Virus record (IMG/VR): IMGVR_UViG_3300008259_000501
Location: 1 to 31,113 of that record
Strand: one strand, 5' to 3'
Length of the DNA: 31,113 nucleotides
Source: a virus
A program made the translations under genes and the position numbers. Positions 1-31,113 of the stretch are shown piece after piece; position 1 is the stretch's first letter, and each line of letters starts with the position of its first letter. The notes beneath the pieces are model-generated. The model was not told where the DNA came from and searched no databases. It was given only the letters and a program-made list of their open reading frames with translations.

Positions 1-893
1 TTGTTACGCTCAGATATATACAGTCCTAAAGAGACTGATACATCCATTGGTAAGCCTGACATACTACCAGACACATCACATACAGGAAGAATCCTTTCTG
101 TGCAGTCAGTCATATAATCAGGCATAGCATACCACTGTGCTTCCACTGCGTCAGCGTTATCACCAGCACAAATTGCTTGATACAATTGGTGAGGAAACAA
201 TACTGAGGCATTGATCTTAGCATCACCCGATTTCACATCGGTGATATACTGAGTCATCCGGTCACCATCATGCTTGAAGAACGCGTTACGATAACGGTTC
301 ATGGCAATAGATGGAACTTTGGAATACTCAATGCTAGACCAGTCACGGTTGCACATCTGAGTTTCTACTACGCGGGTCATTTCCACAAGCATCTGACGAA
401 ACTCTTTAGGAGATTTCTTCATGTACTTATGCATGGCGCTAAACCATGGACCTCTGCGCGGAAACCATTTGGCTAGAAGATTCTTGTTCTCAGATTCTTC
501 AAGCTGATACATCAACCAATTAAGGTTGTTGTCATCAGGCTTTTCAATCAAGAACACATCTTTCCAGTAGCCAAACACAGGCGTGTGGATCATAAGCTGA
601 TCGGCTACTTCAGGATATGTAGCAACAATGTGCTTCATAACTATCTGAAAGAACCTACGCTCTCCTGCTCCACCTCGGGCATCACGAGACCAGAATAAAA
701 TCTTGGCCGCTAACTGTTTATCCTGAGCAAACGCTCTTTCAAATACAGTTATGATGTCCTTCTCAGGCATGTTTCTGCTAGCTCCCGCCAGGAAAAACAT
801 ATCAACGCAATAATCTAACGATGTAGAGTGTGTTACTGCGTTGTTTGCTGTCACGGCATTATAGCTGCGTGTTGCATTTACAAGTCTACTCAT
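1..893 (-). CDS. DUF2828/TROVE-like vWA protein (3' truncated by window edge)
   Basis: The minus strand is open from an ATG at 893 to the window edge, giving 297 residues and no stop. The N-terminal half is alpha-helical and carries the signatures DARGGAGERR and FGYWKDVFLI, which I associate with DUF2828, a relative of the TROVE/Ro60 RNA-binding fold. A von Willebrand A domain begins near residue 268 with a full MIDAS motif DVSGSMSG (D273, S275, S277), followed by PMDVSVSLGLYISE. Ro-type proteins bind small structured RNAs and take part in RNA quality control, and some phages carry them. The leader is AT-rich with no Shine-Dalgarno. The 1.08 kb upstream is a dense stem-loop region. The vWA call is firm from the motif. 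The DUF2828/TROVE relationship is from remembered family signatures, and RNA binding by this protein is inferred. Confidence 0.8.
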   Translation of the reverse strand, partial: MSRLVNATRSYNAVTANNAVTHSTSLDYCVDMFFLAGASRNMPEKDIITVFERAFAQDKQLAAKILFWSRDARGGAGERRFFQIVMKHIVATYPEVADQLMIHTPVFGYWKDVFLIEKPDDNNLNWLMYQLEESENKNLLAKWFPRRGPWFSAMHKYMKKSPKEFRQMLVEMTRVVETQMCNRDWSSIEYSKVPSIAMNRYRNAFFKHDGDRMTQYITDVKSGDAKINASVLFPHQLYQAICAGDNADAVEAQWYAMPDYMTDCTERILPVCDVSGSMSGLPMDVSVSLGLYISERN

Positions 894-940
894 AGTCTTT
901 GTGGTTTAATTGGTTAATAAATATCTTACTCCTCTGCACT

Positions 941-1049
941 CAATTGTAAATACCTTCCCTACGTCTAGGTCCGGGGACGTCATCCTACGAGATTACACCT
1001 AGCGACTTAATTGTCTAGCGGTTACCGTTTTTTTTGATATTTACAATTG
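941..1049 (-). ncRNA. 109-nt closed RNA element upstream of vWA gene; Y-RNA-like candidate
   Basis: The two ends form a perfect 12-bp stem (CAATTGTAAATA at 941-952 with TATTTACAATTG at 1038-1049). Inside are shorter helices: acgtc/gacgt at 961-965/975-979, the palindrome CGGTTACCG near 1020-1028, and CTAG repeats that can pair. Y RNAs are roughly 100-nt RNAs closed by a terminal helix and are often encoded beside Ro genes; this element has that size and position. I do not see a canonical tRNA-like T-loop as in bacterial YrlA RNAs, so the family link is speculative. It could instead be a structured 5' leader of the vWA gene. Strand is taken from the flanking genes. Confidence 0.4.
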
Positions 1050-1085
1050 CTCACCCTTGGAAAGTGAGTTGTGGTGCATTAATAA

Positions 1086-1176
1086 GGGAGAACCCACCGC
1101 CTTTTACAGGCAGTGGGGTTTTGATGACTACAGGATACGGTACCCACTACACGCTACTAAGCGAGCAGGTTCTCCC
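1086..1176 (-). ncRNA. 91-nt closed RNA element, unidentified
   Basis: GGGAGAACC (1086-1094) pairs perfectly with GGTTCTCCC (1168-1176). Near the 5' edge on the plus strand is a second hairpin, 1093-1101 with 1109-1117, which is fully paired only on the minus strand, where the mismatch becomes U-G. A short CGCT/AGCG hairpin lies at about 1152-1163. The size resembles a long-variable-arm tRNA, but no TTCRA T-loop or anticodon arm is visible, so I do not call a tRNA. Confidence 0.35.
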
Positions 1177-1601
1177 GGGTTTTGCCTTTCGGCCTCTAGT
1201 TTATAGTTTGTAGAGTTGCTGATGTATCCTTTGCATCATTTTCTGGTTCCGTTTTTTTCTTTTATAGCATAGAAGTTTAATTGCGGATGGAACCATTGTG
1301 TTTTGAGTGTGTGGGTAAGGAGAACTATCATATAAACCTTACACCACATTTTACACTCAGTATCTGCTAGTTCAGTACTTGTTTACTTTCTTCAACAAGT
1401 TCACAGGCCTAGCAACCTGACAGGATTCACTCGAACGGTGTATATCCTATTAACTTCATGCAGTGCAGACACAAATATAATAACTATTTGTGTTTCGTCC
1501 TATAAGGACTCATCAGTACACTTTTATATTGTAGGAACAGCCAGTCTAACCATCACCACTGATAGTTAACTGACTGCCCCCATATTTTTTCATGGTGATT
1601 T

Positions 1602-1644
1602 AAAAGGGCAGAGCGCGCATTAAATAGCTAGCTCTGCCTTTTTT
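1602..1644. terminator. Rho-independent terminator, possibly bidirectional
   Basis: An 8-bp perfect stem GGCAGAGC/GCTCTGCC (1607-1614/1631-1638) with a 16-nt loop is followed on the plus strand by six T. On the minus strand it is followed by CCTTTTAAAT. The plus-strand T run is the better one, although the neighbouring genes are minus-strand. It may instead be one helix of the larger structured region. Confidence 0.5.
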
Positions 1645-1974
1645 GGAATTGTTTCAGCTCTCAGGCACTCACTGGTGTCCTTTCCTGAGTCGTAACTTAG
1701 GTTGCATTAAGCTCAACGGACTGAATACCGTCTGTTGCAAAATGTACTTGTCTATTACCGACATCCGATTCCCTCAACGTTCTCGGCGCCGAGTTTACGT
1801 ATATACTTTTTTGAATGTTTAACTGGTTTCTCAAGCTAACCTGCCTATAGCTTAATAAGAATCTTTAAAAGTTCTTGCCCATAATGTGATAGGAGGAATA
1901 TGCTACGATTCTTTTTTTGTATTGCTTGTGCTTTTTCAAAACTTTTAGAGGATCTGTGGCCTCTCTTCCTTAAC

Positions 1975-2307
1975 TTATAACGGTCTTGCATAATGGTAAG
2001 CCCCATAGATGAACATAAGAATAAGAATAGAAGCTATAGCATCAATTCTTACTATATCTGTTTCCATCTTGTCATTACCTTTAATAACCACTTTGAATAT
2101 AAGGGAAAGACAACCTAATATGATCAGTGCTGCAAACATTTTTGCTTGAAAGCCAAATATACCAACAATGGCCCACACAAGGTATATAAGATTAATGTAT
2201 TTAAGTTCTTTGCTTGCTGTCTTTACATTTAACTTTTCAGGGTATATAAAAATATAAGCTTCATAAGTTATAAAGAACAAAGCGAGCGTGTAAAATAATG
2301 TACTCAT
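1975..2307 (-). CDS. Small multi-pass membrane protein, unknown function
   Basis: A 110-residue protein made almost entirely of hydrophobic segments: about residues 3-21, 38-54, 57-75 and 90-108. A short charged stretch (KGNDKMETD) precedes the last segment. That predicts three or four transmembrane helices and an inner-membrane location. I recognise no family. It stands alone between two long ORF-free, stem-loop-rich stretches, so it is not in a tight operon. The ATG at 2307 follows an AT-rich leader, as with other genes here. It could be a superinfection-exclusion or membrane-modifying early protein, but nothing in the sequence proves a role. Confidence 0.65.
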   Translation of the reverse strand: MSTLFYTLALFFITYEAYIFIYPEKLNVKTASKELKYINLIYLVWAIVGIFGFQAKMFAALIILGCLSLIFKVVIKGNDKMETDIVRIDAIASILILMFIYGAYHYARPL

Positions 2308-2816
2308 TTCTTAATTGTTTTAATGATTTACTAATGGGATGGTATCTAAGAACAGTCTTTACTGTGACGCTTTAAACGTTTGCCCCTGCTGAGATTACAC
2401 AGAGGACTAGAATTTCAGTGGTTTTCCCTTGCAAAACTTGCTCAGATCTTACTCTTGATAAAAGGGCAGCCGCCACACCTGTCTTGGCAGACGTTACGGT
2501 GGGAGATCCTTGTTTTAAGTGAGTTCAGAGATTACTCCCTTGGTCTGCGATCACTAGTAGTGTTAGAGAGTCTACTAACTCTATGAGTATCTCTTACTCA
2601 ATTTCATAACAGCTGTGCAGGAGTGTCTTAATCGTACTGCCATGAAGAGACTTGCCTCTGTCTCTCACTGTTTTCAATGTTTGTGCTGCCTGACTCCCTT
2701 ATCGGGTTCTGAGGAACGTCCTCAACGTGTGTTAGCGCACACTTCTGTTTGTTTTGGTTACATAGATGTTGGGTATGCCTCAATCATTAGGTCATGAGGA
2801 CTTGTTAATATAGCTG
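2308..2816 (-). other. 509-bp ORF-free stem-loop-rich region; candidate structured ncRNA
   Basis: The only open frames here are short, low-complexity in composition and unlike proteins. The stretch is dense in perfect hairpins: ACAGT/ACTGT near 2351-2364, CTGAG/CTCAG spanning about 2388-2444, CACTA/TAGTG near 2551-2561, TAGAG/CTCTA near 2565-2584, AGAGAC/GTCTCT near 2645-2664, GAGGA/TCCTC near 2711-2723 and GTGTG/CACAC near 2728-2743. It lies just downstream of the 2817-4121 minus-strand operon and upstream of the membrane-protein gene. Strand is uncertain: the GTGTG/CACAC hairpin gains a G-U pair on the plus strand, while the flanking genes are minus. Confidence 0.5.
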
Positions 2817-3029
2817 TTAAGGTTCTTGTACTTCTCCCCTGTCATATGTATCCTGAGGAAGCTGAGCTTCATTCAAGCTAGCATAGTATTCCTGTTCTTC
2901 TAGATATAACTCTATAAAATAAGAGTCAGGCATATCTTTGAGCGGGTGGTTCTTCATCACCATCTCTTGCTTGAATTGATATAAGTCTTTCATTTTTCCC
3001 ATACTATTTATAAATTTTGTGTAAGCCAT
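2817..3029 (-). CDS. Small hypothetical protein
   Basis: Seventy residues, charged and helical-looking, rich in Glu, Met and Tyr, with an acidic C-terminus (YLEEQEYYASLNEAQLPQ). It has no signal peptide or membrane segment. Its start overlaps the 3' end of the ParB-like gene by 26 nt in another frame, a typical sign of translational coupling. It is the last gene of the minus-strand cluster that begins at 4121. I do not recognise a family. Confidence 0.6.
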   Translation of the reverse strand: MAYTKFINSMGKMKDLYQFKQEMVMKNHPLKDMPDSYFIELYLEEQEYYASLNEAQLPQDTYDRGEVQEP

Positions 3030-3705
3030 TAATCATTACCACTGTATCATGTACAATTAAGAAATCATCTTTGGCTTTTGCAACTAATTGCATAAACTTC
3101 TTATGATCATAATCTTTTACACTTCTAGCAAAGGTAATATAAGCTAACATGAACTTACTGTTATCTGTATTGAACAGAGATGTAACATCAATTAAATTCT
3201 TTGTTATTGTGTCAGCATCTGAGCAGTTAATCTTAAACTTGCCACTTTTAATACCACCTGTTGTACCATTTAATATCTTAGAAGATACTGTATAGTTAAA
3301 ACCTGTGGTTAAATGATGGACTTTCAATAACTTATAGTCTTCCTTACCTGGCATATAGCAGTAAGCGTCTACATAGTTATCTATTCTCCACATTTGTACG
3401 CAGTTATTGAGAGCAGCCATAGTATCAATAATATGTACCATGTCATCACTTTCAAATACTTTACATTCTATTTCTTTATGATCAGCTTTAAGTAATGCTG
3501 ATACCATGTTCTGACCATCTACTAGGTAATAGTCAAGTTTACCAAATAATTTAGTTTTAACAACAACGGGTGTTCTGAGTATGTTAAATTTTACCATGGA
3601 GTTTAACAATGAGGTTACATGTTTGAGATCAATACTTCTGTTAAAAGGTAAGAACTTGAGCATACTTACATTTAAGATTTCAATTTTTGCATTTTTTAAT
3701 TTCAT
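3004..3705 (-). CDS. ParB/Srx-fold domain protein
   Basis: A 233-residue protein whose first ~85 residues resemble the ParB N-terminal (ParB/sulfiredoxin-fold) domain. FLPFNRSIDLKHVTSLLNSM corresponds to the opening helix region, LRTPVVV to the first core strand, and YLVDGQNMVSALL to the DGQHR-type nucleotide-binding box, here with N in place of H. The remaining ~150 residues are not recognised. Phage proteins with this fold often act as CTPase-like DNA-binding regulators, methylation accessory proteins or nucleases, so partner and activity cannot be specified. It overlaps the downstream gene by 26 nt. The domain call rests on the DGQ box and its spacing; the function is inferred. Confidence 0.6.
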   Translation of the reverse strand: MKLKNAKIEILNVSMLKFLPFNRSIDLKHVTSLLNSMVKFNILRTPVVVKTKLFGKLDYYLVDGQNMVSALLKADHKEIECKVFESDDMVHIIDTMAALNNCVQMWRIDNYVDAYCYMPGKEDYKLLKVHHLTTGFNYTVSSKILNGTTGGIKSGKFKINCSDADTITKNLIDVTSLFNTDNSKFMLAYITFARSVKDYDHKKFMQLVAKAKDDFLIVHDTVVMINGLHKIYK

Positions 3706-3747
3706 CTTGAATTGGTTTTAGGGATTAATACTTGGGTGAATTAGGAA

Positions 3748-3930
3748 CTAATGAGACTCGTTAAAGATCTCATTAGTAACTTGCATTTTGCCAACTTCTT
3801 TACCTACGTGGTAGATATTGGCAATCTTAGATCTAATATAAGCTTCAGCTTTTGGGTTGGTGTTTATCAACACTGCTGCTACTATAATAGAGTCAATAAG
3901 TTTTTCAACTGCTTCGTCATACTCTTTCAT
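3748..3930 (-). CDS. Small hypothetical protein
   Basis: Sixty residues, predicted largely helical (EYDEAVEKLIDSIIVAAVLI, then KAEAYIRSKIANIYHVGKEV). The Ile/Val/Ala stretch near residues 12-22 is too short and mixed for a confident membrane segment. It sits 20 nt after the stop of the small gene at 3951-4121 and 42 nt before the ParB-like gene. Both leaders carry the same AT-rich TTAACCCT.TAAACCA-like sequence. No family recognised. Confidence 0.55.
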   Translation of the reverse strand: MKEYDEAVEKLIDSIIVAAVLINTNPKAEAYIRSKIANIYHVGKEVGKMQVTNEIFNESH

Positions 3931-3950
3931 ACTTTAAATGGTTTAGAGGG

Positions 3951-4121
3951 TTAATGTTTGGGTGAATTACAGAGCGGCGGTTGCTCTTCCTCCTTTAATA
4001 CTATTAGAGGTAGTCCATATGATGTTAATAGGAATAAAGGAAGAGATAGATCTCTACTAAGTAGTAGATAGTATTCATGTTGTTCTATGAGCGTGTAAAG
4101 CTCGTCATCTTGTATAGCCAT
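3951..4121 (-). CDS. Very small hypothetical protein (56 aa)
   Basis: An ATG at 4121 opens a 56-codon frame beginning MAIQDDELYTLIEQHEYYLL and ending PPLCNSPKH. It has an acidic, helix-prone N-terminus and a Leu-rich middle. It is the first gene of a tightly spaced minus-strand run (4121 to 2817), with a 20-nt gap to the next start. A terminator for the previous unit lies just upstream at 4263-4297. Coding is inferred from spacing and the lack of other content; the protein is not recognised. Confidence 0.5.
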   Translation of the reverse strand: MAIQDDELYTLIEQHEYYLLLSRDLSLPLFLLTSYGLPLIVLKEEEQPPLCNSPKH

Positions 4122-4262
4122 ATAGTGCGTGAAAACACTCAGAGTGTTTATTTTAGGGTTAGACTTAAGTAAAGGTTAGTAGGGATGTTTGACACTCACA
4201 CTGATACTCAAGCACTTACGTATTATTTTTCCTAAAAACGCTTGTGTGTCAACTGTTGCTAA
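4122..4262 (-). promoter_or_regulatory. Leader/promoter region of the 4121-2817 operon
   Basis: About 140 bp without an ORF lie between a minus-strand terminator and the first gene of the operon. It contains the near-palindrome AACACTCAGAGTGTT at about 4133-4147, just upstream of the start codon, which could be an operator or an RNA hairpin. On the minus strand a TTGACA hexamer is followed by AT-rich sequence, but the spacing to any -10-like box is not convincing. The TATTATACC repeat found before later genes is absent here. Confidence 0.3.
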
Positions 4263-4297
4263 GAAAAAAAATAGGGAAAGACCTTAGATCTTTCCCC
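4263..4297 (-). terminator. Rho-independent terminator
   Basis: On the minus strand, GGGAAAGA (4296-4289) pairs with TCTTTCCC (4281-4274) across a 7-nt loop, followed by TATTTTTTTTC. It lies 28 nt beyond the stop of the gene ending at 4325 and closes that unit. Confidence 0.85.
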
Positions 4298-4324
4298 ATT
4301 AATCGCTATTAGAGCTGACCTGTG

Positions 4325-4687
4325 CTATTTAAAGCTATCAAGACCAGCTGGATCAGCTACCGGAGCTGAATTACCTAATAAACTTGCTACGCTAGCACGT
4401 GCTAACTCCTGTCCGAAGTTACCACCATACTGTTTAGCTAAACTTGCTGCTTGTTCAAATGCAGACATATCAGGCACTACCTTGCCTTTCTCAGTGATCA
4501 CTAATGTACCGGTGTTACCGATGCAACGTGTTGTGAACCAAAGACTTGTACCGTCTTCTGACTCTCTGTAGTTATCACCTTGAGCAGCTTTGTATGCTTC
4601 TACTTGTGAATCTGTTCCTGTTGCAGTATATACGAATACTGTGTTTCCATTCTTACTCTTGTAAGATCTTGTCAATTTTACTTTCAT
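4325..4687 (-). CDS. Conserved hypothetical protein, paralogue of the 5824-6171 gene
   Basis: From the ATG at 4687 the protein is 120 residues (MKVKLTRSYKSKNGNTVFVY...). An upstream in-frame ATG at 4714 would add nine Asn/Lys-rich residues; I prefer 4687 because it matches the start of the paralogue. The two proteins share most residues over their length, including NTVFVY, LWFTTRCIG, GTLVIT and VVPDMSAFEQAASLAKQ.GG. The fold looks like an N-terminal beta sheet followed by a C-terminal helix. It has no signal or TM segment and no family I recognise; a nucleic-acid-binding role is possible but unsupported. It has its own promoter-like repeat (4768-4796) and terminator (4263-4297). Confidence 0.75.
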   Translation of the reverse strand: MKVKLTRSYKSKNGNTVFVYTATGTDSQVEAYKAAQGDNYRESEDGTSLWFTTRCIGNTGTLVITEKGKVVPDMSAFEQAASLAKQYGGNFGQELARASVASLLGNSAPVADPAGLDSFK

Positions 4688-4714
4688 GTTGTTTTTGTTT
4701 TTTGGGTTTAACAC

Positions 4715-4980
4715 TATTTATTTATAACTTGCTCATTATCAACTATCTCACACTAGTCAATGCTAAGCAGGTACAAGGAAAGGCCTGGTATAATAGAGCG
4801 TAGGAAGGACGAGCGGAGCGAGTCCGTGAGGGGAGGAAAGAAGAGCGGAGCGGAGCGGAGCGCTACGTTTAGCTGTTTAATTGGGTAATTGTGTAACTTG
4901 TTTACTCAGTGAGGTGTGGCAAATATGCGGTATAATACCGGGTTAATAGCATATTCACTCAGTGAAAGTATAGTTTGGGC
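4715..4980 (-). repeat. Intergenic module: promoter-like repeat copy 1 plus CGGAG repeats
   Basis: No gene seen. At 4768-4796 lies the best copy of the repeat, whose minus-strand core is TATTATACCAGGCC. Upstream of it on the minus strand (4807-4863) are CGGAG/GAGCG pentamer repeats, including a GGAC-N11-GTCC hairpin (4807-4810/4822-4825). A further GGTATAATA core at 4929-4937 sits in an imperfect palindrome, between two imperfect copies of ACTCAGTGA (about 4903-4912 and 4951-4960). The layout suggests a promoter with an upstream accessory element for the gene starting at 4687. Confidence 0.6.
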
Positions 4981-5277
4981 CTATTTAAGGCGCTTATTAT
5001 CTCCTTTACCATTACGTGCACGGTTAGAAGAGCGTGTTTCTTTTACTAATTTGCCGGCCTTAGTATGAGACAGATCTTTACCATCTCCGTATCCCCCATT
5101 GGCCCTATTAACTTTATTGAGACCCTCGCGGTAATTCTTTCTTTCCTCCGTTGAATGATACTGTTTATTATATGCATTCTTCTTAGCTCTTGCTTCTGGG
5201 TGTGATGCAAAGTATTTAGCTGATTCTGATTTACCGGTGGATGTGCCGGCTAACTTGTTGCGAGTAGATTTTGCCAT
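4981..5277 (-). CDS. Small basic protein, conserved phage type
   Basis: Ninety-eight residues from the ATG at 5277 (MAKSTRNKLAGTSTGKSESA). An in-frame upstream ATG at 5310 would add an Ile/Tyr-rich stretch translated from a TATA-rich palindrome, so I reject it. The protein is strongly basic (Lys, Arg, Asn), with ARAKKNAYNKQYHST and a C-terminal block NRANGGYGDGKDLSHT followed by RSSNRARNGKGDNKRLK. I recall this GDGKDLSH type from large phages and viruses, where it is annotated only as hypothetical. The charge suggests nucleic-acid or capsid-interior binding. It stands alone between intergenic repeat modules. Confidence 0.65.
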   Translation of the reverse strand: MAKSTRNKLAGTSTGKSESAKYFASHPEARAKKNAYNKQYHSTEERKNYREGLNKVNRANGGYGDGKDLSHTKAGKLVKETRSSNRARNGKGDNKRLK

Positions 5278-5310
5278 GGTGTATAGTATACATATATATA
5301 TGTATGACAA

Positions 5311-5467
5311 ATGTAATAAGAATAATTAATATAAAAAAGAGAGTGTGTGTGAGTTAAGACTTGGGGAGAGGATGATAGTAAACTTGTTCTGCCCACACAA
5401 CTCGCCTGGTATAATATTCCGTTTAGCAGGGAGGAGGACGGAACGCAGTGGAGTCCGTGAGCGGAAG
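5311..5467 (-). repeat. Intergenic module: promoter-like repeat copy 2 plus GGAC...GTCC/CGGAG repeat
   Basis: The core GCCTGGTATAATA (plus strand) is at 5404-5416, about 130 nt upstream of the 5277 start. The G-rich element at 5429-5466 contains GGAC-N13-GTCCGTGAG (5436-5439/5453-5456), matching the arrangement at 4807-4830. A 15-nt sequence GAGGATGATAGTAAA at 5368-5382 recurs at 6961-6975. No gene is visible in this stretch. Confidence 0.55.
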
Positions 5468-5493
5468 AAAAAAAAAGACAGCCTAAGCTGTCT
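5468..5493 (-). terminator. Strong rho-independent terminator
   Basis: On the minus strand AGACAGC-TTAG-GCTGTCT is followed by a run of nine T (5475-5468 and just beyond). It is the 3' boundary of the structured region 5494-5823. Confidence 0.9.
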
Positions 5494-5823
5494 TCTCTTT
5501 GTCATGGACTATCTATTCGCAACGTGTTCGCGAGACCCGCCTAGAACAGGATTATAAGCCCTGTGTGGATTACTGCCCACTAGCCCAATGCTTTGACTTC
5601 TATTGTACTCTAGACTATGATAGGTTATATCTTAGCGGTCGTGAGCATACTATAGTTTTCACAAGTTATTTAAGCCTGCTAGTCAATGTAATCAGATTAG
5701 CTTGCGAAGCTGTAGGCCTAGCCTATCTGATTAAGGTGATACCCCTGAAGGGTTCAAGGCAAGCGTTACTCGCTGTTATGCTACTCTAGGGTAGACACCT
5801 TGTAATCCCCTGAGGGCTAAGCA
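5494..5823 (-). ncRNA. Candidate structured ncRNA (~330 nt) ending at a terminator
   Basis: There is no credible minus-strand ORF, but the sequence folds into ordered elements. One three-way junction has closing stem 5689-5700/5723-5733 (one bulge) with hairpins AGCTT-GCG-AAGCT (5699-5711) and TAGGC-CTA-GCCTA (5713-5725). A second has CAAGG/CCTTG (5755-5759/5798-5802) enclosing AGCG/CGCT (5762-5774) and CTAC/GTAG (5781-5794). ACAGG/CCTGT closes another hairpin near 5546-5564, and TCGC/GCGA one near 5517-5533. A perfect intrinsic terminator follows at 5468-5493. It may be an independent RNA or the long 3' UTR of the gene ending at 5824, whose stop lies inside a stable hairpin. No Rfam family is recognised. 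Confidence 0.6.
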
Positions 5824-6171
5824 TTACTGCTCAGCCTCAGGTTCGTTGGAGTTACCCAACAACTTGGCAACGCTAGCTTTCGCTAACTGCTCGCCAAAGT
5901 TCCCGCCAAACTGCTTGGCTAAGGACGCGGCCTGCTCAAACGCAGACATATCGGGCACGATTTTGCCCTTGCTAGTAATAACTAGCGTGCCACGCTCGCC
6001 AATACAGCGAGTGGTGAACCACAACGGCGTACCGTCCGCTTCCTCGCGGTAGTAATCGCCTGACGCAGTCTTGTAAGACTCAACGTCTGCTTGGTTAGCA
6101 CTTACACTGTAAACAAATACAGTGTTCCCTTTGTCGCTCTTGTAAGAACGCTTTAAACTTACCTTTATCAT
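5824..6171 (-). CDS. Conserved hypothetical protein, paralogue of the 4325-4687 gene
   Basis: A 115-residue protein aligning nearly end to end with the product at 4325-4687: SLKRSYKSDKGNTVFVY, LWFTTRCIGERGTLVIT, SKGKIVPDMSAFEQAASLAKQ and LAKASVAKLLGNS. The DNA is visibly more GC-rich than the paralogue (many GCG, CGC and GCC codons), so the copies have diverged in codon use or one was acquired separately. The final codons and stop form a long hairpin (about 5809-5845) on the minus strand. A promoter-like repeat sits at 6209-6237, 40 nt upstream. Function unknown; duplicated expression under separate promoters suggests dosage or differential timing. Confidence 0.75.
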   Translation of the reverse strand: MIKVSLKRSYKSDKGNTVFVYSVSANQADVESYKTASGDYYREEADGTPLWFTTRCIGERGTLVITSKGKIVPDMSAFEQAASLAKQFGGNFGEQLAKASVAKLLGNSNEPEAEQ

Positions 6172-6208
6172 AGTGATATGGATTAGGTGTTACAGTCAAT
6201 AGCAACTG

Positions 6209-6282
6209 CAGGTACAAGGACAGGTCTGGTATAATAGGGAAGGAAAGAGGGAAGGGAAAAGCCGGAGCGGAGCGGAGGCGAG
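6209..6282 (-). repeat. Promoter-like repeat copy 3 plus CGGAG repeats
   Basis: Positions 6209-6237 differ from copy 1 (4768-4796) at only two of 29 bases. The CGGAG repeats follow at 6261-6282. On the minus strand the order is the 6285-6312 terminator, CTCCGCTCC repeats, TATTATACC core, then the start codon at 6171. Confidence 0.65.
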
Positions 6283-6284
6283 AA

Positions 6285-6312
6285 GAAAAGACTAGGGATT
6301 ACTCCCCAGTCT
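6285..6312 (-). terminator. Rho-independent terminator overlapping a stop codon
   Basis: On the minus strand AGACTGGGG (6312-6304) pairs with CCCTAGTCT through one G-U pair, with a 6-nt loop AGTAAT, followed by TTTTCTT. The TAA stop of the 6523-6299 gene is in the loop, an economical stop-in-terminator arrangement. Confidence 0.8.
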
Positions 6313-6523
6313 GATTCTCTGCTGCATTAAGCTGTCCTTCAATGAATGATTGCAGGTGATTTTGAAGTTCTGTTAATGCATCTCTGCCAGCTCTTAAATT
6401 CCAATACATAGAAATATCATCATCATCATCATCATTATCTAATGATTTGTCTATCTCTACATTGTATTTTGTAATTCTTGTGTCAATCATCTTAATGATT
6501 GCTAGTACTGTTGTTGTGTCCAT
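6299..6523 (-). CDS. Small acidic hypothetical protein
   Basis: Seventy-four residues with an acidic run DNDDDDDIS near residues 28-36 between two helix-like segments (VLAIIKMIDTRITKYNVEID and RAGRDALTELQNHLQSFIEG). It has no TM segment or signal. The coding aspartates come from a (ATC)n-like run on the plus strand (6417-6434), a site prone to length change. Unlike its neighbours it lacks the TATTATACC repeat upstream and instead follows the hairpin element 6553-6641. Family not recognised. Confidence 0.6.
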   Translation of the reverse strand: MDTTTVLAIIKMIDTRITKYNVEIDKSLDNDDDDDDISMYWNLRAGRDALTELQNHLQSFIEGQLNAAENQTGE

Positions 6524-6552
6524 TGTTTTAAGTTTTAAAGATTAATAATAAA

Positions 6553-6641
6553 TACTCAGAGCCCCGGCAGTGGCAAACGCATATTAAGTCCTTACGGTCC
6601 TTATGCTCTAGTTGCTATCCTCCGGTTTCAGACTCTGAGTA
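6553..6641. ncRNA. 89-nt closed long-hairpin element, unidentified
   Basis: TACTCAGAG (6553-6561) pairs perfectly with CTCTGAGTA (6633-6641). Inside, nested pairings follow in order: CCGG/CCGG (6564-6567/6622-6625), GUGGCAA/UUGCUAU (about 6570-6576/6612-6618, with two G-U pairs on the plus strand), and GCATA/TATGC (about 6579-6583/6601-6605). It fills almost all of the gap between two minus-strand genes. The G-U pairs favour plus-strand RNA, against gene direction. It could be a small RNA, a processing or termination element, or a protein-binding DNA site. Confidence 0.45.
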
Positions 6642-6650
6642 AATTTGTAG

Positions 6651-6863
6651 TTATGGAAGACCCATAAAGTGCCCAGCTATTGAACCGACCAATACCTGTA
6701 ACTCTCTAACGGGCCTATCATATAACTCATCAAACTCTTTTGTAGTAAGAGGAGGAACATGATTGTGTTGCAGTATGCTAGCAATATTGTATATTGCATA
6801 TACTTTTTCCTGTGCTTCAGGACTTAGCGTGAGATAAACAATCTCATTAAATGGTTGTGCCAT
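6651..6863 (-). CDS. Small hypothetical protein
   Basis: I choose the ATG at 6863 (MAQPFNEIVYLTLSPEAQEK; 70 residues). The in-frame start at 6980 would translate the promoter-like repeat and CGGAG repeats, which is implausible. The leader TTAACTTAAACCAATTCGCC resembles other leaders here. The protein looks helical, with YAIYNIASILQHNHVPPLTT in the middle and LVGSIAGHFMGLP at the end. No family recognised. The promoter-like repeat copy 4 (6889-6914) is 26 nt upstream. Confidence 0.6.
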   Translation of the reverse strand: MAQPFNEIVYLTLSPEAQEKVYAIYNIASILQHNHVPPLTTKEFDELYDRPVRELQVLVGSIAGHFMGLP

Positions 6864-6885
6864 GGCGAATTGGTTTAAGTTAATA

Positions 6886-7089
6886 CTAGTGACAAGGAAA
6901 GGCTTGATATAATATGACCACAAGGTGAGAGCGAGCGGAGCGAGCCTTGAGCGCGTGTGTGAGGATGATAGTAAAACCACTTACCTCTGCGTTTAAGTAA
7001 CGCTTACTTGTGCCGTTGTTATACGTTACGGCAAGGACGCGCACGATTTGTTCCTGGAACAATTCAGTGCTAATGGTAGTTGTGATCAT
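6886..7089 (-). CDS. Small hypothetical ORF (67 aa)
   Basis: The ATG at 7089 lies 22 nt downstream (minus strand) of the TATTATACC core of repeat copy 5, the same arrangement as other genes in this stretch. Residues 1-40 look protein-like (ITTTISTELFQEQIVRVLAV, then YNNGTSKRYLNAEVSGF). The C-terminal third is translated from the CGGAG repeat and copy 4 of the promoter-like repeat (6889-6954), so it may be a fortuitous or eroded tail. No family recognised. Confidence 0.4.
   Translation of the reverse strand: MITTTISTELFQEQIVRVLAVTYNNGTSKRYLNAEVSGFTIILTHALKARSARSHLVVILYQAFPCH
6889..6954 (-). repeat. Promoter-like repeat copy 4 plus CGGAG repeats
   Basis: The core GTGACAAGGAAAGGCTTGAT followed by ATAATA spans 6889-6914 (plus strand). 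The G-rich part is 6921-6954, with GCGAGC-GGA-GCGAGC flanked by CAAGG/CCTTG (6921-6925/6945-6949). It serves the gene at 6863 on the minus strand. Confidence 0.6.
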
Positions 7090-7091
7090 AG

Positions 7092-7165
7092 CAGTGACAA
7101 GGAAAGGCCCAGGTATAATACTAGACAGCTAGTTGATAGGAACGAAGCGGAGCGGAGTGACGTGG
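7092..7165 (-). repeat. Promoter-like repeat copy 5 plus CGGAG repeats
   Basis: Repeat at 7092-7120 (plus strand CAGTGACAAGGAAAGGCCC then AGGTATAATA), and CGGAG repeats at 7143-7165. It sits between the terminator at 7167-7189 and the small ORF starting at 7089. Confidence 0.6.
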
Positions 7166-7166
7166 G

Positions 7167-7189
7167 AAAAGATAAAGCCCCGAAGGGCT
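7167..7189 (-). terminator. Rho-independent terminator with UUCG tetraloop
   Basis: On the minus strand AGCCC-TTCG-GGGCT is followed by TTATCTTTT. The C(UUCG)G tetraloop exists only on this strand, which fixes the direction. It lies 7 nt past the stop of the 7462-7196 gene. Confidence 0.85.
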
Positions 7190-7195
7190 ATATCA

Positions 7196-7462
7196 CTAGA
7201 AGGGTAATTCATCGGCTTCAGAGCTTCTCATTTCAATGAAGTCTTGTCTTCTCTCAAGATCCGCTTTGTAAGCTAAGAATATCTCAGCTTCTTTCCAGTC
7301 AACGTGTTCTCCATCAAGAGTGATATCCCAGAATTGATATCTACCTCTAATGCCTACGTAATGTAGATTAACTGCATGTTGTAGAGCTGCATCATATAGA
7401 TGAAACTCAATAACCTTTAATGACTCTGGATGTTGTGATGATCTGTAACGTAATGTATACAT
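7196..7462 (-). CDS. Hypothetical protein
   Basis: Eighty-eight residues beginning MYTLRYRSSQHPESLKVIEF, alternating strand and helix character, with an aromatic patch (RGRYQFWDITLDGEHVDWKE) in the middle and an acidic end. No TM segment or signal. It is the rightmost minus-strand gene, facing the plus-strand late region across a 290-bp control region. A truncated promoter-like repeat (7512-7526) is 50 nt upstream and a UUCG terminator follows. Not recognised. Confidence 0.6.
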   Translation of the reverse strand: MYTLRYRSSQHPESLKVIEFHLYDAALQHAVNLHYVGIRGRYQFWDITLDGEHVDWKEAEIFLAYKADLERRQDFIEMRSSEADELPF

Positions 7463-7755
7463 GGCTATAGTACCTATTGGTTAGTAGGCAAGCTCTGGAA
7501 GTTTTGCCGGGGGCCTGTTATAATAGACCCCCCTCAAACTAATACACATATGATTTTCATATACCACTCAAACTAACACTCATCTTGTTTTTTTATACTC
7601 CAAAATTTTTTTATTAAAAAGCGTTGTGTATATTTGTACTTCATATAGAGATTCTCTATTGTTTGCTTGATTTTTTTTCTACAATAATCCCTGGATAATT
7701 CTGGGGATTTTTGTTTATGTCTCTTATAGTGTGTATATTAGCAAAAAAAATTATT
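7463..7755. promoter_or_regulatory. Divergent early/late control region
   Basis: On the minus side is a short copy (6) of the promoter-like repeat, core GGCCTGTTATAATAG at 7512-7526. On the plus side the sequence becomes very AT-rich. A TATATTTG box at 7629-7636 has only TTT at the -33 position. A better promoter is at 7711-7741 (separate entry). No gene is visible except the short in-frame upstream extension of the endolysin ORF, which I reject. Confidence 0.55.
7711..7741 (+). promoter_or_regulatory. Bacteroidota-type promoter for the endolysin
   Basis: TTG (7711-7713), exactly 20 nt, then TATATTAG (7734-7741), close to the Bacteroidota -33/-7 consensus TTG-N19/20-TAnnTTTG. Transcription would start about 7748, just before the ATG at 7756, which supports 7756 over the TTG at 7711 as the start codon. 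Confidence 0.6.
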
Positions 7756-8676
7756 ATGGTTTTAAGATTTGGATCTACTGGTGAGCATGTAAAGCAGTTA
7801 CAGAAATTTTTAAATGTTAAAGATGATGGTATCTTTGGTTCAGGTACTGAGCTTAAGGTTAGGGCTTGGCAATTAACCCACGGGTTAACGCCGGATGGGA
7901 TTGTTGGTACTGATACTATGACTAAGATGGGGTACATCACAACGGACTTGTCTGAAAAGAAAGAGTCTTCTCTTGAAATTAAGAGATTACATCTTCCTAC
8001 TGGTGAGTATCTAGCTGGGCCTACTAAGAAAGAGTGGTTGTTTCTACATCATACTGCCGGCTGGCATGATCCTTTTAATACTATTACTCAATGGGGTAAA
8101 GATACTCGTGGTCCTGTAGCAACTGAGTTTGTTCTAGGCGGTCAGTCTATTAAAGGTGATGAAGTTAAGTCTGATGGAGTTATCGTGCAGTCATTTCCTC
8201 GTAGTGGTTATGCCTGGCATCTAGGTACTGGTAATAATGTTATGCATAAAAACTCAATTGGTATTGAAGTGTGTAACTTTGGTCAGCTTACTAAAGGTGG
8301 TTACAAGAAGGATGGCAGATGGATTGCTTTAAAACCAAACTCGTTTTATACTTACGTGGGTGTTGAAGCTGCTCCTGAACAAGTTGTTAGATTAAGTAAA
8401 GCTTTCCGTGGGTATGAGTTCTGGCATAGATACTCTAATAAACAAATTGAGAATCTTAAAAAGCTTATCTTGTTTATAGGAGAACGTGATGGGATTGATG
8501 TTAGAAAAGGACTACCTGAGTTGATTAGGTCGGCTGGTGCTCATAAAGCTTTTGATACATGTGATGAGACAATGTGCGCAAAAACTAAAGGTCTATGGAC
8601 TCACACTAATGTTCAGAAAGGTAAAGTTGATATGTTCCCGCAACAAGAACTTATTGATATGCTTGTAAGTTATTAA
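7756..8676 (+). CDS. Endolysin: PG-binding domain plus N-acetylmuramoyl-L-alanine amidase
   Basis: A 306-residue protein from the ATG at 7756. Residues 4-57 form a PG_binding_1 domain (FGSTGEHVKQLQKFLNVKDD, FGSGTELKVRAWQL, LTPDGIVGTDT). From about residue 90 an Amidase_2/PGRP-type domain follows: LFLHHTAG (H98 a predicted zinc ligand), GYAWHLG (H155 a conserved site), NSIGIEVCN, and HTNVQKGKVDMFP near the end (H283 and D292 as the remaining zinc site, K290 near the catalytic position). It would cleave the amide bond between muramic acid and the stem peptide to lyse the cell. There is no signal peptide, so export should depend on a holin. It is separated by about 7 kb of fibre genes from the holin/spanin group. 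Confidence 0.9.
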   Translation: MVLRFGSTGEHVKQLQKFLNVKDDGIFGSGTELKVRAWQLTHGLTPDGIVGTDTMTKMGYITTDLSEKKESSLEIKRLHLPTGEYLAGPTKKEWLFLHHTAGWHDPFNTITQWGKDTRGPVATEFVLGGQSIKGDEVKSDGVIVQSFPRSGYAWHLGTGNNVMHKNSIGIEVCNFGQLTKGGYKKDGRWIALKPNSFYTYVGVEAAPEQVVRLSKAFRGYEFWHRYSNKQIENLKKLILFIGERDGIDVRKGLPELIRSAGAHKAFDTCDETMCAKTKGLWTHTNVQKGKVDMFPQQELIDMLVSY

Positions 8677-8683
8677 AATAATT

Positions 8684-8714
8684 TTGCTTATTCATAAATA
8701 AAATAGTATATTGT
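8684..8714 (+). promoter_or_regulatory. Promoter immediately before the 8718 gene
   Basis: TTG (8684-8686), 20 nt, TATATTGT (8707-8714), then AGC and the ATG at 8718. The same arrangement with the same spacing occurs before 11077. The start codon is where transcription would begin, so the mRNA may be leaderless. Confidence 0.6.
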
Positions 8715-8717
8715 AGC

Positions 8718-9032
8718 ATGGCTGAATTAATTATGACTGAATTATCAGAACAAGGTACACTAGGTACAGGTAGTATAACATTATATACTTGTCCAATAGC
8801 TACAGGATCTAGATTAAATCTTAAGTTTAATAATCCTGCTGCTAATACGGTTAGTCTTAAAAGATATGATAATCTGCAAGCTATAACAACTACCGTATAT
8901 ACTTTCAACTTAGCTGCTGGTGATGTAGTTATTGACAATAATAATTACTACTTAAGACCTGGTGATTATATAGCTATTGACAATTCAGTTGCTGGAACTA
9001 ATTATGTAATACAAGTATTTGAATTCAGATAA
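8718..9032 (+). CDS. Small beta-rich virion/tail-associated protein
   Basis: A 104-residue protein, mostly alternating hydrophobic/polar residues with many Thr, Asn and Gly, as in small beta-sandwich virion proteins. Segments such as GTGSITLYTCPIATGSRLNL and YYLRPGDYIAIDNS are typical strand-turn patterns; no TM segment. Its stop overlaps the start of the large fibre gene (TAATG), so the two are probably translated together. It has its own promoter. A role as a fibre accessory or decoration protein is inferred from position only. Confidence 0.6.
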   Translation: MAELIMTELSEQGTLGTGSITLYTCPIATGSRLNLKFNNPAANTVSLKRYDNLQAITTTVYTFNLAAGDVVIDNNNYYLRPGDYIAIDNSVAGTNYVIQVFEFR

Positions 9033-11029
9033 TGCAATTAATAGATAACGCAGGTAATGTATACGGGGAACACAATGTACAAATCATTGGTTCAAATGGT
9101 AAACCCAAAACCGCTAGTACTGGAGGTGGAGCACCAACTGGTCCTGCCGGCGGTGATTTGTCTGGATCTTATCCTAACCCTGGAGTCAACTGGTCATTAG
9201 GTTCTCCTGTATATGATCTTTTGTATTATCCTCTCTCTACTAACCCAGCTGGTTATCTTACTTCAGGTGCACTAAGTGGATATCTTACATCTGCCACAGC
9301 AGCCTTAACTTATTATCCTTTAACTAATCCATCAGGTTATATATCAGGTATTACTGGATTAGATGTTACAACTGCTTTAGGATTTACACCTTATGATGCT
9401 GCTAACCCAGCAGGATATATATCTGGAATAACTTCCGGAGATGTGACTACTGCTTTAGGTTATACTCCAGTTAATAAAGCTGGAGATACAATGACTGGAT
9501 CATTAATCTTAAATGCAGATCCTTCTTTTGCACTAGGTGCAGCAACTAAACAATATGTAGATAACATAGCCGCTGGCATCAACTTCCATAGCCCTGTTCA
9601 TGCAGCCACTACTGCAAACTTGGTAGCTACTTACTTCAATGGAGTAGCTGGAGTTGGTGCAACTCTTACTGCCACATCCAACGGTGCTCTAGTAGTAGAT
9701 AGTCAGCCAATGGTTAATACTGAAAGAGTCTTAGTTTGGCAACAGTCTTCAGGAATAGAAAATGGTATCTATGATGTCTTTGATGCAGGTAGTCCTACCA
9801 CACCTTTTATACTTAAGAGATCTACAGATTCTGATAATAATCCCACAGGAGAAATAGCTTATGGAGATTTTACTCTAACAATTACTGGGGTATTATATGG
9901 AGGTTTTGGTTTTATAATGAATACCCCAGGTACTATAACTGTAGGTGTAACTAATATATCTTATGTTCAATATAACATTGCTCAGGCTGTAATTGCCGGA
10001 TATGGTTTACAAGAATTAACACCTAATGTTTTATCAGTAGATAGTTCTGTCATTGCTACTGTAGCAAGTTTATCTAGTTATTTAACTACAGCTGCTGCAG
10101 CTCTTACTTATTTTCCAATACCAACAGGTACTATTAGTGAGTATCTAAGAGGAGATGGATCTCTTGCAACATTTCCTAGTATTCCTTCTATTACTCCATC
10201 AGCTCTTACTAAAGTAGATGATACTAATGTTACACTTACACTAGGAGGTACTCCAGCTAGTGCACTATTGCAGGCTGTAAGTTTAACTCTTGGTTGGACA
10301 GGAACTTTGGCAGATGCAAGAATAGCATCAGCTGCTACATGGAATGCTAAACAAAATGCTTTAACTTTTGGTAACTTAACAGATGTAGGTGTAGATGGTA
10401 TTACAGTAACAGGTGGTACAGGTGCAGTAATAGGTAGTGGAGTAAACATAGCTCAAACAGCATCTAGCTCATTAGCCAATGGGTATCTATCTTCTACTGA
10501 CTGGTCTACTTTTAATGATAAATCTAGATTACAATATAATAATAGTACAATTGCTCAAGCAATTACTGCAGCAACAGTAACTTACTTAACAGGTTCTAAT
10601 ATTTCTACTGCTAACATTAAAGCTGGTACAGTTGTAACTTGGAACATATCTGTTTCAAAAACAGCATCAGGTGTACAAGCTCCAGCATTTACTGTAAGAT
10701 TTGGAACTGCTGCAACAACAGCAGATGCGACAATATTATCTTTTACAGGTGCTGCTCAATCTGCAGCTATAGATACAGGAATGTTTACTATTCAGTGTAC
10801 ATTTAGAACTGTTGGTGCTGGTACTTCTGCAATTTTAGTTGGTCATTACTCTCTTATACATCAACTAGATCAAACCGGTTTGTCAGTAGGTGGAGGTGGT
10901 GCTTTTGCAACATCTTCAGGTTTTAACTCAACAACAGCTAATGCTTTTTTAGGAATAACTGTAAATAACGGAACAGCATCAGTATGGACAGTAAATCAAG
11001 TAAATGTCAAAATAGAAAATATATTGTAA
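9032..11029 (+). CDS. Tail fibre protein
   Basis: A 665-residue fibre with N-terminal region to ~35, then the widespread fibre motif GPAGGDLSGSYPNPGV near residues 37-52. Next come repeated elements of the type TALGFTPYDAANPAGYISGI and SGDVTTALGYTPVNKAGDTM with TGSLILNADP and ATKQYVDN, as seen in many long tail fibres. The middle (INFHSPVHAATTANL...ERVLVWQQ...ENGIYDV) matches a fibre repeat domain. The C-terminal ~150 residues are beta-rich with an aromatic-poor Gly/Thr/Ala composition and may be the receptor-facing tip. It probably forms trimers. Starts at the overlapping TAATG with the upstream gene. Confidence 0.85.
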   Translation: MQLIDNAGNVYGEHNVQIIGSNGKPKTASTGGGAPTGPAGGDLSGSYPNPGVNWSLGSPVYDLLYYPLSTNPAGYLTSGALSGYLTSATAALTYYPLTNPSGYISGITGLDVTTALGFTPYDAANPAGYISGITSGDVTTALGYTPVNKAGDTMTGSLILNADPSFALGAATKQYVDNIAAGINFHSPVHAATTANLVATYFNGVAGVGATLTATSNGALVVDSQPMVNTERVLVWQQSSGIENGIYDVFDAGSPTTPFILKRSTDSDNNPTGEIAYGDFTLTITGVLYGGFGFIMNTPGTITVGVTNISYVQYNIAQAVIAGYGLQELTPNVLSVDSSVIATVASLSSYLTTAAAALTYFPIPTGTISEYLRGDGSLATFPSIPSITPSALTKVDDTNVTLTLGGTPASALLQAVSLTLGWTGTLADARIASAATWNAKQNALTFGNLTDVGVDGITVTGGTGAVIGSGVNIAQTASSSLANGYLSSTDWSTFNDKSRLQYNNSTIAQAITAATVTYLTGSNISTANIKAGTVVTWNISVSKTASGVQAPAFTVRFGTAATTADATILSFTGAAQSAAIDTGMFTIQCTFRTVGAGTSAILVGHYSLIHQLDQTGLSVGGGGAFATSSGFNSTTANAFLGITVNNGTASVWTVNQVNVKIENIL

Positions 11030-11042
11030 TATAAAAATATAT

Positions 11043-11073
11043 TTGTATATTTATAACTTTATTTGTATATTGT
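11043..11073 (+). promoter_or_regulatory. Promoter immediately before the 11077 fibre gene
   Basis: TTG (11043-11045), 20 nt, TATATTGT (11066-11073), then GTT and the ATG at 11077. The distance from box to ATG equals that at 8718, again suggesting leaderless or nearly leaderless transcription. Confidence 0.6.
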
Positions 11074-11076
11074 GTT

Positions 11077-11979
11077 ATGGATGTTGTAAATTTTGATGGC
11101 TTAAAAGCCCAAGATAAAATCATAGACCCGGCAGATGTTGATCCCAATGAGGATTACTTCCTGATCGGCAAGTACACTAATCACTATAGGACTAATAGCA
11201 TGAAGGCTACTAACTATCCTATCTATGCTATTAAAGCTGGTGATGTAATGGGAGGTGGTCTTGGTGTTCAATCTGTAACAGGTTTAAATACAGATAATAC
11301 AGATCCTCAAAATCCTATTGTTCAAATATCAGTAGATGGTACAACTATAACTGGTGATGGTACTCCAGGAAGTCCTTTAGTTGCATCTATACCTAAAATA
11401 ACACCTACTTTACAAGAAGTACTTGATAATAATCATGACTTATTATTTGGTAATAACTTCCAAGGAACAAACGCTGGAGTTGGAAACACAGGAGTAACTG
11501 TAATCGCTATTGGAAATGCCGCAGCTTTTCAAAACACAGGAGTATCTGTGAATGCTATTGGTAATAGTGCAGCTTTTCAAAACACAGGAAATGCTCTTAA
11601 TGCTATTGGAAATGAAGCAGCAAGAGATAACACAGGAGATTATGTTAATAGTATTGGTAGTCAGTCAGCAAAAAGTAACACAGGTGATTATGTAAATGCT
11701 TTGGGTCTTAATGCTGCTAGTAGTAATACAGGTAATTATATTAATGCGTTTGGTCTTAATGCAGCTGATCTTAATACAGGAGATAATGTAATAGCACTTG
11801 GAACAAATGCTGGTGTAGCAAATCCTTTATCTGGTATGTTTATTATATCAAATAGTGAATTACCTTCTTATGCAGACCATGCAGCAGCTGTTGCAGCAAT
11901 TAGTCCAACAGGTATACCAAATAATACTTATATTTATCATAATCAAGCAACTATGTCAATAGGAGCAGTAAGACTTTAA
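11077..11979 (+). CDS. Tail fibre/receptor-binding protein with 16-residue beta-repeat
   Basis: A 300-residue protein. Residues 1-57 form a module (MDVVNFDGLKAQDKIIDPAD, IGKY, NYPIYAI) also found at the N-termini of the products at 12437 and 12754; I infer it is a virion-attachment module. Residues 137-248 hold seven consecutive 16-residue repeats of the form NTGxxVxAIGxxAAxx, close to the NA(I/V)A(I/L)G pattern of beta-roll trimeric adhesin heads (YadA-like). A short C-terminal tip follows. The repeat geometry suggests a parallel beta-solenoid shaft. Own promoter upstream. Confidence 0.75.
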   Translation: MDVVNFDGLKAQDKIIDPADVDPNEDYFLIGKYTNHYRTNSMKATNYPIYAIKAGDVMGGGLGVQSVTGLNTDNTDPQNPIVQISVDGTTITGDGTPGSPLVASIPKITPTLQEVLDNNHDLLFGNNFQGTNAGVGNTGVTVIAIGNAAAFQNTGVSVNAIGNSAAFQNTGNALNAIGNEAARDNTGDYVNSIGSQSAKSNTGDYVNALGLNAASSNTGNYINAFGLNAADLNTGDNVIALGTNAGVANPLSGMFIISNSELPSYADHAAAVAAISPTGIPNNTYIYHNQATMSIGAVRL

Positions 11980-12002
11980 TTAATAATTAAAAACATAAAA
12001 AC

Positions 12003-12437
12003 ATGCAAGAATTCAAATTACCCAAAGTGTTTAACTGGCAGACTGCTAGTGATAAAATTAATAAAACAGCATATTACAGTCACTCTTTAGTTGATGGAAA
12101 TGTTATCACTGTTAATACCCTTAAAGGTATTATTGAGATAGATGCTATAGAAACTGTTGGTGGTGCAGATCCAGCTTTTGATGGAGCTGTTCAAATTTAT
12201 ATTAATAACCCAAGTCTTAATTTGACTGCGGCTAATAAAGATAACATCTATGTACAACTTACACCATATTATAAACCAGCAATAAGTGATAAAGCTATTC
12301 CTTATATTCTTGCCAATGGTGTATTAATACCAAATGGTTTAGGTGTTGAAGTATATAACGCAAGTCCTGCTCCAGCAGCAGCTGATCAATGGGAAGGTGC
12401 ATTCTATATGTACTATGAAATTTATACAATTAAGTAA
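12003..12437 (+). CDS. Hypothetical fibre-cluster protein
   Basis: A 144-residue protein beginning MQEFKLPKVFNWQTASDKIN, beta-rich, with no TM segment or signal. Segments such as VITVNTLKGIIEIDAIETVG and DNIYVQLTPYYKPAISDKAI suggest a small globular beta domain. It ends with TAATGG, overlapping the next start. It lacks the shared MD(I/V)V module. A head-fibre or fibre-chaperone role is possible from position, but no family is recognised. Confidence 0.55.
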   Translation: MQEFKLPKVFNWQTASDKINKTAYYSHSLVDGNVITVNTLKGIIEIDAIETVGGADPAFDGAVQIYINNPSLNLTAANKDNIYVQLTPYYKPAISDKAIPYILANGVLIPNGLGVEVYNASPAPAAADQWEGAFYMYYEIYTIK

Positions 12438-12751
12438 TGGACATAGTTAAGATCCAATCACTTATTGCTCAAGGTAGAGTAGTAAGTATTACTGATATAG
12501 ATCCTACACAAGCTTTTGTGCAGATTGGTATTTATCATCCTGATAACAGGAAAGTTGGATCAGCTAATAATACTTATCCTCCTTTTGTAATTCCTTTAAG
12601 TGAACTTGGAGGTGGTGGTGGAAGTAATGTACCTAATGCAATTACTGTAACAGTTGATTTAAACACAACATTACCTCAAGTATTTACTTTTCCTAATACC
12701 AGGAACAGTAGATGTTCATATCATGGTTTACAAAATAAGTTAATAAAATAA
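12437..12751 (+). CDS. Short fibre protein with shared N-terminal module; probably truncated
   Basis: Residues 1-57 (MDIVKIQSLIAQGRVVSITD, VQIGIYHPDNR, NTYPPFVIPLSEL) are nearly identical in pattern to the start of the next gene and similar to that of 11077. After a GGGGG linker the chain runs only ~45 residues more and ends in a Cys/Arg/Lys-rich tail unlike a fibre tip. Another frame over the last ~50 nt reads LIPGTVDVHIMVYKIS, which looks more protein-like, so a frameshift near 12700 followed by loss of the tip is likely. This looks like an eroded duplicate of the downstream fibre gene. Confidence 0.55.
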   Translation: MDIVKIQSLIAQGRVVSITDIDPTQAFVQIGIYHPDNRKVGSANNTYPPFVIPLSELGGGGGSNVPNAITVTVDLNTTLPQVFTFPNTRNSRCSYHGLQNKLIK

Positions 12752-12753
12752 AA

Positions 12754-13587
12754 ATGGACATAGTTAAAATACAATCATTAATTGCACAGGGTAGGGTAGT
12801 GGAAGCAGCTGATATAAATGCTGATGAAACATTCTTACAAGTAGGAGTATACCAACCAAACAACAGAAGAGTAGGTTCAGGTGATGCTAATACTTATCCA
12901 CCTTTTGTTATTTCTTTATCTGATCTTATAAATACAGGATATTATTCTATAGAAGATGAAGGAATAAGTCTTCCAAAACAGCATGTTATAAATTTTGTAG
13001 GGACAGGTGTTACTGCTACTGATGATCCTTTAAATAATCAAACTACAATAACTATTCCTGGAGTGTCTCCAACAGTATCTGGTTTATATGCTCAAACTGC
13101 TAATTCAATACCTATAACAAATACTACCTCAGAATTAACCTTACTTGATGGTGGTGTAGGAACATTAACTATTCCTTCTAATAGTTTTCAAGTAGGTGAT
13201 AGTTTTCAAGCTAATCTTAGTGGTCATATTAATTCTAAAAATAATGATAAACTTAGGATAAGAATTAAAACAACAACAGGTATATTACTAGCTGATACAA
13301 ATGATGTTATTATGCCAAGTTGTACTAATCAACACTGGGATTTAAAAATAAACTTTACAGTAAGATCATTAGGTGTTGCTGGAGTAGCAAGCATTGCATC
13401 TACAGCTATGTTTACATTTACAAAAGATGCTAGCAATGCTTTTGAAGGAGAAAATGTAAGTATTATAAATAATACTACCTTTGATACAACTACTAATAAT
13501 ACTTTAAATGTAACAGCACAATGGAATAGTGCAGATCCTTTAAACAGTATATATACAGAATTATTTACTTTATTTAAAACATATTAA
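12754..13587 (+). CDS. Fibre/receptor-binding protein with shared N-terminal module
   Basis: A 277-residue protein with the anchor-like module at residues 1-57 (MDIVKIQSLIAQGRVVEAAD, LQVGVYQPNNRR, NTYPPFVISLSDL), a linker with the short repeat-like VTATDDPLNNQTTITIPGVS, and a ~170-residue beta-rich C-terminal domain (TLTIPSNSFQVGDSFQANLS, LRIRIKTTTGILLADTNDV), the kind of jelly-roll-like tip found in phage receptor-binding proteins. It starts 2 nt after the stop of its truncated paralogue. Receptor binding is inferred. Confidence 0.65.
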   Translation: MDIVKIQSLIAQGRVVEAADINADETFLQVGVYQPNNRRVGSGDANTYPPFVISLSDLINTGYYSIEDEGISLPKQHVINFVGTGVTATDDPLNNQTTITIPGVSPTVSGLYAQTANSIPITNTTSELTLLDGGVGTLTIPSNSFQVGDSFQANLSGHINSKNNDKLRIRIKTTTGILLADTNDVIMPSCTNQHWDLKINFTVRSLGVAGVASIASTAMFTFTKDASNAFEGENVSIINNTTFDTTTNNTLNVTAQWNSADPLNSIYTELFTLFKTY

Positions 13588-13598
13588 AATTATACACA

Positions 13599-13916
13599 AT
13601 GTCAATAGGAAATTTAAAAGATCAAGGTAACAAGGGTAATAACTTCCCATACCAAATAAAAACATTACAGTTATTAGGTGCTATCAATGATAGCATTGCA
13701 GCTCTACCTGGTGTAGACTATGAAACTAGAACTACAACTTATCAAGCTACTTGTACAGTTTGTGGTACAGGATATTCTACAGGTGATATTATTGTAAGAT
13801 ATGATATCATAGATGTAGCTACCTCATCATTATCAGCTACTGTATGGTTCAATCAAACTTTACAAACTACACTACCACTTGTTAACTACAGCTATCACAG
13901 GTGTAGCAGCAACTGA
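13599..13916 (+). CDS. N-terminal part of a conserved virion protein (reading frame broken)
   Basis: A 105-residue frame beginning MSIGNLKDQGNKGNNFPYQI, followed by QLLGAINDSIA and DYETRTTTYQATCT...YDIIDVATSSLSATVWFNQT. I recall proteins with this GNLKDQG..KGNNFP start as single longer chains in Bacteroidota phages. Here the last ~15 residues (PLVNYSYHRCSSN) look out of frame, while a +1 frame continues sensibly as the next ORF. The whole protein would be about 195 residues. It may be a head-fibre or tail protein. Confidence 0.6.
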   Translation: MSIGNLKDQGNKGNNFPYQIKTLQLLGAINDSIAALPGVDYETRTTTYQATCTVCGTGYSTGDIIVRYDIIDVATSSLSATVWFNQTLQTTLPLVNYSYHRCSSN

Positions 13917-14184
13917 TGTAATTGTAGCACCAGGTGCTGGGTTATTTAATTACATCACCCAAATACTAGTTACTAACTCTGATGCTACAGCTGGAACAGT
14001 TGTTACATTACAAGATGATACAGGCTTTCCTATATATTCTGGTTATGCTGGCCCTGCTGGTGGTGGTTTCTCAGTAAGTCTACCTACTCCAATAAAAATG
14101 CCTTCAGCTAATACAAAATTACAAGCTATTTGTAGTATAGCTGCAAATGTTTATGTATCTGCTTCTGGTTATAAAGCTGCATAA
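13819..14184 (+). pseudogene. C-terminal part of the same virion protein, in the +1 frame
   Basis: This frame is open from 13819 (preceding TAG at 13816-13818) to a stop at 14184, with no ATG before its conserved part; the only early start is a TTG at 13879. From there it reads MLTTAITGVAATDVIVAPGA, then NYITQILVTNSDATAGTVVT and a Gly-rich turn GYAGPAGGGF, ending YVSASGYKAA. That is a typical compact beta domain of phage virion proteins. It fits directly onto the upstream ORF, so either ribosomal frameshifting between 13819 and 13916 or an indel (mutation or sequencing error) separates them. Confidence 0.55.
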
Positions 14185-14186
14185 TT

Positions 14187-15776
14187 ATGGGATCTATACT
14201 ACTAATGGGAGCTGGTCTTCAGACTACAGTAACTGGACCAACTTATGACCCAGATGCTCAACTATTCTTTAATGCTGAAAGTGCAGCAGGAGTAACTCTT
14301 ACTACTACTCAAAAAGATGCAGTTAATCAATGGGTAGTAGATAGCAAAGCAGCTAATATTTGGACTAAATTTAAAGCTATTTATCCAATGGTAGGTGGAA
14401 CTGCAACCTCTCATAAATTCAACCTTAAAAATCCTTTAGATACCAATGCTGCATTTAGATTAGCTTTTAACGGTGGATGGACACATAGTTCCAATGGTGC
14501 TTTACCAAATGGTACAAATGCTTATGCAAGTACATTCTTAATACCAAATACTGTTTTTGGTAGTGGTTATGCAGCTATTGGTATTTATATAAACCAAGCC
14601 TTAACAGTCGGTGGGGCAAGACCTATGGGTTCAACAAATATGGATATTTTGGTAAATACTACTTTTGTTAGGGGTGCAAATAAGGCTTCTACAAATACAA
14701 CTGTTACTGCTACGCTATCTATGGATGGTTTTATTGTAAATTCAAGAGTAGGTGCAGCAGATACTTACATAATGAATAGAAATAGAACATTTGTATCAAG
14801 TGCAACAACAGCAGTAGCTACTTATGCAACAACAGATATTGTTTTAGGTGCAACTAATAGTAATGGCACAATAGGTAGTTATTCAACAGGGAATATTGCA
14901 TTTGCTTTTTGTAGTGATTTTCTAACACAAAATGAATCTTTATTGCTTTATCAAATTACAGAAAAATACCAAGTAGCTTTAAGTAGAAGTATATATCCTG
15001 CTCAATCTTTTTATTACAATCCTGCATACAACAATGAAACTAATGCTTTCTTATTTAGTACACAGATAACAGATACTACTATTCAAACTGCTACTAATAC
15101 TTTAGTTAGTGATTTAAAGACTGCTAATATCTTTACTAAGATGAAAGCTATCTACCCTATGGTTGGTGGAACTGCTACTACTTGTAAGTTTAATTTAGTT
15201 AATGCACAAGATACTAATGAAGCATTTAGATTAGTGTTTAGTGGTGGTGGTACGTTTAGTGCAAATGGATATTTACCAAATGGTACAAATGCTTTTGCAA
15301 ATACTTTTTTAAATCCATCAACCCAATTAACAGCAACATCAACTCATTTAAGTTACTATTCAAGAACTGCAACTCCAGTTGGTGCAACTATAGAAATTGG
15401 TGTTAGTAATGGAGGTGCAAGTTATCTTCATTTAAGAGCTGCTGCTAATTTTATAGCAGGAAGCACCACTGTAATAGTACCTTTTACATCAACACTTAAT
15501 GCTCAAGGTTTTTGGGTAGGTAGTAAAAGAAGTAATACTGATAGAGAAGTTTATAAAAATGGAATTTCAGAAACAACCTCAGTTGTAAGTGATACAGCAG
15601 CCTATGTTAATGTTAATATGTATTTAGGTGCTGGAAATATGTTGGGTACTACAGCTAATTATTCAAATAAACAATGTGCTTTTGCATCAATAGGAGATGG
15701 ATTAACAGATGCAGAAGCCTTAGCACTATACAATGCAGTTAATGCCTTCCAAGTAACCTTAGCTAGAAATGTTTAA
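14187..15776 (+). CDS. Large tail-associated protein with internal tandem duplication
   Basis: A 529-residue protein made of two similar ~240-residue halves after a short leader. WTKFKAIYPMVGGTATSHKF, LDTNAAFRLAFNGGWTHSSN and LPNGTNAYASTF in the first recur as FTKMKAIYPMVGGTATTCKF, DTNEAFRLVFSGGGTFSANG and LPNGTNAFANTF in the second. The pattern (YxPMVGGTA..KFNL) plus beta-rich remainder suggests two lectin/LamG-like domains, often used by gut and aquatic Bacteroidota phages for glycan binding. Four nucleotides separate it from the previous stop. Receptor binding is inferred; family not certain. Confidence 0.7.
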   Translation: MGSILLMGAGLQTTVTGPTYDPDAQLFFNAESAAGVTLTTTQKDAVNQWVVDSKAANIWTKFKAIYPMVGGTATSHKFNLKNPLDTNAAFRLAFNGGWTHSSNGALPNGTNAYASTFLIPNTVFGSGYAAIGIYINQALTVGGARPMGSTNMDILVNTTFVRGANKASTNTTVTATLSMDGFIVNSRVGAADTYIMNRNRTFVSSATTAVATYATTDIVLGATNSNGTIGSYSTGNIAFAFCSDFLTQNESLLLYQITEKYQVALSRSIYPAQSFYYNPAYNNETNAFLFSTQITDTTIQTATNTLVSDLKTANIFTKMKAIYPMVGGTATTCKFNLVNAQDTNEAFRLVFSGGGTFSANGYLPNGTNAFANTFLNPSTQLTATSTHLSYYSRTATPVGATIEIGVSNGGASYLHLRAAANFIAGSTTVIVPFTSTLNAQGFWVGSKRSNTDREVYKNGISETTSVVSDTAAYVNVNMYLGAGNMLGTTANYSNKQCAFASIGDGLTDAEALALYNAVNAFQVTLARNV

Positions 15777-15788
15777 AAAATATAAATT

Positions 15789-15878
15789 ATGAAACTAACA
15801 GATATAACAAGAGCAGAATATACTACTTATGTAGGACTTCTAACAGTAGAACAAAAATTATTATATGGATGCAACTGA
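15789..15878 (+). CDS. Tiny ORF (29 aa) overlapping the next gene
   Basis: The ATG at 15789 opens 29 codons (MKLTDITRAEYTTYVGLLTV, then EQKLLYGCN). Its last 14 nt overlap the start of the membrane/coiled-coil gene at 15865. With 12 nt after the preceding stop, it fills the gap exactly, which favours translation-coupled expression. No similarity recognised. Confidence 0.4.
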   Translation: MKLTDITRAEYTTYVGLLTVEQKLLYGCN

Positions 15879-16287
15879 AATAACCTTTGGAGCCAAAGAT
15901 GTAGCAGCAATTATAGTTGCTGTTATAAGTATCTTGGGCTTTCTATATGCTCTTAAAAGGAATGCTGATAAAGCAACTGAAAATGCAGCAACAATAAAAA
16001 AAGATCTTGAAGACTTTAAGGCTTCTACAAATGAGAAGTTTGTACATGGTAAGAACTCTAAAAAAGCTAATATTCAATATATTATGGATGCAATGCAGAA
16101 AAACAAAGATGATGTTGAGAAAAAAGAATCTCAGATCTACACTAGAATTAGTGAGTTAAAAAAAGAACAACAAGATGCTCATGAAAAGCTTTGGTTAAAG
16201 CTAGACACTGTAGAAACAATGCAGAGAGATATGAGCACTTCCCTGGCTGAATTAACAGGATACTTAAAAGCTAAAAAAGAAATATGA
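15865..16287 (+). CDS. Membrane-anchored coiled-coil protein (lysis-group candidate)
   Basis: A 140-residue protein with one N-terminal transmembrane helix (about residues 12-30, VAAIIVAVISILGFLYALKR) and a long charged helical remainder (KATENAATIKKDLEDFKAST, DVEKKESQIYTRISELKKEQ) predicted as coiled coil. The topology resembles XhlA-type haemolysin/holin partners and i-spanins. The next gene begins 4 nt inside its 3' end (ATGA overlap), and a holin candidate and u-spanin candidate follow, so a lysis-timing or envelope role is likely. Exact function unproven. Confidence 0.6.
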   Translation: MDATEITFGAKDVAAIIVAVISILGFLYALKRNADKATENAATIKKDLEDFKASTNEKFVHGKNSKKANIQYIMDAMQKNKDDVEKKESQIYTRISELKKEQQDAHEKLWLKLDTVETMQRDMSTSLAELTGYLKAKKEI

Positions 16288-16514
16288 AGACCTTAAAAAA
16301 TTACTACAAGCCCACTCCTAAGAAATGGAGAAAACTAGGTGATGCTTTATTAGCATGTGCCGGCCTAATAGGTGGTGGTGGTATCCTAGCCTATGATCAG
16401 TTAAAAGATATCTACACTCCTAAAGAACTGAAGATGTTTATAGGAGCAGCTTTGGTAGTAGGTATAGCTGGTAAATTCTTAACTAACTTTTTCACAGATG
16501 AAAAACCTGAGTAA
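16284..16514 (+). CDS. Putative holin
   Basis: Seventy-six residues with a basic N-terminus (MKTLKNYYKPTPKKWRKLGD), a hydrophobic segment LLACAGLIGGGGILAY (~22-37), a charged turn, and a second segment MFIGAALVVGIAGKFLTNFF (~51-70). The two-helix plan with short charged ends fits class II holins, which form inner-membrane holes that release the endolysin. It overlaps the preceding gene by 4 nt (ATGA) and the spanin candidate by 17 nt. The call rests on topology and neighbours. Confidence 0.65.
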   Translation: MKTLKNYYKPTPKKWRKLGDALLACAGLIGGGGILAYDQLKDIYTPKELKMFIGAALVVGIAGKFLTNFFTDEKPE

Positions 16515-17046
16515 ATTACTACTAATCCTAACAATGTTTAGTAGTTGTGTGCTTACTAAAAAGCAGAAGAACAACTTCTTAGCTAAGTACTGTGAGAGAA
16601 AAGATAGCATAGTCTATATCAAGAAAGACTCTATAGTCCTTAAGGATACTACTATATATATTCCCACTATTGTAAACACACCAATTTATTTAGAAAATCC
16701 ATGCAAGTTATTATGTGATTCATTGGGTAATCTTAAACCTTTTATTAAGACTGGTAAAAAAAATGGCTTAAAAAGCACTATTAAGTCAGTAGGAAATGTA
16801 CTAGTAGTAGAGTGTGAAACAGACTCCTTAAAAGCAAAGATCCAATATCTTGAACATCATATCATAGATATAGAGAAAAGTCATACTGAGAATACAGTAC
16901 AAAAGCCTTGTGAACTTGAGCATAGAACAAAGTTTGATGGATTTACCTGGTGGTGGTTTTGGATTACTGCAGGTATATTAGCTCTGTGGATCTTAATCAA
17001 ATTAGGTAAAAGTTACCTTAAAGCCTATTTACCCTTCCTGAAATAA
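16498..17046 (+). CDS. Putative unimolecular spanin (u-spanin)
   Basis: A 182-residue protein with a lipoprotein signal (MKNLSKLLLILTMFSSC, C17 as the lipidated cysteine; the lipobox is slightly atypical with F at -3) and a C-terminal transmembrane helix (about residues 151-170, WWWFWITAGILALWILIKLG). Between them are mostly polar strand-rich residues and a short coiled-coil-like stretch. An outer-membrane lipoprotein with a C-terminal TM helix is the defining plan of u-spanins (such as phage T1 gp11), which fuse inner and outer membranes at the end of lysis. It overlaps the holin candidate by 17 nt. Assignment by architecture, not sequence similarity. Confidence 0.7.
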   Translation: MKNLSKLLLILTMFSSCVLTKKQKNNFLAKYCERKDSIVYIKKDSIVLKDTTIYIPTIVNTPIYLENPCKLLCDSLGNLKPFIKTGKKNGLKSTIKSVGNVLVVECETDSLKAKIQYLEHHIIDIEKSHTENTVQKPCELEHRTKFDGFTWWWFWITAGILALWILIKLGKSYLKAYLPFLK

Positions 17047-17049
17047 ATT

Positions 17050-17080
17050 TTGTAAGTTTAAACTTTTTATATTATATTTG
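17050..17080 (+). promoter_or_regulatory. Bacteroidota consensus promoter for the packaging operon
   Basis: TTG (17050-17052), 20 nt, then TATATTTG (17073-17080): a full match to TTG-N20-TAnnTTTG, 29 nt before the ATG at 17109. It would drive the near-continuous gene run 17109-25424. Confidence 0.75.
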
Positions 17081-17108
17081 TATAAGTTTAATATTTAAAA
17101 AGTTTATT

Positions 17109-17354
17109 ATGTCAGAAACAACCAACATGGATCCGCAAGACCTGCGTGAGCCTACCCCAGAAGAAATCAAACAAATGCGCACTAACATGCAGGCGTATTA
17201 CAAGGAGCAACTACCTTTAGTAAAAATTCAAGCTGAGTATGAGAAATACCTAGCTGATATTGAAGAAGCAAGAGCTCGTAGAATTAGTATGAATATCAGA
17301 ATTGCTCAAATGATGACACCTCCACAACAAACAAGTCAGAATGGATTTGGATGA
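17109..17354 (+). CDS. Small coiled-coil hypothetical protein
   Basis: Eighty-one residues, acidic at the start (MSETTNMDPQDLREPTPEEI), then a long amphipathic helix (MQAYYKEQLPLVKIQAEYEK, YLADIEEARARRISMNIRIA) and a Gln/Thr-rich end. No TM segment. It is the first gene after the promoter at 17050-17080 and overlaps the next start by 14 nt. Such small coiled-coil proteins often precede the terminase in crAss-like phages; role unknown. Confidence 0.65.
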   Translation: MSETTNMDPQDLREPTPEEIKQMRTNMQAYYKEQLPLVKIQAEYEKYLADIEEARARRISMNIRIAQMMTPPQQTSQNGFG

Positions 17355-17727
17355 CATAATTAGATATCAATTGATCACTCACTGCTATATTAACCATATA
17401 GCCTTGAGTGAGCTTGATCTTGATTGCTTAATAAGTCTTGGTAAAATGGGTGAATCAGAACTCACAGAATTTTGTTCAATAATGGCAGAGAAGAGACTTG
17501 AAGAAAAATTAAAGACTTGGAAGCCTTCTAGACCTAATGAGAGAAAACCAGACCCTTCTCCACAAACAATAAGGAATGTCCTTATTAAAGTTGAGAAAGA
17601 TAAGCTTCTTGTAAAAGCTGGTAAAGGACGTAAGAAGATAAGTCTTAATCCAGATTTAAAGATTCAGATAAATGGTTCTGTATTGTTAAACTATAAAATT
17701 GTGTACGTTGAACCCCAAGAAGCCTAA
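17341..17727 (+). CDS. Hypothetical protein of the packaging operon
   Basis: A 128-residue protein with a helical N-terminal half (DDIIRYQLITHCYINHIALS, SLGKMGESELTEFCSIMAEK) and a Lys-rich C-terminal half with strands (NVLIKVEKDKLLVKAGKGRK). It may be a small nucleic-acid-binding protein, but no motif proves it. Overlaps both neighbours (14 nt before, 29 nt after), consistent with coupled translation. Confidence 0.65.
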   Translation: MDLDDIIRYQLITHCYINHIALSELDLDCLISLGKMGESELTEFCSIMAEKRLEEKLKTWKPSRPNERKPDPSPQTIRNVLIKVEKDKLLVKAGKGRKKISLNPDLKIQINGSVLLNYKIVYVEPQEA

Positions 17728-18172
17728 AGATTTATATGCTCCCGTTGCTAATGAGCTTAACATAACTGAGAAATTTGTAGCAGAGCTTATAGAATACTAC
17801 TGGAAAGATGTGAAGCAAGCCATGCTTAAAGGTCTTAGTCCTAATATTATACTAGAAGGTCTTGGTACATTTAAAGCTAAACCCTGGAGATTACCTGACA
17901 CAATAGCCAAGTATGAGAGAATTCACAACAAATATAAAACTCTTACAGATGACCCAGAGACTGCGTCTTTTCAGAAATTTACAATACTCAAAGAGACAGA
18001 GCAAAGATTAAACATACTCAATGAACTACAAGTAAAAATAAATCAAGAAAGTGAAAAACAAAAACAAATAAAACATAAACGCTATGTGGAAAAAACTCAA
18101 AAAGATATGGGAGAACAGAGCTCAGATATGGGAGGGCTTTTGGAACAGAATGATATACAAGAAAATGATTGA
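17699..18172 (+). CDS. HU/IHF-like DNA-binding protein
   Basis: A 157-residue protein with the HU-type pattern near its start: a helical region (NELNITEKFVAELIEYYWKD) followed by NIILEGLGTFKAKPWRLPDT, which matches the VxLxGFGTFxxxxR turn-strand unit of HU/IHF. The C-terminal ~80 residues are a charged helix. crAss-like phages carry IHF-like genes near the terminase. No ATG begins the frame: TTG at 17699 or 17708 is the likely start, and both overlap the previous gene. A role in DNA bending for packaging or transcription control is inferred. Confidence 0.6.
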   Translation: MCTLNPKKPKDLYAPVANELNITEKFVAELIEYYWKDVKQAMLKGLSPNIILEGLGTFKAKPWRLPDTIAKYERIHNKYKTLTDDPETASFQKFTILKETEQRLNILNELQVKINQESEKQKQIKHKRYVEKTQKDMGEQSSDMGGLLEQNDIQEND

Positions 18173-18431
18173 AGAAGAAGCTACAAGAAGATTGGCTATC
18201 TGTGAAGACTGCGGCCTTTTTGATAATAAAGGTGATAGCTGTATGGTACCAGGAACAGCGCCTTGTTGTTCAGCTTGTGGATGTTGCTTAGCATTTAAAG
18301 TAAGATCACTTGCTGCAGAATGTGCACATCCTAATGGGCCCAAGTGGAGAGCTGTATTATCAGAAGAAGAACAAGACAGAATCTATGATTCAATAAAGTA
18401 TGATCCTTATTCACCAACTAAAAAAGATTAA
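18084..18431 (+). CDS. Cysteine-cluster protein, probable zinc binder
   Basis: A 115-residue protein with a Trp-rich helical start (MWKKLKKIWENRAQIWEGFW) and nine cysteines: C40 and C43 (CEDC), C53, C61, C62, C65, C67, C68 and C80, followed by HPNGPKW. This pattern (CxxC ... CC.xCGC ... RSLAAEC..PNGPKW) is common in Bacteroidota phages upstream of the terminase and suggests a zinc-ribbon-type fold. It overlaps the previous gene by 89 nt if the first ATG is used; a later ATG at 18165 would give a short overlap, but I think the Trp-rich part belongs to the protein. Function unknown. Confidence 0.7.
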   Translation: MWKKLKKIWENRAQIWEGFWNRMIYKKMIEEEATRRLAICEDCGLFDNKGDSCMVPGTAPCCSACGCCLAFKVRSLAAECAHPNGPKWRAVLSEEEQDRIYDSIKYDPYSPTKKD

Positions 18432-18859
18432 TGATGACCGGCTTGCCACCAAATAGAGCAAGTATTGAAAAAGTTGAAAAGGAAACGTCTACTTTTCTTA
18501 AAGATGCTCAAATAAATGTATTTGCAGAAGAACACATGAAAAATGTTATAGATGAGCTAGATAAAACAGGAGAGCTTCCTTATCATATTAAGCCTGCTAA
18601 TGCTTTAAAAAGAACAGAGGAAGAAAAAGATGAAATAAGAATGGAAAGACTTATGGATCCAGCTCTAAAAAAGATTGATGAAGAAAGAGGTAGAGATGTA
18701 TTTCACAGTCTTTATATAAAATTAACTGAAGAAGATAAAGAAAAATTAGAGTATAAACCAACAAATCAAGATGAAGAACTTTCTCACAAATGGTATTATA
18801 ATCATGTTTTAAAAGATCAACCCAATCAAACAATAACTCATAATGGCAGTAACATTTAA
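18431..18859 (+). CDS. Hypothetical helical protein
   Basis: A 142-residue, highly charged, helix-rich protein (Glu and Lys abundant; EEEKDEIRMERLMDPALKKI). The start ATGATG overlaps the previous stop by one base (TAATG). Its last bases overlap the start of the broken nuclease gene by 17 nt. No signal, TM segment or recognised domain. Its conserved place between the Cys-cluster and nuclease genes suggests a packaging or DNA-processing accessory role. Confidence 0.65.
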   Translation: MMTGLPPNRASIEKVEKETSTFLKDAQINVFAEEHMKNVIDELDKTGELPYHIKPANALKRTEEEKDEIRMERLMDPALKKIDEERGRDVFHSLYIKLTEEDKEKLEYKPTNQDEELSHKWYYNHVLKDQPNQTITHNGSNI

Positions 18860-19013
18860 AGCAGAGGATCATAAGTATGAGAGCTTAGATCCTAATGACC
18901 GTATAACATGGTTGAGTGTCACAACATTTGTTGGACAGTTTAAACAGAAGTTTGATATGATCAACGTGAATCAGATTTACTTAGCATTGATACAATTCAG
19001 AGACAAGGTGTAG
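18843..19013 (+). pseudogene. N-terminal fragment of a PD-(D/E)XK-type nuclease
   Basis: A 56-codon frame from an ATG at 18843: MAVTFKAEDHKYESLDPNDR, ITWLSVTTFVGQFKQKFD, then out-of-frame MINVNQIYLALIQFRDKV. The first 38 residues are the typical start of a Cas4/RecB-like phage nuclease family. From 18956 a different frame reads YDQRESDLLSIDTIQRQGVA, which belongs further into the same family. About 50 residues that normally lie between KFD and DQRESD are missing, with a shift of frame, which indicates an internal deletion. Confidence 0.6.
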
Positions 19014-19534
19014 CAATACCTATTATCAAACCTATTTATGATAATGGTGTAAAACATTCACCGTCTCAAAAACTTACAGAGGGGATTTATCCAGAACATT
19101 TTGTATATTTGAAATCAGTAGGTCTATGTGGTCAGTCAGATAGAGTTGAAGTAGTAAAAGATACTGTGGACATAATTGATTATAAAACAAATAAAGAGAT
19201 TAAAAAAGAATCCTTTAAGAGCTGGGAAGGCATCTCTAAGAAGATGACGGGTCCATGCGCTCATTTAGATGATTGCAACTTTAATCATTATGCTTTACAG
19301 TTAAGTGCTTATATGTACATGATCTTAAAACATAATCCTAATTACAAACCAGGTAAGATGATGTTACACCATGTAATTTTTGAAAAGGATGGTGAAGACA
19401 AATTTGGTAATCCCATACTGCGCAAGGATGCTAATAATGAACCTGTTGTAAAAACAGTTGTGCCTTATGAAACACCTTATTTAAAAAGAGAGATTATTAA
19501 CATGATAAACTATATTCAAGAACAGAAAAAATGA
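18956..19534 (+). pseudogene. C-terminal catalytic part of the PD-(D/E)XK-type nuclease
   Basis: This frame is open from 18956 to a stop at 19534 but has no ATG until deep in the catalytic part; a TTG at 19109 is the first possible start. It reads YDQRESDLLSIDTIQRQGVA, PIYDNGVKHSPSQKLTEGIY, then GLCGQSDRVEVVKDTVDIID and YKTNKEIKKESF. The D(x)n-IDYKTNKE unit is the PD-(D/E)XK active-site core (D in GQSDRVE, D-x-K in IIDYK). The family processes DNA ends. Because the two parts are in different frames and a segment is missing, the full enzyme is probably not made unless the break is an assembly artefact. Confidence 0.6.
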
Positions 19535-19725
19535 GCAATGATCCTTATGAACACAGAGAGTTATTTTGTAACAATGTAAAAATGAACAAGAAAAAAAGAA
19601 TTAAAATAGATTTTCAGATTTACCCAGGGTTGTGCTTGGGTGTCTCATTTCCAATGGATCATTATGTAGATATGACTATCTGCATTTTATGCATTGGTAT
19701 TCACTTTAAATGGAGAAAGACATGA
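19531..19725 (+). CDS. Small hypothetical protein
   Basis: Sixty-four residues from an ATG that overlaps the stop of the nuclease remnant by 4 nt (ATGA). A basic N-terminal part (VKMNKKKRIKIDFQIYPG) precedes a Cys/Ile-rich segment (VDMTICILCIGIHFKWRKT) that could be a short membrane-associated strand or helix. It overlaps the next gene by 16 nt. No family recognised. Confidence 0.5.
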   Translation: MSNDPYEHRELFCNNVKMNKKKRIKIDFQIYPGLCLGVSFPMDHYVDMTICILCIGIHFKWRKT

Positions 19726-20234
19726 CATTAAAATTTTTTGATATAGTGAATGGACAAGTGGTTATAAATCATAATTGTTTATCAATACCGGAACTTAAAG
19801 CTGTACATGATGCTTATGAGAATCCTATTCCAGCATTTAACTTTTTATTTTATAAATTTGATCCTGAAAGTGCATATGCTAATATAGAAGAAGATGCTAA
19901 AGAAGATATTATACTGGGAGACTTTCCTGGTGAATACACTTTAGAAGATGAGGTTATGATAGCTGCTATGACTAAACTTGATTCTTTAACAGTAACTCCT
20001 ACATACCGTTATTATCTAGACAATAAGCGTTTGATGGAAAGATTAGGTAGCTTTGTAAGAACTGCTGAAGTTACTACAGGGAGAGATGGTAATATAGGGG
20101 CTTTACAGTCACAAGTAAAATCAGTTGGTAAAACAATCATGGAATTTAAACAACTTGAAAAGGTTGCTTTACAAGAACTTGAAGAATTAAAAGGCCGTAC
20201 ACGCGGAAATAAAAAATTAGCTTATGACCAATAA
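19710..20234 (+). CDS. Hypothetical protein upstream of the terminase
   Basis: A 174-residue protein with mixed strands and helices (MTLKFFDIVNGQVVINHNCL, IPELKAVHDAYENPIPAFNF), an acidic middle, and a C-terminal amphipathic helix (KQLEKVALQELEELKGRTRG). It has no signal or TM segment. It overlaps both neighbours (16 and 11 nt). Conserved position next to TerL could suit a packaging accessory or a small-terminase function, but nothing in the sequence shows a DNA-binding motif. Confidence 0.65.
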   Translation: MEKDMTLKFFDIVNGQVVINHNCLSIPELKAVHDAYENPIPAFNFLFYKFDPESAYANIEEDAKEDIILGDFPGEYTLEDEVMIAAMTKLDSLTVTPTYRYYLDNKRLMERLGSFVRTAEVTTGRDGNIGALQSQVKSVGKTIMEFKQLEKVALQELEELKGRTRGNKKLAYDQ

Positions 20235-20436
20235 AGATGAATTGTATGACTGGTTGTTTCACTACAACCATTATGTTAAAAGCTGGACCGCTTTTAAAAG
20301 AGAAGATATTAGCAAATACTTCAATGGAGAATTACAAAATGTGCTAACTTCAAAAAATCATAATACACTAGTGGATATTATTCAGAAGACTGGTGGAGAT
20401 GAAGCAAAGATCAAAAAGCTTTTAAAGAATGGATGA
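20224..20436 (+). CDS. Small hypothetical protein upstream of TerL
   Basis: Seventy residues (MTNKDELYDWLFHYNHYVKS, WTAFKREDISKYFNGE), compact and helical, ending in KIKKLLKNG. It overlaps TerL by 8 nt (ATGGATGA). Its size and place suggest a packaging accessory protein; no motif recognised. Confidence 0.6.
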   Translation: MTNKDELYDWLFHYNHYVKSWTAFKREDISKYFNGELQNVLTSKNHNTLVDIIQKTGGDEAKIKKLLKNG

Positions 20437-22636
20437 TAAACCATACATAGTAGTTCCTACTTGGGAAAATGATGAATGGTCCACAACCACGTTTAATACA
20501 CGGGATGAGTTTAAAGATTTTGTTTTATCTTTATTTAAAGAACCTGGTCAGTACAATTTTGATGAAACGGCTTTTGAGTTTAATACTCAAGCAAGAAAAT
20601 TTAACAAGCTACGTTATTTTTGTCCTTATCCTGAGGGCAGTAAAGATTTCTTAGCTTATTGGAATGATCAGAAAAACAAATGCCGTAACGGTGTTATTTT
20701 TAAAGGTAAGAATGACACTTGGTATTTACCACGTGAGTATTACATGTGGGTCAATTTCCTACCAATCAATGATAAAGTAAAAAAGAAATTTGATTTTCCA
20801 GATATCTGGGATAGTCAGTATCACATGGCTCTATATGAGTTGTTGGCAGAATTACATTGGATGCACGCGGCCGTATTAAAGAAAAGGCAGTTTGGTTCCT
20901 CCTATTACCATATGGCCAAAATGATTAATCAGATTTGGTTTGAGGAAACACCAATCCTTAAGATAGGTGCTTCATTAAAAGATTACATTAATGATAAAGG
21001 TTCATGGAAGTTCTTAACTGAGTATAAGTCATTCTTAGATGATAAGACTGCTTGGTACCGTCCTATGAATCCTAGTAAAGTTTTAATGTGGCAACAACAA
21101 ATTGAAGATACCGGTTCAGATGGTAGATCAACATTAAAAGGTTTAAAAGGTACAATACAAGGTGTGAGTTTTGAAAAGAGTGATACCTCAGGTGTCGGTG
21201 GTGCTGTACGTATTTTCTTCTATGAAGAAGCCGGTGTTGCACCACATATGGACAAGACTGTTGAGTACTTATTTCCAGCATTACAATCAGGTAATATTAC
21301 AACAGGTATCTTTATTGCAGCAGGAACAGTAGGTGATTTAGATCAGTGTGAGCCACTGAAGCAAATGACAATATATCCCGTTGTGAATAGTATCTACCCT
21401 GTCACTAGTAACTTAATTGATGATAAAGGCACTATAGGAGAATCAGCTTTGTTTATTCCTGAACAATGGTCAATGCCTCCATATATTGATAAGTATGGTA
21501 ACTCACTTGTTGAAGAAGCCTTAGAATCTTTAAATGCTAAATTTGAAAAGTGGAAGAAAGATCTTACACCAGAAAAATACCAATTGCGTATATCTCAGCA
21601 TCCGCGTAATATTGCTGAAGCATTTGCTTACAGGAGTGTATCACTATTCCCGCAAAACTTAGTAGCTGCACAAACTCGCCGTATTGAAGAAAAAGATTAT
21701 GCTTACGAGTTTATAAATCTTGAACGTGATGCCTCAGGTAAAATAGAACCTCATCTAACAACCAAGCTTCCTATATCTGAATTCCCAATAACTAAAAACA
21801 CTGAAGACAAAACAGGAACATTAGTTGTGTGGGAAAGACCTGATCCTAATGCAGAGTGGGGAACTTACTACGCTTCTATTGACCCAGTGTCAGAAGGTAA
21901 AACAACTACCTCAGAATCTTTATGTTCTATTTACGTTTATAAGAATCCTGTAGAAGTAACTAAGATTGATGCTGATAAAACAGAGACTTATATTGAGAGA
22001 GATAAGATTGTTGCTGCATGGTGCGGACGTTTTGATGACATCAATAAAACTCATGAAAGACTTGCTTTAATAATTGAGTGGTATAACTCGTGGACTTTAA
22101 TAGAAAATAACGTATCTTTGTTTATACAGTACATGATAAGTAAGCACAAACAGCGCTATCTTGTACCTAAAGATCAGATCTTTTTCTTGAAAGAGTTGTC
22201 CTCAAACCGGAACGTGTTTCAAGAATATGGTTGGAAGAATACAGGAACATTGTTTAAGAATCACATCTTAAGTTATCTTATTGAGTTTCTCAAAGAAGAA
22301 TTAGATGTTGACACTAAAGATGATGGTACTATTGTAAAAACATATTATGGCATTGAGCGTATTCCTGATCCAATGGCCATGAAAGAGATGCAAGCTTATA
22401 ACTCAGACATAAACGTGGATAGGCTGGTAGCACTAGGAGCACTGATTGCTTTTGCTAAAGTTCAGCAAGCAAATAGGGGTTATAAAAAAAGAGTTGAAAA
22501 TACTGACAGAAAACACTTGGAAAAGTCAGCAAATTTGTTTAAATTAAGTAACAGCCCTTTCCGGCATATTGGAAAAGGTAGAGGAAATCCTGGTCGCATG
22601 CAAGCACCAAGAAATCCTTTTAAAAATATAAGATAA
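20429..22636 (+). CDS. terL: Terminase large subunit
   Basis: A 735-residue packaging motor. The ATPase part has an unusual P-loop at residues 152-160 (KRQFGSSYY), where the canonical GK(S/T) is replaced by GSS; similar RxxGxS(Y/F) loops occur in crAss-like TerLs as I recall. Walker B is RIFFYEEAG at 261-269 (E266/E267 as catalytic acid). The RuvC-like nuclease starts with YYASIDPVSEGKTTTSES (D485), with E559 in TLIENN and D664 in INVDRLVALG as further metal ligands. It pumps DNA into the prohead through the portal and cuts concatemers. The portal gene follows 4 nt later. Confidence 0.9.
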   Translation: MDDKPYIVVPTWENDEWSTTTFNTRDEFKDFVLSLFKEPGQYNFDETAFEFNTQARKFNKLRYFCPYPEGSKDFLAYWNDQKNKCRNGVIFKGKNDTWYLPREYYMWVNFLPINDKVKKKFDFPDIWDSQYHMALYELLAELHWMHAAVLKKRQFGSSYYHMAKMINQIWFEETPILKIGASLKDYINDKGSWKFLTEYKSFLDDKTAWYRPMNPSKVLMWQQQIEDTGSDGRSTLKGLKGTIQGVSFEKSDTSGVGGAVRIFFYEEAGVAPHMDKTVEYLFPALQSGNITTGIFIAAGTVGDLDQCEPLKQMTIYPVVNSIYPVTSNLIDDKGTIGESALFIPEQWSMPPYIDKYGNSLVEEALESLNAKFEKWKKDLTPEKYQLRISQHPRNIAEAFAYRSVSLFPQNLVAAQTRRIEEKDYAYEFINLERDASGKIEPHLTTKLPISEFPITKNTEDKTGTLVVWERPDPNAEWGTYYASIDPVSEGKTTTSESLCSIYVYKNPVEVTKIDADKTETYIERDKIVAAWCGRFDDINKTHERLALIIEWYNSWTLIENNVSLFIQYMISKHKQRYLVPKDQIFFLKELSSNRNVFQEYGWKNTGTLFKNHILSYLIEFLKEELDVDTKDDGTIVKTYYGIERIPDPMAMKEMQAYNSDINVDRLVALGALIAFAKVQQANRGYKKRVENTDRKHLEKSANLFKLSNSPFRHIGKGRGNPGRMQAPRNPFKNIR

Positions 22637-22640
22637 GATT

Positions 22641-25424
22641 ATGAAAGTATTAAACGCAATGCAACTTAAGGCTGGTGCCAAATCTGAAACTAACCGTATG
22701 GGTAGTATCACACAGCCTGTTCAATTTCTTCCACGTGATGAGAAAGATGCTGAATGGACAGCCTGGAATCTTGACTGGTTAGAGTGGAATGGTTTAAAAC
22801 AGATCCGCCGTAATGCGCGCCGGCTTATGAAAAACTATAAGCTTGCTAAAGGAGTTATTGACAAAGCTGATTACATTGTTGAAGATGACAATGAGATGAG
22901 AGACTTAGTTGAAACTCTTATCCAAGAAGATACTACAGCTTTAGAACTTAAGTTTTATCCTATTATTCCTAATGTGGTTAACGTGCTTGTATCTGAGTTT
23001 GCTAAAAGAAATACTAAGGCAACCTTCCGCGGGGTTGATGAGTTTACTTATAATGAGCAGCTAGAAGAAAAACGTAAACAAGTAGAAGATGTTTTATTTG
23101 CAAAAGCTGAGCAAAAGTTATTAGCTCAGATGCTTGAACAAGGAATGGATATGAATGATCCACAAATGCAAGAGCAAATGCAACAACAAATGAATCCTGA
23201 AAATCTTAAGACTCTTCCTGAGATACAAAATTACTTTGATAAAGATTACAGGAGCATGTGTGAGCAATGGGCTGCTCATCAGATGAAAGTTGATGAGGAA
23301 AGATTTAGAATGGATGAACTTGAGGAAAGAGCTTTTAGAGATATGCTTATTACCGATAGAGAGTTCTGGCACATGCGCATGATGGAAGATGATTATGATG
23401 TTGAGCTTTGGAATCCAGTAACTACTTTTTATCACAAGTCACCAGAAGCAAGGTACATTTCTCAAGGTAACTGGGTTGGCCGTATTGATATGATGACTAT
23501 CTCTGATGTAATTGACAAGTACGGTTACATGATGACCCAAGAACAACTAGAATCTATTGAAGCAATTTATCCAGTAAGATCTGCAGGTTATCCATTACAA
23601 GGATATCAGAATGATGGTTCTTACTATGATGCTACAAAAAATCATGATTGGAACGTTAATATGCCTGGTTTAGCTTACCGTCAATACACTTCAATGTGGG
23701 ATAATTCTATTGCTCCCGGAGGAGACATTATCAACTGGATCATGGCTGAAGGAGAAGACTATGCTCCGATGGGAGCTGCCTTTTTGCTCCGTGTTACAAC
23801 AGCTTACTGGAAGTCTCAACGTAAGGTAGGACATCTTACTAAGATTACTGAAAACGGAGAGACCATTGTAGACATCATTGATGAAAGTTACAAAATAGTT
23901 GATAAGCCTGTGTACAATACACGGTTAATGCAAAACAAAACTAAAGATAATCTTGTCTTTGGAGAACACATTGATTGGATCTGGATTAATGAAGTATGGG
24001 GCGGTATTAAAATTGGCCCTAATCATCCTTCCTTCTGGGGTATGAATAACCCAGGTGGTATTAATCCAATGTACTTAGGTATTGATAGCAACACAATTAG
24101 ACCATTAAAGTTTCAGTTCAAAGGAGATAAAACTTTGTATGGCTGTAAACTTCCTGTAGAAGGAGCTGTATTCTCTGATCGTAATACTAGATCAACAGCA
24201 ATGGTTGACTTAATGAAGCCTTTCCAAATTGGATACAACATTGTTAATAACCAGATAGCTGATATCTTAGTAGATGAATTAGGTACTGTGATTCTGTTAG
24301 ATCAGAATGCTTTGCCAAGACATTCTATGAATGAAGACTGGGGTAAGAACAACTTGGCCAAAGCCTATGTTGCAATGAAGAACTTCCAGATGTTACCGTT
24401 GGATACATCCATCACTAACACTGAAAATGCACTTAACTTCCAACACTTCCAGACATTAAATCTTGAGCAAACAAATCGTATGATGTCCAGGATTCAAATG
24501 GCTAATTATTTTAAACAACAATGTTTTGAGGTGATAGGTATCACACCTCAACGTCTGGGTCAGCAAATAGGTCAAACAGAGACCGCTAAAGGTATTGAAC
24601 AGGCTGTAACCGGTTCGTACGCCCAGACGGAAACTTACTTCATGCAACACTGTGATTATTTGATGCCACGCGTACATCAGATGAGAACTGACTTAGCGCA
24701 GTTTTATCATTCCTCAAAACCATCATTACGCTTGCAGTATATCACAAGCACTGATGAGAAAGTTAACTTTGAGATGAACGGTACTGACTTATTACTGAGA
24801 GATCTTAATATCTTCTGTACAACAAAGGCCAACCAGAGAGCAATACTTGAACAGATGAAACAAATGGTTATTGGCAACAATACTACAGGAGCAACAATCT
24901 TTGACCTAGGTAATGTTATGCAGGCTGAATCCTTAGCTGAGGTTAATCATGTATTAAAAGAAACTGATAGAAAAGCTCAAGCTCAACGTCAGGAACAAAT
25001 GCAGCATGAACAGCAAATGGCTGAACAAGCTAATCAAACAGCATTGCAACAAAAACAAATGGAGATTGATGCCGATATGCGTAAAGAAGAAATGCGTAAC
25101 AGAACCACATTGCTTGCTGCTGAAATTAAGTCTGCAGGTTATGGAGCTATGCAAGATATGAATGCTAACAAGCAGTCTGATTTTATTGATGCTATGAAGG
25201 ATATCAAGAGCTCAAATGAGTTTGAACAAACTATGAACTTTGAACAAGGTAAAGAGAGAACTAAACAATCTTTAAATGCAGATAAAAATAATATCTCTAG
25301 AGAGAAAATGCAAACTCAATTAGCCATGAAGCAGATGGATGTTAACATAGCAAAAGAGAATAAGAACCAGTTTGACCTAAAAAAGAAGGCTCAGGAAAAT
25401 AGCAAAAACAACAAGAAAAAGTAA
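22641..25424 (+). CDS. Portal protein
   Basis: A 927-residue protein directly after TerL, the usual place for the portal. Residues ~1-120 contain DEKDAEWTAWNLDWLEWNGL and helices typical of portal wings. A long acidic/Gln-rich insertion (EQMQQQMNPENLKTLPEIQN, about 165-200) follows, and a central part has PVTTFYHKSPEARYISQGNW and MIVNNQIAD-like stem helices (FQIGYNIVNNQIADILVDEL). The last ~150 residues are a Gln/Lys-rich coiled coil (QAQRQEQMQHEQQMAEQANQ). Such 800-950-residue portals with a long C-terminal helical barrel are typical of crAss-like phages. It forms the dodecameric DNA gate. Family call from context and architecture. Confidence 0.8.
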   Translation: MKVLNAMQLKAGAKSETNRMGSITQPVQFLPRDEKDAEWTAWNLDWLEWNGLKQIRRNARRLMKNYKLAKGVIDKADYIVEDDNEMRDLVETLIQEDTTALELKFYPIIPNVVNVLVSEFAKRNTKATFRGVDEFTYNEQLEEKRKQVEDVLFAKAEQKLLAQMLEQGMDMNDPQMQEQMQQQMNPENLKTLPEIQNYFDKDYRSMCEQWAAHQMKVDEERFRMDELEERAFRDMLITDREFWHMRMMEDDYDVELWNPVTTFYHKSPEARYISQGNWVGRIDMMTISDVIDKYGYMMTQEQLESIEAIYPVRSAGYPLQGYQNDGSYYDATKNHDWNVNMPGLAYRQYTSMWDNSIAPGGDIINWIMAEGEDYAPMGAAFLLRVTTAYWKSQRKVGHLTKITENGETIVDIIDESYKIVDKPVYNTRLMQNKTKDNLVFGEHIDWIWINEVWGGIKIGPNHPSFWGMNNPGGINPMYLGIDSNTIRPLKFQFKGDKTLYGCKLPVEGAVFSDRNTRSTAMVDLMKPFQIGYNIVNNQIADILVDELGTVILLDQNALPRHSMNEDWGKNNLAKAYVAMKNFQMLPLDTSITNTENALNFQHFQTLNLEQTNRMMSRIQMANYFKQQCFEVIGITPQRLGQQIGQTETAKGIEQAVTGSYAQTETYFMQHCDYLMPRVHQMRTDLAQFYHSSKPSLRLQYITSTDEKVNFEMNGTDLLLRDLNIFCTTKANQRAILEQMKQMVIGNNTTGATIFDLGNVMQAESLAEVNHVLKETDRKAQAQRQEQMQHEQQMAEQANQTALQQKQMEIDADMRKEEMRNRTTLLAAEIKSAGYGAMQDMNANKQSDFIDAMKDIKSSNEFEQTMNFEQGKERTKQSLNADKNNISREKMQTQLAMKQMDVNIAKENKNQFDLKKKAQENSKNNKKK

Positions 25425-25554
25425 AACTAGCGTTATAATGCAGAAAAACTTTATAGACCTGAAAAAAAAGTCAAATTTATAAAGTTTATTTGTATAATTT
25501 TGTTATATTAAGTATATGACCGTCAGTCAAAAATAACCAACAAAAAATAAAAAG
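25425..25554 (+). promoter_or_regulatory. AT-rich gap before the capsid module; possible promoter
   Basis: A 130-bp gap without a gene. It contains GTTTATTTGTATAATTTTG around 25484-25502, similar to the -7 boxes of the other promoters here, but no TTG lies at the right distance, so a promoter is possible, not shown. The sequence GTCAGTCAAAAATAACCAAC (25522-25541) precedes the next gene and has a close copy before 28548. Confidence 0.35.
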
Positions 25555-26796
25555 ATGAGCAACACAACAGACAACACAACCGTAGAGACGGTAGACATGG
25601 ACCTAAACCAGATACTCAATATCGGGGATAGCGTTATGTTACCTGCAGCTACGGATGAGCCTGAAAAGAAAAACATTTTTTCCCGCGGCAAAGAAGATTT
25701 ATCTTTCTTAGATAAACCAGTAACAAAATCAGAACCTGAGACAACAACATCAGCAGATCCTGCAACAACACCTGCGCCAGCGCCAGTGTCTAAGTCAGAA
25801 TTAGATCAAATGTTGAATGAAGATACTGATGATGATTCAACAGCAGGACCTTCAAAATCTACAGGACGTAAAAATGGTCTAGTAGAATTAACTAGCAAAC
25901 TTATTGAGAAGAACTTGCTAGTTCCTTTTGATGATGAGAAACCTTTAGACAAATACACTCTGCAAGATTTTGAAGAGTTAATTGAAGCTAACTTTAATCA
26001 CAAGGAAGAAGAGTTGGGCGGTCGTATCTCAAATCAGTTTTTTGAGGCGCTTCCTCCAGAGTTTCAATACGCTGCAGAATATGTATCCAAAGGTGGTACA
26101 GATTTAAAAGGTTTATTCAGAACACTTGCTCAAGTTGAGGAAGTACGTCAGATGGATCCAGCTGATGAAAATGATGCTAAGCATATCTCAAGAAGTTATT
26201 TACAAGCAACTAACTTTGGTACACCAGATGAAATTGAAGAGCAGATTACTGAATGGGAAGATGCAAATCAATTAGAGAACAAAGCTTCTAAGTTTAAGCC
26301 TAAGTTGGATGCAATGACAGAGAGACAAGTTCAATATAAACTTGCTCAACAAGCTGAAATGCAAAAACAACAACAAGCTCAAATGAAACATTATATGGAT
26401 AATGTTTATAAAACATTAGAGCCTGGTGAATTAAACGGTCTTAAGCTAGACAGAAGAACGCAAAACTTATTATTCACAGGACTGGTTCAGCCAAGCTACC
26501 AATCTGCCTCCGGTAACCCAACTAACTTATTAGGTCACTTATTAGAAAAATACCAGTATGTAGAACCTAACCATGGTCTTATTGCTAAAGTACTTTGGCT
26601 ACTTGCTGATGAACAAGGGTATGAGTCTAAGGTGCGTGAGAATAATAAAAAAGAAGTAATTGCTGAGACAGTACGTAAATTAAAATCAGAACAAAGTAAC
26701 AAGATATCTTCCCATATTGATGAGCAAGTTGATGACAACAAGAGCAGAGGTAGTTTCAAAATACCAAGAAACACAGGAGGATTTTTTAAACGTTAA
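25555..26796 (+). CDS. Putative scaffolding/head-assembly protein
   Basis: A 413-residue protein between portal and major capsid genes, the classical scaffold position. Residues 1-110 are low-complexity and acidic/Pro-Thr-rich (TTTSADPATTPAPAPVSKSE, NEDTDDDSTAGPSKSTGRKN), then mostly helices, including a Gln-rich coil (KLAQQAEMQKQQQAQMKHYM, about residues 262-282), and a basic end (SRGSFKIPRNTGGFFKR). Disordered acidic N-terminus, helical body and basic C-terminus fit scaffolding proteins, whose basic tail binds the capsid protein. It could instead be an internal head protein. No sequence family recognised. Confidence 0.6.
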   Translation: MSNTTDNTTVETVDMDLNQILNIGDSVMLPAATDEPEKKNIFSRGKEDLSFLDKPVTKSEPETTTSADPATTPAPAPVSKSELDQMLNEDTDDDSTAGPSKSTGRKNGLVELTSKLIEKNLLVPFDDEKPLDKYTLQDFEELIEANFNHKEEELGGRISNQFFEALPPEFQYAAEYVSKGGTDLKGLFRTLAQVEEVRQMDPADENDAKHISRSYLQATNFGTPDEIEEQITEWEDANQLENKASKFKPKLDAMTERQVQYKLAQQAEMQKQQQAQMKHYMDNVYKTLEPGELNGLKLDRRTQNLLFTGLVQPSYQSASGNPTNLLGHLLEKYQYVEPNHGLIAKVLWLLADEQGYESKVRENNKKEVIAETVRKLKSEQSNKISSHIDEQVDDNKSRGSFKIPRNTGGFFKR

Positions 26797-26837
26797 AAAC
26801 AAATAAATATAAACCCTAAAAACAAAAACAAAACAGA

Positions 26838-28463
26838 ATGAGCACTCCAGTTTTAAACAATGGCCTCTTCCTACGTGACACTAACTACAATGCTAGTTCA
26901 CACGTAGACTCATATCACTTAGTGAATATGTTGAAAGATGCTGAACCAATGGACATGGGTCCAGTTGACATTTGGGCAATGACCCAAAAAATCGAAATGC
27001 CTTTATACCAGTTATCATCTTTTGGTGGTAAGAACATCATCATGGTAGACAATGCGCGTGGAGAATATAAATGGCAAACTCCTGTATCTCAGGACTTAGC
27101 TTATATTCTTGAAGACATTGAGCCACAAAATGAGAACAAAGGTATTGACGGTACAACCTTCAAAATCAAAATCAACAGACGTGAATTTGGACATGGTGAT
27201 ATCATCACTTATGACAAATACAACGGTGTTGAGATGTACATTACTGCAGATGATATCTTACCTATGGGTGATGGTTTTATCTACACTGTACAGTTAGTAA
27301 ACAACGACAACTACAAGTTTTTGGACAACAAATACTTAAACCCACAAACTAAAGTGTTCCGTAAAGGTTCTGCTCGTGGTGAGTACGGTGAGAGATTCTC
27401 TGATATCCAAACACGTGCAGGTTTCCGTGAATTCTATAACTTCGTAGGAGGTGCAGAAGCTCACGTTCATTATTCAGTATCATCTCGTGCAGACATGATG
27501 ATCAAAGGAGGAATGAATGCAGATGGTACAGTTCCTGTAACTGAGATCTGGAGAAACTTTGACAAGACAATGGATCCAGCAATCACTAAGATTGAAGACA
27601 TTGCGTCAAGAATGGGTAAAGATTACTTGAAGCGCGCTGTAGGAAATGGTACTTTAACACGTACTTTCTTAACTACAATGGAAGCAGCTCACTTAACTAA
27701 AATTGCTACAGACATCGAGACCTACTTAATGTGGGGACATGGTGGACGTGTTAAGCAAGATGGTCCAGATGATATGCGTTTATCAGTAGGTTTATGGAAG
27801 CAGTTAGATAACTCTTTCAAACGTGTGTACAATAAGTCTAACTTTAGCTTAGAGTTATTCCGCGGTGAGATCTACAACTTCTACGCAGGTCGTGTGGAGT
27901 TCCAAGGTCCAGATCCAAAACGCCAAATCATTGTTCAAACAGGTATGGGCGGTATGCGTTTAGTAAACGAGGCTATCAAGCGTGAAGCTGTTAACTCTGG
28001 TTTAGTAATCCAAGCTGCTAGCAACAATGGTATTGGTGCAATCTCTGGTCAAGGTATGGACTTAAACTTTGGATTTGCATTTACTTCTTACGTTATTCCA
28101 TTCTTGGCTAACGTGAAATTTGTGTTAAACCCAGCGTTTGATAACTTACATACAAATGACATTGAGAACCCAATCATTGATGGTAACCCGTTATCATCTT
28201 ATAGCTTCATCATTTTTGATATCACTGATACTGGAAATGACAACATTTACATGTTGAAGTTATCTTGGGATAATCAATTAAAATGGTGGTATCAAAACGG
28301 AACCATGGATTACATGGGCCGTACTCAAGGCTTCCAAAGCTCTGGTCAATTCAACGGTTACCGTGTGATGATGACTCAGACTATGCCAGCTATCTGGGTA
28401 AAAGATCCAACCAAAGTATTAAAAATCGTAATGAGAAATCCAATCACTGGAGGATCATTCTAG
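26838..28463 (+). CDS. Major capsid protein
   Basis: A 541-residue protein with the features of an HK97-fold major capsid protein in this genomic place: a polar N-terminal arm (about residues 1-60), a beta-rich E-loop region (GENKGIDGTTFKIKI-like stretch, NRREFGHGDIITYDKYNGVE) and a long alpha/beta core, ending VMMTQTMPAIWVKDPTKVLK. Codon use shifts to GCT/GGT/CGT/AAC-type codons, more uniform than in neighbours, as expected of a highly expressed gene. A strong terminator lies right after it (28471-28500). Family call by size, position and codon use rather than a diagnostic motif. Confidence 0.75.
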   Translation: MSTPVLNNGLFLRDTNYNASSHVDSYHLVNMLKDAEPMDMGPVDIWAMTQKIEMPLYQLSSFGGKNIIMVDNARGEYKWQTPVSQDLAYILEDIEPQNENKGIDGTTFKIKINRREFGHGDIITYDKYNGVEMYITADDILPMGDGFIYTVQLVNNDNYKFLDNKYLNPQTKVFRKGSARGEYGERFSDIQTRAGFREFYNFVGGAEAHVHYSVSSRADMMIKGGMNADGTVPVTEIWRNFDKTMDPAITKIEDIASRMGKDYLKRAVGNGTLTRTFLTTMEAAHLTKIATDIETYLMWGHGGRVKQDGPDDMRLSVGLWKQLDNSFKRVYNKSNFSLELFRGEIYNFYAGRVEFQGPDPKRQIIVQTGMGGMRLVNEAIKREAVNSGLVIQAASNNGIGAISGQGMDLNFGFAFTSYVIPFLANVKFVLNPAFDNLHTNDIENPIIDGNPLSSYSFIIFDITDTGNDNIYMLKLSWDNQLKWWYQNGTMDYMGRTQGFQSSGQFNGYRVMMTQTMPAIWVKDPTKVLKIVMRNPITGGSF

Positions 28464-28470
28464 TAACCAT

Positions 28471-28500
28471 AAAAGGGGGAGAGCAATCTCCCCTCTTTTT
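28471..28500 (+). terminator. Rho-independent terminator after the major capsid gene
   Basis: GGGGAGA-GCAA-TCTCCCC with a GNRA loop, followed by TCTTTTTAATT. It begins 8 nt after the capsid stop codon and would cap the capsid transcript. Confidence 0.9.
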
Positions 28501-28547
28501 AATTAATGTCAGTCAAATAACAACCAACTAAAACCAAAAAAAAAATT

Positions 28548-29561
28548 ATGAGCATTTCAATTGTTTCAACACCTTATGATGTAAAAAGCGGACGTATATC
28601 CGTTAAACCCTACTTTGATCCTAACTCAAGTAATTTAGGATTAGAAAAATATGGCATTGCCCTTTATGATGGGGTATTCCATGAAGAACAACTTGCCTGT
28701 ATTGAGCGTAACGGTATAATGCGTTACATAACCGGCTTAAATGAATTTGCCCCTGAGGTAAAACTTATAGCAGACAAAGAGACGCGTGAAGCTAAGATTA
28801 AAGAGATCCGTAATGTAGTAGCACAACTTGAAAGAGAGTTGGCTGTAAACGTAGTTGATCCAGCTAGTCCTAATTTCTGGAATGAAATCAAATTATTAAA
28901 ACCTGATAACCACGAGTTCTGGAATAAAATCACAATGCGTTGTGGTAATGAGATCATTCCATTAGATCCTGCTAAAGATCCGTATGACTTGATTAAATTA
29001 TACGCTATTGAAGCGGGAGGATTTGCAATGATCTCTCCTAGTTACGATGCTGCAAGAACTAAAAACGTCCCACCTAAGTTTTACCTTGATAAGTACGTTG
29101 AGACTATATCCACTAAGACTGAAGTTATTAAACTTAAAAACAGAGCTATCTCTGAACTTGATAAATTATTTAACAAGAATCAGAACAAGTTGTTTTATGT
29201 TGCTAAAGTTGTAGACGGTAATAGTGTACAGTACAAAAAGACTACACCACATGATGTTACATATTCTAACATGGACGCGTATATTAATGGTGAAGGTATT
29301 GAGAAAAACTTAAAGAGAGCAGCTCAGACATTTTTAGATGCTGTTGAACTTGACATGGAAACTCTTAAGATTAGAGCCATGGTTAAAGATGCAACATTCT
29401 ATAAAATCATAGCTGCAAAACCTGATGGATTTATCTATCATGTTGATTCAAGTTCACAAATGGGTCGTAACGCTGCAGAGTGTCTTGAGTTCTTAAAGAA
29501 TCCTTTACAGGAAAACATTCTAGTTGATATTACCAAGAAACTAGAAAAGAATTGGAATTAA
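28548..29561 (+). CDS. Conserved structural protein downstream of the capsid gene
   Basis: A 337-residue protein (MSISIVSTPYDVKSGRISVK) of mixed secondary structure, with no TM segment or signal and no recognised domain. The N-terminal ~70 residues look beta-rich, the rest mostly helical with KAKIKEIRNVVAQLERELAV-like coils. It lies 84 nt after the capsid stop, past the terminator. Its leader contains GTCAGTCAAATAACAACCAA (28508-28527), also found before 25555. A virion role (head auxiliary or connector) is inferred from position. Confidence 0.65.
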   Translation: MSISIVSTPYDVKSGRISVKPYFDPNSSNLGLEKYGIALYDGVFHEEQLACIERNGIMRYITGLNEFAPEVKLIADKETREAKIKEIRNVVAQLERELAVNVVDPASPNFWNEIKLLKPDNHEFWNKITMRCGNEIIPLDPAKDPYDLIKLYAIEAGGFAMISPSYDAARTKNVPPKFYLDKYVETISTKTEVIKLKNRAISELDKLFNKNQNKLFYVAKVVDGNSVQYKKTTPHDVTYSNMDAYINGEGIEKNLKRAAQTFLDAVELDMETLKIRAMVKDATFYKIIAAKPDGFIYHVDSSSQMGRNAAECLEFLKNPLQENILVDITKKLEKNWN

Positions 29562-29578
29562 CTTAAAAACTAAATATC

Positions 29579-29749
29579 ATGGCTGGTACAATGAAAACCC
29601 AAAACAAATTCCCTGAAGTAGTGCAAAAGCCTACTCAATACAAGGGTGGCATGAATGCATGTCCTATAGTAGTAACTAATCCTACAAGATACACAGGAGG
29701 AATGAATAAAGCTGTGTGTGATGTTCCAACAGGAAAATTAAAAAAGTAA
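29579..29749 (+). CDS. Tiny protein with repeated YxGGMN motif (56 aa)
   Basis: From an ATG at 29579: MAGTMKTQNKFPEVVQKPTQ, then YKGGMNACPIVVTNPTRYTG GMNKAV. The motif Y(K/T)GGMN occurs twice, 16 residues apart, and the protein ends KLKK. It is the first of a run of tiny Lys-rich proteins after 28548-29561. Its start lies 17 nt after the preceding stop. Coding is supported by the shared MAG.MKT start with the gene at 29903. Confidence 0.6.
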   Translation: MAGTMKTQNKFPEVVQKPTQYKGGMNACPIVVTNPTRYTGGMNKAVCDVPTGKLKK

Positions 29750-29753
29750 GATC

Positions 29754-29900
29754 ATGGCAAAGGCAACTAAAAAAACAGACGGTGGTAAATTTGTAAAAGG
29801 TGTTGTAACTAATTATGAAAATTACAAAGCACCTAAAACTAAAACAGGTCCTGCGCCTGCTATGAAAAAAGGTGGTATTGTTAAATCTAAAAAGAAATAA
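29754..29900 (+). CDS. Tiny Lys-rich protein (48 aa)
   Basis: MAKATKKTDGGKFVKGVVTN, then YENYKAPKTKTGPAPAMKKG and a GGIVKSKKK end. More than a quarter of the residues are Lys. The start is 4 nt after the preceding stop. The composition suggests a DNA- or capsid-associated peptide; function unknown. Confidence 0.6.
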   Translation: MAKATKKTDGGKFVKGVVTNYENYKAPKTKTGPAPAMKKGGIVKSKKK

Positions 29901-29902
29901 TC

Positions 29903-30073
29903 ATGGCCGGACAAATGAAAACTGCAAACGCTAAAGTAACGGCAGCTAAAAAAGCTACAGGTAAACAACACGGTGGAAACGGTGTTGCTAAAAAACAAAC
30001 TAATATTAAAGCTAAATCTTCAGGTGGGGTAAACACTCCACCTAAAGGAGCTATACCTTCTAAGAAAAAGTAA
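29903..30073 (+). CDS. Tiny Lys-rich protein (56 aa)
   Basis: MAGQMKTANAKVTAAKKATG, KQHGGNGVAKKQTNIKAKSS and a GAIPSKKK end. Histone-tail-like Lys/Ala/Gly composition; two nucleotides after the preceding stop, and its stop overlaps the next ATG (TAATG). Confidence 0.65.
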   Translation: MAGQMKTANAKVTAAKKATGKQHGGNGVAKKQTNIKAKSSGGVNTPPKGAIPSKKK

Positions 30074-30222
30074 TGGCTAAACCAGGATTATATGCAAACA
30101 TTCACGCTAAGAAAGCCCGCATCGCAGCGGGCTCTGGCGAGAAAATGCGCAAGCCCGGCGCTAAAGGAGCCCCTAGTAAACAAGACTTTATTAAATCTGC
30201 TAAAACCGCTAAAAAGAAATAA
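30073..30222 (+). CDS. Tiny conserved basic phage protein (49 aa)
   Basis: MAKPGLYANIHAKKARIAAG, SGEKMRKPGAKGAPSKQDFI and a KSAKTAKKK end. I recognise the MAKPGLYANIHAK(K/R).RIAAGSGE(K/R)MRKPG.KGAP pattern from many tailed phages, mostly aquatic, and large viruses, always annotated as hypothetical. The DNA here is GC-richer than its neighbours (GCCCGCATCGCAGCGGGC). Overlaps the preceding stop by one base. Confidence 0.8.
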   Translation: MAKPGLYANIHAKKARIAAGSGEKMRKPGAKGAPSKQDFIKSAKTAKKK

Positions 30223-30223
30223 C

Positions 30224-30430
30224 ATGGCAAAGAAACCAACAAAATCAAAATCAGTTTCAGTATCTATAATTGGATCAAGTAAATCCCAAGAAAGAAAGTG
30301 GGAAGTTGACTCTGCTTTAAGTACTTTAAAGAGAGCAGAAGAAATTAGAAAAGATTTAAGATTGATGGCTGACGTTAAAAAAGCGGCTACTGAAATGCAA
30401 AATATTGTAAACAATGCAGTAAAGAAATAA
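30224..30430 (+). CDS. Small basic helical protein (68 aa)
   Basis: I choose the ATG at 30224 (MAKKPTKSKSVSVSIIGSSK); a longer in-frame start at 30092 would overlap most of the preceding gene. The second half is a helix (EVDSALSTLKRAEEIRKDLR, LMADVKKAATEMQNIVNNAV). The helical part may oligomerise. One nucleotide separates it from each neighbour's stop. Confidence 0.7.
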   Translation: MAKKPTKSKSVSVSIIGSSKSQERKWEVDSALSTLKRAEEIRKDLRLMADVKKAATEMQNIVNNAVKK

Positions 30431-30431
30431 C

Positions 30432-30581
30432 ATGGCTGATAAGAAATGGATACAGAAAGCTACAGCCTCTATTAAAAGAAGAGGAACTGAAGGCAAGTGT
30501 ACACCAATTACTAAACCAGGTTGCACAGGTAAAGCAAAAGCATTAGCTTTGACTTTTAAAAAAATGGCTAAAAAGAAATAA
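30432..30581 (+). CDS. Tiny conserved basic phage protein (49 aa)
   Basis: MADKKWIQKATASIKRRGTE, GKCTPITKPGCTGKAKALAL and TFKKMAKKK. The pattern WIQKA...GxCT...GCTGKAKALALTxKKMA recurs in small phage proteins that I know only as hypothetical. Two cysteines (GKCTP and PGCTG) might bind metal. Packed between 30224 and 30600 with one-nt spacing before it. Confidence 0.7.
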   Translation: MADKKWIQKATASIKRRGTEGKCTPITKPGCTGKAKALALTFKKMAKKK

Positions 30582-30599
30582 CTTAAAACACTATAGACA

Positions 30600-30946
30600 A
30601 TGCCTGATAACAAAAAAAACAGCACTAACATTGATAAACAAAACAATGACAAAATGAAAATGATGAATGATGCTGAAGAACAAAAAAGAAATTATAGAGG
30701 TGCCTATAACATATTAAAATCAGGCAATGAACAGAAACAAGATTCTCTAGGTTATTACTTTAATAATTTAAGTGAGCCTATGCAAAAAGTGGAGGAAACT
30801 TAAAAGCTCCTCAACCAGAAGGCGGATCAAGAAGAGATTCTTTTTGTGCTCGTATGTCTGGCATGAAGAAAAAATTAACTAGTGCAAAAACAGCCAGAGA
30901 TCCTGATTCAAGGATTAACAAGGCTTTACGTAAATGGAAATGCTAA
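30600..30946 (+). pseudogene. Small conserved phage protein interrupted at an A-run
   Basis: The ATG at 30600 opens 67 codons (MPDNKKNSTNIDKQNNDKMK to PMQKVEET) with a stop at 30803. In the -1 frame the text continues after a five-A run (about 30785-30789) as SGGNLKAPQPEGGSRRDSFC, ARMSGMKKKLTSAKTARDPD, SRINKALRKWKC and stops at 30946. RRDSFCARM.GMKKKLTSAKTA.DP.SRI.KALRKW.C is a common C-terminus in phage proteins of this size. One extra A would restore a single ~115-residue protein. Either a homopolymer error, a mutation or frameshifting at CAAAAAG is the cause. Confidence 0.65.
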
Positions 30947-31113
30947 ACTCAACTATACTCATAAAAGTAAAACAACGCTTAAACAAGCTAGCCAGTAATG
31001 ATTACGATAACATTCAAGACTGGCAAGTTATTGAAGCTTTCAATAAGGGTCAGGTAGACTGGTGCCGTAGAAACCTTCATGGTTTAAATATTGTTAAAGA
31101 GGGGGATGAACAA
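30934..31113 (+). CDS. 5' part of a structural/connector-type gene (truncated by window edge)
   Basis: From the ATG at 30934 (or 30940), 60 codons run to the edge without a stop: MEMLNSTILIKVKQRLNKLA, SNDYDNIQDWQVIEAFNKGQ, VDWCRRNLHGLNIVKEGDEQ. I recall the KQRLNKLASNDYDNI..WQ..EAFNK.Q.DW.RRN.HG pattern from structural proteins downstream of the capsid gene in crAss-like phages. It overlaps the end of the broken gene by 13 nt. A head-tail connector or ring protein is plausible but unproven. Confidence 0.7.
   Translation, partial: MEMLNSTILIKVKQRLNKLASNDYDNIQDWQVIEAFNKGQVDWCRRNLHGLNIVKEGDEQ

Follow-up and report, generated by a model that had tools for sequence, protein, structure and literature searches.

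The stretch of DNA analysed here (the window, 31,113 bases) is a fragment of a virus according to its record entry, and no tRNA gene is present anywhere on the contig. Its left end carries a gene of the DUF2828 family, preceded on the same strand by a series of RNA domains and a ribozyme core. The following features were assigned:

3-893, minus strand: DUF2828/Ro60-fold gene with TROVE-like helical repeats and a vWA MIDAS (Pfam, PHROG and the AlphaFold2 model of a relative)
934-1078, minus strand: E2 domain, TGCACC..hairpin..CAATTGTAAATA ... TATTTACAATTGAGTGCAG (complementary helix and conserved hairpin)
1080-1243, minus strand: M1b, the core, a large pseudoknotted CAGCA module (22-sequence alignment, covariation)
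1243-1294, minus strand: M1a, a small stem-CAGCA module in the variant CCGCA (match of covariance model R1)
1419-1457, minus strand: hairpin domain D1, immediately behind the predicted cut (compensatory changes across relatives)
1462-1522, minus strand: hammerhead ribozyme with stem I open, predicted to cleave at 1468/1467 (core, three stems, minimum-free-energy fold, relatives)
1602-1643, no strand assigned: bidirectional terminator-like inverted repeat (arms 1602-1614/1631-1643 with 92 % complementarity, T-rich sequence at either side)

The DUF2828 protein and its fold

The DUF2828 gene starts with the ATG at 893 and is truncated because the contig ends within it; the window holds 297 of the about 461 residues found in full-length relatives. 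Its product matches Pfam DUF2828 (1.3e-35) and phrog_850, annotated as "RNA-binding protein" (1e-79). The vWA MIDAS that the original prediction had read from the sequence together with DUF2828 signatures is present as DVSGSMSG, in agreement with the DxSxS pattern of vWA domains, and its residues D273, S275, and S277 are invariant among relatives. The relationship of DUF2828 to TROVE and Ro60, which had also been proposed, was recovered in a structural model but not at the sequence level: no Pfam match to TROVE was obtained for the protein, none of the Ro60 entries in the PDB was found by sequence, and the vWA_Ro60 profile reached just E 0.12, in one relative.

An AlphaFold2 model was made of the full-length relative L022, which is 71 % identical to the part of the protein in the window (19 sequences; pLDDT 83.9). 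Foldseek against the PDB placed Ro60 (1yvr and 9nfa) and Rsr of Deinococcus (2nvo) as the top three, with vWA-type matches ranking lower. Using VIA-align, a Z of 20.5 over 404 residues was obtained with Ro60 (2i91), against at most 11.8 with vWA-only structures. The Ro60 protein of Thermus phage phiLo (PDB 9l5y) shares the fold (Z 14.8 over 389 residues), although the DUF2828 profile does not detect it by sequence. Ro60 ranks first across both domains of the model, the TROVE helical-repeat ring and the vWA domain, and the full-length relative, as modelled, has the complete Ro60 fold. DUF2828 is, on the strength of this model, a diverged Ro60-fold family, diverged because the sequence profiles miss Ro60.

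Of 50,697 phage records, more than 650 contain a member of the family, among them phages of Escherichia, Mycobacterium, Vibrio, Listeria, Staphylococcus, and Campylobacter. A mycobacteriophage member, LeBron gp53, is toxic when overexpressed (PMC13148394), and TROVE proteins of jumbo phages have earlier been noted as RNA-repair platforms (PMC7824862). In the relative L004 (position 7110), the DUF2828 gene is broken inside the conserved IISDMEF motif, for which an intron is a possible cause. In several relatives (L009:2302-2340, L011, L013, L022:7387-7425, and others) the stop codon of the DUF2828 gene is directly followed by an H-type pseudoknot, GGAGGT-TGGTGAC-ACCTTGGCAACAGAA-GTCACC, which is conserved, covaries as judged by eye, and is often succeeded by a T-run; it is possibly a terminator or a 3' stabiliser. 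Weak matches to alpha-tmRNA at the end of the DUF2828 gene were judged to stem from this kind of pseudoknot, with GGCAACAGAA, and not from a tmRNA.

Structured RNA and ribozyme upstream of the gene

The stretch of about 1.08 kb upstream of the gene had been described as free of genes and rich in stem-loops. It indeed contains no ATG-started ORF above 37 amino acids (894-1974), and comparison of relatives indicates that it contains a real RNA, on the minus strand, from about 1522 to 934. Conservation is confined to about 934-1522; in 1542-1974 no match and no conserved RNA was found among the relatives compared. The inverted repeat at 1602-1643, which was not called in a scan for consensus terminators, is a possible upstream limit of the transcript. 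No excess of sigma-70-type promoters was seen in 880-2850. Another gene-free stretch, some 500 nt long, lies at 2308-2816; Rfam gave no match there, the folding energy is not unusual, and neither a match nor a conserved RNA was found among the relatives compared.

The evidence for the RNA consists of covariation and conservation, since folding energy departs even further from expectation in the neighbouring coding sequence. The RNA region has a z of -5.5 relative to shuffles, and the 5' part of the DUF2828 coding sequence (245-893, minus strand) folds far better than its dinucleotide shuffles, with a z of -6.7; folding z-scores were for that reason dropped as evidence. Covariation was found in the homologous upstream regions of related phages, as the original prediction had required. 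In M1b, helix P2 (1229-1224/1138-1133) is interleaved with helix b (1176-1168/1094-1086), and in a MAFFT alignment of 22 sequences 99.7 % of the cells of P2 and b are paired, with 40 double changes as opposed to 9.7 in shuffles. The outer helix P1 (1238-1234/1126-1122) also displays compensatory changes. Hairpin D1 has the exchanges GGA/TCC, GGG/CCC, GCC/GGC, GAG/CTC, and GCA/TGC across relatives, and the hairpin of E2 is conserved with compensatory changes. Two closed elements of 109 and 91 nt, considered earlier to have the size of Y RNAs, both exist, the former as a perfect 12-bp helix in E2 (941-952/1038-1049, 100 % complementary) and the latter as a 9-bp helix (1086-1094/1168-1176) with strong covariation in relatives. 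They are, however, helices inside larger domains and not separate RNAs.

Two parts of the region had been overlooked in the original prediction: the module that generalises to other phages, which is treated below, and a hammerhead at 1522-1462. The latter reads, on the minus strand, AGUGUA-CUGAUGA-GUCC..GGAC-GAAA-stem III-GUC/UGCACU, the stroke marking the predicted cut. The catalytic core is complete (CUGAUGA...GAAA...GUC), with a UH cleavage site and three helices, and the minimum-free-energy fold of 1522-1462 is the exact hammerhead three-way junction (z -2.8). An Rfam scan of the window at gathering score gave no match: the RAGATH-1 hammerhead (RF03152) reached 31.7 bits (E 0.026; gathering score 56.3) and hammerhead type III 26.4 bits (gathering score 48.5). 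As the gathering score, a curators' threshold and not a structural feature, was missed in both cases, the element is named a hammerhead by its anatomy and not a member of RAGATH-1 or type III. A hammerhead occupies the same spot in five relatives' loci (L002, L003, L004, L034, and L103, of which L003 and L004 are closely related), and the six aligned loci, with that of the window, share the core and show compensated variation in the stems. The front end of the RNA thus looks to be self-cleaved, as predicted from sequence, by a built-in hammerhead.

In two other relatives a Pistol ribozyme (RF02679) is located at the same place, before the same hairpin D1, with scores of 42.8 (L022) and 51.1 bits (L126) at a cut-off of 34.5. 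D1 is almost identical in L103, which has the hammerhead, and in L126, which has Pistol. Because either ribozyme precedes the same conserved hairpin, a plausible reading is that one ribozyme was replaced by another at a conserved 5' end. The loci described here resemble other phage loci with these ribozymes in the complete hammerhead core of the window and in Pistol scores above the gathering score in two relatives; they differ in that two unrelated ribozymes take one position, at the start of a conserved RNA linked to a Ro60-like gene. Hammerhead-pattern matches were also seen in sequences that lack a DUF2828 gene (L154-L160 and L162), for the most part a short distance upstream of other phage ORFs; L157 has two such matches and L162 one, followed by a tRNA-like sequence.

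The stem-CAGCA module and its association with DUF2828 genes

A recurring unit, stem-NN(N)CAGCA-loop-stem'-UG, was found upstream of divergent DUF2828 genes (38-72 % identity), most DUF2828 loci having one to four copies in its strict form. Near the DUF2828 gene, 69 strict modules were counted in 39.8 kb (1.73 per kb), as compared to 53 in 509 kb elsewhere (0.10 per kb) and to 1.8 in shuffled upstream regions; a looser test, having a background of 35 %, is less informative than this count. In the near-complete genomes of three relatives, clustered modules are present only at the DUF2828 gene, and isolated motif-like matches elsewhere are at the level of shuffled sequence. Pattern matches in sequences that lack a DUF2828 gene (L028, L031-L033, and others) were judged to be due to chance, the rest of the core being absent; an exception among them is L052, which has a true core and ends just before the gene. 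Weak matches below the cut-off to Dictyostelium Class I RNA (L009:474-529 and L015:5294-5344) apparently arise from the stem and a UACAGCAA motif and are probably convergent.

A covariance model, R1, was built from 23 modules selected for having the stem, and its covariation score was reached by none of 500 shuffles. Its best match in the window is M1a (about 1294-1242; 23.7 bits, E 0.01), and 18 close relatives have 30 matches between them, every one upstream of the gene and on its strand. Scores within the clade are partly circular, as the training modules were chosen for having the stem; the fair test consists of four phages outside the training set and of controls lacking DUF2828. The former gave E-values of 1e-4 (Vibrio phage PG216), 1.1e-4 (Escherichia phage Alf5), 8.4e-4 (Cronobacter phage S13), and 3.7e-5 (LR756501, 735 kb), each match being located inside a tRNA cluster, whereas none of the seven phages without a DUF2828 match had an R1 match below 0.37, which is chance level. 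The presumed connection between RNA and protein is borne out to the extent that the module tracks the protein across phages: 18 of the 19 DUF2828 phages, these four among them, have R1 matches at E<=1, and in most cases the match adjoins the gene or falls in a tRNA cluster. Staphylococcus phage S-CoN_Ph13 (OR354836.1), the record of which has two DUF2828 places, carries the same module pair twice, at 14790-14926 and 23391-23527, in opposite orientation and with equal scores.

The main rival reading is that of a cis-regulatory leader. The RNA would then be the 5' UTR of the DUF2828 mRNA, to which the protein or another ligand binds to control the mRNA's own translation, with the ribozyme only trimming the mRNA to a stable 5'-OH end. 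A purely cis role is possible because in the window clade the RNA and the 5' leader of the mRNA overlap; in most relatives of this clade the core starts 160-195 nt before the ATG, a nearly fixed distance, complementary strands around P4 could switch, and phage hammerheads elsewhere are likewise found just before ORF starts. The modules are not merely mRNA leaders, however, as they lie downstream of the DUF2828 gene in Mycobacterium and Staphylococcus phages. In L012 and L014 a small ORF separates the core from the gene, and in PG216, S13, and LR756501, three of the four non-training phages, the best module is kilobases away from the gene, in a tRNA cluster. A role confined to the leader is rather unlikely in the light of these arrangements.

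Many DUF2828 genes sit among tRNA genes, as do many of the modules, which could accordingly be elements of tRNA clusters (signals for processing, decoys, or mobile repeats) that accompany DUF2828 genes only because both reside in tRNA regions. Two relatives even have tRNA-shaped RNAs in which a CAGCA hairpin replaces the anticodon arm (L103, 2541-2655, and L136, 2699-2815), neither of which was called as a tRNA gene. Yet on the contig of the window, devoid of tRNA genes, the module adjoins the gene, while T4, whose genome carries tRNA genes in a cluster, lacks a DUF2828 match and matches the module at chance level only (E 0.88), and such co-travelling is regarded as quite improbable. A DNA-level or chance structure, such as a replication or packaging signal or an effect of composition, would fit a folding energy that does not surpass that of the adjacent coding sequence and is hardly credible, given that covariation and complete ribozyme cores are seen on one strand in divergent phages.

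Relation to Ro60-Y RNA particles and proposed role

Bacterial Ro60-Y RNA systems have been described, with function studied mainly in Deinococcus (PMC7790460). The locus in the window shares with Ro60/Rsr ribonucleoproteins (Rsr-Y RNA-PNPase of Deinococcus and the rsr-yrlBA-rtcBA operon of Salmonella) the protein fold and, as is the case for bacterial Y RNAs, an RNA that is encoded beside the gene of the protein. The likeness extends in some phage loci to tRNA genes and an RtcB-like ligase, which is located a few genes from the DUF2828 gene in a Listeria phage; no RtcB or RNA ligase was found in the contigs of the relatives. The locus differs in that DUF2828 has no sequence-level TROVE match and the RNA no match to YrlA (RF02553; a permuted tRNA domain and a Ro-binding stem). 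Identity of the window RNA with YrlA was rejected, as the Rfam model matched neither the window nor the surroundings of the gene in relatives. The repeated stem-CAGCA modules and the predicted ribozyme-made 5' end of the RNA described here have no counterpart in that model. The tRNA-shaped RNAs of L103 and L136 resemble YrlA in that the latter also has a tRNA-like part, which is present in its Rfam consensus. This is resemblance and not membership, the RNA of L103 scoring only 19.4 bits with the YrlA model.

Y RNAs have been suspected in phages before. Those of mycobacteriophages (Chen et al. 2014) are cited in a study on Listeria phage CKA15 (PMC12282133). According to this study, three regions that appear to be non-coding and lie up to 2 kb upstream of the homologous gene rank with the most transcribed; their RNAs are suggested to be Y RNAs, and the homologous protein is present in purified virions. 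The most transcribed non-coding region of the phage is 26,236-26,727 (PMC12282133), the only one of the three with coordinates given. It is distinct from the module cluster of CKA15 at 25,289-25,550 and contains no stem-CAGCA module. Near its 3' end, the region (26,236-26,727 in L150) reads TGATGCACGAAGTAG, resembling the start of D1. The suspected phage Y RNAs and the RNA described here have in common a Ro-like phage gene of the same protein family and an abundant non-coding RNA nearby; the passages of PMC12282133 that were consulted present neither an RNA motif in common nor a covariation model. Because Ro60 proteins of phages and candidate phage Y RNAs have already been published, the novelty is limited to the ribozyme-defined 5' end and the shared stem-CAGCA module, which, as far as could be checked, were undescribed before.

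In conclusion, the computational results support a Ro60-type protein, a structured RNA, a ribozyme core, and a linkage between module and protein. The locus is, with a probability of roughly 0.68, that of a phage Ro60-type ribonucleoprotein with a Y-RNA-like partner RNA, processed by a ribozyme in the window clade. The original prediction of a Ro/Y-RNA-like locus thereby stands as regards DUF2828, the Ro60 fold, covariation upstream, and a module tracking the protein, but not in respect of YrlA, a sequence-level match to TROVE or Ro60, or the 109- and 91-nt elements as Y RNAs.

We infer a ring-shaped TROVE-like/vWA protein that would bind a partner RNA encoded immediately upstream on the same strand. 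In the cell, the transcript of the window clade would cut itself by its hammerhead, or by Pistol in some relatives, leaving an RNA that would start at position 1467 with a 5'-OH end and be released from the mRNA. Its domains, in order, would be the D1 hairpin, the small stem-CAGCA module, the larger pseudoknotted one, and a last domain. The stem-CAGCA modules are putative docking sites for the Ro60-like ring, with the remainder serving as scaffold or gate. The complex may act on phage or host RNA during infection, with tRNA and other structured RNAs as the targets of surveillance, repair, or decay.

A broader proposal is made more tentatively: stem-CAGCA RNAs might be the general partner of the phage Ro60 superfamily (DUF2828), an unrecognised class of RNA in most phages with the protein. 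In the window clade, arrays of such RNAs released by ribozymes would have evolved, and in some phages the modules would have been fused into tRNA-shaped RNAs, so that phages would possess their own RNA quality-control particle, maybe carried in the virion. One locus here joins a Ro60-like protein and a phage ribozyme, which leads to the prediction that the ribozyme sets the 5' end of the Ro60-bound RNA. The stem-CAGCA module offers a testable candidate RNA partner for a family present in phages of common laboratory hosts, and its occurrence in the genome of nearly every tested phage with the protein suggests a widespread, little-studied RNA-protein machine of phages.
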